From: a virus
Virus record (IMG/VR): IMGVR_UViG_3300007734_000705
Location: 1-47,431 of that record
Strand: one strand, 5' to 3'
Length of the DNA stretch: 47,431 bases
The position numbers were made by a program, and so were the translations under genes. The number at the start of each line of letters is the position of its first letter. Within the stretch, counting starts at the first letter, position 1. The notes under the pieces were generated by a model. The model was not told the origin of the DNA, did not search any database, and worked only from the letters and a program-made list of their open reading frames with translations. Below, in pieces: positions 1 through 47,431 of this stretch.

Positions 1-127
1 AACCGGAAACTTTGCAGGGACCGGCTGGACATTTTATTTTGTCAACACATCAGGCGGCCAACTTCGTCTTTACAACGGCTCTGAAAGCGTCATCGCGTGG
101 GCTGCGTCAACCAACATTTGGTATCAT
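1..127. repeat. Left copy of 127-bp terminal overlap
   Basis: Bases 1-127 are identical to 47305-47431. The reading frame of the LamG-type tail gene passes through the repeat without a break, so the sequence is circular with a unit of about 47,304 bp. A length of exactly 127 equals a common assembler k-mer, so the repeat is probably an assembly overlap rather than a biological terminal repeat. Confidence 0.95.
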
Positions 128-352
128 GTTGCGCTCGTTCGCAGTAGCAGCACGATAACCTGCTACATTGGCGGGACCAGCATCGGTACATTCACAGACC
201 TCGATATGAACAACGATTCTGGCGCTCTGCGGGTTGGCGATGGCGGAGATAGCGGGAGTTCATTCAACGGCTGGATGGACGAGGTTCGCATCAGCAAGGG
301 CATCGCTCGGTGGACGGCGAACTTCACGCCACCGACGGGGCCGTACACCTAA
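1..352 (+). CDS. LamG-like tail protein, C-terminal part (gene continues from 46958)
   Basis: This is the 3' part of the gene that begins at 46958; the frame enters at base 2 and stops with TAA at 350-352. When the circle is closed the protein has 232 residues. Its second half reads like a concanavalin A-like/LamG lectin sandwich, with the segments HVALVRSSSTITCYIGG, LRVGDGG and GWMDEVRISKGIARW, the typical end of such domains. LamG domains in tail spikes bind surface sugars, so a receptor-binding role is likely (inference). The gene converges on the - strand fibre cassette, whose last stop codon is 9 bp away. No hairpin terminator is visible between them. Confidence 0.85.
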   Translation, partial: TGNFAGTGWTFYFVNTSGGQLRLYNGSESVIAWAASTNIWYHVALVRSSSTITCYIGGTSIGTFTDLDMNNDSGALRVGDGGDSGSSFNGWMDEVRISKGIARWTANFTPPTGPYT

Positions 353-360
353 AAATTTAA

Positions 361-1245
361 CTAGGCGTCCTTGCCGCGCGAGTGAATCCACCCAAGCGTC
401 GTCCACAAGAGCGTATCGGACGCCCCGCTGGCGCTGATGCGAGAGCGAACTTGCCCGCTTGTGTTGGTGCGGATGTAATCGACACCGATAGCCGGGCCTG
501 CGACGGCAGGAGCGCCGCCATTGAAAAGACTAGCGGATGGAACGGAGTCGGTTTCCGCCAAATCAGAAAACAGCACATAAAATGCGCTAGACCCGCCAGA
601 GCCACCAAATGCGACCCTCGCAAAGACTTGAATTCCGGTCGGAACCGTCAGCGTTCGCGTGACGGCGCTCGTGCCGGGGTTTGTGGCGTTGGCGCCAACT
701 TTTGTAACCAGGCTAAAGTAATCGCCAACTTGTGTGAACGGCACAATGGACGTGCTGCGAACTACCGAACCGATCGGACGATAGGCGGTGTAGCCGCCGA
801 TCTTCTGCATTTCGGCGAGGACGCTCGATTGGGTCGCGCTGTCGTGGGCCAGTACGTCGGTTTGCAATCCGCCGCCACCGACCAAAAAATAATGCCAAGA
901 CGCATCCGCCAGAGACGATGACGAACGGCATCCGCTTCGGCCGCCGCCCGAGTAGCCATCCGGGTCGTAATTCTCAGGGGCAAATGCGACGTCGAGTTGC
1001 TTGATGATCCCGACCGGAAGATCGAGGTCCATCTGGTCGCGCGTCAGTGTAGACGCAGCGCCATCGACAATCCGAACGGTGCTGCGTGCGGAACCCGCTG
1101 CGATCGCAATATCGTTCGTCGCGTCGGTAGTGTCGTTCGAGAGGGTCAGGCCATCGATCCAGCCGCGCGGCAGGTAGCCTTCCGAGCGGCGGCGCTCCCA
1201 TGCCTTGAACGGAGAGGACCCTGGAAGGGCGAACGGCCTGTTCAT
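361..1245 (-). CDS. Putative tail fibre / appendage protein, distal gene of cassette
   Basis: A protein of 294 residues rich in Thr, Ser, Gly and Ala with short beta-type segments, as is common in tail fibres. It is the last gene of a three-gene - strand cassette (1659-2279, 1246-1647, 361-1245); its ATG abuts the stop of the gene before it. I recognise no enzymatic domain. Residues around 95-120 contain a Gly/Ser-rich stretch (YSGGGRSGCRSSSS). Its place after a gene with a virion-anchoring N-terminal domain suggests an adsorption role. Confidence 0.65.
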   Translation of the reverse strand: MNRPFALPGSSPFKAWERRRSEGYLPRGWIDGLTLSNDTTDATNDIAIAAGSARSTVRIVDGAASTLTRDQMDLDLPVGIIKQLDVAFAPENYDPDGYSGGGRSGCRSSSSLADASWHYFLVGGGGLQTDVLAHDSATQSSVLAEMQKIGGYTAYRPIGSVVRSTSIVPFTQVGDYFSLVTKVGANATNPGTSAVTRTLTVPTGIQVFARVAFGGSGGSSAFYVLFSDLAETDSVPSASLFNGGAPAVAGPAIGVDYIRTNTSGQVRSRISASGASDTLLWTTLGWIHSRGKDA

Positions 1246-1647
1246 TTAGGCGTCCCAGCCTTCGGCATGCACGTTGAACGTCTCGGCGTTGTGAGTAGAC
1301 GCGCGCAGCGACCATCCGGCCGGCAGATGGCAAGCGTTCGACGGCAGCGAGCAGTCGATGCGCCGCGAGAACACCGCGACTGTGGTCGATGGCGTGATCG
1401 CCCCGACAAGGATTTCCTTCCAGAGAAACGCCGTCGAGCCGTTGTGCTTGTAGAGCCGCACCACGCCGGCGGTCGTCGTTCCGGTGGCGGTGATCTGGAT
1501 GTTGTCCAGCGACGATCCGTCCGTGGCATCAGCGGTGAACACGGTGCCGATGGTGCCGGTGCCGTCGCGGTTTGTGTTCGCGGTCGAGATCGCTACGGCG
1601 GAATGGCGGAGCGCCTGGGCGAAGATCGGAGTTGCGGTGACGGCCAT
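1246..1647 (-). CDS. Putative tail appendage protein
   Basis: A protein of 133 residues in the middle of the - strand fibre cassette. The N-terminus (MAVTATPIFAQALRHSAVAI) and the run of Thr/Gly-rich strands resemble small phage structural proteins found beside tail fibres. No catalytic motif is visible. It is 11 bp downstream of the anchor-domain gene and directly upstream of the larger fibre gene, so all three are probably made from the single promoter at 2286-2321. Confidence 0.6.
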   Translation of the reverse strand: MAVTATPIFAQALRHSAVAISTANTNRDGTGTIGTVFTADATDGSSLDNIQITATGTTTAGVVRLYKHNGSTAFLWKEILVGAITPSTTVAVFSRRIDCSLPSNACHLPAGWSLRASTHNAETFNVHAEGWDA

Positions 1648-1658
1648 AGGTCAAATCC

Positions 1659-2279
1659 TCAGCGGCAGAACTGCCAGTTAGAAATCCCGGTGTAGGCGGA
1701 CTGATCGGCGATCCCGAGCGTCGCGCGCGCCGCGGCCGCGGTGGTGTCGTCGAGCAAGGTCAGCATGAAGGCGGACGCCGCGACGGACGTGCTGACCGAT
1801 GAAACGAGGGTCGGCTGGCCATCGGCGTCGAAGAACAGGTATTTGCTGGCGCGGGAAGCGGCGACCGGAAGCTCGTCGAGGTCGTCGGCGTCGCTTGCGG
1901 GCTGCCGGAGCGAGCGCGGCAGGTCCGCCACGGCCTGCTGCAACATCATCGTGAACAGGCTGAATTGCAGGTTGATCGCTGGGATGTCGAGGTCGCCGTG
2001 CGTCGGAATATGGATCGAAAGTTCGTAGGTCAGCACCCGGGCGATGACGACGGAATCGCCTGCCGTGGCGCCGGTGACGAGCGTGACGGTGCCGCCGTCC
2101 TCATCCTCCTCGCCGCTGGTGGTGTAGTGCGTGGAGAGGGTTTTCAGGACGTCGTTGACGTAGACCTCAAGGTGGGTCTCGTCCAGGAACGCGAAAGGGA
2201 CGGCGAAAACCGTCTGGCCGTTGGTCGCCGTGTAGGCGATCCGGGGGGTGGTGTCCGAAACGTCCAGCCAGTCGGTCAT
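1659..2279 (-). CDS. Tail fibre protein with T7 gp17-type virion-anchor domain
   Basis: 206 residues. The N-terminal part (TDTTPRIAYTATNGQTVFAV is typical in style; here the tract covers residues 5-25, followed by FLDETHLEVYVNDVL and later LSIHIPTHGDL) matches the domain that fixes T7-like fibres to the tail. Towards the C-terminus LLDDTTAAAARATLG is a linker motif frequent in phage fibres and recurs in variant form in the gene at 45934. At 206 residues the protein carries only the anchor, so receptor specificity probably lies in the downstream genes. I chose the ATG at 2279 because it lies exactly 42 bases from a TGTGCGTTG box; it has no Shine-Dalgarno sequence. Confidence 0.8.
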   Translation of the reverse strand: MTDWLDVSDTTPRIAYTATNGQTVFAVPFAFLDETHLEVYVNDVLKTLSTHYTTSGEEDEDGGTVTLVTGATAGDSVVIARVLTYELSIHIPTHGDLDIPAINLQFSLFTMMLQQAVADLPRSLRQPASDADDLDELPVAASRASKYLFFDADGQPTLVSSVSTSVAASAFMLTLLDDTTAAAARATLGIADQSAYTGISNWQFCR

Positions 2280-2285
2280 GGGCGG

Positions 2286-2321
2286 ACGATGCCGCCGGGG
2301 AGGGGGGCAGCCCAACGCACA
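2286..2321 (-). promoter_or_regulatory. Late promoter a (fibre cassette)
   Basis: On the - strand TGTGCGTTG (2321-2313) is followed after 21 bases by CATCGT (2291-2286) and, 6 bases further, by the ATG at 2279. It diverges from promoter b; the two 9-mers form the arms of a 23-bp palindrome with a 5-base centre. Predicted transcription start is at the ATG itself. Confidence 0.75.
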
Positions 2322-2326
2322 CGGTC

Positions 2327-2362
2327 TGTGCGTTGGGGCAGGGGCGGCATGGCTCGCAATCT
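2327..2362 (+). promoter_or_regulatory. Late promoter b (tail tube operon)
   Basis: TGTGCGTTG (2327-2335), 21 bases, CAATCT (2357-2362), then 9 bases to the ATG at 2372. This copy has the longest distance to its start codon (45 bases), so its message would have about a 3-base leader. Confidence 0.75.
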
Positions 2363-2371
2363 GCCCGGGCC

Positions 2372-2992
2372 ATGACCGATTTCAGCGTCATCAATGCGGC
2401 CTTGACCCGGATCGGTGAGCCGCCGATCACGTCGCTGACCGGCGGCTCAGTCGCGGCAAAAATAGCCAGCGAAAACTATGAGTTGACGGTCGAGGCGCAC
2501 CTTTCGGTCTACCCGTGGAAACGGGCGTCCAAAACGGAGCAATTGAACCGGCTCGACCCGGACGAGGTGGGCGAGCCGCCTGAGCCGTGGACCGCTGCCT
2601 ACCAGCTTCCGTCCGACCTGACCGAAATCCGCACCGTGAAGGTAGATGGCTACGCCATCCCCTACGAAATACACGGGGACAAGGTGCTGTGCGATGCGGC
2701 CGAGGGCGACGAGGTGATCCTGCACTACGTCTGGCGGGCTGCCGAGGCGGACTGGCCGGCGTGGTTCAAGGAGGGCATGGTCCGAACCATGGAGGGCGTT
2801 TTCCTCCGTGGCATCGGCGAGCGCTACCGCGAGGCACAGGTGCGCGACGAGGCGGCCGCCGATTGGTGGCGGATCGCCAAGAACCGCGACGCTCAAGCGC
2901 AGCCCTCGCGCGCGCCGCAGCGCTCATCGACCCTGGCCGCGCGCACCGGCGGCGTGTCCACAACGCCGCGTATGCCGATCGACGCGAGGTAG
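2372..2992 (+). CDS. Tail tubular protein A (T7 gp11-like)
   Basis: 206 residues. The opening (FSVINAALTRIGEPPITSL, then AAKIASENYELTVEAHLSVYPW) is the standard signature of the gatekeeper protein that joins the connector to the nozzle in T7-like tails. The C-terminal part has the usual WFKEGMVRTMEG... and WWRIAKNRDAQ segments followed by a basic tail. The gene directly precedes the nozzle gene, as in T7 relatives. The ATG at 2372 has no Shine-Dalgarno sequence and is reached from promoter b. Confidence 0.9.
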   Translation: MTDFSVINAALTRIGEPPITSLTGGSVAAKIASENYELTVEAHLSVYPWKRASKTEQLNRLDPDEVGEPPEPWTAAYQLPSDLTEIRTVKVDGYAIPYEIHGDKVLCDAAEGDEVILHYVWRAAEADWPAWFKEGMVRTMEGVFLRGIGERYREAQVRDEAAADWWRIAKNRDAQAQPSRAPQRSSTLAARTGGVSTTPRMPIDAR

Positions 2993-2994
2993 CC

Positions 2995-5136
2995 ATGCCT
3001 CGCAAAAAGACGCTGCAATCGAATTTCTCGGCAGGCGAGCTGGCCCCGGACCTTGGGATGCGCCAGGACACCGAGCAATACCAGAACGGCGCCCGCTCGC
3101 TGCTCAACCGCCGCTGCTTGATCGGCGGCGGCACGAAGCGCCGCCCCGGCACTTGGCGCGATGTCGATCTGCCCGGGCCGTCTCGCCTTACGGAATGGGT
3201 GGTCAGCCGCGCCGTCACCTACATCACTGCCGTCGGCGATGGCCACTTTCATGCCTATGCGCGCGCTGCCGCCACCGGCGAACTGACGACGGCCGGTTCG
3301 CTGTCGTCCTGCCCGTGGACCGACGACATCTGGTCGGAAATGAACATGGTGCAGAGCGGCGACACCATGTTCCTGACCCACGTCGATATGTGGCCGCAGG
3401 TGCTGACCCGGCTCACTGCTTCGACCTGGGCCGTGGCCGATTTTGCCTTCGCCACCGGGCCGTCTGGGCGGAAGGAGCAGCCTTATCTCAAGTTTGCCGA
3501 TCCGAGCATGACGCTGACGTGCTCGGACGTGTCGGGCTCGATCACGCTGACTGTCTCGGGGTCGGTGGCGTATTTCGTCGCCGCGCACGTCGGCACGTAC
3601 ATCCGCTACCACAAGAAGGCGTGCCTCATCACAGCAGTGGCTGGCGATGGGCTGTCCTGCACGGCAACGGTCATCGAGATTTTGCCGGAAACCTACAGCC
3701 TGACGGTCGGTTCCTCGACGAACTTCTCGGTCGGCGAGGTGGTTGAAGGCAGCCAGACCGGCGCCAAGGGCATCATCACGGCCAAGGCCGATGGCACGCA
3801 CGTCACCGTCGTGCTGACCGAGACGCTGATCGCGTTCACGACGTCGGACACGCTGGTCGGGCCGCAGACGTCGAGTGCGGTGTCGGGCGTTTCTACCACC
3901 ACGAACGGCGCCGTCACCGATTGGGACGAGCAGATGTTTTCCGACGTGTACGGCTATCCGGCCTGCGTCGAACTGCACCGCAACCGCCTGCTGTTCGGCG
4001 GCCATGCGACCGCATCGAGCTACCTGATCGGCTCTGCGCTGAACAATCTCTACGACTTCAATGTCGATGACGGCAGCGACGGCGACGCGATCCTGGAATC
4101 CATTGGCGACGAAGCGGCGAGCCGCATCGTGCAACTTCATAGCGCCGAGCAGTTGATCGTGCTGACCGACAACGGGCCGTACTACGTGCCGGAAAGCGCC
4201 ACCACGCCATTCCGTCCGTCCTCTATCGCGTTCTATCCGTTCGGCTCGCCCTGGCCGATTGCCGAGAGCGTGCGGCCGGCGGCGTTCGACAACGGCGTGC
4301 TGCTGCTGTCCGGCTCCACGGTCATCAAGGCGCGGCCGACCGGCAACCAGGCGCAGCAATGGGACGCCGACGAGGTGTCGCTGCTGGCGCACCACATGCT
4401 GTCCGGCATGACCGATCTCGCCGTGACGTCGAACTTCGCCGGCGGGCCGGAACGCTACGCCGTGTTCCGCAACGACGACGGCACGATGGCGGTGATGCAG
4501 CTCGTCGAGAGCCAGAAAATCCGCAACTTCACGCCTTGGACGACGGACGGAACGATCCAGTCGGTCGCTGCCATCGAGGGCCACCTGTACGCTGCGGTGA
4601 CCCGCGCCATTGCCGGAAATACCCTCTACCTGCTGGAGCGCTTCGACCAGGACATCACGCTCGACGCATCGACCGAATACGCCACCGAGGCTGCAATGAC
4701 CGACGTTTCGACAGGCGTCGTTTCCGTCTACGGCGGGACGGCTGTCAACGTCGTCGCTGATACAAGCCACCTCGGCACCTATCCGCCGTCGCTGACCACG
4801 CTGCCCGATGGGCCGTTCGTCGTCGGGCTTTACTACGATAGCGAGTTGGAGCTTTTGCCGCCGGTGATCGACGGGCCGGAAGGCCCCGCGGCGGGCGACC
4901 TGATGCGGATCGTCGAGGCTTTCGCCTATGTGCAGGCGTCGCAGCGCTTTGCCGCTGACGGTTACACCCTGTCGGCCTATCAGGTCACCGACGCGGTGGA
5001 TGAGCCGCCGCCCGACAAGGAAGGGCCGCAGCGGTTCACGTTCCTCGGTTGGGAGCGCGAGCCGACCATCCTGTTCAACCAACCCGATCCGCTGCCGCTG
5101 GACATCCTGGCGGTGCGGACAACCGTGGCATTCTGA
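2995..5136 (+). CDS. Tail tubular protein B, nozzle (T7 gp12-like)
   Basis: 713 residues, close to the usual size of podoviral nozzle proteins. The start MPRKKTLQSNFSAGELAPDL and the GGGTKRRPGTW segment are family hallmarks. The middle contains VYGYPACVELHRNRLLFGG, the characteristic beta-propeller strand of this family. A good GAGG ribosome site lies 6 bases before the ATG. It forms the distal tail tube that docks to the cell surface and bears the fibres. The last 150 residues contain the FAYVQASQRFAADGYTLSAY region before a short C-terminus. Confidence 0.92.
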   Translation: MPRKKTLQSNFSAGELAPDLGMRQDTEQYQNGARSLLNRRCLIGGGTKRRPGTWRDVDLPGPSRLTEWVVSRAVTYITAVGDGHFHAYARAAATGELTTAGSLSSCPWTDDIWSEMNMVQSGDTMFLTHVDMWPQVLTRLTASTWAVADFAFATGPSGRKEQPYLKFADPSMTLTCSDVSGSITLTVSGSVAYFVAAHVGTYIRYHKKACLITAVAGDGLSCTATVIEILPETYSLTVGSSTNFSVGEVVEGSQTGAKGIITAKADGTHVTVVLTETLIAFTTSDTLVGPQTSSAVSGVSTTTNGAVTDWDEQMFSDVYGYPACVELHRNRLLFGGHATASSYLIGSALNNLYDFNVDDGSDGDAILESIGDEAASRIVQLHSAEQLIVLTDNGPYYVPESATTPFRPSSIAFYPFGSPWPIAESVRPAAFDNGVLLLSGSTVIKARPTGNQAQQWDADEVSLLAHHMLSGMTDLAVTSNFAGGPERYAVFRNDDGTMAVMQLVESQKIRNFTPWTTDGTIQSVAAIEGHLYAAVTRAIAGNTLYLLERFDQDITLDASTEYATEAAMTDVSTGVVSVYGGTAVNVVADTSHLGTYPPSLTTLPDGPFVVGLYYDSELELLPPVIDGPEGPAAGDLMRIVEAFAYVQASQRFAADGYTLSAYQVTDAVDEPPPDKEGPQRFTFLGWEREPTILFNQPDPLPLDILAVRTTVAF

Positions 5137-5138
5137 CA

Positions 5139-5663
5139 ATGTCGGACCTCGGACCACTCATCATCCCCAGTCTTGTCGGCTCGACCGCGCTCACCGCGAC
5201 CAGTCAAGTCATGGCGGGGAACGAGCGCTCGCGCGCCGCAGCGTTCGAGTCCGAGCAGTTGAAGGGCCAGCAGACGCAATTGGAGGTGCAGGCCGAGAAC
5301 ACCCGCATCGCCGCCGACCAAGCCGAAACCGCCCGGCGCGAGGGGCTGGTGGCGAACATGGAACACATCCAATCGATCCGCGCCGGCCGCGGCGTGGGCG
5401 AAGCGTCGCCGACCGGCTTGGCGATCCTCGACTCTCTGGTCGGAAACACGGAGCGCGACATCGGCACCGAGCGTTACAACTATCAGACCAAGGCTGACGG
5501 GTACCGCATGTCCGCCGACAACGCCGCACTGGCGTCCACCATGTCGGCACGCAAGGCCAAGACGTCGCTCATTGCGGGCTATCTGGATGCCGGCAGCACG
5601 GTCGCGGGCGCGGGCTTCAAATACGCCTCGTACAAAGCGGGCGGCGGCAGGGAGCGCTCCTGA
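5139..5663 (+). CDS. Internal virion (ejection) protein, gp14-like
   Basis: 174 residues. A hydrophobic, Ala-rich N-terminus (LIIPSLVGSTALTATSQVMA) is followed by a long helical region rich in Gln, Glu and Ala, and a second small apolar segment near the C-terminus (AGYLDAGSTVAGAGFKYASY). This matches the small core proteins that T7-like phages eject into the envelope as a channel component. The ATG overlaps neither neighbour but lies 2 bases after the nozzle stop; its own stop overlaps the next ATG, so the genes are translationally coupled. Confidence 0.8.
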   Translation: MSDLGPLIIPSLVGSTALTATSQVMAGNERSRAAAFESEQLKGQQTQLEVQAENTRIAADQAETARREGLVANMEHIQSIRAGRGVGEASPTGLAILDSLVGNTERDIGTERYNYQTKADGYRMSADNAALASTMSARKAKTSLIAGYLDAGSTVAGAGFKYASYKAGGGRERS

Positions 5664-8600
5664 TGGCTGTCGAAGGAACCGGACTTCCAACAATCCCGAC
5701 ACCGGATCGCGTGCTGGCGCAGCCCGGGCCGGTCACGCAGCCGATCAATGCCGACGCCTATTCCAACGCGCAGTCGTGGCAGCTAATCGCGCAGGCCGGC
5801 GCGCGCCTAGGCGACGCGGCCGGCGACTACGCCAAGGTGCAAATCCATCAGGCCAAGGTCGGCTATCTCGCCGAGCAGGACGTGGAAATCGCGCGCAAAC
5901 GCGCCGACTTGCGCGACCAATTCGACAACGATCCGCAGGGCTTCGACGCGCACTGGACGGCATACAAGGACGGAAAGATCGGCGCGGCCGAGCCGTGGGC
6001 GATCCCGCATCTGACGCGCCAGCTCGGGGCCGAGGGCAATTCCGCCTATTCATCGCTGCTGGCTGAGCGGCGCGCGACCGATCGCCGTCTTGACGGCCAG
6101 CGCGTCGAATCCCTGGCGAGCTTGACCGGCAACGACGTCGTGGGCGCCGCGATGGCCGGTACGCTGGCGGCGCCTGACGGGCAGGTCAAGATCGGGAAAT
6201 ACCGCGCCGTGCTCGACAGCGCCGTCACCTCCGGCCTGATGCCGCAGGAGAAGGCCGATTTCCTGTTCGACGACACCATGTCGAAGGCGCAAGGCGAAAT
6301 CGCCGCGCGCGACGGTGTGCAGGTCTACCGCGAAAAGGGTTTCGACGCCGCGGTCGAGCATTTGAAAAAAGGCATTCTCGAAAACGACAGCCTGAGCCTC
6401 AAGGGCGAGAGCCGCTACAAGGCGTTCAACCGCGGCCTACAAGCAATCCGCCTCGAAAAGCAGATCGATACCCAGGACCGAGCGTCGATTGTCCAGGAGA
6501 GCAAGGATTTCATCGCCCGCATCAAGTCCGGCCAGGACTATTCGGAGGGCGAACTGCGCGACATGAATGCCGCGCTTGGCCGTGTCGGAGCGACTTCGCA
6601 GCAAAGCCAACTGGTGATCGAGCATGGTGTCCGGCAGGCGACGCTCGGGCAGGATTTGCACGGCCTCGCCGTCACCACCGCCAGCTATCGGGCCGGCACG
6701 GCGGCGATGCGCGGCACGCCGACGCAGGCGAGCGCGGTCGTACAAGCCGCCACGAACCTCGGCGTTGCGCCACGCGATCTCGCGGCCGCGATTTCCTATG
6801 AGACGGGCGGCACGTTCGACCCGAACAAGGTCGGCGGCAAGGGCAACAATTACGTCGGGCTGATCCAGTTCGGCCCGGAGGAACGCCAGAAATACGGCAT
6901 CCGGCCGGGCATGACCGTGGAGCAGCAGATGCCGGCGGTCGAGGCGTTCCTGCGCGACCGCGGCGTGAAGCCTGGAATGGGCATTTCGGAGATTTACCGC
7001 ACCATCAATGGCGGCAATCCGAACGCCAACCTCAATGCGTCCGACGGCAACGGCACCATCGCGCAGCACATCCAGCGCATCCAGGCTGGCCACTACGGCG
7101 CCGCGGACAAGTTCCTCGGGTCCCAGAGCGTCGATGCCTCCGATCAGGCCGGCCGCATTACGCAGCGCGTGCAGCAGGTCTACGTCTCGCAGGCGCGGCA
7201 AACCTGGTCGTCCGAGGTCGAGCCGGCCATCAACGCCGGCAAGCCCGTCGAGGATCAGGTCATCAGCGACATGCACCAGGCCGCGCTGCTGAGCGGCGAC
7301 GCGGCATGGATCAAAAAGACCGACGAACTGGTGGTCGCGCGCAAACTCGGCACGGCGATCACGGGGCTGCCGGTGGCCCAGGGGCAGGCGGCCGTCGATG
7401 AGGTCCGTCAGAAATTCAGCGACCGCGTGGCCAAGTCGGTGCAAAGCCAGTTCGACCGCAAGACCAAGATGGCCGCGGACGATCCGGTCGGGTTGTCGAT
7501 CGAGAATGGGCTAGTGCCGCCCGCGCCGCTTGACTTCTCGTCCCCGCAGGCCACGGCCGCCGCGGTCAACCAGCGGGTGACCATCGCGCGCGGGGTCGCC
7601 GCGGATCAGGGTGTCCAGCCCGGAAATCCCTTCCGGCCCGCCGAGACGTCGGCGCTGGCTGGAGCAATCGCCGGTCCTGAGCCAAAGGCCGCCGCGGCGG
7701 CAATGGACGCGCTGGCGGGACTCCCTGACGATTTCCTGACCCCGGCACTGGGCAATGCGGAGATCAAGGCGGCGGTGGCCGGCGCCGCGCGCTCCACGGA
7801 CCCGGCGCGGTTCAATACGGCAATGCAGTTCATGGACCGGCTGTGGACCCGCTCGCCTGAGACGGCCAAGGCGCTGTTCGGCGAGGATCAGGTTCACGCG
7901 CTCATGACGTGGCAGACGAACCTCCGGTACATGAGCCCGGACCAGCAGGCCAAGGAGCGCGAGCGGGCGGCCATCGACCCGCAGGTTCGCGATCGCATGA
8001 AGAAGAACGAGGGCGAGGGGCGCGAACTCGCCAACAAATACTCGTTCGATGACGTGGCCAAGCAGTTCGATACGTCGTGGTGGGTGACGCCGGGGCCGAT
8101 TGCCCGCGCCACCGGTTCGCAGCCGCTGCCGCCGACCGACGCCATGACCCGCGACGCCATGATGGGCGACTGGGCGAACCTCTACGCCCGCCGGTACGCC
8201 GAGACCTTGGACAAGGACAAGGCCGCCGAGCAGGCCACGGCGCTGATGAAAACGAAATGGACGGTTTCGCCCACAAATGGCGGCCGTTTGATGCTGAACG
8301 CGCCTGAAACGATCCGTGATCGCAGCGGAAATGCCGTCTATCCGGCGGTCAACGGCTCCTATGACTGGATGACCAAGCAGATCGAGGGGGCGTTGCGCGC
8401 GTCGCGGCCCGAGGGCACGACCGTCACCGTCGGCGAGGATGGCGTCACCATCGCCCCGACGCAGGCGCCGGTGCCCGCCTACACGCTGGTGAGCGACCGC
8501 CGCACCCAGACCGAGGCGCAGGCCGGCCAGCCCGCTTCCTACGTGGTCGTGATCCGCGATCCGGCCACCGACCGCGACGTCGTGCTGCCGCATCGCTTCC

Positions 8601-8731
8601 AGTTCGACCCGTCCGAATATCAGGCAGCCTCCCGGGTCGATTTCGCAGCGCAACGCCAGCGCGGGCTCGATGCCGAGAAGCGCGCGATGGCGCCGGCCCC
8701 GTGGCGCATGGGCGGCGGGGATTATTTCTAA
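5663..8731 (+). CDS. Internal virion protein with lytic transglycosylase domain
   Basis: 1022 residues. Around residues 365-490 there is a lysozyme-like fold: LAAAISYETGG gives the likely catalytic Glu near residue 380, followed by YVGLIQFGPEE, the typical second motif of soluble lytic transglycosylases. In T7 this activity is in gp16 and opens peptidoglycan during DNA entry. The remainder is helical and Ala/Lys-rich, as expected for an ejection protein. Its TAA stop overlaps the ATG of the next gene (TAATG). Confidence 0.85.
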   Translation: MAVEGTGLPTIPTPDRVLAQPGPVTQPINADAYSNAQSWQLIAQAGARLGDAAGDYAKVQIHQAKVGYLAEQDVEIARKRADLRDQFDNDPQGFDAHWTAYKDGKIGAAEPWAIPHLTRQLGAEGNSAYSSLLAERRATDRRLDGQRVESLASLTGNDVVGAAMAGTLAAPDGQVKIGKYRAVLDSAVTSGLMPQEKADFLFDDTMSKAQGEIAARDGVQVYREKGFDAAVEHLKKGILENDSLSLKGESRYKAFNRGLQAIRLEKQIDTQDRASIVQESKDFIARIKSGQDYSEGELRDMNAALGRVGATSQQSQLVIEHGVRQATLGQDLHGLAVTTASYRAGTAAMRGTPTQASAVVQAATNLGVAPRDLAAAISYETGGTFDPNKVGGKGNNYVGLIQFGPEERQKYGIRPGMTVEQQMPAVEAFLRDRGVKPGMGISEIYRTINGGNPNANLNASDGNGTIAQHIQRIQAGHYGAADKFLGSQSVDASDQAGRITQRVQQVYVSQARQTWSSEVEPAINAGKPVEDQVISDMHQAALLSGDAAWIKKTDELVVARKLGTAITGLPVAQGQAAVDEVRQKFSDRVAKSVQSQFDRKTKMAADDPVGLSIENGLVPPAPLDFSSPQATAAAVNQRVTIARGVAADQGVQPGNPFRPAETSALAGAIAGPEPKAAAAAMDALAGLPDDFLTPALGNAEIKAAVAGAARSTDPARFNTAMQFMDRLWTRSPETAKALFGEDQVHALMTWQTNLRYMSPDQQAKERERAAIDPQVRDRMKKNEGEGRELANKYSFDDVAKQFDTSWWVTPGPIARATGSQPLPPTDAMTRDAMMGDWANLYARRYAETLDKDKAAEQATALMKTKWTVSPTNGGRLMLNAPETIRDRSGNAVYPAVNGSYDWMTKQIEGALRASRPEGTTVTVGEDGVTIAPTQAPVPAYTLVSDRRTQTEAQAGQPASYVVVIRDPATDRDVVLPHRFQFDPSEYQAASRVDFAAQRQRGLDAEKRAMAPAPWRMGGGDYF

Positions 8732-11700
8732 TGCCGTTCATCGACGACACCGCGACCCTGGCCCGCGCGCCGGAGGGCGTCGCTCCGCCGGTGGCGCCGA
8801 ACCCGTCGCTGATCGACACGGTGGGCGCGGCGTTCCGGCAGGATAGCCCGTTGGTCAACCTCTATCGGCGTGCGACCGAGGAGGCGTTTCCGGCCGTCGA
8901 AGGCTACAACCCGCTCGACGACATCCGAGGCACCGACTACGAGGCTATGCATTCCGGCAATTTCGTTGCCTCGCGCTCGCCCGGAGAGACGCAGGCCATC
9001 AAGCGCCGCATCGACCAGGAGGACGATGACCGCCGAACCTTGGCGGCATCCGGCACCGCGGGTTTCGTGGCGCAGGTCGCCGCCGGGATGATTGATCCGA
9101 CGCTGGCGCTGCCCGGCGGCGTCGTGGTGCGCTCGGTCAAGGGCGGCTATGAGGTCGGCCGGTCGGCGCTGTCCGTCGGCATTGCCGCGGCTGGGCAGAC
9201 CGCGATCCAGGAGGCCGTGCTACAGGGCGCGCAGGAAACCCGCACGGCGGGGGAGAGCGCCATCGCCATCGGCTCGTCGGCGATCCTCGGCGGCATGATC
9301 GGTGGGGGCGCGGCCGCGCTGCTGTCCCGCACCGAGCGCGCGGCCATGGAGCGCTTGCTGGATGCTGACCGGCTGGCGATTGACGCGCACGCAACGCAGG
9401 CTACCCCGGCGCCGGCGGGCGCGGCCGCCACCGACACGCGACAGCTCGAAATGTTCCGCTCGATCCCCGGCACCGACCAGCTTTCGGTCACCCGCCGCAC
9501 CTTGCAGGCCGAGGCGGTGGAAGCCCGCCGCGTCATGGCGGACCTGGCCGAAACGCCGTACCGGTTCGTGGAAGGCGACGCCGGCGTGGCGGCGACGCAG
9601 GGGCCCGCGCTCGACCGGCTGGCCCGGATGGAAATGAACGGCACCCGGGTCGCCATCGCGGACAACCTGGATGGCCTGTTCTCCGAATACCGCTTCGGCC
9701 AGCCCGACAGGACCGTGCCGCGTCTGCGCGCCCGCATTGAGGACTTCACCGGCGGCGGGGAGGGCAAGATGTCCTTCACCGACTTCAAGAAGGAGGTGTC
9801 GCTGGCGCTGCAATCCGGCGACACGCACGCCATTCCGCAGGTTACGCAGGCCGCGCAGTTCATCCGCTCCAAACTGTTCGCGCCGTGGGCCGATCGCGCG
9901 GAGAAGGCCATCGAGGGATTCGCCAAGGTCACGCCGGCGGACGGCGAGGGCTATTTCCCGCATGTCTGGAACAAGGAGGTGATCCGCGCGCGGCGGCCGG
10001 AGTTCACGAACCGGCTCGTGGAGAAATACACCGCCGACCAGACCACCAAGCGCGGCATCCAGGATCGGCTCGGCAAGCTGTCCGAGGACTTGAAGGCGCT
10101 CCGCGAGCGCGTCGAGAAGGCAAAGACCCCGGAGGAGCGTGCCGCCGCTGGGCTTGACCACGATACCATCCGCGAGAAGATCGAGGCTGAACTGGCGGCA
10201 TGGGAAGGAAAGTCCGTCAGCGAGGCCAAGTCGGCTATCAAGGCGCGCGAGAAGTACGCCACCGACACTGCCCGCGATCCTGACGCGCCGCGCCTGGAAA
10301 GCGCCGACGCGGCGATGGACCGCGCGGTGAAGAAAATCCTCGAAAGCGAGCGCGATCTGTCCGTGCAGGAGTTGCGGGACCGGGCGCATCAGACCGTCGA
10401 TCGCATCCTCGGTTCACCGGACGGCCGCCTCCCCTATGACCTCGCCACCGGCGGGCCGCGCATCGGCCACCAGCGCGAGCCTATGCCGCGTGGCGCACTC
10501 GCCGGCCGCACCCTCAACGTCTCAAACGCATGGGCACGCGACTGGATCGAGAACGACATCGAGCAGGTCGTCGCCATGCACCTTCGCACGGTGGTGCCGG
10601 ACGTGCTGCTGTCCGAGCGGTTCGGCGATGTCGAAATGACGCAGAGCATCCGCAAGATCGAGGATGCCTATGCCAAGCTGATCGACGCGACCAAGAGCGA
10701 GAAGGATCGGGTCCGGCTCGGCAAGGAGCGTGACGCCGCAATCCGCGACATCGCCGCAGTGCGCGACCGGGTGCGCGGGGTCTACGGCTGGTCGCCGGAA
10801 CTCGCCAACATGGCGCGCGTGGCGAATGCCGCCAAGGCGGTGAACAACCTGACCAGCATGGGATCGGCGGCGCTGTCGTCGCTTCCCGACATGGCGGGCG
10901 TCGTGTTCCGCTTCGGGATTACCGGCGCGATCCGCGACGGATGGGCGCCGTTCTTTCGCGGCCTGACGTCCGGCACCGAGGAGTGGGGCAAGTTCAAATC
11001 GCAGATGCGCGCCATCGGCATTGGCGTGGAAACCGCTATCAACGCGCGCCAGCACTCCCTCGACGATGTGGTGGACGTCTATCGCCCGCAGTCCCGCGTC
11101 GAGCGGGTGCTGCAAGGTGCATCCGACAAGCTGTTCATCGCCAACCTGCTGGCCCCGCTGACCGACGCGCAGAAACTGGTCGCCTCGCATGCGGCCGTGT
11201 CCGAAATCCTGCGCGCGGCCAAGGCTGCGGCCGAGGGCAAGGCGACCAAGCGCCAGATCGGCAACCTCGCCGAGAGCGGCATCGACGCGCAGATGGCCGG
11301 CCGCATCTGGCGGGAGTTCGGCGAACTTAAGCGCGGCGAGGTGATCGACGGTGTGCATCTGCCGAATACGGCGGACTGGAAAGACCGCGCCGCCGCCGAC
11401 GCCCTAAACGGCGCGGTGGCGCGCGAGGTGGACATCGCCGTGGTGACGCCTGGAAACGAAAAGCCGCTCTGGATGAGCAAGCCGGTCGTGTCGCTGCTCG
11501 GCCAGTTCAAGGCGTTCACGGCCGCATCGACGGAGCGCATTCTGGTGGCCAACCTCCAGCGCCGGGACGCGGCGGCGCTTTCCGGCCTCGTGTTTTCGGT
11601 CGGCCTGGGAATGCTGACCTACAAGCTCAATTCATTTTTTGGCGGAACCAAGACCAGCGAGCGTCCGCAGGACTGGTTCAAGGAGGGCATTTCCCGCGGC

Positions 11701-12036
11701 GGCCTTCTTGGATGGTTCGAGGAGTCGAATGCGATGGCGTCGAAGCTGAGCCGGGGCAGCGTGGACATGTACCGAATGATCGGTGCGGATAAACCATTGT
11801 CGAGATTTGCGAGCCGTTCCGCAGTTGATATGTTGCTAGGGCCAACTGCGGGCAAGCTAAATGATATTTCAAAAATCACCGGCGCCGCCGCATCTGGCGA
11901 TTGGGGCGAGGCCGATACAAAGGCCACCCGGCGACTGCTCGCAGGCCAGAACCTTTTCTGGTTGAGGGGCGCGCTCAACAAAGTTGAAGAATCCGTAAAC
12001 AAGCATTTCGGGATCGAAATGAAGGACAAGCCGTGA
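8731..12036 (+). CDS. Large internal virion (ejection) protein
   Basis: 1101 residues. An N-terminal region (residues 1-120) of the type found in large podoviral core proteins leads into an apolar Gly/Ala segment near 130-200 (AIAIGSSAILGGMIGGGAAA). Then come long charged helices at about 440-560 and a C-terminal region with AAASTERILV-type helix motifs (here FKAFTAASTERILV, FSVGLGMLTYKLNSFFGG). I infer the large scaffold of the ejection channel. From about 11,750 onward base composition becomes noticeably more AT-rich, continuing into the HNH gene that overlaps the stop. Confidence 0.8.
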   Translation: MPFIDDTATLARAPEGVAPPVAPNPSLIDTVGAAFRQDSPLVNLYRRATEEAFPAVEGYNPLDDIRGTDYEAMHSGNFVASRSPGETQAIKRRIDQEDDDRRTLAASGTAGFVAQVAAGMIDPTLALPGGVVVRSVKGGYEVGRSALSVGIAAAGQTAIQEAVLQGAQETRTAGESAIAIGSSAILGGMIGGGAAALLSRTERAAMERLLDADRLAIDAHATQATPAPAGAAATDTRQLEMFRSIPGTDQLSVTRRTLQAEAVEARRVMADLAETPYRFVEGDAGVAATQGPALDRLARMEMNGTRVAIADNLDGLFSEYRFGQPDRTVPRLRARIEDFTGGGEGKMSFTDFKKEVSLALQSGDTHAIPQVTQAAQFIRSKLFAPWADRAEKAIEGFAKVTPADGEGYFPHVWNKEVIRARRPEFTNRLVEKYTADQTTKRGIQDRLGKLSEDLKALRERVEKAKTPEERAAAGLDHDTIREKIEAELAAWEGKSVSEAKSAIKAREKYATDTARDPDAPRLESADAAMDRAVKKILESERDLSVQELRDRAHQTVDRILGSPDGRLPYDLATGGPRIGHQREPMPRGALAGRTLNVSNAWARDWIENDIEQVVAMHLRTVVPDVLLSERFGDVEMTQSIRKIEDAYAKLIDATKSEKDRVRLGKERDAAIRDIAAVRDRVRGVYGWSPELANMARVANAAKAVNNLTSMGSAALSSLPDMAGVVFRFGITGAIRDGWAPFFRGLTSGTEEWGKFKSQMRAIGIGVETAINARQHSLDDVVDVYRPQSRVERVLQGASDKLFIANLLAPLTDAQKLVASHAAVSEILRAAKAAAEGKATKRQIGNLAESGIDAQMAGRIWREFGELKRGEVIDGVHLPNTADWKDRAAADALNGAVAREVDIAVVTPGNEKPLWMSKPVVSLLGQFKAFTAASTERILVANLQRRDAAALSGLVFSVGLGMLTYKLNSFFGGTKTSERPQDWFKEGISRGGLLGWFEESNAMASKLSRGSVDMYRMIGADKPLSRFASRSAVDMLLGPTAGKLNDISKITGAAASGDWGEADTKATRRLLAGQNLFWLRGALNKVEESVNKHFGIEMKDKP

Positions 12037-12527
12037 CGCCGCCTATTCCAAACGGAACGAGATTCACCCGACTGATCGTTACAGGCGTGCATCCGGTCAG
12101 CCATGTATACCGCCGGCAACATCATCGGCGCTATTGGTGCCTCTGCGATTGCGGCGAAACCATCGTAGCCAAAGGCAAGCATCTGAAAGGCGGCAACGTC
12201 AAAAGTTGCGGATGCCTTCACGCCGAGGGGCCGTGGAAGGAGACCCACGGCGATGGGTCAAAGAGAACCAGAGACGGCGAATACGTGTGCTGGACCGGAA
12301 TGAAGCAGCGGTGCCTTAACCCGAACCACGATAGCTATCCCCGATACGGCGGCTGGGGGATAACCGTTTGCGAGCAGTGGCTGAATAGCTACGAGACCTT
12401 TCTAGAAGATATGGGCCGAAAGCCATCGCCGGCCCACAGCATCGACCGGATCGAAAACTCGGGAAACTACGAGCCCGGCAATTGCCGCTGGGCTACCGGT
12501 TCGGAACAGCAGGCCAATCGCGGTTAG
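12033..12527 (+). CDS. HNH endonuclease, free-standing homing type
   Basis: 164 residues, GTG start overlapping the previous stop (GTGA). The C-terminus carries the phage HNH signature [20 protein letters not shown] followed by QQANR. The N-terminus contains a Cys cluster (WCLCDCGE, then SCGCLH) typical of the companion DNA-binding or zinc region of these nucleases. Such genes move by cutting uninvaded relatives and being copied in by repair. Base composition is lower in GC than its neighbours, which supports acquisition from elsewhere. No intron boundary is evident; the upstream virion gene remains open to its own stop. Confidence 0.85.
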
Positions 12528-12566
12528 TCAGGCCGGCGGTATCGAGCCAAAGCCGCAACGCTAGGC

Positions 12567-12601
12567 TGTGCGTTGGGACGGGGTGCCTGGACCGTCAATG
12601 T
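12567..12601 (+). promoter_or_regulatory. Late promoter c (lysis cassette)
   Basis: TGTGCGTTG (12567-12575), 20 bases, CAATGT (12596-12601), 6 bases, ATG at 12608. It is the only copy with a 20-base spacer. An inverted CAACGC lies 8 bases upstream of the GCGTTG arm. Confidence 0.75.
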
Positions 12602-12607
12602 CCGGGC

Positions 12608-12973
12608 ATGAAACACGCCATCACCGCCCTGCTGCTCGGGGCCGTCGCGTCATGCCAGATGACGCCGGCCTATGCCGAAAGCGGCATCGCCTCGATCTAC
12701 GGGAACGGCGACGGCTACGCCGGCAAGTGCGTGGCCATGCAGAAACCACGCGGCGGTTGCGAGCGGATGGACCCGCGCGCGATGACCGCGGCGCACCGGA
12801 CAATCCCGTTCGGGACGATGGTCACCGTCGTCAACCGGCGCAATGGCCGGCAGATCGTGGTTCGGATTAACGACCGCGGTCCTTTCATCAAGGGTCGGAT
12901 CATCGACCTAACGCCGGCCGGTGCGGCGGCGCTCGGCTTCACCGGCCTTGCGCCCGTATCGGTGCTGCGATGA
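12608..12973 (+). CDS. RlpA-like double-psi beta-barrel lipoprotein, lysis-associated
   Basis: 121 residues. A signal peptide ([15 protein letters not shown]) ends in a lipobox-like VASC, so it is probably a lipoprotein. The mature part is a full RlpA-type double-psi barrel: [31 protein letters not shown] and [16 protein letters not shown]. Bacterial RlpA is a septal lytic transglycosylase acting on denuded glycan. As the first gene of the lysis cassette it probably assists wall breakdown (inference). It lacks the SPOR domain of cellular RlpA. The leaderless start at 12608 is set by promoter c. Confidence 0.85.
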
Positions 12974-13365
12974 TACGCCGGGACGACGTGCCGTACTGGC
13001 TGCTGATTGGCCTGACAGTCGTCGCGCTCTTTCTCGTGGCGATGAACAAGGCCGCACGGTCCGCCGATCTTGATGGTCGATATGCGAACGCGCCAGACCG
13101 CGATTGGTATCTCCATGCGGAGCTAACCGAGGCCGCGCAAAAGCGGTTCGGCTTCAAGTCGTGCTGCGCGCACAGCGATGTGGTCAAGACGCGGTTCAGG
13201 CCGGCGCTCGCCGCCGACGGCTGGGACTATCTCGACGGCACGCGCTGGCGACAGGTGCCGCCAGACATCATCCACCATGACAAATTTGCGCCCGCCGGTG
13301 AGCCGGTCATGTTTGCGGTGCACGGCAATCCGACCTGCTTCTTTCCACCGCGGGGAGGGCTTTAA
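12970..13365 (+). CDS. Membrane-anchored protein of lysis cassette, unknown function
   Basis: 131 residues. One N-terminal membrane segment ([19 protein letters not shown]) and a periplasmic part with a Cys pair ([17 protein letters not shown]) and a conserved-looking [13 protein letters not shown] segment. The start overlaps the stop of the RlpA-like gene (ATGA) and its stop adjoins the next ATG. I recognise the arrangement from alphaproteobacterial phages but no assigned function; a spanin-like role cannot be excluded. Confidence 0.6.
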
Positions 13366-13586
13366 TGCGCGCCGCCGTCGTCATGACGATGCTCTCGCTC
13401 AACTTCGCGGCCCCTTCGCGTGCGGCCGACGAGGCGCAGATTCGCAGCGATTGCCGGTATGACGCGCTGCGCTACTGCAAGGCTGCAATCATCACCGCGA
13501 ACCGTGAGGCAGTGATCGCTTGCATGGTCGCCAACCGCGACAAGCTGCGACCCCGTTGCGCCGCTCATATTGAGGTGCGGGAATGA
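13365..13586 (+). CDS. Small secreted Cys-rich protein
   Basis: 73 residues with an apparent signal peptide cleaved after PSRA. The mature part has four Cys (SDCRYDALRYC, VIACMVANR, RPRC) that could form two disulphides in the periplasm. Its stop overlaps the endolysin ATG. Function unknown; the position between a membrane protein and the endolysin suggests a role in lysis or its regulation. Confidence 0.6.
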   Translation: MRAAVVMTMLSLNFAAPSRAADEAQIRSDCRYDALRYCKAAIITANREAVIACMVANRDKLRPRCAAHIEVRE

Positions 13587-14428
13587 CTGTCGCGAACGCC
13601 GACCGCTGCATCGGAAATACGCTGATATACGAAGGCGGCTTTGGCCGCACTCGTGCGGACCGTGGCGACTGGACCAGCGGGCAGATCGGCGTCGGCAGAC
13701 TTGCCGGAACCGCCTATGGCATCGCCGCCATGACGATGGTCGAGCGCGGCCTGCCGGCAGACTTCGATCTTTCCACGCTGACCCGAGACCAGGCCATCGC
13801 GCTTTACCGCGCGAAAGAATGGAAAGAGGTCGCGGGCGACCACATGCCCAAGGGTCTCGACCAGATCGTCTATGACGGCACGGTGAACAGCGGGAAGGGG
13901 CGTGGTGTACCCTGGGTCGGCAAGGCGGTCGGCTCGAAGAACCCGTCGAACGCGCTCGCCGTCGCCCGTGACGCCACGGCCCTGTCGTTCGACCAGCGCA
14001 GGGCCGCAGTTAAGAAGGCGATCGCGCTCCGGGTCGGATTTCTGCAATCGCTATCGATCTACAAGACGTTCGGTGTCGGCTGGATGCGCCGCTGCACCGG
14101 CATGGAAGCGATCGGCGTCAAGATGGTGTTGGAGGATTCGCAAGTCTCCACGGGCGCCATCAAGGCAGAACTGGAGAAAGAGGCAGGTAGTGCAAAGGCG
14201 AAATCGCAAGCGGCCGCGACTGGCGCAACCGCGACCGGCGGCGCTGGCGGATCGGCTGCCACGCAGGCGCCGGACGCTAGCGCGATGGATTGGTCGCACA
14301 TCGTCGGCGTCGGCTGCCTGACGTTCGCGCTTACCGCTCTGGTGCTGTTCTTCGGCTACCAGGCGTTCAAGCACCACCAGCGCAGCCGCGCCTATCGAGC
14401 CGCGGCGAGCGGCGACATCGGAGGCTGA
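13583..14428 (+). CDS. GH108-type endolysin with C-terminal membrane segment
   Basis: 281 residues. The N-terminal half is a glycoside hydrolase family 108 muramidase: LIYEGGFGRT carries the catalytic Glu near residue 17, followed by GQIGVGRLAGTAYGIA and LYRAKEWKEV. Residues about 200-235 are an Ala/Gly/Thr linker. The C-terminus has one clear membrane segment (GVGCLTFALTALVLFFGY) and a basic tail, so the enzyme may be tethered to the inner membrane with unusual topology. No N-terminal signal is seen, so export or holin help would be needed. Confidence 0.8.
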   Translation: MTVANADRCIGNTLIYEGGFGRTRADRGDWTSGQIGVGRLAGTAYGIAAMTMVERGLPADFDLSTLTRDQAIALYRAKEWKEVAGDHMPKGLDQIVYDGTVNSGKGRGVPWVGKAVGSKNPSNALAVARDATALSFDQRRAAVKKAIALRVGFLQSLSIYKTFGVGWMRRCTGMEAIGVKMVLEDSQVSTGAIKAELEKEAGSAKAKSQAAATGATATGGAGGSAATQAPDASAMDWSHIVGVGCLTFALTALVLFFGYQAFKHHQRSRAYRAAASGDIGG

Positions 14429-14431
14429 ACT

Positions 14432-14821
14432 ATGTGGACGCTATCCATTTGGAGGGTTGCCTTCACGGTCATGGTGATCGTGCTGGCCTATGCTTTGCAT
14501 CGGTGGATCGGTATTCGCCGCGATGTGCTTGGTGATCGGTGGACCGACGTCGCGGATTCCTTCTGGGCGCGAACCTGGGCGTGGATCAAGAAGCGCTGGG
14601 ACTTCGCGGTCGCACTGGTCATCGCCGTAGCGCCGGTCGTCTGGTCAACCGGCCTCGATATCATCGTGATCGCTGCGAACATGCTGGCTGGCGTTCTGCC
14701 GGCCGTTGCCGGGATCGACCTGTCCGCCCTCATGATCTCCGATACGCACAAAGCATACATCCAGCTCGGCGCCGCGCTCCTACCTCCATTGCGGGATGCC
14801 TATGAGAAGGTCCGCGGCTGA
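14432..14821 (+). CDS. Multi-pass membrane protein, possible holin component
   Basis: 129 residues with an N-terminal membrane segment (VAFTVMVIVLAYALH) and two more between residues 55 and 100 (FAVALVIAVAPVVW, IIVIAANMLAGVLPAV). It directly follows the endolysin and overlaps the next membrane gene by one base. Holin-like by size, topology and context; no sequence family is recognised with certainty. Confidence 0.55.
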   Translation: MWTLSIWRVAFTVMVIVLAYALHRWIGIRRDVLGDRWTDVADSFWARTWAWIKKRWDFAVALVIAVAPVVWSTGLDIIVIAANMLAGVLPAVAGIDLSALMISDTHKAYIQLGAALLPPLRDAYEKVRG

Positions 14822-15270
14822 TGCTCGGCCTTTTTTTCGGCGCGCTGCAACTCATCCCCGGCCTGGCCGAGAAATTTCTCGACTGGCAAATCAAGCGCGC
14901 CAATGTCGAACTCGAAGGTTTCAAGACAGCCACCGGCATCGACGGGGCCGCCTATCAAGCCTACCTGAACGCGCTCGTCGAAACGAACCGCATGAAACTT
15001 GCCTCGAATGCGTGGTGGGGCGCGAAGATGATTATCCTAACGGCGGGCTGGCCGTGCGCGATCCATATGGCCGCGGTGATGCTGGACTCGCTGCCGTTCT
15101 GGATACCGCTTTTCATGGACAAGGCGCACGTCGTCGGGGCATGGGGCGTGCCGTCGCCGCCGCCGCCCTACGATGGCTATCAGCGCGACATCGTACTGAG
15201 CTTCTTCATCATCATGCCGGCTATGCCAGTCGTGAGCGCTGTTGCGCAATGGCTCGGCCGGAAGCGTTAA
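14821..15270 (+). CDS. Putative holin
   Basis: 149 residues: an apolar N-terminus (MLGLFFGALQLIPGL), an amphipathic stretch, then membrane segments around residues 68-90 (GAKMIILTAGWPCAIHMAAVM) and 120-142 (IVLSFFIIMPAMPVVSAVA). A Pro-rich loop (VPSPPPPYDG) separates the last two. Located in the lysis cassette right after another membrane protein. The two together could be a holin and antiholin pair (inference). Confidence 0.6.
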   Translation: MLGLFFGALQLIPGLAEKFLDWQIKRANVELEGFKTATGIDGAAYQAYLNALVETNRMKLASNAWWGAKMIILTAGWPCAIHMAAVMLDSLPFWIPLFMDKAHVVGAWGVPSPPPPYDGYQRDIVLSFFIIMPAMPVVSAVAQWLGRKR

Positions 15271-15347
15271 ACGAGCGGCCCGCCGTCCTGCGCGAACAGT
15301 CCGGCGAGCCTGACCACCACGATCCGCCAGAGTACCATGATGGCTAA
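15249..15347 (+). CDS. Possible 32-residue overlapping protein
   Basis: An ATG inside the end of the putative holin gene opens a 32-residue frame (MARPEALNERPAVLREQSGE, then an acidic and His-rich tail). It fills an otherwise empty gap and its stop overlaps another small frame. Chain-like overlaps are typical of this cassette, but coding is unproven. Confidence 0.4.
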   Translation: MARPEALNERPAVLREQSGEPDHHDPPEYHDG

Positions 15348-15393
15348 GAACGATCCAAGCACGGCGCGCCCCCGCTGCCTATGGGGGCGATAG
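15337..15393 (+). CDS. Possible 18-residue leader-type ORF
   Basis: ATG at 15337 overlaps the end of the previous small frame and gives MMAKNDPSTARPRCLWGR before a TAG two bases before the GTG of the next gene. It could couple translation through the gap. Support is weak. Confidence 0.2.
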   Translation: MMAKNDPSTARPRCLWGR

Positions 15394-15394
15394 G

Positions 15395-15787
15395 GTGGCC
15401 AAACGAATGAGCGAGCCCAAGTCGAGCGAAACGCTTCTGCTGGACATCTACCAGCGGCTTGGCGTCGTCGAAACGCAGAACACGCAAATCCTCGAAAACG
15501 AGGGGCGCGCCGCGGACAACAGAGCCAAGATTTATCAGGCGCAGGAGGCAATCCGCAGCGACGTTCGCCAACTTGGCGGGAAGCTCGACGCCGTGACCGA
15601 TCGCGTGGCTGCGATGGAGCCGGACGTGACCAAGATGAAGGGCTTCCGCGCGCAGCTCGCCATTGCGGTGTTCATCGTCACGTCTGTCGTCACCGGCGCC
15701 ATCAACCTTGTGTGGATCGCCGTTACGCACCTGGGCGACATCAAGAGCGCGATCAGGTCATTCCTGAGTATCGCGGGCGATCATTAG
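15395..15787 (+). CDS. Coiled-coil membrane protein, unknown function
   Basis: 130 residues from a GTG (MAKRMSEPKSS...); an ATG four codons later is an alternative. Residues 10-85 look like a coiled coil with regular heptads (LGVVETQNTQILENEGRA, VRQLGGKLDAVTDRVAAM). A single membrane segment follows (LAIAVFIVTSVVTGAINLVW). This shape is common for small lysis or superinfection-related phage proteins. Its 3' end overlaps the convergent DUF4326 gene by 4 bp, marking the border between late and early halves. Confidence 0.6.
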   Translation: MAKRMSEPKSSETLLLDIYQRLGVVETQNTQILENEGRAADNRAKIYQAQEAIRSDVRQLGGKLDAVTDRVAAMEPDVTKMKGFRAQLAIAVFIVTSVVTGAINLVWIAVTHLGDIKSAIRSFLSIAGDH

Positions 15788-16134
15788 GCAACAGCGCGCT
15801 CGGCTGAATTGGTTTCGTTCGCAAGCTCCAGCAGCACGTCCGCGTGGCAGGGTTGATCGAGCGGGCAAAAACAAGCAAGGTTTTTGCCGCGTAGCTTGAT
15901 CAAGGCATCAACTGAACCGTCGTGTGTAAGTAGGGCCTTAACCAGCGCCTTCCTGAATAGGCGGACTGCCGTGGCCGCATCCGGCACGCTCTCGTTCCAG
16001 AGTTGGGCGTAGGTCAGCGGTGGATATTCACCCACGACGAACGGATTGCCGTAAGGCCCCGGTCGGGTGACGCTCACCGTGTTTGGCGGCATCCTCCAGC
16101 CCTTGGTGCGCTTGCGCTGAATCCGCTGCGGCAT
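15784..16134 (-). CDS. DUF4326 protein
   Basis: 116 residues. The motif series VSVTRPGPYGNPFVVGEY, ALIKLRGKNLACFCPL and QPCHADVLLELAN is that of DUF4326, a small family related to nucleotide- and NAD-derivative-binding folds. The function in phages is unknown. It is the distal gene of the leftward early operon. The IS element begins 19 bp upstream of its ATG; the adjacent target-duplication copy keeps the short AGGTAG sequence upstream of the start, but transcription from the rest of the operon now has to cross 2.5 kb of IS. Confidence 0.8.
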   Translation of the reverse strand: MPQRIQRKRTKGWRMPPNTVSVTRPGPYGNPFVVGEYPPLTYAQLWNESVPDAATAVRLFRKALVKALLTHDGSVDALIKLRGKNLACFCPLDQPCHADVLLELANETNSAERAVA

Positions 16135-16144
16135 GATGACTACC

Positions 16145-16152
16145 TATATCTG
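16145..16152. repeat. Target-site duplication, left copy
   Basis: TATATCTG directly left of the IS; the identical octamer follows the right end at 18706-18713. Eight-base duplications are standard for the IS1595 family. Confidence 0.9.
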
Positions 16153-16174
16153 GGGAATTATACGCTTTACTCCC
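16153..16174. repeat. IS terminal inverted repeat, left
   Basis: 22 bp, perfect inverted match to 18684-18705. The transposase promoter probably lies just inside this end. Confidence 0.9.
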
Positions 16175-16219
16175 TTGCCGATTTGGGCTATAAAAGGGGC
16201 CTGAAAAGGAGCTTGTTCC

Positions 16220-17143
16220 ATGAGTAAATCCACCGTTTCGACCTTTGAGATTTTCGCCATGTTCCCGGACGCGGAATCGGCCCGGACCTACCTCGAACGC
16301 CAGCTTTGGCCGGAAGGCCCGACCTGTCCCGTTTGTGGACTGGGCGAGCGGATCACAACCCGGAAGGGCGGCTTCTACCGCTGCAATCAGTGCCAAGAGG
16401 ACTTTACGGTGCGCACCGGCACGATCTTCGAGCGGAGCCACATTCCGTTGCACAAATGGATTTACGCCATGTACCTGCTTCTGACGGCTCGCAAGGGCAT
16501 ATCCAGCTTGCAACTGTCGAAAGAGATTGGGGTTCGGCAGGCGTCGGCGTGGTTCATGCTCCATCGCATCCGGGAAGCTTGCGGCGGCGACCTGACCAAA
16601 TTGCAGGGCATCATCGAGATTGATGAAACCTACGTGGGCGGCTTGGAGTCGAACAAGCACGAGCGCGACAAGCTCAAGCAGGGGCGCGGACCTGTCGGCA
16701 AGACTGCCGTTCTCGGAATGAAGGAGCGTGGCAAAAAGGGGCGCACCAAGGCCATCAAGATCGACGCCACGGACGCCGGAACGATCACCGACATCATCGT
16801 GCAGAATGTCGAGGTCGGTTCCATGCTGCATACGGACGAGCATCTGTCCTATGCGGGCATCGGCGGCTTGTTCTTCAACCATGAGACGATCAATCACAGC
16901 GCGGGCGAGTATGTCCGCGACGGCGTGACCACCAACTCGATTGAGAGCGTCTTTGCCGTCCTCAAGCGCGGCCTCATGGGCGTGTACCACCACGCCAGCA
17001 AAAAGCATCTGAGCCGCTACGTTGACGAGTTCGCCTTTCGCTTGAACGAAGGTAACGTCCGCCACCACACCATGACGCGACTGCAAAGCCTCGTGGGCGC
17101 GGTCAAGGGCAAGCGGCTGACCTACGCGGACTTGATCGCATGA
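16220..17143 (+). CDS. IS1595-family (ISXO2-like) transposase
   Basis: 307 residues, full length for the family. An N-terminal zinc ribbon (CPVCGLGERITT...FYRCNQCQEDFTV) is followed by a helix-turn-helix region (GISSLQLSKEIGVRQASAWF). The DDE catalytic domain contains IDETYVGG, LHTDEHLSY and the third block TTNSIESVFAVLKRG. An AAGGAG ribosome site lies 8-9 bases before the ATG. All catalytic acidic residues are in place, so the enzyme is probably active. Its stop overlaps the ATG of the small downstream ORF. Confidence 0.95.
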   Translation: MSKSTVSTFEIFAMFPDAESARTYLERQLWPEGPTCPVCGLGERITTRKGGFYRCNQCQEDFTVRTGTIFERSHIPLHKWIYAMYLLLTARKGISSLQLSKEIGVRQASAWFMLHRIREACGGDLTKLQGIIEIDETYVGGLESNKHERDKLKQGRGPVGKTAVLGMKERGKKGRTKAIKIDATDAGTITDIIVQNVEVGSMLHTDEHLSYAGIGGLFFNHETINHSAGEYVRDGVTTNSIESVFAVLKRGLMGVYHHASKKHLSRYVDEFAFRLNEGNVRHHTMTRLQSLVGAVKGKRLTYADLIA

Positions 17144-17265
17144 AAACGCCGCGCGCCTTGGACGCGATGGCGAAAGTCGTCCTCGCCTATCGACCGAAAG
17201 CAACAACCAAACAGGCGCAGAAGCGCCAGCGGAGGGCGAAGCGTGTTCAAAATCCTTCACGGTGA
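17140..17265 (+). CDS. Small basic protein of IS element
   Basis: 41 residues, ATGA overlap with the transposase stop. The sequence is strongly basic (KTPRALDAMAKVVLAYRPK, then a Lys/Arg/Gln-rich tail). Small basic ORFs of this kind are common after IS1595-type transposases; the function is not known. It overlaps the GTG start of the methyltransferase gene by 23 bases, suggesting coupled translation. Confidence 0.55.
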   Translation: MKTPRALDAMAKVVLAYRPKATTKQAQKRQRRAKRVQNPSR

Positions 17266-18679
17266 TTGTCTGGCGGTCCTGCCGACACTGCCGTCCGATT
17301 CCGTTGATGCGGTCGTGACTGATCCGCCCTACGGGCTTGAGTTCATGGGGAAGGAATGGGACGGCGCGGATGGCTTTCGCCGCTCGCTCAATGAGGCTGA
17401 CATTGGCCGGGATAACGCCTTCGGTCGCATGTCGGCCCGCGCGCCAGAATATCGCACCGCTGGAACGGGCCAGAAGAATAAGCCCGGTATTGGTGAACGC
17501 GAGACTGAGTGGGTCAGCAACCAAGGCTGGAACCAATTTCGTTGCGAAGCTTGCGGCCATCTTTTCCACGGCGGCTCGCCTTGCCAGTGCGCCGAACCAA
17601 AGCCGATCCGTGCCGACAATCGCTGGAATCTCTTTCAGGCGTGGTGCGAGGCGTGGGCGCGCGAATGTCTCCGCGTTCTCAAGCCGGGCGGTCATATCGC
17701 TGCTTTCGGCGGGACGCGCACCTATCACCGTTTGGCGTGCGCCGTTGAAGATGCTGGCTTTGAGATACGCGATCAAATCCAATGGCTCTACGGGTCCGGC
17801 TTTCCAAAGTCTCGCAACATTGGCGAGGGTCGCGGGACGGCGCTGAAACCGGCACATGAGCCTATCGTGCTGGCGCGCAAGCCGTTGATTGGCACGGTCG
17901 CCGCCAACGTCGAGAAGCATAAGACCGGCGCGCTGAATATCGACACCTGCCGCGTGGGCGATTTTGTCAACGAAACGCCGCCCGGAACCGACCGCTACAA
18001 TCAGGCCAATTTCGAGCAGGGATACCGCCCGAGCGCGTACCCTACAAACGGCAGAGAAGGCGAGCCAAGTGCCGAACGTCGGTACACCGACAAAGGCGGC
18101 ACCAACTTTGCGATGAAGCCCGGACAGCGCCGGAAGGGCGGGCGCAGACCATCTACTCAAGAGGGCTACCAGCGACCCGGCGCAACGATGTTTCAAGACA
18201 AGACCGATTGGGAATTGTCGCCACAAGGCCGCTGGCCCGCCAACGTCATCCATGACGGGAGCGAAGAAGTCCTTGACGGCTTTCCTGATAGGGATGGCGC
18301 GGCGAGCAATGGAAAGCGCCTTGGCAATGGATACGGCGAAGGCTTTGGCGCGATGGAACAGACGGCGGGCTATGCCGATTCCGGCTCCGCAGCCCGTTTC
18401 TTCTACACGGCCAAAGCTGATAAAGGCGACCGCCTGAGTTCCAAGCATCCTACGGTCAAGCCGGTTGACCTGATGGCCTATCTCTGCCGCCTGATTACAC
18501 CGCCCGGTGGAGTGGTGCTGGACCTCTTCGCGGGCAGCGGCACCACTGGCATGGCCTGCCTTCGCGAAGGCTTCGATTGCATCCTGATCGAACGGGAGTC
18601 CGAATATGTCGCCGATATTGAGCGCCGGGTTGCTCATGTCTCAGGCACCGATTCCCCGCTGTTCGCGGGGGTCAAATGA
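17243..18679 (+). CDS. DNA methyltransferase (amino-methylating, DPPY type), IS passenger
   Basis: 478 residues from a GTG with GGAGGG six bases upstream. DPPYG near residue 27 is the catalytic motif IV of N6-adenine/N4-cytosine methyltransferases, and DLFAGSGTTGMAC near residue 430 is the AdoMet-binding motif I, giving the beta-class order (IV before I). Between them are an ECG-like Cys cluster (FRCEACGHLFHGGSPCQC) and a variable target-recognition region. No restriction enzyme accompanies it. It may protect phage or host DNA from restriction, or act as a stabilising cargo of the IS (inference). Confidence 0.9.
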   Translation: MFKILHGDCLAVLPTLPSDSVDAVVTDPPYGLEFMGKEWDGADGFRRSLNEADIGRDNAFGRMSARAPEYRTAGTGQKNKPGIGERETEWVSNQGWNQFRCEACGHLFHGGSPCQCAEPKPIRADNRWNLFQAWCEAWARECLRVLKPGGHIAAFGGTRTYHRLACAVEDAGFEIRDQIQWLYGSGFPKSRNIGEGRGTALKPAHEPIVLARKPLIGTVAANVEKHKTGALNIDTCRVGDFVNETPPGTDRYNQANFEQGYRPSAYPTNGREGEPSAERRYTDKGGTNFAMKPGQRRKGGRRPSTQEGYQRPGATMFQDKTDWELSPQGRWPANVIHDGSEEVLDGFPDRDGAASNGKRLGNGYGEGFGAMEQTAGYADSGSAARFFYTAKADKGDRLSSKHPTVKPVDLMAYLCRLITPPGGVVLDLFAGSGTTGMACLREGFDCILIERESEYVADIERRVAHVSGTDSPLFAGVK

Positions 18680-18805
18680 GTACGGGAGTAAAGCGTATAA
18701 TTCCCTATATCTGCGCTGGCGGCGATTGCCGGCCGCGTCGTAGCGCCAGCCCAGGCGAAACATGAGACGCTTCCACCAAGTGTCGTAAATCAAAGACCAG
18801 CCCAT
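18641..18805 (-). CDS. Small early-operon protein, 3' end replaced by IS insertion
   Basis: An ATG with an excellent GGAGGAAAAG ribosome site begins MGWSLIYDTWWKRLMFRLGW. If the IS and one target copy are removed, the frame ends at TAG after about 34 residues (…RRQRRYR). In the window the insertion removes that stop, and the frame runs on through the inverted repeat to TGA at 18641-18643, giving 54 residues. Trp- and Arg-rich, function unknown. The insertion thus fell at the last codons of this gene and just before the DUF4326 start, sparing both. Confidence 0.6.
   Translation of the reverse strand: MGWSLIYDTWWKRLMFRLGWRYDAAGNRRQRRYRELYALLPYSFDPREQRGIGA
18684..18705. repeat. IS terminal inverted repeat, right
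   Basis: 22 bp, perfect inverted match to the left end; followed by the second TATATCTG copy at 18706-18713. Confidence 0.9.
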
Positions 18806-18829
18806 CTTTTCCTCCGCGCTCCCGACACG

Positions 18830-19003
18830 TCAGCGCGTCCCGGTAATTTCCAAAACACGCATCGCGCGGACCTCGGCGGCGTTGCGGATAAACTCCGAGC
18901 GGGTAACGCGCATGACGCGAGCCGCTTGGTCAATCAGGTCAATGTCGCTCCGCCGCGCCCGCATGTGGACGACTGCCTCTTTCTTTTTACGTTTCGCGGC
19001 CAT
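18830..19003 (-). CDS. Ribbon-helix-helix protein (DUF1778-like)
   Basis: 57 residues. After a Lys/Arg-rich start (AAKRKKKEA) comes VVHMRARRSDIDLIDQAARV followed by MRVTRSEFIRNAAEVRA, the beta strand plus two helices of a ribbon-helix-helix DNA-binding domain like that of TacA-type antitoxins. No toxin gene is beside it, so a transcriptional regulator is more likely. GAGAGATTGAGC upstream offers a modest ribosome site. Confidence 0.65.
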   Translation of the reverse strand: MAAKRKKKEAVVHMRARRSDIDLIDQAARVMRVTRSEFIRNAAEVRAMRVLEITGTR

Positions 19004-19046
19004 GCTCAATCTCTCCGAGCCCGGATTCTAGCCATATATGCCGCGC

Positions 19047-19289
19047 TCAAAGTGCGCCGTAGATGCGGCGGTCGTTAAGCGGCCCGTCGCAGTCCGGGCA
19101 TGTCTCGTGTTCCTCGCACGAGTGATCGACCAGCGTTTTGCCGTTCTCGCCGATCGGGTTGTCGCAGTTCTTGCATCGCGTGAACGAGCAAGCCGATGCG
19201 TTGCTGCAATCGCACGTACCGCCAAGGCACGCCTCGATCTGGTTTGGCGCTGTGGCAGTTTGCGTCGTCTTGAGAAGCGTTTCGGTCAT
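19047..19289 (-). CDS. Cys-rich (zinc-binding) small protein
   Basis: 80 residues with clustered Cys: CLGGTCDCSNASAC, FTRCKNCDNPIG, and HETCPDCDGPL with His nearby. At least two CxxC knuckles suggest a zinc ribbon. Unknown function; one of several Cys-knuckle genes in this operon. Confidence 0.65.
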   Translation of the reverse strand: MTETLLKTTQTATAPNQIEACLGGTCDCSNASACSFTRCKNCDNPIGENGKTLVDHSCEEHETCPDCDGPLNDRRIYGAL

Positions 19290-19320
19290 TTCTTAAACTC
19301 CGTGCGGCGGTGCGCGGCGG

Positions 19321-19473
19321 TCACTGACCGGGACCAAAGCGGGTCAGGTCATCGAGCCGGGACGGATAGAATATTTCAGTCTCAACCTTCGCTTTTTCTT
19401 CCGGCTTGCCGTCGTCTGGTGGCAGCTTTGGTATGCCTCGGCTTTCGGGCGGGTCGGGTTGTCGTGTCGGCAT
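19321..19473 (-). CDS. Small hypothetical protein
   Basis: 50 residues, Pro- and charge-rich (MPTRQPDPPESRGIPKLPPD), probably disordered. ATG at 19473 preceded by GGGAAGAG. It overlaps the gene at 19382-19555 in another frame. Confidence 0.45.
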   Translation of the reverse strand: MPTRQPDPPESRGIPKLPPDDGKPEEKAKVETEIFYPSRLDDLTRFGPGQ

Positions 19474-19555
19474 TTGATCTCTTCCCTGCTTTGAAGCCGC
19501 GCTCGTAAGCATCTGCTAGTCCGGCCTGTAGGATTGCGAGCGCAACAACGTCCAT
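19382..19555 (-). CDS. Small basic hypothetical protein
   Basis: 57 residues from an ATG with a strong GAGGAAAAG ribosome site. A short helix (VVALAILQAGLADAYERGFK) leads into a very basic tail. Overlaps the next gene by 92 bases in a different frame; both frames have ribosome sites, so both may be used. Confidence 0.55.
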   Translation of the reverse strand: MDVVALAILQAGLADAYERGFKAGKRSNADTTTRPARKPRHTKAATRRRQAGRKSEG

Positions 19556-19589
19556 CTTTTCCTCGGTGCTTTGCGGCGGTCATCGCCAC

Positions 19590-19766
19590 CTAAAAAGTCG
19601 AAGTGCTGGTTTTCGATTGCAACAACGCGATAATTGCGTCCCGGTGCGCCACGTCCAGAACGACAACAGCCATAGGCTCATCATCTTCGGCGTTCCGGCA
19701 AGCGCCTTCATCGAGCAGGACGACCGGCTGAGACTTCAAGATTTCGACTGCTTGTTCTGCGTTCAT
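19590..19766 (-). CDS. Small hypothetical protein
   Basis: 58 residues, ATG with TAGGAGATTGAAAA upstream. Sequence NAEQAVEILKSQPVVLLDEG, then VVVLDVAHRDAIIALLQSK, suggesting a compact alpha/beta fold. No family recognised. Confidence 0.55.
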   Translation of the reverse strand: MNAEQAVEILKSQPVVLLDEGACRNAEDDEPMAVVVLDVAHRDAIIALLQSKTSTSTF

Positions 19767-19769
19767 TTT

Positions 19770-19844
19770 TCAATCTCCTAGGTGCCGGATAGGGCCGGTA
19801 GGTGCCCAGCCGGCGGCGCGTGCCGCCAAGTGAACGCCGCGCAT
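19770..19844 (-). CDS. 24-residue microprotein sharing LAARAAGWAPTGP with the protein at 33154
   Basis: ATG overlaps nothing but follows the TAA of the gene upstream immediately (TAAATG) and its stop lies in the ribosome site of the gene downstream. The product is MRGVHLAARAAGWAPTGP plus a short tail. The 37 bases 19792-19828 match 33269-33305 with three differences, so the core peptide LAARAAGWAPTGP occurs in two phage proteins. It could be a conserved peptide motif or a remnant of a duplicated gene. Confidence 0.4.
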   Translation of the reverse strand: MRGVHLAARAAGWAPTGPIRHLGD

Positions 19845-20105
19845 TTAATCGCCGCTGTCGTAGCTCATGTCTTTTCCGCAGTGCTTGCACTTGCCTTTGT
19901 GATCGCCACGGTTCGCCTGTTCGCGCGTAGCCGTCTCGATCCGCTCGTGGCCGGGGCAGGCAGCCTCACGGACTTTGTGCTCGTTGTAGCGGCGCGCGTA
20001 CTCCTGAAAGTCAGGATCGGTTTGGGCGATCTCGGCCTCCGACAGCAGCCCAACCGGCGTGCGGCGGATTTCCTCAAGCGTTCTCATGGCCAAGCCCCGC
20101 CGCAT
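19845..20105 (-). CDS. Hypothetical protein with C-terminal CxxC zinc knuckle
   Basis: 86 residues from the ATG at 20105 (GAGGG eight bases upstream); an internal ATG at 20087 is an alternative. Charged helices (MRTLEEIRRTPVGLL, FQEYARRYNEHKVREAACPG) and a C-terminal GKCKHCGKDMSY zinc knuckle. Overlaps the upstream gene by 32 bases. Confidence 0.6.
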   Translation of the reverse strand: MRRGLAMRTLEEIRRTPVGLLSEAEIAQTDPDFQEYARRYNEHKVREAACPGHERIETATREQANRGDHKGKCKHCGKDMSYDSGD

Positions 20106-20307
20106 CGAATGCCCTCATCATGCTTTCGCCGCTGGCCTTGGTGCCATCGACAAGGCCCTTGCTGTAGGCCGTCTGCACCAGTTGAAGGACAACGGCCTCG
20201 GCTTCGTCGCTATCGACCGACAGAGCCCCGCCGTGCTTCCAGTTCTGCGACCGGATCAGCTTCACTACCTCGGTCGCCTGTTCTTCCATGTCGTGGGCCA
20301 TCGTCAT
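20074..20307 (-). CDS. Hypothetical protein
   Basis: 77 residues, ATG with AATAGGAGA ribosome site. Predicted helical (MEEQATEVVKLIRSQNW, AEAVVLQLVQTAYSKGLVDG). The pattern of a C-terminal helix with YSKGLVDG resembles small early phage proteins of unknown role. Confidence 0.6.
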   Translation of the reverse strand: MTMAHDMEEQATEVVKLIRSQNWKHGGALSVDSDEAEAVVLQLVQTAYSKGLVDGTKASGESMMRAFDAAGLGHENA

Positions 20308-20336
20308 TCTCCTATTTCAAATCAAAGGGTTGGCGC

Positions 20337-20501
20337 TCACTCGCGGTTAGTGCGGCGCGCATCACACATGCCGCATTTGAACTCTCCTTCCGGGATGGCT
20401 CCCGGCACTGGATAGCCAAGCGCCCCCTTAAGCTGCCAGTTCTCAAGCAACAGCCTCTCGATTTCGAGCCGCAACAGTTCAACCTTGGTCACGAGGTCCA
20501 T
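20337..20501 (-). CDS. Small hypothetical protein with CxxC motif
   Basis: 54 residues. A leucine-rich helix (VTKVELLRLEIERLLLEN) could form a coiled coil and is followed by FKCGMCDARR. Weak GGCGAGATAGCG ribosome site. It fills an otherwise empty gap in the operon. Confidence 0.5.
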   Translation of the reverse strand: MDLVTKVELLRLEIERLLLENWQLKGALGYPVPGAIPEGEFKCGMCDARRTNRE

Positions 20502-20520
20502 CGCTATCTCGCCATGAGCG

Positions 20521-20700
20521 TTAGGCGCTCGATTTAACGGCGAGGTCGGCGCGCAAAACGAACTCGTTGACCTCGCGCACCATCGCCATCTGTTCGTGCT
20601 TGGCCTTCGGATCGGTCAGGGCTTTGCCGAGCGCAGCATTGATGACGACCAGCTTTTTGAGCACCAAAACGTCCAGCGCCGTGATCTCGACGGTTGCCAT
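20521..20700 (-). CDS. Hypothetical helical protein
   Basis: 59 residues (MATVEITALDVLVLKKLVVI...). ATG overlaps the stop of the upstream gene (TGATG). Entirely helical by composition; no family recognised. Confidence 0.55.
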   Translation of the reverse strand: MATVEITALDVLVLKKLVVINAALGKALTDPKAKHEQMAMVREVNEFVLRADLAVKSSA

Positions 20701-21308
20701 CACGCGGCCTCTCGGAGGGAAAACCCTTCCAAAACGGCCTTCACTGCGTCGATGTTTTCGCAGTCGCGAAGGTCGGCAAAGAGCGTTTCAAGCCTTGCCT
20801 CGTGGGCGTACTTGATGTCCTTGGCGTTCTTCATCGTCGCGTCCGAGATTTGATAGTCGGAGAGCGAGAAGGTCCTGTCGTATTGCTTGGCAACCCAGGG
20901 CGTCGTCAGATTTTGAGCCTTGGCCTTTGCCTCGGCGGCGGCCTGCGCCTCTTCTCGGGTGTGGAACAGGTCGGCTTCGCAGTGAATCTGGCCACTGCCG
21001 ACGCCCGTCTCTCGGCACATGTATGAGACGGGATGCTCGATATCGTGGGTGTCCACGCGAACGCTGCCGATCGTCAGAACTTCAACTGACGGGGCGAACT
21101 CGCTGTAGCCGAGCCGCAGCGCGTCGTTGTCCATAAATCGCGTGGAGCATCGGGGGCAATTGAACTCGAATTGACCGCCGGCAGGCGATACGGCCTGCCA
21201 TTTCTTCGTATCCTTACAATCCGGGCACGGGTGCTGCTTCGACACCGTCGTAGTCCCGGCGCGAAAAATCTGATCCCCAACTGAGAATTTCGTCGTCAAT
21301 CCAGCCAC
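20700..21308 (-). CDS. Zinc-ribbon hypothetical protein
   Basis: 202 residues from a GTG with GGAGGG four to five bases upstream. The N-terminal 60 residues hold a four-Cys zinc ribbon (HPCPDCKDTKKW and FNCPRCSTRFMD). The rest contains a helical middle rich in Ala/Glu and a C-terminal region with TTPWVAKQYDRTFSLSDYQI. Largest hypothetical of the distal early operon; no function assigned. An operator-like half-site (attaggac on the - strand) lies about 30 bp upstream, which may be chance. Confidence 0.6.
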   Translation of the reverse strand: MAGLTTKFSVGDQIFRAGTTTVSKQHPCPDCKDTKKWQAVSPAGGQFEFNCPRCSTRFMDNDALRLGYSEFAPSVEVLTIGSVRVDTHDIEHPVSYMCRETGVGSGQIHCEADLFHTREEAQAAAEAKAKAQNLTTPWVAKQYDRTFSLSDYQISDATMKNAKDIKYAHEARLETLFADLRDCENIDAVKAVLEGFSLREAA

Positions 21309-21371
21309 ACGTCCCTCCTGTTGCGACTAAGTCCTAATGTTTCCAATCATTTACGCGGCGGTGACTTGCGA

Positions 21372-21560
21372 TTAGCGATCATCTCGCATGGCTTCATATT
21401 CGGCGTCAGGGTCGCGCCAACGGATGCCGCATTCTCCGTTGCAGCAATCCGGTTGCCAGCCCTTCGCCGTCGCTCGATCCGAAGCGCCGCAATGCTCGCA
21501 ACGCGGATCAGCCTCGTCCGGCGACATCGTTTTCCAAGCGTCATATCCCGGTAAGCCCAT
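21372..21560 (-). CDS. Zinc-ribbon small protein
   Basis: 62 residues. CEHCGASDRATAKGWQPDCC and NGECGIRW supply Cys for one zinc site. The ATG at 21560 is preceded closely by GAGGGAA. Similar Cys-knuckle ORFs are common in rhizobial phages; role unknown. Confidence 0.55.
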   Translation of the reverse strand: MGLPGYDAWKTMSPDEADPRCEHCGASDRATAKGWQPDCCNGECGIRWRDPDAEYEAMRDDR

Positions 21561-21585
21561 TTCCCTCACGCTCCCTTGCTGGCGA

Positions 21586-21810
21586 TCACTGTTGGACGTA
21601 ACAGACGCAATCGCGCCTAAGTTCAAAGCCGCGTTCGATGTATCCACCGCTCGGCTTTGGAGCCTCGCCACCATTGCCCCAACTGAAACTGAAAGAGTAC
21701 GGAACCGGCGGCGGCAGCCAAACCCAACTACAGCGGCCCCTCTTGTTAGGATGAAGCCTCCCGTTAGAGGTTCGCTGCCAGATCGCAAGTTTGCAGTCGT
21801 CACATTTCAT
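21586..21810 (-). CDS. Zinc-finger-like small protein
   Basis: 74 residues, starting KCDDCKLAIWQRTSNGRLHP and continuing NKRGRCSWVW, a recurrent phage signature with three to four Cys. The C-terminal half is Pro- and aromatic-rich. An upstream in-frame extension exists, but this start matches the family length. Confidence 0.65.
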   Translation of the reverse strand: MKCDDCKLAIWQRTSNGRLHPNKRGRCSWVWLPPPVPYSFSFSWGNGGEAPKPSGGYIERGFELRRDCVCYVQQ

Positions 21811-21964
21811 TTCGCGCCGCCTTGTCCGTCCGTGCATTACCCTGCAAACTGCGCACTGACTTCGGCCAATGATTTCAAGGTGCTTAGCTGATGTTCGATG
21901 AGCAATTTCGGTGTCTAAGCATTTGATTTCGTTGGTCCGAGTCAGTGCAGTCAGTGTGCCTTCA
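21811..21964. other. Non-coding gap beyond integrase 3' end, candidate attP region
   Basis: 154 bp with no convincing gene between the integrase stop and the next ORF. It contains an imperfect short direct repeat (CAGTGCAGTCAGTG around 21944-21957). Temperate phages commonly keep attP beside int, so this is the best candidate. I see no tRNA-gene 3' end that would fix the core. Confidence 0.3.
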
Positions 21965-23221
21965 TCACGCTCTGTTCTTGCCACGCAAGGCGGCGCGTTT
22001 CTTCATCACGTCCGCAATGTCCTCGGCGTCCCCTCGGCTGTACCGCTGAGTCATGTTCGAGTTGGAATGGGTAGCGCCCTTCCGAACCGCGTCCAGGCTC
22101 GCGCCAGACCGCAGGGCCTCGGTGATCGCGCCGGCCCGGCTGTCCATTGACCGCACCGTCTTGGGGATGCCCGCCGCGTCGGCAAGCTGACGCCAGCGGC
22201 GCCGGAACATGCCGTGCTTGAACGGGACGTGTGTTCCGGCGGCTATGATGATGGCCCCAGAGCCCGGCAGATCGGCGCGGGTGAAGCCTTCGCCATAGGC
22301 TAGGGTCAGTTCCTCCATCACCATGTCGGCCAGCTTCAAGTCGATTTCCACGTCCTTGAGCCGCTTGCTGGTGGTGTGGCGCAGGATCAGGTTTTGGTCG
22401 ATCTCGTTCCAGCGGATGCCGCGAATCCACTTGTCGTTGCCGTCGATCAGGTCGGACGGGACCGGCTCCGAGAGGGGCACCCATTCCCCGATCACGTCCT
22501 TTTGACGGAACGTGCAATCGAACTGGAACGCCTGGGCAAGCGCGACCTCGGGCAGCCCCTTGGCGTGCGCCATCCGCCGGATCCCAATGGCCTGGTCGGC
22601 GGTCAGGGCCTCGCTGCGTGCCTTCGGCATTGCGAACCGCAGTTGATGCAGCTCGGCGCTGATCGACTTGCTGGCTGCTTTGCCTTCCGGGTTCTTGAGC
22701 AGCGTCGAGCCGAACGAGAACAGCGTGCGGAGCATCCCGATCATGGAGTGCGCAATCGACACGCCTTTCGTTTCCCATCCCTCGTGCCACTCCATAATCA
22801 TGGTGGAGTCGATGTTCTCGATGCGCTCCAAGCCATGCTCGCGCATGATGCGGGCGCAAAGCATGTCGTAGTTCTGCCGGGTCTGATGGCGGATTTTCTG
22901 ATAGCGCGAGAACTTGTGCGTCTGGTAGCAGTTGATGAGACTGCGCAGCGTGCCGTCGAACTCGCCTTCGATCGGCAGCCCACCCATCGCAAATACGCGC
23001 ATATCGTTTTGCATGATGCTGCAGCGGTCTTGGATGAAAGCGCGCGTGATGTCGTCTAGCTCGGCCTCGGTGCCGCACCAGACACGGCACGACTTCGGCG
23101 TATATTTATGGCGCTGCACGATCTTGGAATCCGCCTGCCAGCGGGCTTCCCAGCGGCCATGCTTGCGAGCGTTCCAGGTCAAGCCCGGAGCGTCGGTAAT
23201 CTTGGGAGATTGAAGCGTCAT
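21965..23221 (-). CDS. int: Tyrosine recombinase (phage integrase)
   Basis: 418 residues from the ATG at 23221, which has GGAGGGACAA just upstream and overlaps the stop of the excisionase-like gene. An SAM-like N-terminal domain (about residues 60-190) precedes the catalytic domain. The active-site blocks are visible: an arm in FQFDCTFRQKDVIGEW (first Arg), MDSRAGAITEAL (second Arg), GATHSNSNMTQRYSR (His and nucleophilic Tyr). It should integrate the phage at attB, and marks the phage as temperate. Confidence 0.92.
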   Translation of the reverse strand: MTLQSPKITDAPGLTWNARKHGRWEARWQADSKIVQRHKYTPKSCRVWCGTEAELDDITRAFIQDRCSIMQNDMRVFAMGGLPIEGEFDGTLRSLINCYQTHKFSRYQKIRHQTRQNYDMLCARIMREHGLERIENIDSTMIMEWHEGWETKGVSIAHSMIGMLRTLFSFGSTLLKNPEGKAASKSISAELHQLRFAMPKARSEALTADQAIGIRRMAHAKGLPEVALAQAFQFDCTFRQKDVIGEWVPLSEPVPSDLIDGNDKWIRGIRWNEIDQNLILRHTTSKRLKDVEIDLKLADMVMEELTLAYGEGFTRADLPGSGAIIIAAGTHVPFKHGMFRRRWRQLADAAGIPKTVRSMDSRAGAITEALRSGASLDAVRKGATHSNSNMTQRYSRGDAEDIADVMKKRAALRGKNRA

Positions 23222-23487
23222 TTGTCCCTCCGTGGTGAGGGGGCCAGTATAAGCCCGCTGTTCGCGGTCAACCATTGTTCGACCGCCGGCCAGTAGCGCC
23301 TATCCCCCCATAGTTTCTGCTTCGGCGGGAATCCTGTGCGCCCGTCCTTGTCCAGCATTTCGAGCGCCTGGCGAGCAGTCCGCGCCGGAACCTTTAGCTT
23401 CTCGATCAGCTCGGTATCGGTCACGAACAGCCCGCCGCGTGTCTTGGTGCGGGGCTTCCGTTCGGCATGGTCGAGTGTATCGGTCAT
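23218..23487 (-). CDS. Excisionase-like winged-helix protein
   Basis: 89 residues. A basic N-terminus leads to LFVTDTELIEKLKVPARTAR followed by ALEMLDKDGRTGFPPKQKLW and RRYWPAVEQWLT, a winged-helix arrangement of the type seen in phage excision and DNA-bending factors. It overlaps int by 4 bp and the MT-A70 gene by 4 bp, so expression is coupled. Its place directly before int supports a directionality factor, but sequence identity to known Xis proteins is not obvious. Confidence 0.6.
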   Translation of the reverse strand: MTDTLDHAERKPRTKTRGGLFVTDTELIEKLKVPARTARQALEMLDKDGRTGFPPKQKLWGDRRYWPAVEQWLTANSGLILAPSPRRDK

Positions 23488-24128
23488 GGGCGTTCTTCGG
23501 CTGAGACTGAACGCGCCGAGATTGGTTGCGGCGCGAACTTCTCGGTTTGATTTCCCCACGCGGTCCAGCCCGGACGCTGCTGGCGCGCGAACAGTTCTAG
23601 GTAGGGGCCATCGAACAACGCTTCCACGTCGATGTGCATCTGGTCGGGCTTCCGCGAATGCTCGCGCACCGGCTCCCAGATCAGGTTGCGGACGGAGTGT
23701 GATTTGGCCTTCGGCTTGCCGAGCGTCCCCACCAAGTAGAACTCAGCGGCAGAGCGATAGATGTAGCCGTTCCCGAATGCGATCTTCTCGCCGGTCTTTG
23801 ATTCCTTGGCCCAGGCTCCCGCCGTCTTGAAGGCGAACCCCCACGCAGCCATGACCTCAAACGCCTGCGGCAGCATAGGTGCCGTCGCCCACATAAACAG
23901 AGCGCAATCAGGCTTGGCATGATGCCCGACCGGCAGAGCCTTGATGGCCTCAAGGTCCATGCAGTCGTAGTGCGCAACCGGATTCTTGCCTTCGCCCTTT
24001 TCCGAGTAGTTCTCGAAATACCAAGGCGGGTCGGCCAGGATCACCCCGAAATGAAAAAGTGGGAGTTCGTTCATTGCGACTAGTCCCGTAGGTTTCCTAT
24101 CAAGCCGTGCGCGCGTGTGAGGGATCAT
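23484..24128 (-). CDS. MT-A70 family DNA N6-adenine methyltransferase
   Basis: 214 residues if the ATG at 24128 that overlaps the upstream stop is used; the ATG at 24074 (MNELPLFHFGVILADPPW) would give 196. The catalytic DPPW lies at about residue 34 of the longer form, followed by LFMWATAPMLPQAFEVM and AWGFAFKTAGAWAKE, all typical of MT-A70. Phage members methylate adenine to evade restriction or to modulate gene expression. The C-terminus HSRKPDQMHIDVEALFDG matches the family substrate-binding loop. Confidence 0.88.
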   Translation of the reverse strand: MIPHTRARLDRKPTGLVAMNELPLFHFGVILADPPWYFENYSEKGEGKNPVAHYDCMDLEAIKALPVGHHAKPDCALFMWATAPMLPQAFEVMAAWGFAFKTAGAWAKESKTGEKIAFGNGYIYRSAAEFYLVGTLGKPKAKSHSVRNLIWEPVREHSRKPDQMHIDVEALFDGPYLELFARQQRPGWTAWGNQTEKFAPQPISARSVSAEERP

Positions 24129-24442
24129 GGAACGTCATCGAGCGCAGCGGCGCTTGGGTGCGTTTCAACCTTTGTGTATTTGCCCTGCCGGGAGTACGAG
24201 CCGCGCGTCGGGCTGAACTCATTGAGGACAGTCTCGACCAAATGCCGAATGCGCTTGGCCCTTAGAACGCCGATGTCCAGAAACGCCGATACGACCGTGT
24301 AGCCGTACTCATTGACCAGGTTTCGAATATCTGGCGGCAGCCGATCAATGTGCTCCATCCGAGCGCGGCGGTGCCGATCAACGATGGCGAGGAAGGCCTC
24401 ATCGTCGCCCATAGCATTCTTTAGTTCAGTCGAAGTGCTCAT
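24125..24442 (-). CDS. Hypothetical helical protein
   Basis: 105 residues. Helices EAFLAIVDRHRRARMEHIDR and AKRIRHLVETVLNEF surround a conserved-looking LPPDIRNLVNEYGYTVVSAF segment. Located between recT and the MT-A70 gene; unknown function. Confidence 0.55.
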   Translation of the reverse strand: MSTSTELKNAMGDDEAFLAIVDRHRRARMEHIDRLPPDIRNLVNEYGYTVVSAFLDIGVLRAKRIRHLVETVLNEFSPTRGSYSRQGKYTKVETHPSAAALDDVP

Positions 24443-24472
24443 GTTCAATTCTCAGTCGTCACGGTCACGCAG

Positions 24473-25471
24473 CTATTTCGTCGCGAGCGCATCCACTTCC
24501 GCGGCGCGCGGTTTCAGCCGGCGGTCCAGCGTCGTCTTGAAGTGCGTCTGATGCTTCGGCGCCAACGATTTCCACTCGGCTTGCAACTCGGCGGTGCCGC
24601 GCTCGGCCGCGTCATTCAGCGCGCGCTCGATCTCGTCGAGGACCTCGCCCGCGCCGCTCTCAGTCGGGGGGGATTGGGGTGCCTGAGAGGGCACGGGCTT
24701 GGTCGCGGCAGGCGACGGTGAAAGCAATTCGGTGGCGGTCGGTGTCGGGCTCGGCTCGCTGAACTCGCCATCGATGATGATGTTGCGGTCGGGCGTGATG
24801 TGGGCCGCCTTGCCCTGTTCCTCGAACGCTTCGTCGAGCCGCGCGGCAAGCTGCATCACGTTCAATGGCATCGAGCGCGCGAGCCGTCGCTTCACGGTTT
24901 TCTCGCACATCGCAGGAAAGCCGATATTTGGATCGTTCCAAGGGCTGTCGCTACGCTTGGCACCCGGCGACTTTGCCTTGACGGCCATCAGTTCTTCGAT
25001 GCCCATGACCTCGATTACAGGCGGCCGGCCGTTTGATGTGGCGGTGGCCCATGCGCCGATGATCCGACCGCGATTGCTGAGCTTCGCGATATGCTTCACG
25101 AATGGCGCGGAGCCCTTTTCGTATTTGAACACGTCGCCGTCGCAGACCACAGCGCCCGCGATGGTGATGCCAGATCGCGCGGCAAGCGTGTTCATGCCCT
25201 TGTAGCCGATCACCAACTGAGCCTTGCTGCCGTATGGGATGAGGAACGCTTGGCCGGTGACGCCATCGACCTCCAGGCCAAGGCATGCCGCCGACATCGC
25301 CGCGTTGAACAGCGACTGCCGGTCGCACTCCAACAGCTTGGGCAGCCGCTCGCACGAAATGACGATGGTTCGTGTCAGTCGCTCAACCGGCATGGTGCCG
25401 GCCAGCGCCTCGGTGAACCGCGGCATGAGCGGCGTCAGTTGGTTTTCGAGAAGCGCAAGCGCAGTGCCCAT
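24473..25471 (-). CDS. recT: RecT family single-strand annealing recombinase
   Basis: 332 residues. The core signature runs from TPLMPRFTEALAG through LLECDRQSLFNAAMSAACLG, QAFLIPYGSKAQLVIGYKG, MNTLAARSG and VEYK-like KYEKGSAPFVKH, as in RecT. It pairs with the exonuclease gene directly upstream; their stop and start codons abut. Together they form an exonuclease and annealase system for phage recombination. The C-terminal 80 residues are Pro/Ala-rich and poorly conserved. Confidence 0.93.
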   Translation of the reverse strand: MGTALALLENQLTPLMPRFTEALAGTMPVERLTRTIVISCERLPKLLECDRQSLFNAAMSAACLGLEVDGVTGQAFLIPYGSKAQLVIGYKGMNTLAARSGITIAGAVVCDGDVFKYEKGSAPFVKHIAKLSNRGRIIGAWATATSNGRPPVIEVMGIEELMAVKAKSPGAKRSDSPWNDPNIGFPAMCEKTVKRRLARSMPLNVMQLAARLDEAFEEQGKAAHITPDRNIIIDGEFSEPSPTPTATELLSPSPAATKPVPSQAPQSPPTESGAGEVLDEIERALNDAAERGTAELQAEWKSLAPKHQTHFKTTLDRRLKPRAAEVDALATK

Positions 25472-26392
25472 TTAGCCCGCCATTCGGATGTCGTGGGGCA
25501 TGGCCGGGGAAATCCCGGTCATGTCGTCGTCCGGCACATAGACGTTGAGCCGTTTCGATTTCTCGTTGCCGCCGATGCGGACCTTGATGCCGCCGGGCAG
25601 CGCGACTTCCTCTGCGTCACGGGCGAGGGCGAGGAGTTTGGCGCGCAGCGGTTCAGCCGTGCGCTTGCCTGCATTTTCCTGCTCCTTGGCGTCTCGGTAG
25701 GCGCGGACGGCGAGGGAATGGACTTCGGCCCCGGCGTCGCCGGACAGGTCGATCACTTTGCCCTTCGTGGTCGGCAGTAGCTTGGTCAGCCACTCGACCT
25801 CGACCGAAACGCCGAACGGGTCCGGCTCGGCCATCGCCTCGACCGATTGGAAGAACTCCGCGGCCCCGTCTTGCAGGCGCTGCCACAGGTCGAAAATCGG
25901 CTTCCGCTCGAAGTAGTGGACCTCGCCCGCAACCCAGGCCGCAAGGATGCCCCACGAATAGACCGGCTGGCCTTCGCCTTCGCCGACGTGCATCTGCTGC
26001 TGGAGTTGGATTTCATAGTGCTTGGGAGCGACCTTGCCGCCCTCCCAATCGGCCATCCACGTCCGGTAGTCGAACACGCACTTGGTTTCGAGCGCGCCCG
26101 GCCCGCGATCGGGGCAGATGATCGTCGCGTCCCGCGTGCAGCCGAGCAGGCCGCGCCGGTGGTAGACGTCAGCGTCGTTCGGCCGGACTTCGAGCTTCAA
26201 ATCTTCGGCGGCCTGCTGGACGATCAGCGGCTGGAGTTTGGTGCCCCAGGACATCCGAGCGTCAGCCGGGCTGTCGATCTCGATGCCCTTGGCGAAGTGC
26301 TGCCACAGCATCCATTTCGTCACATAGGGGGAGACGCCGAACAGGCCAGGAGATTGCGTCGCCGAGAGGGTTTTGCGCATCGGATCAGGCAC
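25472..26392 (-). CDS. YqaJ-type viral recombinase / 5'-3' exonuclease
   Basis: 306 residues from a GTG at 26392 with GGAGG seven bases upstream. YqaJ-type motifs: SPGLFGVSPYVT near the start, SWGTKLQPLI, LLGCTRDATI (catalytic Asp), GALETKCV (ExK) and HYEIQLQQQMHV. The Glu usual in the G-x-x-E-P block is Gln here (GTKLQP), while the other active-site residues are present. It digests one strand of duplex ends to load RecT. Confidence 0.88.
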   Translation of the reverse strand: MPDPMRKTLSATQSPGLFGVSPYVTKWMLWQHFAKGIEIDSPADARMSWGTKLQPLIVQQAAEDLKLEVRPNDADVYHRRGLLGCTRDATIICPDRGPGALETKCVFDYRTWMADWEGGKVAPKHYEIQLQQQMHVGEGEGQPVYSWGILAAWVAGEVHYFERKPIFDLWQRLQDGAAEFFQSVEAMAEPDPFGVSVEVEWLTKLLPTTKGKVIDLSGDAGAEVHSLAVRAYRDAKEQENAGKRTAEPLRAKLLALARDAEEVALPGGIKVRIGGNEKSKRLNVYVPDDDMTGISPAMPHDIRMAG

Positions 26393-26585
26393 GGGCGGCC
26401 TCCACCGGCTTGATGCGGATGAGCGGGATGGTCGTCGAGCGATTGAACCGCGCTCGAAGTTCCTCGGACGCCTCCCGATGCGCGTGGGCGACGGCGGCGC
26501 CCCATTCCATGCGGGCGTGCAGTTCCTTGGCGCGGGCGATGATGGCGGCGCGGTCCCGGCGACCGAACTCGGTGATGAGGTTCAT
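26385..26585 (-). CDS. Small hypothetical protein
   Basis: 66 residues; overlaps both neighbours by a few bases. Charged helices (RRDRAAIIARAKELHARMEW, HAHREASEELRARF) and a basic end. Unknown function, possibly an accessory to the recombination pair. Confidence 0.55.
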   Translation of the reverse strand: MNLITEFGRRDRAAIIARAKELHARMEWGAAVAHAHREASEELRARFNRSTTIPLIRIKPVEAARA

Positions 26586-26680
26586 CCGAGCCTCCCGAGC
26601 AGGCCGGAAGCGACCACGATGATGGCCAGGATCAGGGCTATGCCCACGAGGCCCGAGCCGTATTGCGGGGCGGCCCTCAT
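26582..26680 (-). CDS. Small single-pass membrane protein
   Basis: 32 residues: a short polar start (MRAAPQYGSG) and one membrane segment (LVGIALILAIIVVASGLLG). Start overlaps the stop of the upstream gene and its own TGA overlaps the next ATG, so it is embedded in a coupled series. Confidence 0.5.
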   Translation of the reverse strand: MRAAPQYGSGLVGIALILAIIVVASGLLGRLG

Positions 26681-26934
26681 TCTGCCGCCTCCAGCATCCG
26701 CTCGGCCTGCTCGACGACGACGTAGCCCAGCGCCATCCAGCAGGCGGGGCAGCCGCGCTCGGCCGGCATGCGGCGGACGGTGGTGAACTCCGCGCGTGCC
26801 ACGTCAGGGCCGCCCATCAGGTCGGCAACCGCGTTCTGCACGGCGCCGGGGCTGTAGAGCGACGTGATGCGATAGGCCGTTCGGCCCGGCGTGCGGGGGT
26901 CGGCCTCAGATTCGATTGTGGCGGGTGCGGGCAT
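26677..26934 (-). CDS. First gene of leftward early operon, hypothetical
   Basis: 85 residues, ATG with CGGAGG five bases upstream. Contains a Cys pair in RGCPACWMALGYVVVEQAERML. First gene transcribed from PL. Unknown function; its place is that of immediate-early leftward genes in lambdoid phages. Confidence 0.6.
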   Translation of the reverse strand: MPAPATIESEADPRTPGRTAYRITSLYSPGAVQNAVADLMGGPDVARAEFTTVRRMPAERGCPACWMALGYVVVEQAERMLEAAE

Positions 26935-26972
26935 GCGGCCTCCGATGTTTCCCGTAGAACATTCTGGAGGTC

Positions 26973-27001
26973 GATTTAGGACAATGCGTCCTAAAGGTCA
27001 A
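26973..27001 (-). promoter_or_regulatory. PL, leftward early promoter
   Basis: On the - strand TTGACC (27001-26996), a 17-base spacer and TAAATC (26978-26973). The spacer is almost entirely an operator. Predicted start is near 26966, leaving a leader of about 30 bases with an ordinary ribosome site. The layout is the same as PR at 27732-27760. Confidence 0.85.
26975..26995. promoter_or_regulatory. Operator OL1
   Basis: TTAGGACAATGCGTCCTAA (plus one more T and A outside): a perfect two-fold site with 5-base centre, lying between the -35 and -10 of PL. Confidence 0.85.
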
Positions 27002-27015
27002 GGACTAAATGTCCT
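27001..27015. promoter_or_regulatory. Operator OL2
   Basis: AGGACTAAATGTCCT, same arms as OL1, centred 23 bp upstream of it relative to PL. It touches the -35. Confidence 0.8.
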
Positions 27016-27030
27016 ATCGGCTGTGGACGG

Positions 27031-27369
27031 CTAGCCGAAGATTTCCGAGCACCGGGAGGTGTTCCAGTGCCCGATGCTGTCCTCTTTCAGCCGAATCTCT
27101 TGGATCGCCCCCCGGGCATCGACCACGATGTCGGCCGTGCAGACCAACTGCGTGCGGGTGCCGGACGGCATCGATAGGGTCTGCCAGCTATAGACCTTAT
27201 CGCCGCCGCTCATGGTGAATTGGCGGATGGGTGGGCCGTTTTTGGCGAAAAAGCTGTCGGCCGGTTTGCCTACCCACGAACTGCGGGCTGCCTCGGTCGC
27301 CTGCTGCGTGGAACCGCAGGCGGCTAGCGCGAGCGCTGCGATAAGCGCCAGGCTCGTCGCATGGCCCAT
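27031..27369 (-). CDS. Lipoprotein expressed with the repressor, possible superinfection exclusion
   Basis: 112 residues. A signal peptide (ATSLALIAALALAAC) ends with a good lipobox LAAC. The mature part (SSWVGKPADSFFAKNGPP, DKVYSWQTL) recalls small BamE/OmlA-like lipoproteins of alphaproteobacteria. It lies one base beyond the repressor stop and before PL, so in a lysogen it would be transcribed with the repressor. Phage lipoproteins made in lysogens (for example T5 Llp) often block receptors; that role is inferred here. Confidence 0.75.
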   Translation of the reverse strand: MGHATSLALIAALALAACGSTQQATEAARSSWVGKPADSFFAKNGPPIRQFTMSGGDKVYSWQTLSMPSGTRTQLVCTADIVVDARGAIQEIRLKEDSIGHWNTSRCSEIFG

Positions 27370-27370
27370 G

Positions 27371-27682
27371 TCATGCCGCCCTTGAGCGTCTGAGGCCCTT
27401 GGACCGCCGTTTGGGCGCCTCAGAGGGCAGGGGAACCAGCGCCGCTGGCCCCTGGCCCTCGCCGGTCAACAGCCATTCCATGCTGACCCCGCAGGCCGCG
27501 CAGAACTTCGGTATGTAGCGCCAAGGGAGTGGGGTCCGGCTCTCGTATTGCTTGTATTTGCCCTGGTCGATGTCGAGTATCGTCAGGATCGGGTTTTGCT
27601 TCTCAAAACGCGCCATTCGCGCGGTTCGTACCCGCCTGATAAAGGCGAGCTTTTCTTCCGTCTCCGACATCCGATCAGCCAT
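27371..27682 (-). CDS. Lysogeny repressor, XRE-like, short form
   Basis: 103 residues from the ATG at 27682 (a second ATG at 27670). It contains a helix-turn-helix domain (FEKQNPILTILDIDQGKYKQ, then YIPKFCAACGVSMEWLLTGE), of the XRE/CI type. The C-terminal 25 residues are basic. There is no room for an S24 LexA-like self-cleavage domain. It diverges from the Cro-like gene across two operator sites. No Shine-Dalgarno sequence precedes either ATG. Confidence 0.75.
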   Translation of the reverse strand: MADRMSETEEKLAFIRRVRTARMARFEKQNPILTILDIDQGKYKQYESRTPLPWRYIPKFCAACGVSMEWLLTGEGQGPAALVPLPSEAPKRRSKGLRRSRAA

Positions 27683-27717
27683 GCGGGGATTTTCGCCGAC
27701 GGGCTGTTCACAGTCAC

Positions 27718-27732
27718 AGGACAATATGGCCT
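27718..27732. promoter_or_regulatory. Operator OR2 (imperfect)
   Basis: AGGACAATATGGCCT, one mismatch from two-fold symmetry, centred 23 bp from OR1. The spacing equals that of OL1 and OL2. Confidence 0.65.
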
Positions 27733-27760
27733 TGCTTTTTAGGACCAAATGTCCTAAATC
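27732..27760 (+). promoter_or_regulatory. PR, rightward early promoter
   Basis: TTGCTT (27732-27737), a 17-base spacer, TAAATC (27755-27760). Seven bases later comes the ATG of the Cro-like gene, so transcription should start at or one base before the start codon, giving a leaderless mRNA. Confidence 0.85.
27738..27758. promoter_or_regulatory. Operator OR1
   Basis: TTAGGACCAAATGTCCTAA core (with one more T and A outside), a perfect two-fold site between the -35 and -10 of PR; same arms as OL1. Confidence 0.85.
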
Positions 27761-27767
27761 GCGGTGC

Positions 27768-28016
27768 ATGTCAGAGCCAACATCATTCCGCTCGGTTATC
27801 GAACTGTGGCCTTCGCGTGAGGGCATGGCGTCAGACATCGGCGCCGGCGCCTCTGCCGTTTCCAAATGGTGGCAGCGGGACAGCATCCCCGCCGAATGGT
27901 GGGCACCGATCTTGGCGACCGAACGCGCCGCCCAAGCTGGAATCTCGGCCTTGATGATGACGTCGTGGGCGGCACGCCCGATCCCGCAGGCTATTCCAGC
28001 CGAGGCGCGCCCATGA
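27768..28016 (+). CDS. Cro-like regulator (carph-isopro domain type)
   Basis: 82 residues. SREGMASDIGAGASAVSKWW followed by QRDSIPAEWWAPILATERA is the helix-turn-helix pattern of the small carph-isopro proteins of alphaproteobacterial prophages. It faces the repressor across OR1/OR2, the position of Cro. No ribosome site precedes the ATG, which lies seven bases after the PR -10 box; translation is probably leaderless. Confidence 0.75.
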   Translation: MSEPTSFRSVIELWPSREGMASDIGAGASAVSKWWQRDSIPAEWWAPILATERAAQAGISALMMTSWAARPIPQAIPAEARP

Positions 28017-28254
28017 TGGCGGTGCTTCGGCCACTTGATCACGCTTCCCATTCGACGCCCCCCGGCCGCAGCGGTCGAAAATGCAGGCTGTGGGCATCGT
28101 CCGCCTCAGAAGTGTTCCAAACAAGACACTTTTTTTTGTCACTATGTCGGGTACCCGACTTGACGGGGACCACGGGCAACCGGAACCCCTCAGATTGTGC
28201 TGTGGAATTTGCGCAACCCGGCCACCTCTCGGTATTTGCGGCGAGGAAGCTGAA
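28017..28254. other. Intergenic region with palindromes
   Basis: No convincing gene. A long frame starts by ATGA overlap at the Cro-like stop, but its composition is not gene-like. The region holds GACACTTTTTTTTGTCAC (around 28124-28141) and a perfect 14-bp palindrome GTCGGGTACCCGAC (around 28146-28159), which may be an operator or end point for the leftward microprotein transcript. Confidence 0.4.
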
Positions 28255-28326
28255 TCAGCGGAAGTACAGCGCGGTAAATGCCGCGAGCGCCAAGAACGCG
28301 AGCGCGATAACGACCCATTCGCGCAT
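28255..28326 (-). CDS. 23-residue membrane microprotein
   Basis: MREWVVIALAFLALAAFTAL plus a three-residue tail: one membrane segment and nothing else. ATG directly follows the stop of the gene upstream; GGGGAG lies about 8 bases before it, inside that gene. Confidence 0.5.
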   Translation of the reverse strand: MREWVVIALAFLALAAFTALYFR

Positions 28327-28473
28327 TCAGAACACTCCCCAGAATTTGGTTGGCAGAGCGGCCTTGATCCAAGGCCAGCCCCAGACCGCGAATGAGTTGA
28401 GCGCGAGGATGAACGCGGCATACGCGACAGCGTATGCGAGGCCGCGCAGGACCGACGGTTCGTCTGGGTCCAT
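28327..28473 (-). CDS. 48-residue membrane microprotein
   Basis: An acidic start (MDPDEPSVLRG) and a membrane segment (LAYAVAYAAFILALNSFAVW), then WPWIKAALPTKFWGVF. Second of three tiny membrane-protein genes. Four bases separate it from the gene upstream. Confidence 0.55.
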   Translation of the reverse strand: MDPDEPSVLRGLAYAVAYAAFILALNSFAVWGWPWIKAALPTKFWGVF

Positions 28474-28476
28474 GGC

Positions 28477-28572
28477 TCATCGCGCCGAAATGTTGTTCGC
28501 GAGCCACCAATACGCTGCGAGCGCGATGACGATGCAAAGCGCTGCTGAGACGACATTCCGAATGCGCTCCAT
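28477..28572 (-). CDS. 31-residue membrane microprotein
   Basis: MERIRNVVSAALCIVIALAA followed by YWWLANNISAR: a basic start and one membrane segment. TAGGAG lies seven bases upstream of the ATG. First of the three-gene series; divergent from the regulator at 28624. Confidence 0.55.
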   Translation of the reverse strand: MERIRNVVSAALCIVIALAAYWWLANNISAR

Positions 28573-28623
28573 GGGGGCGCTCCTACAGTTGCGTTTTGTT
28601 GCGTCAGGTTTTGGGGGAAGTTC

Positions 28624-28908
28624 ATGCGTTCTATGTCGCCGACCGCAGGGCAGCGGTCGATGGAAAGCGACCGTCCAAACGGACGGGCTACCGACCAAAT
28701 GGTCGGTGACGTGCTCACAGACATCGCGAAGGCGCTTTGGCCAACGAAAACGGCGCCAAATCTTGCGGTCCACGCCAAGTGCGAGGTTCGTTCAGCCGAA
28801 CGCTACCTGGAAGGCAGTCGAGATTGGTCCGGCGACGCGATCGCAGCAATCGTTGCTGAGATCATGCGTCGCCACTCGATGCGCAATTTCAAAGTCACCA
28901 AGCGCTGA
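28624..28908 (+). CDS. Putative HTH regulator, first gene of replication operon
   Basis: 94 residues from an ATG with GGGGGA six bases upstream. The core TAPNLAVHAKCEVRSAERYL followed by GDAIAAIVAEIMRRH looks like a helix-turn-helix of the small phage regulator kind. Three inverted repeats lie within the first 84 bases of the frame, which suggests autoregulation. An internal ATG at 28699 lies inside the third repeat and would give a shorter form. Confidence 0.6.
   Translation: MRSMSPTAGQRSMESDRPNGRATDQMVGDVLTDIAKALWPTKTAPNLAVHAKCEVRSAERYLEGSRDWSGDAIAAIVAEIMRRHSMRNFKVTKR
28641..28707. repeat. Three inverted repeats within the start of the regulator gene
   Basis: GACCGC-N6-GCGGTC (28641-28658), CCGTCC-AAAC-GGACGG (28671-28686) and ACCGACC-AAAT-GGTCGGT (28690-28707). 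The second and third share the pattern CCGNCC-AAAY-GGNCGG and are centred 20 bp apart, about two helical turns. Confidence 0.7.
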
Positions 28909-29026
28909 AATTCTATACGCGGCCTAAGTTTTCGGGCGGCGCTGTTCCAGTTGCGTGTTGTCGTGCGTGTGACCGGCTCCGCTTTCGCGCGGCGCGGGGA
29001 GGCAGCAACATCAACGGGAGCGCGCC

Positions 29027-29626
29027 ATGGGCCGCAAGAAACAGACAGACATCGAGGATGCTATCGACGAGTCCAACGGCCATGCGCCGGCGGGGAAGCC
29101 GGGCCACAACAGCCAACTCACAGATGACGAACGTCGCGCGCTGACGCTGCACCACAAGCGCGCCTACGAGATGGCGGATTCGCTGGTCGAGAAGGCCAAG
29201 GCCGATCGGTCCGCGGTGGCCGAACTGGCCAAGCACGATCTGGGCAAGGGTGTGGTGGCCGAAATCAAGGAGATGATCGCCAACGCCGATCCGAAGAAGT
29301 TGAAGGGCACGGTCGAACGGATGCTGCGCCTCGCGCGATGGGCCGGTTTGCCGGTGGGATCGCAGCCTGTGCTGTTCGAGGCACAGACCGACCACCACGA
29401 GGAAGGCAAGACCGCCGGCATGAGCGGTGACAAGTGCGAGCCGCCCCAGCACCTCGCCCAGGATGCGGCCCAGAAGTGGATTGCCGGTTGGCATGAGGGT
29501 CAGACGATCCTCGCCTCGGCATTTCTGAAAAAGAAGCCGAAGTACGAAGCCGCCGCTGAGAACCGCGGCGAGGCGCTGCAAGCCGAAGCGCCGACGGAAG
29601 GCGAAGCAGCAGCGACGGCACACTGA
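29027..29626 (+). CDS. Hypothetical protein of replication operon
   Basis: 199 residues, ATG with GGGAGCGCGCC upstream. Acidic start, then long helices (TLHHKRAYEMADSLVEKAKA, KGVVAEIKEMIANADPKKLK). Near residue 150, AAQKWIAGWHEGQ resembles the short motif of Rmf/CrpP-like ribosome-factor folds. Pro/Glu/Ala-rich C-terminus. Function unknown; the stop overlaps the next start. Confidence 0.55.
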   Translation: MGRKKQTDIEDAIDESNGHAPAGKPGHNSQLTDDERRALTLHHKRAYEMADSLVEKAKADRSAVAELAKHDLGKGVVAEIKEMIANADPKKLKGTVERMLRLARWAGLPVGSQPVLFEAQTDHHEEGKTAGMSGDKCEPPQHLAQDAAQKWIAGWHEGQTILASAFLKKKPKYEAAAENRGEALQAEAPTEGEAAATAH

Positions 29627-30072
29627 TGTCGCTGCACTGGACCGAACAGGAGCTTGTCGACCACTTGCGACGCCGGGGCATTCCCGGATCGCCGCCGGTG
29701 GTCGACACATCGGCGCCGCCGTTCTTGTTGCCGGCGAATGAGGCCGGCGCATTCGCGCGCGGTAAGTTGCCTGCCAACCGCATGAACAAGCTTGAGGCGG
29801 GCTACGCCGCATATCTCGACGTACTCAAGCACAGCGGCGAGGTGCTGTGGTGGCGGTTTCAACCTTGGAATCTGCGCTTGGCTGACGGCGCGACGTTCAA
29901 GCCTGATTTCGGGGTGATGATGCGCGACCTCGGAATGGAGTGCCACGAAACAAAGGGGCATTGGCGCGAGGCGGCGCGCGTTCGCATCAAGATCGCCGCG
30001 GCAGAATTTCCATTCAAATTCATAGCGATCAAGCGCGTCGGCGGGTCGTGGGAGCGGGAGGAATTCTCGTGA
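29626..30072 (+). CDS. DUF1064 family nuclease (PD-(D/E)XK type)
   Basis: 148 residues. NKLEAGYAAYLDVLKHSGEV gives the leading Glu, WRFQPWNLRLADGATFKPDF the strand with catalytic Asp, and MECHETKGHW the E-x-K. This is the core of DUF1064, thought to be a phage endonuclease or junction resolvase. In the replication operon it probably processes replication or recombination intermediates. Confidence 0.8.
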   Translation: MSLHWTEQELVDHLRRRGIPGSPPVVDTSAPPFLLPANEAGAFARGKLPANRMNKLEAGYAAYLDVLKHSGEVLWWRFQPWNLRLADGATFKPDFGVMMRDLGMECHETKGHWREAARVRIKIAAAEFPFKFIAIKRVGGSWEREEFS

Positions 30073-30401
30073 CCACACCCACGACCGAAACCGCCGTGCT
30101 CAAGCGCTGGGACCGCGGGGAGACCAGCATCAAGATCGGCAACGACCTCAACATCAGGCCGGCCTACGTGCGCACCATCGTGCAGCGGGCACGCAGCCAC
30201 GGTGACAAGCGCGCGCATATGCGAACCCCGGGCCGCCCGCGCGGGATACCGGTCAACCTCACGAGCGACGTCCTGGCGACCCTCACCAATGAGGCGGAGC
30301 GTCGCGGAGCCACCGAGCGCGAGCTTGCAACCACGATCATCTCAACCGTTCTCACGGCCGGCCTCGTCGGCGCCGTGCTCGACGACGGGGAGGCGGCATG
30401 A
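30069..30401 (+). CDS. Small HTH DNA-binding protein
   Basis: 110 residues from a GTG that overlaps the stop upstream. An N-terminal helix-turn-helix (AVLKRWDRGETSIKIGNDLN, then IRPAYVRTIVQRARSHGD) is followed by a basic hinge (RTPGRPRG) and a C-terminal helical part resembling a short dimerisation domain (LTNEAERRGATERELATTII). A regulator, or accessory to the initiator that follows. Confidence 0.65.
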   Translation: MTTPTTETAVLKRWDRGETSIKIGNDLNIRPAYVRTIVQRARSHGDKRAHMRTPGRPRGIPVNLTSDVLATLTNEAERRGATERELATTIISTVLTAGLVGAVLDDGEAA

Positions 30402-31114
30402 GCGAGCGCGGGGTATACGCCGTTGATCGGGGTATTTGGGATCACCCTGATTTTGCCGACGAGCCGTTTACTGAACGGGAAGCATGGCACTGGCTGATTG
30501 GCTCCTGCGCATGGGAACCTAAGCGCGTCCGCGTTGGTCACGCCGTGGTCGATCTTGAGCGCGGGCAGTGCGCCTTCTCGCTCCGGTTTATGGCGAAGCG
30601 CTGGCAGTGGTCGGAGCCGCGCGTAAGGCGTTTTCTAAACCGATCAAAAACCGACGGTCGCGCGATAGTCGACTCGACGCAGGGAACGACGCGCATAACA
30701 ATTTGTAATTACGACAAATATCAGTTTGGCCGACGCGGCGCCGACAGTTCAATCGACGCACAAACCGACGCGGCGCCGACGCAGCACCGACGCAAAGAAG
30801 AAGAACCTAAGAATCTAAGAACTAAAGATGATGCGCCTGACGGCACGCCGGCGAAGTATGCATTCGAGAGCGGTTGCATCCGCCTGAATGCCAAGCACCT
30901 CGATCAGTGGCGGAAGGCCTACAAAAACTTAGACCTCGAAGCAGAAATGCTCGGCCTCACGCAATGGGCAGGAACCCAGGGCGGCAACTGGTTTTGTGCG
31001 GTGGCGGGTGCTCTCGCCAAGCGCAATCGCGAGATCGGAATCCGAAAATCAGCGGCTCAAAAGGGCGTGGCCGTCACCCCAAGCGGCAACCTTTGGCCTG
31101 AGGCAATCACATGA
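30398..31114 (+). CDS. Phage replication initiator-like protein
   Basis: 238 residues. The N-terminal 110 residues form a winged helix of the lambda O / DnaD-like kind (MSERGVYAVDRGIWDHPDF, FTEREAWHWLIG, RFMAKRWQWSEPRVRRFL, ITICNYDKYQ). A polar linker (residues 120-150) leads to a C-terminal segment with LDQWRKAYKNLDLEAEM, found in several phage replication proteins. It directly precedes the helicase gene, the usual initiator-helicase pair. Confidence 0.8.
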   Translation: MSERGVYAVDRGIWDHPDFADEPFTEREAWHWLIGSCAWEPKRVRVGHAVVDLERGQCAFSLRFMAKRWQWSEPRVRRFLNRSKTDGRAIVDSTQGTTRITICNYDKYQFGRRGADSSIDAQTDAAPTQHRRKEEEPKNLRTKDDAPDGTPAKYAFESGCIRLNAKHLDQWRKAYKNLDLEAEMLGLTQWAGTQGGNWFCAVAGALAKRNREIGIRKSAAQKGVAVTPSGNLWPEAIT

Positions 31115-31941
31115 CCGAATTGAAGCTCGTGGCCGGCGGGCGACACGGACAGGCCGGCTATCACTCGCTCGCTGACCTGCCGCAGCGCGGCTCAGTGCGG
31201 GACATTGCCGTCAGCCCTGGATGGGATGAGATGGCCGAGATTTGGAAGATTTATCCCGGCCAATTCACGATGGTTACGGGCATCGCAGGCCACGGGAAAT
31301 CGACTTTCCTGCTCAACGTGCTGTGCCAGGTGGCGCGCCAGCACGACATGCGATCGATGCTCTACGTGCCGGAGAACGAGGGCCACATCCTGGAGAAGAT
31401 GCGGCTCATTTGGGGCGATGATCCTGGCTTCGAGCGCTTTTGCGCCGAGCAGTGCTTCGTGCAGTCGGCCCTCCCGGAGCACTACGACGATCGCCCGAAA
31501 ACGCTGCAATGGGTGCTCGACAAAGCTGTGATGGCCGTGGCGCGCGACGAAGTTGATCTGTTGCTGATCGACCCGTGGAACGAACTTGAGCGCGCCAAGC
31601 CGAAGGACATGCTCCACAGTGACTACATTGGGCAATGCCTGATGTACCTCAAGCAGCTTTGCCGAACGCTTGAAATTGCGGTGATCCTTGTCGCACACCC
31701 AACCAAGGCTGGCGTTGAACAAGGCAAAACACCCGGTCTCGCCGACATCGAAGGCTCGATGAATTGGTACAACAAATGCGACAATGGCCTGGTGGTTGTG
31801 CGTGATCCCGAGGCAAACACGTCTCGCGTAATCAGCGCCAAGTGCCGAGAGATTGGTGCCGGCCGCCGCGGTGTCTGCCACTTCTTCGTCGATCGGGATA
31901 CCGGCCGATTTGAGCCGCAGCCGGGCGCGGTGTCCCTGTGA
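31111..31941 (+). CDS. DnaB-like replicative helicase (RecA-fold ATPase)
   Basis: 276 residues. Walker A is VTGIAGHGKSTFLLNVLC near residue 58; Walker B is VDLLLIDPWNELE near residue 150; VAHPTKAG and GSMNWYNKCDNGLVVVRD are typical of the SF4 C-terminal domain. It lacks an N-terminal primase or DnaB-N domain, so it is a minimal helicase or helicase-loading ATPase. No phage DNA polymerase is seen, so host replication enzymes are needed. Confidence 0.85.
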   Translation: MTELKLVAGGRHGQAGYHSLADLPQRGSVRDIAVSPGWDEMAEIWKIYPGQFTMVTGIAGHGKSTFLLNVLCQVARQHDMRSMLYVPENEGHILEKMRLIWGDDPGFERFCAEQCFVQSALPEHYDDRPKTLQWVLDKAVMAVARDEVDLLLIDPWNELERAKPKDMLHSDYIGQCLMYLKQLCRTLEIAVILVAHPTKAGVEQGKTPGLADIEGSMNWYNKCDNGLVVVRDPEANTSRVISAKCREIGAGRRGVCHFFVDRDTGRFEPQPGAVSL

Positions 31942-32240
31942 ACCTTGATTGGGAAAACATCGAGCCGACGCCGCTTGCCCGCGAAATTCACGGGGCGTTT
32001 CTGCGCAAGAACGCGCCCGGCGGCGAGTTTGACCGCATCCTCAACGGGGGCATGCCGGTCGAGAAACGCCAGCCTGAATCTGACGCTGAGATCGAATTGC
32101 GCAAACGGCAGATCGGAGTGCAGATCACCGAATACGCAGTGGCAATCGATGCTGCTATCGCGTGGTGGGTTGGCTGGAAGGCGAATCGCCCGAAAGGCTT
32201 CCGCGGCAAGCGGCGCCGCAAGACCGAGGCCGCGGAATGA
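31938..32240 (+). CDS. Hypothetical protein of replication operon
   Basis: 100 residues from a GTG overlapping the helicase stop. Helical, with a polar middle (EIELRKRQIGVQITEYAVAI), one weakly apolar stretch (DAAIAWWVGWKA) and a basic C-terminus (RPKGFRGKRRRKT). Coupled to both neighbours. No family recognised. Confidence 0.55.
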   Translation: MNLDWENIEPTPLAREIHGAFLRKNAPGGEFDRILNGGMPVEKRQPESDAEIELRKRQIGVQITEYAVAIDAAIAWWVGWKANRPKGFRGKRRRKTEAAE

Positions 32241-32731
32241 ACACGACCACCGGCATATACCGAGCGGTGATGCTGGAATGCGAGCGCCGGCGCGATGCGC
32301 TTGGCCTGCCGATGGCGAAGTTCGACGAGTACGCCGGGCTCAGCGACCGCTACTACGCCAAGGCGCTCCACGCCGACGCGCCGAGCGGGCGCCAGGCGCA
32401 GTGGGGAACGCTCCAGATCATCGTTGATGCGCTGTTCCCGGCCGGGTTCGACCTGGAGATCAGGGCCAAGCCTGGCGCCGTCATCACTGCGGAAAACCTC
32501 AAGGCCAAGCTGCTCCAGCTCAAGGCGATCAAGAACCCGAAGGCGCAGCGCGAGTTGATGCGGGTCTTGGGGCGCAAGGGCGCGATCAAGAGCGCCACCG
32601 TGCGCAAGGACAAGGCGGCGCTCCGCCGACGTCAGCGGGAACAGCGAAAACATGCGGCCCGCATGCGCTGGCATGCTCCCAAGATCGTAGAAATGACGCA
32701 GGTTCGAGCGGATTTGCGCGGAGATAATTAG
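32237..32731 (+). CDS. XRE-like DNA-binding protein, candidate late regulator
   Basis: 164 residues. The first 75 residues resemble an XRE helix-turn-helix (LGLPMAKFDEYAGLSDRYYA, then GTLQIIVDALFPAGFDLEI); the final 60 are strongly basic (RKDKAALRRRQREQRKHAAR). It is the last gene of the replication operon, the place where lambda-like phages keep their late activator. I propose it as the factor for the ten TGTGCGTTG promoters; direct evidence is lacking. Confidence 0.6.
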   Translation: MNTTTGIYRAVMLECERRRDALGLPMAKFDEYAGLSDRYYAKALHADAPSGRQAQWGTLQIIVDALFPAGFDLEIRAKPGAVITAENLKAKLLQLKAIKNPKAQRELMRVLGRKGAIKSATVRKDKAALRRRQREQRKHAARMRWHAPKIVEMTQVRADLRGDN

Positions 32732-32746
32732 GCGCGCCTTGGATCG

Positions 32747-32861
32747 AATGGAAATTGAGCCGCCGACGTGATTTCAATGGCGGTGGCCGAGATCATTTCC
32801 GGGAAAAAATCGAACGGTCGAGGCAAAATGGAAAATGAACGCCCGACCCGTTTTCAATGGC
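32747..32861. repeat. Two 35-bp imperfect direct repeats with covarying inverted arms
   Basis: 32747-32781 and 32827-32861 are spaced 80 bp apart and both run AATGGAAA...TTTCAATGGC in outline. Each has a 5-base inverted pair: GAAAT/ATTTC in the first and GAAAA/TTTTC in the second, so a change in one arm is matched in the other. A TTTCCGGG sequence follows each at nearly the same distance. They lie in the gap after the replication operon; candidate origin iterons or regulator sites. Confidence 0.6.
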
Positions 32862-32868
32862 CAAAATG

Positions 32869-33069
32869 CTACCTTTTCCGGGCGGTGTCCCAGAGCCGTT
32901 TCAGGTATTTTGCGCGCGCGGCGGGGGCGTCAATGCCTGCCTGCCTGGCCCAATATGAAACGAGCTGGCGCGATGTTTCGGCCAGGCCCGCGGCCTCTGA
33001 CAATGTGACGCGGCCGGACCGTAGCAGTCGAATCGCGGCGCGGCGTTCCGTGGTATCGTCTTTTGTCAT
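32869..33069 (-). CDS. Small HTH protein, paralogue of 35240
   Basis: 66 residues. RRAAIRLLRSGRVTLSEAAG followed by LAETSRQLVSYWARQAGID is a helix-turn-helix; the closest relative in the window is the protein at 35240-35443, which shares RLLR-G-VT--EAA----SRQ-V--W-Q-AG-D. AAGGGG lies 8 bases before the ATG. Last gene of the accessory - strand group. Confidence 0.7.
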   Translation of the reverse strand: MTKDDTTERRAAIRLLRSGRVTLSEAAGLAETSRQLVSYWARQAGIDAPAARAKYLKRLWDTARKR

Positions 33070-33118
33070 CGTGCGGCCCCTTGCGTCCTAGCGGGCATGA
33101 GTGTGCGGCATGGTGATA

Positions 33119-33146
33119 GGCCGGCGCCCTTGGCGGGGCGCCGGCC
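33119..33146 (-). terminator. GC-rich hairpin after gene 33154
   Basis: GGCCGGCGCCC, 5-base loop, GGGCGCCGGCC with an 11-bp perfect stem, starting 8 bp after the stop of the - strand gene at 33154. No strong U-run follows, so termination may be partial and the HTH gene beyond may get reduced transcription. Confidence 0.6.
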
Positions 33147-33153
33147 ACTTGTT

Positions 33154-33393
33154 TCAGCCTAAGCCTAGCAAGTTGTGATCCTCGCAAATGTAGCGGCACG
33201 CGCGATCGGTCGGCATGTATGCGCCTTGCAAAAAGCTAGTGTCGCCAGACTTGACCCATTTGCCGTGCGGGCCGGTAGGCGCCCAGCCGGCGGCGCGCGC
33301 CGCGAGTTCATAGGCACCGTCGAATATCGCGTCGGCTTTGGCGTTGCGCCGTTGCGCGCCGGTCATGGTGCGCCATCCTGGGAACGTCGTCAT
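33154..33393 (-). CDS. Hypothetical protein with LAARAAGWAPTGP motif
   Basis: 79 residues (MTTFPGWRTMTGAQRRNAKA...). Residues ELAARAAGWAPTGPHGKW match the 24-residue microprotein at 19770-19844. The C-terminus has two Cys around RACRYICEDHN. Overlaps the gene upstream by four bases. Unknown function. Confidence 0.6.
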   Translation of the reverse strand: MTTFPGWRTMTGAQRRNAKADAIFDGAYELAARAAGWAPTGPHGKWVKSGDTSFLQGAYMPTDRACRYICEDHNLLGLG

Positions 33394-33677
33394 AGCAAAT
33401 CCTCCAAATCCACCTGTTTCGCATTGTCGCTGAATAGCCCTACGTCGCACGCTGCCGGCGGATCGCGCCAAACCTCATGGCGTTTTATCCAGCGAATGTC
33501 GCTGCCGGCTGACCGCCAGTTGCCCGACGGGTCACGATAGGCGAGGGAGGTTGATGCGACCTTGGCATTCTGCGGCCCGTTGCGGAAAGCGTAGCGGGCG
33601 GCCTCCTCTCGCGTTTCCTGCGGCTGTCCATGGAACAGGAGACTGCCGGCCTTTGATCGTATTTCGGCGATGAACAT
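33390..33677 (-). CDS. Hypothetical protein
   Basis: 95 residues from the ATG at 33677, which has CTGAGG before it; an ATG at 33707 with GGGGAGG upstream is equally possible and would overlap the previous gene. Mixed alpha/beta composition (MFIAEIRSKAGSLLFHGQPQ, SAGSDIRWIKRHEVW). No family recognised. Confidence 0.55.
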   Translation of the reverse strand: MFIAEIRSKAGSLLFHGQPQETREEAARYAFRNGPQNAKVASTSLAYRDPSGNWRSAGSDIRWIKRHEVWRDPPAACDVGLFSDNAKQVDLEDLL

Positions 33678-33684
33678 TTGCGCC

Positions 33685-33966
33685 TCAGAACGGGATTGAG
33701 ATTGCATCAAAGTCATCCTCCCCGTGGCGAATGTTGAGAATTGCAGACTGGTAGTTATTCCAGATTGTCTGCAGGTCGAGTCGAAGCTGCTCGCGCGCGA
33801 TTTGAGCGCGGGCCCGGTAGTCGTCCGGGTCTGATGGTCGCGTGAAATCCCACCCCTTCGCCGAGGCGCCGACGTGGCGCCCCATGTTCCGGTGATGCAC
33901 GGCGTCACGCTTGCCGGCTTCCATGCGGTGCATGAACGAGACGCCGCCTTGATCGGATCGGGCCAT
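33685..33966 (-). CDS. Hypothetical protein
   Basis: 93 residues, ATG with GGAGGGCTGAACG upstream. His- and Arg-rich N-terminus (FMHRMEAGKRDAVHHRNMGR), then a helix (IAREQLRLDLQTIWNNYQSA). Acidic C-terminus. Unknown function. Confidence 0.55.
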   Translation of the reverse strand: MARSDQGGVSFMHRMEAGKRDAVHHRNMGRHVGASAKGWDFTRPSDPDDYRARAQIAREQLRLDLQTIWNNYQSAILNIRHGEDDFDAISIPF

Positions 33967-33969
33967 CGT

Positions 33970-34566
33970 TCAGCCCTCCCCGATCGAGCGCGGGCATGGC
34001 TTGCCAACCGAGCCGATCTCGCCAGATGCGGGGTCAAATTCCCGCAGGTCGCCGACGCCGCCCATATCGCGGCCGTCGCGCTCCCGCATTGGCTTGACCC
34101 GCTGCAGGTACACTTTCCCGTCGAAACAACGGACCCGAAAGCTGCCCATTGTGTCGCCGAAAAACCGCATCGTATCTCGGCTGAAAAAGTACCGGCCGGC
34201 CTTCTCGTTCGCCGCCTTAATCGTCGCGAGCGACCATTGCGCCGCGTTGTCACGGTCGCGCTGGGCGACTGCAACAAGCTCGGCCAAGCCTTCCGCGTAA
34301 TAGTCCGCGATACGCTTCGCGGCGGCTTCGCGGGTCGGCTTGTCGAAGCCGCCGACCATCGAAAACTCTTTCCGATAGGCTTTGGCCGCATCGTCGGCGA
34401 GGTATTGCCAAGCCTTGAGCGCGAGCGTGGCGTCGTAGGTGCCGCGCATGTGCTTGCGGACTAAGTTTTCCATGATCGGCGTTGCACGCTGGCGGTACAG
34501 GTCGCCATCATTCACGGCATACAAGGCGAGCTCGGTAGCTTCGATTGCGTTAGGTTCGTTCGTCAT
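33970..34566 (-). CDS. Hypothetical protein, largest of accessory group
   Basis: 198 residues, ATG with AGGA eight bases upstream. N-terminal helices (ELALYAVNDGDLYRQRATPI, LVRKHMRGTYDATLALKAW) are seen in several alphaproteobacterial phage proteins of unknown role. A 6-bp GGGCCG/CGGCCC hairpin (34589-34606) lies just upstream of its ribosome site and could modulate expression. Confidence 0.6.
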   Translation of the reverse strand: MTNEPNAIEATELALYAVNDGDLYRQRATPIMENLVRKHMRGTYDATLALKAWQYLADDAAKAYRKEFSMVGGFDKPTREAAAKRIADYYAEGLAELVAVAQRDRDNAAQWSLATIKAANEKAGRYFFSRDTMRFFGDTMGSFRVRCFDGKVYLQRVKPMRERDGRDMGGVGDLREFDPASGEIGSVGKPCPRSIGEG

Positions 34567-34619
34567 GTTCGTTTTCCTAGCGGTGTTGGGGCCGTTGGCG
34601 CGGCCCGTGAGTGGAAGGG

Positions 34620-34832
34620 TTAGGCGGTTGCGGATTGGTGCCACGCGAGCCGTGCGGCTTCCCGTGCATTGTGCAGGCGACGCAGGTCCGATCCTTCGGC
34701 GCCTTTGCCACGCGGCAGATAGCGCGCGTTGCAGGCATCCTTGCCGAACACGCGGCGCAACTCGGCGCCCCATGCGTCATCAGCGGCTTGGAATGTCGGA
34801 AGCTCGGCAGTGTATGGGAATTTGCGGTTCAT
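34620..34832 (-). CDS. Small hypothetical protein
   Basis: 70 residues with TAGGAG before the ATG. FQAADDAWGAELRRVFGKDA and RRLHNAREAARLAWHQ suggest a compact helical protein. First gene of the accessory - strand operon. Confidence 0.6.
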   Translation of the reverse strand: MNRKFPYTAELPTFQAADDAWGAELRRVFGKDACNARYLPRGKGAEGSDLRRLHNAREAARLAWHQSATA

Positions 34833-35049
34833 GGTATCTCCTAGCGGTTGTGCCGAATTGGCGCTCGGCGGGTTTCAACAATCACAATCTTAAACTATTT
34901 TGACAGATGTAAAAGAAAATAATCGGGCATTGATACATCAAGCGAATTTGACAACGGTAAAGCCTGCAAATCAGCGGCGCAAAAGCAAATCGCGCAAAGG
35001 TTCGCGAGTCGGGGCAATGGGTTAGCGGTATAGCGGGCGGGTTTAGGCT
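34833..35049. promoter_or_regulatory. AT-rich gap, probable promoter region of accessory operon
   Basis: The most AT-rich stretch of the window (around 34880-34960) with two TTTGACA-type sequences on the + strand and TTTACA/TAAGAT-like boxes on the - strand. No gene is supported. It separates the - strand accessory operon from the + strand leaderless gene at 35092. Confidence 0.4.
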
Positions 35050-35085
35050 TGTGCGTTGTGGCGTTGCGCGGTCAATTGCCAATTT
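35050..35085 (+). promoter_or_regulatory. Late promoter d (orphan gene)
   Basis: TGTGCGTTG (35050-35058), 21 bases, CAATTT (35080-35085), 6 bases, ATG at 35092. Confidence 0.75.
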
Positions 35086-35091
35086 CGCGGT

Positions 35092-35298
35092 ATGGAAAAG
35101 CGGATTGCACGGCCTCGCGTGCCGGATTGGCGTGACCCTGTGACGGTGTGCGGCATCATTCGCACCCTGGCGAGCGTCGCGCCTAGCTCGATCACGCGCC
35201 GCGCGCTCGAAATGGTGGCCGATAGGCGCGAGGCGATGCTCAGCGGCGCCGATCGAGTGACGCTAGCAGCTTCGCCAGCCATTCAGCGCGAGCCTTGA
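35092..35298 (+). CDS. Small protein read from late promoter d
   Basis: 68 residues (MEKRIARPRVPDWRDPVTVC...). The middle (IIRTLASVAPSSITRRALEM) looks helical. The ATG is 42 bases from TGTGCGTTG and has no ribosome site, which is what singles it out as a gene. It converges with the HTH gene at 35240-35443 and overlaps its 3' end by 59 bp. Function unknown; perhaps a late-expressed antagonist of that gene by convergent transcription. Confidence 0.6.
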   Translation: MEKRIARPRVPDWRDPVTVCGIIRTLASVAPSSITRRALEMVADRREAMLSGADRVTLAASPAIQREP

Positions 35299-35443
35299 CC
35301 GGATCAACGCCGGCGGCCTGGCACCATTCCCAGACCCTCTGCCGAGAGACATCGGCGATCATCGCGGCCTCGCGCATGGTGACCTGGCCGCGGCGCAATA
35401 GCCGCATGGCGACAAGCCGGCGATGGTGATTTGCGCGATCCAA
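35240..35443 (-). CDS. Small HTH protein, paralogue of 32869
   Basis: 67 residues from a TTG (the paralogue has the same number of residues before the domain). RRLVAMRLLRRGQVTMREAA followed by MIADVSRQRVWEWCQAAGVD is the helix-turn-helix. A perfect palindrome GTTGACAAAGTGTCAAC ends three bases before the start codon, so self-repression is likely. No ribosome site is seen. Confidence 0.65.
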   Translation of the reverse strand: MDRANHHRRLVAMRLLRRGQVTMREAAMIADVSRQRVWEWCQAAGVDPVKARAEWLAKLLASLDRRR

Positions 35444-35446
35444 GGG

Positions 35447-35463
35447 GTTGACAAAGTGTCAAC
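35447..35463. promoter_or_regulatory. Palindromic operator before HTH gene 35240
   Basis: GTTGACAAAGTGTCAAC, perfect two-fold with a 3-base centre. On the - strand a further TTGACAC lies 19 bp upstream of the TTGACAC arm, with spacing that would make it the -35 and put the palindrome over the -10 and start. Confidence 0.65.
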
Positions 35464-35541
35464 ACCCCGTCGCGTGTCAAGCGGTTACCGTTTGATACCG
35501 ACAGCACCCGCAAACCCAGCAATAATGCTGGATTCTCGCCT

Positions 35542-35577
35542 TGTGCGTTGCGCCGATGATTTGAAATCGCGCATTCC
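35542..35577 (+). promoter_or_regulatory. Late promoter i (upstream of terS)
   Basis: TGTGCGTTG (35542-35550), 21 bases, CATTCC (35572-35577). No start codon stands at the expected place; transcription from about 35584 would run into terS with a leader of about 147 bases. The hexamer ends in C instead of T. Confidence 0.5.
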
Positions 35578-35688
35578 ATCGCTCGCCAACACACGCGCCC
35601 GCGTTCCTTCTAAGCGAGCCTGCGAGCGCGGAGACTTTAGACTGCAAGGCCAACGGCCGCCGCAGTCGCCATCCACCAGCAATCCGAT

Positions 35689-35724
35689 TGTGCGTTGAGC
35701 AAGCGCATCAGCCCGCGCGATGCT
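35689..35724 (+). promoter_or_regulatory. Late promoter e (terS)
   Basis: TGTGCGTTG (35689-35697), 21 bases, GATGCT (35719-35724), 6 bases, ATG at 35731. Confidence 0.75.
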
Positions 35725-35730
35725 CCCGGC

Positions 35731-36195
35731 ATGCAAGACCTCGCCACGATCGAACCGCAGAGCGCGCCAGCAGTGCCCGCGCCGGCCAAAGAGCGCCGAA
35801 TATCAAAGCGAATGCGCAAGGCGTTGACCGAACTAGCGACCAAGGGCGTAACCCAACGCGAGGCCGCAAAACGCGCGGGCATCAGCGAATTCCACCTGTC
35901 CCGCGAATTGAGGAAACCACAAATACAGGTGTTTATCGCGCAAAAAGCCCGCGAAACCATCGGCACGGGAGCGCTGCGGGCCTCAATGCGCGTGGTCGAG
36001 CTGATGGACGCCAACTCCGAGCATGTATCGCTCGACGCATCGAAGCATGTGCTGGCGATCGAAGGCATCAAGCCAGTCGAGAGCGGCACAAACATCAACA
36101 TCACCAACAACATAGCGCCTGGCTACGTGATCGATATGCGCGATCCGCGGGACGCTCGGCCGGTGATCGAAGCCGAGCCCGTTCATAAGCCATGA
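35731..36195 (+). CDS. terS: Terminase small subunit
   Basis: 154 residues. ISKRMRKALTELATKGVTQR followed by EAAKRAGISEFHLSRELRKP is the DNA-binding helix-turn-helix of small terminases, and the C-terminal half contains an oligomerisation-type helix (ETIGTGALRASMRVVELMDA) and NITNNIAPGYVIDMR. It recognises the packaging site for the large subunit. An upstream in-frame TTG at 35695 exists but would precede the predicted transcript start, so ATG 35731 is preferred. Confidence 0.85.
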   Translation: MQDLATIEPQSAPAVPAPAKERRISKRMRKALTELATKGVTQREAAKRAGISEFHLSRELRKPQIQVFIAQKARETIGTGALRASMRVVELMDANSEHVSLDASKHVLAIEGIKPVESGTNINITNNIAPGYVIDMRDPRDARPVIEAEPVHKP

Positions 36196-36411
36196 GCGTG
36201 CAATCGAGCCTAAGCCGTTGATAACGCTAGCGTCGGGCAGTGACATACCGGCGCAGTATGTCAAAGGGGGTGGGGGTGGTCGAACGCCAGGCGCGGCCGC
36301 TCGCGACCCCCGCCGGGGTAAATTGGGCGACGCCTGGGTCTGGCTCCCTTTCCCCCTCGATTTCTCCCAAGAACCATTCTGACGTTTCGGATTTTTTTGA
36401 ACTTGGAAATC
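36196..36411. other. Gap between terS and next gene, candidate packaging site
   Basis: 216 bp without a gene. Contains a perfect inverted repeat TGACATAC-N7-GTATGTCA (36241-36263), a G-rich run (GGGGGTGGGGGTGG, about 36266-36279), ACCCC-CGCC-GGGGT, and an AT-rich stretch with a T run before promoter f. Packaging (pac or cos) sites are often near terS; equally the repeat could be an operator. Confidence 0.4.
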
Positions 36412-36447
36412 TGTGCGTTGGGCGGGCGGTGTTGAGCCGCGCACCGT
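36412..36447 (+). promoter_or_regulatory. Late promoter f (terminase operon)
   Basis: TGTGCGTTG (36412-36420), 21 bases, CACCGT (36442-36447), 6 bases, ATG at 36454. Confidence 0.75.
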
Positions 36448-36453
36448 GGCGGC

Positions 36454-36666
36454 ATGGCGAAGAAGCCGCTCCCGCCGATTGTGCTGCCGGTCGTTCGGAT
36501 TGAGCGAGCGACTGCTGATGCGGGCGGCGAACCGGCTGATCGCACGAACGTCGTTGACCTCAACGCTTTTCGTTATGCGCGCGAACGCGCGGTGGTGGAA
36601 CGGCGGTCGTCGCGTTCGCTGTTGCCCGACCTCGGTTCGCCATCCGATTGCGGGGACGGCGCGTGA
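36454..36666 (+). CDS. Small hypothetical protein before terL
   Basis: 70 residues (MAKKPLPPIVLPVVRIERAT...). Pro-rich start and a helical Arg-rich middle (NVVDLNAFRYARERAVVERR). Stop overlaps the terL ATG. Read from promoter f without a ribosome site. Unknown function. Confidence 0.65.
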   Translation: MAKKPLPPIVLPVVRIERATADAGGEPADRTNVVDLNAFRYARERAVVERRSSRSLLPDLGSPSDCGDGA

Positions 36667-38198
36667 TGGAGCAGCGGCGGTTTCAGGCGGACGGCAAAGA
36701 GCTTCGCCGGTTCATGATGGACGACAAGTCCCGGGTGAAGGTCATCCAGGGACCGGTCGGAAGCGGCACGTCGTCGGCGTGCTGCATGCACATCTACCAG
36801 CAGGCGATGGCGCAGCCGAAGCAGCGCGACGGCAAGCAGCGGTTCCGCGCCTACGTCTACCGCGAGACCTACGCGAAGCTGGAGGAGACGACGGTCAAGA
36901 CGTGGCTCGACTGGTTCCCCGAGAAGGAGTTCGGGCGGTTCTATTGGTCGAAGCCGTTCCGCCATGAAATCCGCGTCGGGTCGCTCGAACTCGACGTCAT
37001 TTTCGTGGCGATGGAGGATTTGCAGGACGCGAAGTCGCATTTCAAATCGCTGGAGCCGTCGCTGATCTGGTTCAACGAAGGCCAGTTCGCGGATTTCGGC
37101 GTGATCGGCGAGGCGGTCGAGCGCGTGTCGCCGCCGCGCTATCCCGCGGTGAAGGATGGCGGGTGCGTGTGGGGCGGGCTGATCCTCGACACGAACGCGC
37201 CGCCGGCGGATCACTGGATACCGATCATGCGCGGCGACACCCCGCCGCCGGATTGGATGACCGAGGAGCAGAAGCTGGCGCTGCGGAAGCCCGACAATTG
37301 GGCGTTCTTCATGCAGCCGCCGGGGCTGATCGAGATTTTCGAGAACGGCACGTTCACGGGGAAATACCTGCCGAACCCCGATGCCGAAAACCTGCTGTAC
37401 CTGCCGCCGGATTTCTACAAGGAGAAGATCGGCGGCAAGACGAAAAGCTGGATCGACGCCAACATCATGAACCGCTCGTCGGTGGTGGTGGACGGCAAGC
37501 CGGTCTACCCCGATTTTCGGCGGGACGTGCACGTGGCGAGCAAGCACATCGAGCCGGTGCAGGGCCTGCCGATCATCGTCGGCCAGGACTTCGGCCGGCA
37601 GCCGGGGGCGATCTGCTGTCAGAACCTGCGCGGCCGGTGGTATGTGCTGCGCGAGATCATCGGGCGCGACATGGGCGCCAACAAGTTCGCGCCGATCGTG
37701 AAGGGCGACCTCGCGACGCATTTCCCGGGCTTCGAGTTTCATTTCTGGGGCGATCCGTCGGGCGGCTATCAGGGCCAGGCCGACGACACGACGCCGTTCA
37801 AGATTTTCGAGGGGCACGGCATGCGCGTCCGGCCCGCCCCGGGGCAGAACCTGGACAGTCTGCGCAAGGAGGCGGTCGAGACCGTGCTGTGCCGCACGAT
37901 TGAGGGCAAGCCTTCGCTGCTGGTCGATCCGTCGTGCACGACGTTCATCACCGGAATGTCGGGCGGCTATCACTTCCGGCGGCTGCAAACGTCCGGCGAG
38001 CGCTATTCGGACGAGCCGCACAAGAACCAGTATTCGCACATCTGCGAGGCGTTCGAGTACGCGGTGCTCGGCGGGGGCGAGGGGCGGGGCGTCACCATGC
38101 GCGGCTCGGCGCCGGCGCGGACAGTGCAGACCCGCACGGCCTACAATCCATTCTCGCGGCCGCAAGCCTCCCGGCCGCAAACGGTCCGGGGCTGGTAG
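36666..38198 (+). CDS. terL: Terminase large subunit
   Basis: 510 residues. The ATPase domain begins with KVIQGPVGSGTSSACCMHIY: a P-loop in which the usual Lys is Thr. SLIWFNEGQF is the Walker B region with its Glu. The nuclease domain has PIIVGQDFGRQPGAI (first Asp), FHFWGDPSGG and SYLVD-like LLVDPSCTTFITGMSGG (further acidic residues). It cuts concatemers and pumps DNA through the portal. Usual length for a podoviral terL. Coupled to the gene upstream by ATG overlap. Confidence 0.9.
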   Translation: MEQRRFQADGKELRRFMMDDKSRVKVIQGPVGSGTSSACCMHIYQQAMAQPKQRDGKQRFRAYVYRETYAKLEETTVKTWLDWFPEKEFGRFYWSKPFRHEIRVGSLELDVIFVAMEDLQDAKSHFKSLEPSLIWFNEGQFADFGVIGEAVERVSPPRYPAVKDGGCVWGGLILDTNAPPADHWIPIMRGDTPPPDWMTEEQKLALRKPDNWAFFMQPPGLIEIFENGTFTGKYLPNPDAENLLYLPPDFYKEKIGGKTKSWIDANIMNRSSVVVDGKPVYPDFRRDVHVASKHIEPVQGLPIIVGQDFGRQPGAICCQNLRGRWYVLREIIGRDMGANKFAPIVKGDLATHFPGFEFHFWGDPSGGYQGQADDTTPFKIFEGHGMRVRPAPGQNLDSLRKEAVETVLCRTIEGKPSLLVDPSCTTFITGMSGGYHFRRLQTSGERYSDEPHKNQYSHICEAFEYAVLGGGEGRGVTMRGSAPARTVQTRTAYNPFSRPQASRPQTVRGW

Positions 38199-38780
38199 AT
38201 GCTCGGCCTGGTCCGCATCGAGCCGGTGGCGCAGCCCGCCGAACCGCCGCCGCGGATGTGGCTGGTTTTCTTCGGCGAGGCCGACGGTGCCTGGTGGTGG
38301 ACGCGGTTCTTGCGGCCGGGCTTCCGGCATGTCTGCGCCGCTGCGTGGTATCCCGGCCAAGATCGATGGGTGTATTTCAACCCGGCCGGCCGCGGCACGG
38401 TGATCGAGGTGGCGAGCGACACCGAGTTCGGCCCGCGGTTTGAGCATCTTGTCCGAACCAGTGCGGCGATTCTGAGGGTGCGTGGCGCGCAGAACCGCAA
38501 CGGTCACCCGGCGGCCTTCTTCTGCGTCGGCGCGATCAAGGCGCTGCTCGGCGTCCGCTCATGTGCGTTGGGACCGTTCGGCCTCTACCGCCACCTTCTC
38601 GTCCGAGGCGCGGAGATCGTCGCGCGCCCGGAGGACGACCTTGGGTTTTCTGTCTCCCGACCCCCCGCCGCAGCAGGCCGCACCGACCGAGGACCCGGCG
38701 ATCGCGGCGGAACGCGAGCGGCTGAAGCAGCGCGCGGAGGAGGACAAAATCCGGGCGACGCAGGATCAGTTGCGGCTTGA
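38199..38780 (+). CDS. Hypothetical protein, 3' part overlapping the next gene
   Basis: 193 residues. The first 150 look like a real globular protein (PRMWLVFFGEADGAWWW, WYPGQDRWVYFNPAGRGT, FFCVGAIKALLGVRSCALGP, GLYRHLLVRGAEIV). The last 45 are Arg/Gly-rich and share bases with the gene at 38641 in another frame, so they look like read-through of that gene's reading frame. Either the tail is tolerated or the true stop was lost by a frameshift. Confidence 0.6.
   Translation: MLGLVRIEPVAQPAEPPPRMWLVFFGEADGAWWWTRFLRPGFRHVCAAAWYPGQDRWVYFNPAGRGTVIEVASDTEFGPRFEHLVRTSAAILRVRGAQNRNGHPAAFFCVGAIKALLGVRSCALGPFGLYRHLLVRGAEIVARPEDDLGFSVSRPPAAAGRTDRGPGDRGGTRAAEAARGGGQNPGDAGSVAA
38562..38597 (+). promoter_or_regulatory. 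Late promoter j (inside gene 38199)
   Basis: TGTGCGTTG (38562-38570), 21 bases, CACCTT (38592-38597). The predicted start near 38604 is 37 bases before the TTG of the next gene, which unlike the leaderless genes has a GGAGG ribosome site. It lies inside a coding region, so chance is harder to exclude. Confidence 0.5.
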
Positions 38781-38883
38781 GACGCAATCCACGCAGCAGA
38801 ACGGCATCGGGTCGCTGCAGAACCGTTCCATTTCCGGGCCGGTCGGCCGGCGCCTGCTGACCTCGCTGCTCGGCAAGGGCTGA
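38641..38883 (+). CDS. Small structural-type protein before the portal
   Basis: 80 residues from a TTG with GGAGGACGACC upstream. Start LGFLSPDPPPQQAAPTEDPA is the usual Pro-rich N-terminus of the small protein encoded between terminase and portal in many podoviruses. Then a charged helix (ERERLKQRAEEDKIRATQDQ) and a C-terminal SGPVGRRLLTSLLGKG. Probably a minor head protein; function unknown. Confidence 0.65.
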   Translation: MGFLSPDPPPQQAAPTEDPAIAAERERLKQRAEEDKIRATQDQLRLETQSTQQNGIGSLQNRSISGPVGRRLLTSLLGKG

Positions 38884-38887
38884 GCCC

Positions 38888-40498
38888 ATGGCCTCCGCGC
38901 CGATCCCGTTCAAGCCGCCCGCGCAGCAAGACAGCGACATCGACGATCCGCTTCTCAAGACCATGGCGCGGCTGGTCGAGCGTGGTCTGCGCGACCGTCA
39001 GCGCCATCAGTCGCGCCTCGCCGATTGCTACAAATACGCGATGCCGTGGCGGCACAAGTTCGGCGCGACGCAGCACACGCCCGAGATCGACGAGATTTTC
39101 GACGAGACGATCGCGACGACGCTCGAAGATTTCTCGGCGGATATGCTGAACACGTTCACGCCGCAAAAAAATAACTGGATCGAGGAGCAGCCGGTCGCGG
39201 CGCTCGACAAGACTGTGAAGGCGCTGATCGCCAAGCCGATGGCGGAACGGCAGCGCATCGTGTTTGCGGAAATGTCGCGCTCGCCGCTGTACCAGGCGTT
39301 GCAAGAAGCCTATCTCGACCTTGGCCCCGGCACGATGGTGCTGATCGTCACCGACACGGACGCGGCGAAGCCGATCCATGTCGAGGCGATCCCGGCCACC
39401 GATGCGATCCTGGTGCGCGGTCCCTACGGCACCGTCGATACCTTCCGCCGCAAGACCTACCTGCGCAGCGAAATCCCCGTGCTTTGGCCCGATGCCGACA
39501 TGACCAAGCTTGGTCCTGCGCCGGCGGATGGAAACGAGCAGGACGTCGAGGTCACCGATGGTTGCTGGCGCGACTGGACCGACCGCGGCAACGAGACCTA
39601 CCACTACATCGTCGAGGCGAACGGCAAGAAGATCTACCACAAGACATGGCAGGGGCCGGGAAGTTGCCCGTTCATCGTGGCGCGCTGGTCGCGCGACTCG
39701 ACCACGGCCTACGGCGTCGGCCCGACCTATCGCGTCCTTCCGGCGATCAAGACGCTCAACCATTTCGCCTATCTGAGCCTGAAAAACTATGACAAGCACG
39801 TTGATGGCGTCACCTCCTACGAGGACGACGGCGTGGTCAACATCGACAACGGCGTCAATCCGGGCGATTGGATTCCGCGTGCGCCTGGCTCGAAGCCGCC
39901 CGAGGTGATCGAGAGCAAGGCGCGGTTCGACGTGCAGGCGTTCGAGATCGAGGAAAAGCGCAGCGTCGTGCGCCGCGCACACTACCAGGACCGCCCCGAG
40001 CAGTTGGGCAAGACGCCGCCGACCGCCTTCCAATGGGCCGACGAACGCGCCGAACGCGCGCGCCGCATGGGTACGCCGGCGACGAATCTCGTGCAGGAAC
40101 TGCAAATCCCGCTGTATAGGCGGTTCACGTATCTGCTGCTCCAGCGGAACACGCTGCCGCTCATCACCGAGACTGGCGAGAAGGACGGCGCGCTGATCGC
40201 GCTTGAGCCTATTTCACCGCTGCTCCGCGCGCAGGAGCAGGAGGAATTGATCCGCAACGACAAGCTCGCGGAAATGATAAATGCGCGGTTCGGCCCGCAG
40301 ATCGGCGCCATCGTCATCGATATCTTCAAGTACGCAGAGGAGCAGCGTCGGCTGCTCGGCTGCAAGCCTCTGCTCTTGCGCAAGGAGAGCGACATCGAGG
40401 CCGCGATCAAGCAGCTTCTGCCGGTTCTCCAGGCGACCGGCTCCGTTCCCGGCGGCGCCACGCCTGCGGCCGTTCTGCCGGCGCCGGGTGCCGCGTGA
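38888..40498 (+). CDS. Portal protein (T7-type head-tail connector)
   Basis: 536 residues, the normal size. Characteristic blocks: YKYAMPWRHKFG near residue 45, TTLEDFSADMLNTFTPQ, EAIPATDAILVRGPYG, FIVARWSRDSTTAYGVGPTY and LPAIKTLNHFAYLSLKNYDK. It forms the dodecameric ring at one vertex through which DNA enters. The gene follows the small structural protein by four bases and overlaps the next gene by four. Confidence 0.92.
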   Translation: MASAPIPFKPPAQQDSDIDDPLLKTMARLVERGLRDRQRHQSRLADCYKYAMPWRHKFGATQHTPEIDEIFDETIATTLEDFSADMLNTFTPQKNNWIEEQPVAALDKTVKALIAKPMAERQRIVFAEMSRSPLYQALQEAYLDLGPGTMVLIVTDTDAAKPIHVEAIPATDAILVRGPYGTVDTFRRKTYLRSEIPVLWPDADMTKLGPAPADGNEQDVEVTDGCWRDWTDRGNETYHYIVEANGKKIYHKTWQGPGSCPFIVARWSRDSTTAYGVGPTYRVLPAIKTLNHFAYLSLKNYDKHVDGVTSYEDDGVVNIDNGVNPGDWIPRAPGSKPPEVIESKARFDVQAFEIEEKRSVVRRAHYQDRPEQLGKTPPTAFQWADERAERARRMGTPATNLVQELQIPLYRRFTYLLLQRNTLPLITETGEKDGALIALEPISPLLRAQEQEELIRNDKLAEMINARFGPQIGAIVIDIFKYAEEQRRLLGCKPLLLRKESDIEAAIKQLLPVLQATGSVPGGATPAAVLPAPGAA

Positions 40499-40800
40499 GC
40501 GGCGGGCCGCACTGGGGCGAGTTCGATCAGGGCCGCGCGCGCGCCGGAGCGGGTCCTGCATCCGACGATCCCGACTTCGACGAGGTTTGCGCGTTGGCGC
40601 TGACGGGCGCGGCAGGCCAGAACCTACTTGAAGCCCTGCGCTTTCGGCACATCGATCGGCCAGAAAATCCCAACGCGCCCGAGGCGGTGCTGCGTGTCCG
40701 CGTGACGCAGCAGCAGTTTGTCCGCGACCTCGAAGCAGCGCGCGACCGCGGCCTCGAAGCGATCAAACGCAAGGCCGAAGCGGCGAAGAAATCCACCTGA
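40495..40800 (+). CDS. Small hypothetical protein after the portal
   Basis: 101 residues from a GTG overlapping the portal stop (GTGA). Contains FDEVCALALTGAAGQNLLEA and a C-terminal coiled-coil-like RDLEAARDRGLEAIKRKAEA. Unknown function; a head-assembly role is likely from position. Confidence 0.6.
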   Translation: MSGGPHWGEFDQGRARAGAGPASDDPDFDEVCALALTGAAGQNLLEALRFRHIDRPENPNAPEAVLRVRVTQQQFVRDLEAARDRGLEAIKRKAEAAKKST

Positions 40801-40808
40801 TCCATCGC

Positions 40809-40844
40809 TGTGCGTTGCCCCGGTTTTCCGGCGCGGGGCAGTTT
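40809..40844 (+). promoter_or_regulatory. Late promoter g (scaffold and capsid)
   Basis: TGTGCGTTG (40809-40817), 21 bases, CAGTTT (40839-40844), 7 bases, ATG at 40852. The capsid operon thus has its own promoter. Confidence 0.75.
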
Positions 40845-40851
40845 TCGCGCC

Positions 40852-41592
40852 ATGAGTGACGCCGCGCCCGCATCTGGTTCGCCTGCCTCGCCCGCCCCTG
40901 GCGGCGCATCGCCTGCTCCCGTGGGAGGTGCGCCTGCCGGTGGCGCCGCGCCGGCACCCGCCGCCGCGCCGACCCGGCCGGAGTGGCTGCCGGAAGCGCA
41001 TTGGGATGCGGCGTCCGGCATCAAGCCGGAGTTCGGCGCGCACTACACCGAGATCGCGAACGCCCACAAGACCTTCACCGAGCAGCAGGCCGCGCTCGCC
41101 GCCCGCAAGCCCGAGGACATCAAGATCGAAGTGAAGCTGCCGGACACCGTGAAGGTGCCGGACGGCATGAACCTCAAGATCGACGAGAAAGACCCGCGCG
41201 TCGCCGCGCTGCGCACGATGGCGCTCAAAAACGGCTGGACGCAGGATCACGTCAACGAACTCGTCGCGTTCGATGCGCAGCAGCAGATCGCCGGCCACAC
41301 CGCCGAGCAGGCCCGCATCGGCGACGAAATGAAGAAGCTCGGTGCCAATGCCGACGACCGCCTCAAGGCGGTCTCGACGTGGGCCAAGGGCATCACGACC
41401 GATCCGGCCGAACTCGGCGAAATCAAAATCCTCACCGCCACCGCGGCGGGCGTCTCTCTGCTCGAAAGGCTGATGCAGAAATCGAACGGTTCGGTGCCTG
41501 GCGCACAGAACAATCCGCCGCCCCCGAAAACCGAACCGAAGTCCCACGCCGACCGGATTTGGCCGGGCGGCTTCCAGAAGAAGGTTAGCTAA
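40852..41592 (+). CDS. Capsid scaffolding protein
   Basis: 246 residues. A disordered Ala/Pro/Gly-rich N-terminus (residues 1-40), then WLPEAHWDAASGIKPEF and a helical body (TAEQARIGDEMKKLGANADD). The C-terminus (SHADRIWPGGFQKKVS) is basic, as expected for the segment binding the capsid shell. Placement directly before the major capsid gene supports the role. Confidence 0.8.
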   Translation: MSDAAPASGSPASPAPGGASPAPVGGAPAGGAAPAPAAAPTRPEWLPEAHWDAASGIKPEFGAHYTEIANAHKTFTEQQAALAARKPEDIKIEVKLPDTVKVPDGMNLKIDEKDPRVAALRTMALKNGWTQDHVNELVAFDAQQQIAGHTAEQARIGDEMKKLGANADDRLKAVSTWAKGITTDPAELGEIKILTATAAGVSLLERLMQKSNGSVPGAQNNPPPPKTEPKSHADRIWPGGFQKKVS

Positions 41593-41594
41593 CC

Positions 41595-42584
41595 ATGGCC
41601 GCTCTCGGAACCGCTGTGAACCTGCTCGATCTCGCCAAGCGGATGGACCCGAACGGCGGCATCGCGCCGATTTGCGAGCTGCTGTCGCAGACCAACTCCT
41701 TCAACGCCAACACGGTCTGGAAGGAAGGCAACCTCACCACCGGCGAGCGGGTCACGATCCGCACCGGCCTGCCGACCATCTACTTCCGCAAGCTGAACCA
41801 GGGCGTCCAGCCGTCGAAGTCCACGACCGTGCAGGTCGATGAGGGCACGGCGATGATGGAAGCTCGCGGCCAGATCGACAAGGACTTGGCCGAATTGAAC
41901 GGCAATTCGTCCGCTTTCCGCATGTCTGAGAATGCGCCGTTCATCGAGGCGATGGGCCAGACCTTCGGCGCCAAGGCGTTCTACGGCAACACCGGCCTCG
42001 ACCCCGAGCAGTTCACCGGCCTCGCGACGCGCTTCTCCGACGACAGCGGCCCGGCGAACGCCGAAAACATCGTTTCCGGTGCCGGCTCGGGCAGTGACAA
42101 CACCTCGATTTGGCTCGTCGATCACAGCGATCAGGGCTGCTACGGCATCTACCCGAAGGGGCTCCAGGGGGGGCTCTCGCACGAGGACTTGGGCCTCGCC
42201 GACGCCTTCGACACGCAGACCCCGCCGGCTCGCTTCCGCGCCTACATGGACCTCTGGCAGTGGAAGTGCGGCCTCGTCGTCAAGGATTGGCGGCGCGTGG
42301 TGCGCGGTCCCAACATCGACGTCTCGAACCTGATCGCAGAATCGTCCGCCGCCGACATCCTCGAAATGATGGCGATCATGGTGGACAAGATTCCGGCCGG
42401 CTCGTCGAACCTGCGGTTCTACTGCAACCGCACCGTCAAGACGATGCTCCGCATCCAGTGCATGAACCGCCCGAACGTCTACCTGACGCTGGGCCAGGAG
42501 GAGGGCCGTCCGAAGCTGACCTTCGACGGCATTCCGATCGAACTGCACGACCAAATCCTCTCGACCGAATCCGCCGTGTCGTAA
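41595..42584 (+). CDS. Major capsid protein (BPP-1 group)
   Basis: 329 residues. VWKEGNLTTGERVTIRTGLP near residue 40 and FRKLNQGVQPSKSTTVQVDE are typical of the capsid group found in BPP-1-like podoviruses. FRAYMDLWQWKCGLVVKDWR and the C-terminal PIELHDQILSTE region match too. It should adopt an HK97-type fold. It starts two bases after the scaffold stop without a ribosome site of its own, so it is probably coupled to it. Confidence 0.88.
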   Translation: MAALGTAVNLLDLAKRMDPNGGIAPICELLSQTNSFNANTVWKEGNLTTGERVTIRTGLPTIYFRKLNQGVQPSKSTTVQVDEGTAMMEARGQIDKDLAELNGNSSAFRMSENAPFIEAMGQTFGAKAFYGNTGLDPEQFTGLATRFSDDSGPANAENIVSGAGSGSDNTSIWLVDHSDQGCYGIYPKGLQGGLSHEDLGLADAFDTQTPPARFRAYMDLWQWKCGLVVKDWRRVVRGPNIDVSNLIAESSAADILEMMAIMVDKIPAGSSNLRFYCNRTVKTMLRIQCMNRPNVYLTLGQEEGRPKLTFDGIPIELHDQILSTESAVS

Positions 42585-42604
42585 GGCGCAAGGGAACCCA
42601 GGCC

Positions 42605-43093
42605 ATGATCCTCGACAACGATCTTCTGTTTTCCGATGCGCAGGCCGTGACCGCGGCGGCGGCTTCGACCAACTACTACGACACCGGCCCGTTGGGCTAC
42701 GTCGGCGCCACCAGTTCGACCTCACCGCCCGCCAACACGGGCCGCAACCTCGGCACGGGTGGCGAACTCTATTTCTCGATCTCGGTCGATACGGCGATGA
42801 CCGACTCCGGGTCGAACTCGACCCTCGCGGTGACGCTGGAGACGGACGACAACTCGTCGTTCTCGTCCGCGGCGACGGTCGCGACGCTCGTCACGATCCC
42901 GGCGGTGTCGGCCGCGGGCACCAAGTATTTCGTGAAGGTCCCGATCGCGACGACCGTGCCCTATGAGCGCTATCTGCGCATCTACTACACGCCCGCGAAC
43001 GGCGATCTTTCCGCCGGCGCATTCACCGTCGCGCTGGTCAAGGACGTCGATAACTACGCCGTCTACCAGTCCGCAGTCGCCACCGGCATCTGA
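42605..43093 (+). CDS. Bbp16-like capsid cement protein
   Basis: 162 residues. MILDNDLLFSDAQAVTAAAA followed by YYDTG and a beta-rich body (GGELYFSISVDTAMTDSG, YLRIYYTPANGDLSAGAFTV) matches the Bbp16 cement family, which binds outside the capsid shell of BPP-1. This gene together with the preceding one ties the head module to the BPP-1 group. Confidence 0.82.
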   Translation: MILDNDLLFSDAQAVTAAAASTNYYDTGPLGYVGATSSTSPPANTGRNLGTGGELYFSISVDTAMTDSGSNSTLAVTLETDDNSSFSSAATVATLVTIPAVSAAGTKYFVKVPIATTVPYERYLRIYYTPANGDLSAGAFTVALVKDVDNYAVYQSAVATGI

Positions 43094-43104
43094 TCGGACA
43101 TCAC

Positions 43105-43467
43105 ATGGCCACGTACAAGCTGAGCAAGGATCACTTCCTCCAGGCCAAGCGGCCCGGCACCAAGCACGACTCCAAGGATCGCTGGTTGAAGGAGCCACAG
43201 CTTCACGAGCAAGGCGCCACCATCGAGTTCGATGGACCGCCTTCGCTTCACATGGAGCCGTTGGACAAGGAAGCGACCGAGCGCGTCGAGGCGCGCCGCG
43301 CCGACTGGAACGACAAGAAGGCGAAGGGCCGGTCGGCCCGAGCGCAGGTCGGCTGGAGCCCGCAGTTCGGCGCGAACATGGAACGCATCATCGAACGCTC
43401 GACGGAGCCCGACGCCAACCCGATGTCCAACTCAGGCTCCGGGCGTTCTCGCAAGAAGGCTGCGTAG
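43105..43467 (+). CDS. Hypothetical virion-module protein
   Basis: 120 residues. A basic, charged sequence (MATYKLSKDHFLQAKRPGTK, then HMEPLDKEATERVEARRADW) with a Ser/Lys-rich disordered end. Between capsid cement and putative head-to-tail genes, so probably minor structural. Confidence 0.6.
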   Translation: MATYKLSKDHFLQAKRPGTKHDSKDRWLKEPQLHEQGATIEFDGPPSLHMEPLDKEATERVEARRADWNDKKAKGRSARAQVGWSPQFGANMERIIERSTEPDANPMSNSGSGRSRKKAA

Positions 43468-43481
43468 CCGGAGGCTGACAG

Positions 43482-44150
43482 ATGGCGCCGCGCACGTTCG
43501 CCTACGGACCCAATGGAGACGACAATATGGCTACGAATTACGGCAAGGTGGGTCCGACCACCAACTCCGACGGCTCCGATGCGCCGATGCGCCTCGGCAA
43601 AGCCGGCGAACAGATTTTCAGCGAGTTGCACGGCCGCTATTATGAACAGGCGTCGCGCGGCAAGCTGTTCATGGCGCAGGCCATCGTCACCGCGCCGGTG
43701 GTCTACACCACGGCGGCCGGCACCGGCGGCCCGCTGCTCTGGAATCCTCCCAACTCCGGCGTGAATGCCGTCATCCTCGCGGTGTCGTTCGGCATCACCA
43801 CCGTCACCACCGTGGCGGCGGCGCTGGGCATCACCGGCAACACCGGCCAGACCGCGGCGCCGTCCTCGACCACCGCGATCGACGGCCGCGCCAACCTGTT
43901 CCTCGGCCAGGCCGCCTCGGCCTGCACGCCATACCGTATCGGCACGGTCACCACCGCAGGCGGCTTCCTGCTGCCGTTTGCCTCGCTGCACACCGGCGCG
44001 CTCACCACCGAGACCGGCATCGCCGGCTTCATAGATGTGGGCGGCGCAATTTTGGTCCCGCCGACCGGATGGGCATCGATCGCGGCGTCGGCGACTGCCA
44101 GCACCACCGTCGGCACGTTCGGCATGATCTGGGAAGAAGTCCCGGTCTAA
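43482..44150 (+). CDS. Structural protein of virion module
   Basis: 222 residues from the ATG with GGAGG seven bases upstream; a second ATG at 43527 with its own GGAG is possible. Mostly Gly/Thr/Ala-rich beta sequence (AIVTAPVVYTTAAGTGG, AASATASTTVGTFGMIWEEV) in the style of head fibre or decoration proteins. Confidence 0.6.
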   Translation: MAPRTFAYGPNGDDNMATNYGKVGPTTNSDGSDAPMRLGKAGEQIFSELHGRYYEQASRGKLFMAQAIVTAPVVYTTAAGTGGPLLWNPPNSGVNAVILAVSFGITTVTTVAAALGITGNTGQTAAPSSTTAIDGRANLFLGQAASACTPYRIGTVTTAGGFLLPFASLHTGALTTETGIAGFIDVGGAILVPPTGWASIAASATASTTVGTFGMIWEEVPV

Positions 44151-44174
44151 AGGGCCGGACATCGGAGAAAACCA

Positions 44175-44699
44175 ATGGTGGACGTCACCTATAGCTCCGC
44201 TCAAATCCTGAGCGACAGCCTTCGCGCCAAGGCCGGCATCTACATCCCGGGTTTTGGCTTCCGTGTATCCAAGACGGAGAACGTCAACACCGCAACGGGT
44301 GTGGACCTCTTTTCCGTCACCGGGAAGGTGCTCGTCACAATCTGGACGCTGGAGGTGACGAACGCCCTGCATACGTCGGTGACCGATTACAAACTGAGGA
44401 TCAAGACCGACAACGTGGACCTCTGCGCGGCGGGCGACATTTCCAGCGCCGCCGTCGGGTTCATGATGCAACTGAACAGCGATGCCGGCGATACCATTCT
44501 GGCGTCGGGCTCCTATGCCGTGTCCGCCGTAAAGACGGCGGATACCAACGGCAAAGGCCACGCCAACCGCATCATTGGCCTCGCGGGCGGCACCTGCACG
44601 CTGCAATCGCTCCGCACAGCCGGCGCGTCCGGCGACGAAATCATCCACAATCTTTGGTATCTGCCGCTCGAAGCGAACGCTTCGGTCGTCGCTGCCTGA
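44175..44699 (+). CDS. Structural protein of virion module
   Basis: 174 residues, ATG preceded by GGAGAAAACCA. Beta-rich (SAQILSDSLRAKAGIYIPGF, FSVTGKVLVTIWTLEVTN). Ends at a strong terminator. Similar in style to the preceding protein; neither has an assigned role. Confidence 0.6.
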   Translation: MVDVTYSSAQILSDSLRAKAGIYIPGFGFRVSKTENVNTATGVDLFSVTGKVLVTIWTLEVTNALHTSVTDYKLRIKTDNVDLCAAGDISSAAVGFMMQLNSDAGDTILASGSYAVSAVKTADTNGKGHANRIIGLAGGTCTLQSLRTAGASGDEIIHNLWYLPLEANASVVAA

Positions 44700-44724
44700 T
44701 ACTGAGACTTTCCCGCCGCCGCCT

Positions 44725-44746
44725 GGGCCGCCCTTCGGGGCGGTCC
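44725..44746 (+). terminator. Terminator of capsid operon
   Basis: A 9-bp stem with a UUCG tetraloop: GGGCCGCCC-TTCG-GGGCGGTCC, 26 bases after the stop codon. The hairpin is compact and stable, though the U-tract is weak. It separates the capsid operon from promoter h. Confidence 0.75.
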
Positions 44747-44753
44747 TTGCGTC

Positions 44754-44789
44754 TGTGCGTTGGGACGATTGCAGGGCTGCGGCCATCCT
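44754..44789 (+). promoter_or_regulatory. Late promoter h (tail appendage operon)
   Basis: TGTGCGTTG (44754-44762), 21 bases, CATCCT (44784-44789), 6 bases, ATG at 44796; directly after the capsid-operon terminator. Confidence 0.75.
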
Positions 44790-44795
44790 GCCGCC

Positions 44796-45131
44796 ATGAC
44801 GGAAACCACCGATCTCGATAGCGGGTGGGCCACGGGCGTTTCGGCGCCGGTCGGCAAATTCCGCGATTTCGGTGCCGCCATTGGCGAGCGCGAGGAAACC
44901 GCCGCGGTGACCGCGACCGGCCGCGTTTCGGCGACAGCGCTTCTCAAGGGCGTGTGCGCCGGTCTCGGGCTTTCTGTAGGCGGCGGCGCGCAGACCGACA
45001 CGACGCCTCGCTTCATCGAGAACCCTGTCGCAGCGATTGGCGCCAAGACGGACGCCGCCGCTGCTACGGCTTCGACCACCGCGTCCGTGCCATCGATCCT
45101 CAAGGGCCTGCTTGCCGGAACGGGGGTCTGA
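44796..45131 (+). CDS. Small structural protein of tail operon
   Basis: 111 residues, low complexity (Ala/Thr/Gly). A motif with KGVCAGLGLSVGG and a second similar KGLLAGTGV at the end suggest an internal duplication (ATALLKGVCAGLG and VPSILKGLLAGTG). Coupled to the next gene by ATG overlap. Confidence 0.6.
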   Translation: MTETTDLDSGWATGVSAPVGKFRDFGAAIGEREETAAVTATGRVSATALLKGVCAGLGLSVGGGAQTDTTPRFIENPVAAIGAKTDAAAATASTTASVPSILKGLLAGTGV

Positions 45132-45580
45132 TGGCTTTGCCATTCCGCAACATCGCCCGCGCCATCGGTTCGCCCGACGATCCTGTGGCCACTGATAGTT
45201 CTTCGTCGTGGTCCTGGATTTCGCTGCTCAAGGCGGTGTTTCAGTCGATCAGCGACGGCACGCTGGTAGCGGCGGCGACCGGCCGCGCCGAGAGTTTCGT
45301 GTCGCTATGCCAAAGCGCGGCCGGCCAAACCGCGCACAACATGCGTCTCGCGCGGGCCAGCCGGATAGCAGCGGCCGCGTCTGAGGCGAACGCCTCGGCG
45401 TCGGCTACCAGCGCAGAGTTTTCAGCGGCCGGTGTCGGCTTCGCCGCCGGGACCGCGCTTTTTGGGCAGCGGGCTAAGAAGGACCGCATTCTCGCACAGA
45501 CCGCGGCTACCAACGCGGCCGCGTCCGCCGCATCCATCACATCCGAGGGTCTTGTCCTCGGCGTCCAAGTTTTCTCATAG
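45131..45580 (+). CDS. Structural protein with apolar helical C-terminus
   Basis: 149 residues. MALPFRNIARAIGSPDDPVA leads to SSWSWISLLKAVFQSISDGT and then to Ala/Ser-rich helices (RIAAAASEANASASATSAEF). Such Ala-rich rods occur in fibres and ejection proteins. Role unknown. Confidence 0.55.
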   Translation: MALPFRNIARAIGSPDDPVATDSSSSWSWISLLKAVFQSISDGTLVAAATGRAESFVSLCQSAAGQTAHNMRLARASRIAAAASEANASASATSAEFSAAGVGFAAGTALFGQRAKKDRILAQTAATNAAASAASITSEGLVLGVQVFS

Positions 45581-45589
45581 GAGCCGCGC

Positions 45590-45934
45590 ATGGCGACGTA
45601 CACCAAAGTGAAGCTGTCGGGCAGCACCGACGGCAAATCCATCAAAGTCGCTGCGACGGCCACGCTCGGAACGACCATCCATACGGCACACGCGACGGCG
45701 CTGGATGAAATCTGGCTGTGGTGCGCCAACACCGACACGTCAGACCGCAAGCTCACGATCGAATACGGCGGCGCGACATCGCCCGATTGTCTGGTCGAGA
45801 TCACGATTCCGGCCGAGGACGGCGCCTACTTGGTGATCCCTGGCTGGTTGCTGACGAACTCGCTTGTAGTTACCGCGTTCGCCGCGTCCGCCAACGTCCT
45901 GGTCATCAACGGCTACGTCAACCGGATCACGTAA
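45590..45934 (+). CDS. Small structural protein (beta-sandwich type)
   Basis: 114 residues, ATG with GGAGCCGCGC upstream. Sequence TIHTAHATALDEIWLWCANT, KLTIEYGGA and CLVEITIPAEDGAYLVIPGW is typical of small head-tail or appendage proteins in podoviruses and siphoviruses. Confidence 0.65.
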   Translation: MATYTKVKLSGSTDGKSIKVAATATLGTTIHTAHATALDEIWLWCANTDTSDRKLTIEYGGATSPDCLVEITIPAEDGAYLVIPGWLLTNSLVVTAFAASANVLVINGYVNRIT

Positions 45935-46569
45935 TGCTGCAACGCCTGACAGGAACCGGGCCGCGCTGGCCGCGCATCAGCGCGTTCATCCGCACGCTGC
46001 TGGATGACGCGACGGCCGCGACGGCGCTTGCGACCCTGACGGCGCGCGGGCAGGGCAAGGAAACGATCTTCATGCCGGCGTCCGCCATGTGGGCGCGCAC
46101 GACCAATGGTCCCGGTTCTGCATCGCGCGAACTGACGACCAGCGGCGACGTGATGATAAAGGGATGGGCGTTCGACACCACGACCGAGGAAGCCGTGCAA
46201 TTCTACATTGGCTTTCCGAAGTCTTGGGACAAGGGGACCATCACCTTCCAGGCGTTTTGGACAAACGCATCCGGCGCGTCCACCGAAACCGTGTCATGGG
46301 GGCTTTCGGCCGGTGCGTTTACGGACGATGACCCTATCGACAGCACCGAGCTCGGGACTGAGGTTCGGGTGTCAGACACATGGCTCGCCCAGAACGATCT
46401 GCACGTAACGGCAGAGTCGGCGGCCGTAACCGTCGGTAACACGCCGATCGACGGCGACATGGTGATCGGGCAAATCGCGCGCAGCGTGTCGAACGACAAT
46501 ATGACCGGCGACGCCGAACTGCTCGGCATCAAAATCTTCTTCACGACCAACGCTGCCACGGATACCTAG
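45934..46569 (+). CDS. Tail appendage protein with linker motif
   Basis: 211 residues; ATG overlaps the stop upstream (TAATG). LLDDATAATALATLTARG near residue 25 parallels LLDDTTAAAARATLG in the anchor-domain protein at 1659. The rest (residues 45-205) is a beta domain with GWAFDTTTEEAVQFYIGFPK and VSWGLSAGAFTDDD, resembling receptor-facing or carbohydrate-binding sandwiches in fibres. Confidence 0.65.
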   Translation: MLQRLTGTGPRWPRISAFIRTLLDDATAATALATLTARGQGKETIFMPASAMWARTTNGPGSASRELTTSGDVMIKGWAFDTTTEEAVQFYIGFPKSWDKGTITFQAFWTNASGASTETVSWGLSAGAFTDDDPIDSTELGTEVRVSDTWLAQNDLHVTAESAAVTVGNTPIDGDMVIGQIARSVSNDNMTGDAELLGIKIFFTTNAATDT

Positions 46570-46571
46570 CG

Positions 46572-46958
46572 ATGGGAAAGACGCTGAACGCCCTGATTTA
46601 TCCGAGCGCACCGTCCGTCATTGCCGAGCGCCGGATGATCGATGTCGAGACGATTCCGACGAACAAGGTTTCGTGGTGGCGACCGGTTGTTGTTGTGGGC
46701 GACGACACTTTCGACCCGCTGACCCAAAAAAAGACGGGGCCGGTGACGACCATCGAGAAAGATCGCGTCGTCGATACCTACGAGATCGTCGCGCTCACGG
46801 CGCTGGAGTTGAGCGAGCGCAAGGATGCGCGGCTTTCGTCAATAGACACGCTGCAATTCGCCATCGCATACGACATTGAGAACCGCGTCCGCGTGCTGGA
46901 AGGAAAGCCCCAACTCACGGCGGGGCAATACCGAGCGGCGATCAAGGCGCGGCTCTGA
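46572..46958 (+). CDS. Hypothetical tail-operon protein
   Basis: 128 residues. The second half (TYEIVALTALELSERKDARL, IAYDIENRVRVLEGKPQLTA, RAAIKARL) resembles the small assembly or chaperone-like proteins placed beside tail-fibre genes. TGATG overlap with the LamG gene. Confidence 0.55.
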   Translation: MGKTLNALIYPSAPSVIAERRMIDVETIPTNKVSWWRPVVVVGDDTFDPLTQKKTGPVTTIEKDRVVDTYEIVALTALELSERKDARLSSIDTLQFAIAYDIENRVRVLEGKPQLTAGQYRAAIKARL

Positions 46959-47431
46959 TGTTGATGGTCAACCAGATTATCGGGTTCGGCGCGTTTTCAA
47001 ATGCCGAAATAGGCGGTAACGACGCCTTTACCAAACTTCTACTGCACTGCGACGGCACAAACGGCGGAACGACTTTCACGGATAGCTCGGCTGCTGCTCA
47101 CACAGTCACGGCAGCAGGCAATGCCAACACCGCAACGGATCAGTTCAAATTTGGAACTGCCTCGTACAAGGGCGACGGTACGGGCGACTACGCTACGTCC
47201 GCCAACTCCACAGACTGGAATTTAGGAGGCGCGGGTGCCGGTGACTTCACCATAGATTTCTGGATTCGCTTCAATTCAGTGGCGGCCGCGTATGGTCTTG
47301 TTGCAACCGGAAACTTTGCAGGGACCGGCTGGACATTTTATTTTGTCAACACATCAGGCGGCCAACTTCGTCTTTACAACGGCTCTGAAAGCGTCATCGC
47401 GTGGGCTGCGTCAACCAACATTTGGTATCAT
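46958..47431 (+). CDS. LamG-like tail protein, N-terminal part (continues at base 1)
   Basis: The window end truncates the gene; its remainder is at 1-352 (the last 127 bases here are the same as 1-127). Start MLMVNQIIGFGAFSNAEIGG, then KLLLHCDGTNGGTTFTDSSA, a standard opening of LamG domains (LLHFDG...DSS), and SYKGDGTGDYATSAN followed by FTIDFWIRF. Full length is 232 residues. Probable receptor-binding spike or fibre tip. Confidence 0.85.
   Translation, partial: MLMVNQIIGFGAFSNAEIGGNDAFTKLLLHCDGTNGGTTFTDSSAAAHTVTAAGNANTATDQFKFGTASYKGDGTGDYATSANSTDWNLGGAGAGDFTIDFWIRFNSVAAAYGLVATGNFAGTGWTFYFVNTSGGQLRLYNGSESVIAWAASTNIWYH
47305..47431. repeat. Right copy of 127-bp terminal overlap
   Basis: Identical to 1-127; see the left copy. 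Confidence 0.95.

Follow-up and report, generated by a model that had tools for sequence, protein, structure and literature searches.

Putative operator pairs and a predicted anti-Shine-Dalgarno arm in the lambda-like switch of an apparently temperate, podovirus-like phage

Genes and palindromes of the switch region

The window analyzed here, a stretch of 47,431 bp that makes up an IMG/VR virus record, encodes portal, internal virion and tail proteins that match podovirus-type families, and on the PL side it carries an integrase gene together with RecE/RecT-like genes. From this combination of genes the window phage looks like a temperate, podovirus-like phage. The window also contains an IS1595-type transposase gene adjoining an N6/N4 DNA methylase gene (16220-17140 and 17345-18676). 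No close relative was found among phage and plasmid records (50,697 phage records). Control of the switch by LexA was considered and rejected, as no GTTC-N7-GTTC site is present anywhere in the window.

The features of the switch region are collected in Table 1. The AF2 model of the repressor consists of a five-helix HTH followed by a low-confidence tail. By sequence its nearest solved relative is the 434 repressor (profile match, E 1.5e-5), and weak fold matches (best E 0.0086) were obtained with 186, 434, P22 and restriction-modification (R-M) controller proteins. Thus the predicted fold and the sequence relation both fit a DNA-binding domain of the 434/P22 XRE type. The protein gave no Pfam match and has no C-terminal S24 peptidase/oligomerisation domain of the CI type. 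The Cro-like protein scored below the curated cut-offs for carph-isopro (32.2 against 38), YdaS (18.2 against 30) and Phage_CI_repr (19.7 against 22).

Table 1 Features of the switch region in the window; promoters, starts and RNA arms are predictions.
Feature	Position	Strand	Description
First PL gene	26677..26934	-	85 aa, no family match
Shine-Dalgarno arm of first PL gene	26936..26943	-	GGAGGCCG, predicted to pair with the anti-Shine-Dalgarno arm in read-through RNA
Anti-Shine-Dalgarno arm	26966..26973	-	CGACCTCC, PL -10/discriminator region, upstream of the predicted start
PL promoter	26973..27001	-	-35 TTGACC, 17-bp spacer, -10 TAAATC; predicted start near 26965
Inner PL operator (OL1-like)	26978..26992		TTTAGGACAATGCGTCCTAAA with core AGGACAATGCGTCCT between PL -35 and -10; exact palindrome; position conserved in relatives
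Outer PL operator (OL2-like)	27001..27015		AGGACTAAATGTCCT, abuts PL -35
Small lipoprotein gene	27031..27369	-	Lipobox LAAC; 1 nt past repressor stop, 15 bp before outer PL operator
Repressor	27371..27682	-	103 aa, single-domain XRE/CI-like HTH; PHROG repressor matches
Repressor promoter (PRM-like)	27683..27718	-	-35-like TGTGAC beside outer PR site, -10-like GAAAAT, 6 nt, ATG
Outer PR operator (OR2-like)	27718..27732		AGGACAATATGGCCT, one mismatch; centred 43 bp before repressor ATG
PR promoter	27732..27760	+	-35 TTGCTT, 17-bp spacer, -10 TAAATC; predicted start is the A of the cro ATG (27768)
Inner PR operator (OR1-like)	27741..27755		TTTAGGACCAAATGTCCTAAA with core AGGACCAAATGTCCT in PR spacer; centre 66 bp from repressor ATG
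Cro-like protein	27768..28016	+	carph-isopro/YdaS-like HTH, predicted leaderless

Three exact AGGAC-N5-GTCCT palindromes and one copy with a single mismatch form two mirror-image pairs in the window, centred at 26985/27008 (PL) and 27725/27748 (PR). The initial annotation had placed one such palindrome between the -35 and -10 of both early promoters and a second one 23 bp further out, with one mismatch in the outer PR site, about 740 bp between the pairs, and the repressor and lipoprotein genes flanked by them. All of this was confirmed in the sequence: the spacing is 23 bp in both pairs, the 740 bp hold from midpoint to midpoint, and the mirror symmetry of the pairs amounts to a 44-nt inverted repeat that is 77% complementary. 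The three exact single sites compare with 0.02 expected in the window (0/100 shuffles), and the two site pairs with up to three mismatches compare with none expected and none in 100 shuffles. When two mismatches were allowed, 20 single sites were found against 15 expected, which is not significant, and therefore only near-exact sites count. No exact palindrome occurs elsewhere in the phage, outside the switch.

A promoter scan with the E. coli consensus found no promoter, and the PL and PR hexamers are weak by that consensus, but conservation among relatives speaks for the assigned -35 and -10. The PL promoter was read from the sequence, with TTGAC conserved in the relatives described below and the start taken from homology with PR. 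Aligned on the inner sites, the order at PL is outer site, TTGAC, inner site and an A/T-rich -10, and the order at PR is outer site, TTG, inner site and an A-rich -10; in the relatives the outer PL site is followed by TTGAC and the outer PR site mostly by TTGC, TTGA or TTGT. The ATG of cro is found 13 nt past the inner PR site in the window; of 33 loci, 25 have exactly this distance and 32 fall within 11-14 nt, leaving no room for a cro leader. On the repressor side, 25/33 loci have exactly 66 bp between the inner PR centre and the repressor ATG, which places the centre of the outer PR site at -43. In 26/33 relatives the 6 nt before the repressor ATG are preceded by a -10-like hexamer (with A in position 2 and T in position 6), and 4-of-6 matches to TATAAT were found 20 times at the 6-nt offset and at most once at any other offset. 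This geometry suggests leaderless starts for both cro and the repressor gene. The initial annotation had noted neither these starts nor the layout of the repressor promoter, nor the PL hairpin described below.

Linkage of the sites to the repressor in related loci

A scan of viral contigs for the exact pair pattern, using the DNA alone, returned 26 loci. A repressor homologue was present in 23 of these (all except L022, L023 and L026), and a Cro homologue in 22. When the gap was left free (0-30), the 23-bp spacing accounted for 26 of 35 matches and a spacing of 24 bp for four. In the opposite search direction relatives were chosen by their repressor protein, which put to the test the condition that the initial annotation had named as refuting its proposal, the lack of the sites in relatives with the same repressor: every relative with E<1e-19 carries the sites, while the weak repressor homologues (E>1e-7) are without them. 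Co-occurrence in both search directions gives strong support to the sites as operators of the neighbouring repressor. Because the DNA-only scan finds repressor homologues and the closest relatives chosen by protein carry the sites, the palindromes are very probably the operators of the 103-aa XRE repressor of the window, in a lambda-like phage switch.

The Cro homologue is found together with the sites nearly as often as the repressor, and Cro proteins usually share the operators of the repressor, as would be expected if the Cro-like protein or a host regulator were the main ligand of the palindromes. Against such binding, the locus L004 has the sites and the repressor with no detectable Cro homologue, and the exact site is found nowhere else in the window phage. 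We regard it as highly improbable that the repressor is not the main ligand, and it is likely that the sites are shared by the repressor and the Cro-like protein.

The two pairs had also been described as matched, with identical geometry. The spacing is indeed the same, but the strength is unequal, as the outer PR site contains at least one mismatch in 33/33 relatives measured, often with GGCC beside TTGC. The pattern scan required one perfect pair, which in all cases turned out to be the PL pair; in the relatives chosen by protein the outer PR site matched less well than its PL counterpart in 6/6 cases where both could be read. A third PR site with a GGAC-N5-GTCC core directly before the repressor ATG is present in 18-19 of 33 relatives, with a -10-like hexamer inside its spacer; it is absent from the window, which has two PR sites. 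In our reading the sites are named OR1 and OR2 (with OR3 in many relatives) and OL1 and OL2.

The operator words GGGAC and AAGAC were found in further loci with repressor homologues. With an unchanged layout, AAGAC is present beside related repressors in L191, L265 and L274, and GGGAC in L212, L214, L215, L218, L220, L224 and L226; these loci constitute a natural series for studies of repressor specificity. Runs of the same palindrome word were observed in L103 (Geosporobacter) and L023, where no repressor homologue of the family was found nearby.

The named hosts of relatives are Bradyrhizobium (L144) and a Hyphomicrobiales MAG (L126). These two loci come from a variable-gap scan of genome contigs, which yielded at least two useful loci among the matches listed, the rest being mainly repeat-rich genomes. 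A further pattern search of genomes added only the already known Bradyrhizobium locus and L210, which is without a repressor homologue, and profile searches of genomes gave few hosts, with matches (L199-L202) that did not carry the sites. The podovirus-type portal PF12236 was found in only 7 of 30 relative contigs, some of which may be incomplete, which suggests that phages of more than one virion type carry the switch module.

No homologue of the lipoprotein was found in the relatives, and the gene was rejected as a part of the switch since it is private to the window phage. The slot between the repressor gene and PL holds unrelated small genes in the window and in L028, L029, L009, L019, L007, L126, L036 and L011, and the genes in this slot mostly resemble those for lipoproteins, secreted or membrane proteins. 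It is likely a site for lysogenic cargo, perhaps with a role in superinfection exclusion.

The initial annotation had suggested that looping between the PL and PR pairs is possible, and the repressor gene is flanked by operator sets in the relatives as well, which speaks for such a loop. The inner-to-inner distance between PL and PR varies from 379 to 892 bp in the relatives, largely because genes have been inserted between the repressor and PL, and it shows no helical phasing (Rayleigh R 0.12-0.28 for 10.4-10.6 bp, below the 95% limit of 0.30 for random distances). The looping proposal also finds no support in the lipoprotein gene, which is private, or in the repressor, with its one HTH domain and low-confidence tail and without an oligomerisation domain of the CI type. 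That the pairs serve DNA looping is consequently very unlikely.

A predicted anti-Shine-Dalgarno arm at PL

In the relatives, positions ~4-13 past the inner PL site pair with the Shine-Dalgarno stretch of the first PL gene. This arm is paired in the minimum free energy fold in 49 of 52 relatives, and a Shine-Dalgarno-like triplet in 47. The arms are mostly 5-10 bp and end at the predicted start. The pattern was first described on 35 loci, after which 18 more were obtained, either with relaxed PL patterns or through the protein, and the numeric test was written after these 18 had been displayed; the later set excluded seven PR-type matches (cro ATG at 12-13) and L210. The own arm paired with the own leader at -11.4 kcal/mol, and foreign arms paired with the same leader at -7.7 kcal/mol (n=52, z -11.6, 0/2000 permutations), where the 52 leaders are non-redundant at <80% identity over 45 nt and share ancestry, so that the permutation values overstate independence. 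For the later-fetched loci alone the same comparison gave z -5.1 (n=18, 0/2000 permutations).

The first PL genes of the 52 relatives form 48 groups that are unrelated to one another (a few starts are possibly mis-called), which indicates that the device belongs to the promoter and not to a gene. Taken alone, the hairpin of the window is unremarkable (z -1.4), and the case for a PL hairpin thus rests on comparison. An ordinary CI/Cro switch could also present such an inverted repeat as a pyrimidine-rich discriminator that faces a purine-rich Shine-Dalgarno sequence and has no role. As this explanation would predict, foreign arms also pair moderately, the window hairpin is not exceptional, and the permutation test applied as a control at PR, where no hairpin was expected, was not null (z -3.5, 3/2000), so that common base composition accounts for some of the PL signal. 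It accounts poorly for an advantage of 3.7 kcal/mol for own arms, with 0/2000 permutations for the discovery set and likewise for the later one, and for arms that stop at the predicted start before unrelated genes. We therefore consider an inverted repeat without a role unlikely.

The location of the PL start decides in which RNA the arm is found. Among the 52 relatives, A is rare at positions 8-11 past the inner PL site and occurs 18 times each at positions 12 and 13. From the PR geometry and this base preference the PL start should lie at position 12-14, and the arm would then be outside the PL RNA and inside RNA from the repressor promoter. The predicted probability that the Shine-Dalgarno sequence is unpaired is 0.14 in read-through RNA against 0.43 in PL RNA (Wilcoxon p 1.8e-7). 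The start sites are themselves inferred, and an error of 5-8 nt would place the arm in the PL transcript, where the hairpin could act as a regulatory leader, e.g. an antitermination element, a thermosensor or the site of a phage protein. This possibility is distinctly unlikely, as the homologous PR start lies 13 nt past the inner operator in 25/33 loci and thereby beyond the arm, the A preference at PL points to the same place, and the sequence of the arm varies freely while pairing is kept, which speaks against a fixed protein site; Rfam gave no match.

The favored reading, an arm present only in read-through RNA, concerns transcripts that enter PL from the repressor side. In the window no intrinsic terminator was found between the repressor operon and PL, and the gap between the lipoprotein stop and the outer PL site is 15 bp; in nine relatives the corresponding gap from the repressor stop is 1-20 bp. 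In 10 of the 52 relatives an intrinsic terminator precedes PL in addition to the arm. Arm strength showed a trend only with terminator presence (p 0.14), and since the arms are not significantly weaker where a terminator is present, terminator and arm appear to be layered and not alternatives. In L025 the stretch between the repressor gene and PL contains an ORF of 104 aa that lies on the other strand, facing the repressor gene, and the PL arm of this locus is among the weaker ones.

Proposed switch and its relation to known systems

Comparison of the loci established the linkage between operators and repressor, their spacing, the leaderless geometry and the covariation of the arm. From these we infer binding, cooperativity, activation, start sites, read-through and silencing as follows. 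Since the inner sites lie between -35 and -10, bound repressor would block both PL and PR. The outer sites, 23 bp or about two helical turns away, would probably be filled cooperatively with the inner ones, and repressor at the outer PR site, at -43 of the leaderless repressor promoter, would probably activate its own gene. The repressor gene, the lipoprotein gene and the PL operon are co-directional with no terminator in the window phage, and repressor transcripts should therefore run on into the PL operon. In this read-through RNA the arm encoded in the PL -10/discriminator would close the first PL gene, while RNA initiated at PL would be without the arm and translated. The untranslated read-through RNA could in addition be exposed to Rho, by which the operon would be shut. 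We are fairly confident of the joint reading, in which the phage's own one-domain repressor uses the palindromes as its operators within a lambda-like switch and the PL arm closes the first gene in read-through RNA.

In lambda the operators lie inside PL and PR with second sites about two turns off, a site is located at about -42 of PRM, and cI is transcribed toward PL. The window region resembles OL/OR of lambda in its inner operators within PL and PR, its second sites, its predicted leaderless repressor and the repressor gene directed toward PL. As in lambda, the repressor and cro genes diverge from promoters that are overlapped by operators, and PL, on the far side of the repressor gene, has an operator set of its own. 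In position, the outer PR site at -43 is close to OR2 at lambda PRM (~-42). The window differs from lambda by its 103-aa one-domain repressor without the S24 peptidase/oligomerisation part, by having two PR sites instead of three, by the lack of support for looping, and by the promoter-embedded anti-Shine-Dalgarno arm predicted at PL. R-M controller (C) proteins bind paired operators and both activate and repress; C.AhdI, C.BclI and C.Csp231I are, like the window repressor, small single-domain HTH proteins of similar fold, by a weak fold match only, whereas the window repressor has a phage context and operators at two promoters.

Lambda cI is leaderless, according to a report (PMC8630535) that also covers the immunity region of CP-933P from E. 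coli O157:H7 with its PaaR2/YdaS pair. CP-933P shares with the window a small CI-like repressor opposed to a YdaS-type Cro, a leaderless repressor, inverted-repeat operators and lambda-like PRM/PR logic, but operator sequence and spacing differ and no PL arm is described in the passages considered (PMC8630535). In the immB region of the telomere phage PY54, leaderless mRNAs have been shown for both cI and cro (PMC4488713); the likeness to the window phage, leaderless by prediction, lies in these starts, while the operators and the Cro logic differ and the passages considered describe no PL arm (PMC4488713). Among open-licence papers we found none on the operator or the PL arm, which is weak evidence of absence. 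What is new compared with known lambda-like switches is the conserved promoter-embedded PL arm.

The closest functional parallel to the arm is found in T4, where a helix in upstream transcripts hides the Shine-Dalgarno sequence in the leaders of gene e, soc, 49 and I-TevI, and where RNA from a promoter within the 5' arm escapes the helix, with a 100-fold effect on the expression of gene e (PMC3014915). The window family resembles gene e in the predicted hiding of the Shine-Dalgarno sequence by an upstream arm, here with covariation. In T4, a lytic phage, the arrangement serves early/late timing, whereas in the window family it would separate lysogenic from lytic expression at PL, with unrelated genes downstream. 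IS10 and IS50 similarly shield their transposase genes from outside transcripts. By analogy with gene e, the PL arm likely silences early genes in lysogens. We lean towards the view that a temperate phage family, with named hosts that so far are alphaproteobacterial, insulates its lytic operon by a promoter that also acts as an anti-Shine-Dalgarno arm, making read-through RNA untranslatable and PL RNA translatable, with the arm kept by covariation and the first gene replaced nearly everywhere.

The analysis thus provides a repressor-operator system, defined by sequence, in a group of temperate phages that have no close relative in the 50,697 phage records, and a case where a lambda-like layout is kept with a one-domain repressor. 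If the proposed role holds true, the PL arm would explain in general terms how the lytic operon stays unexpressed in a lysogen whose repressor is transcribed in its direction.
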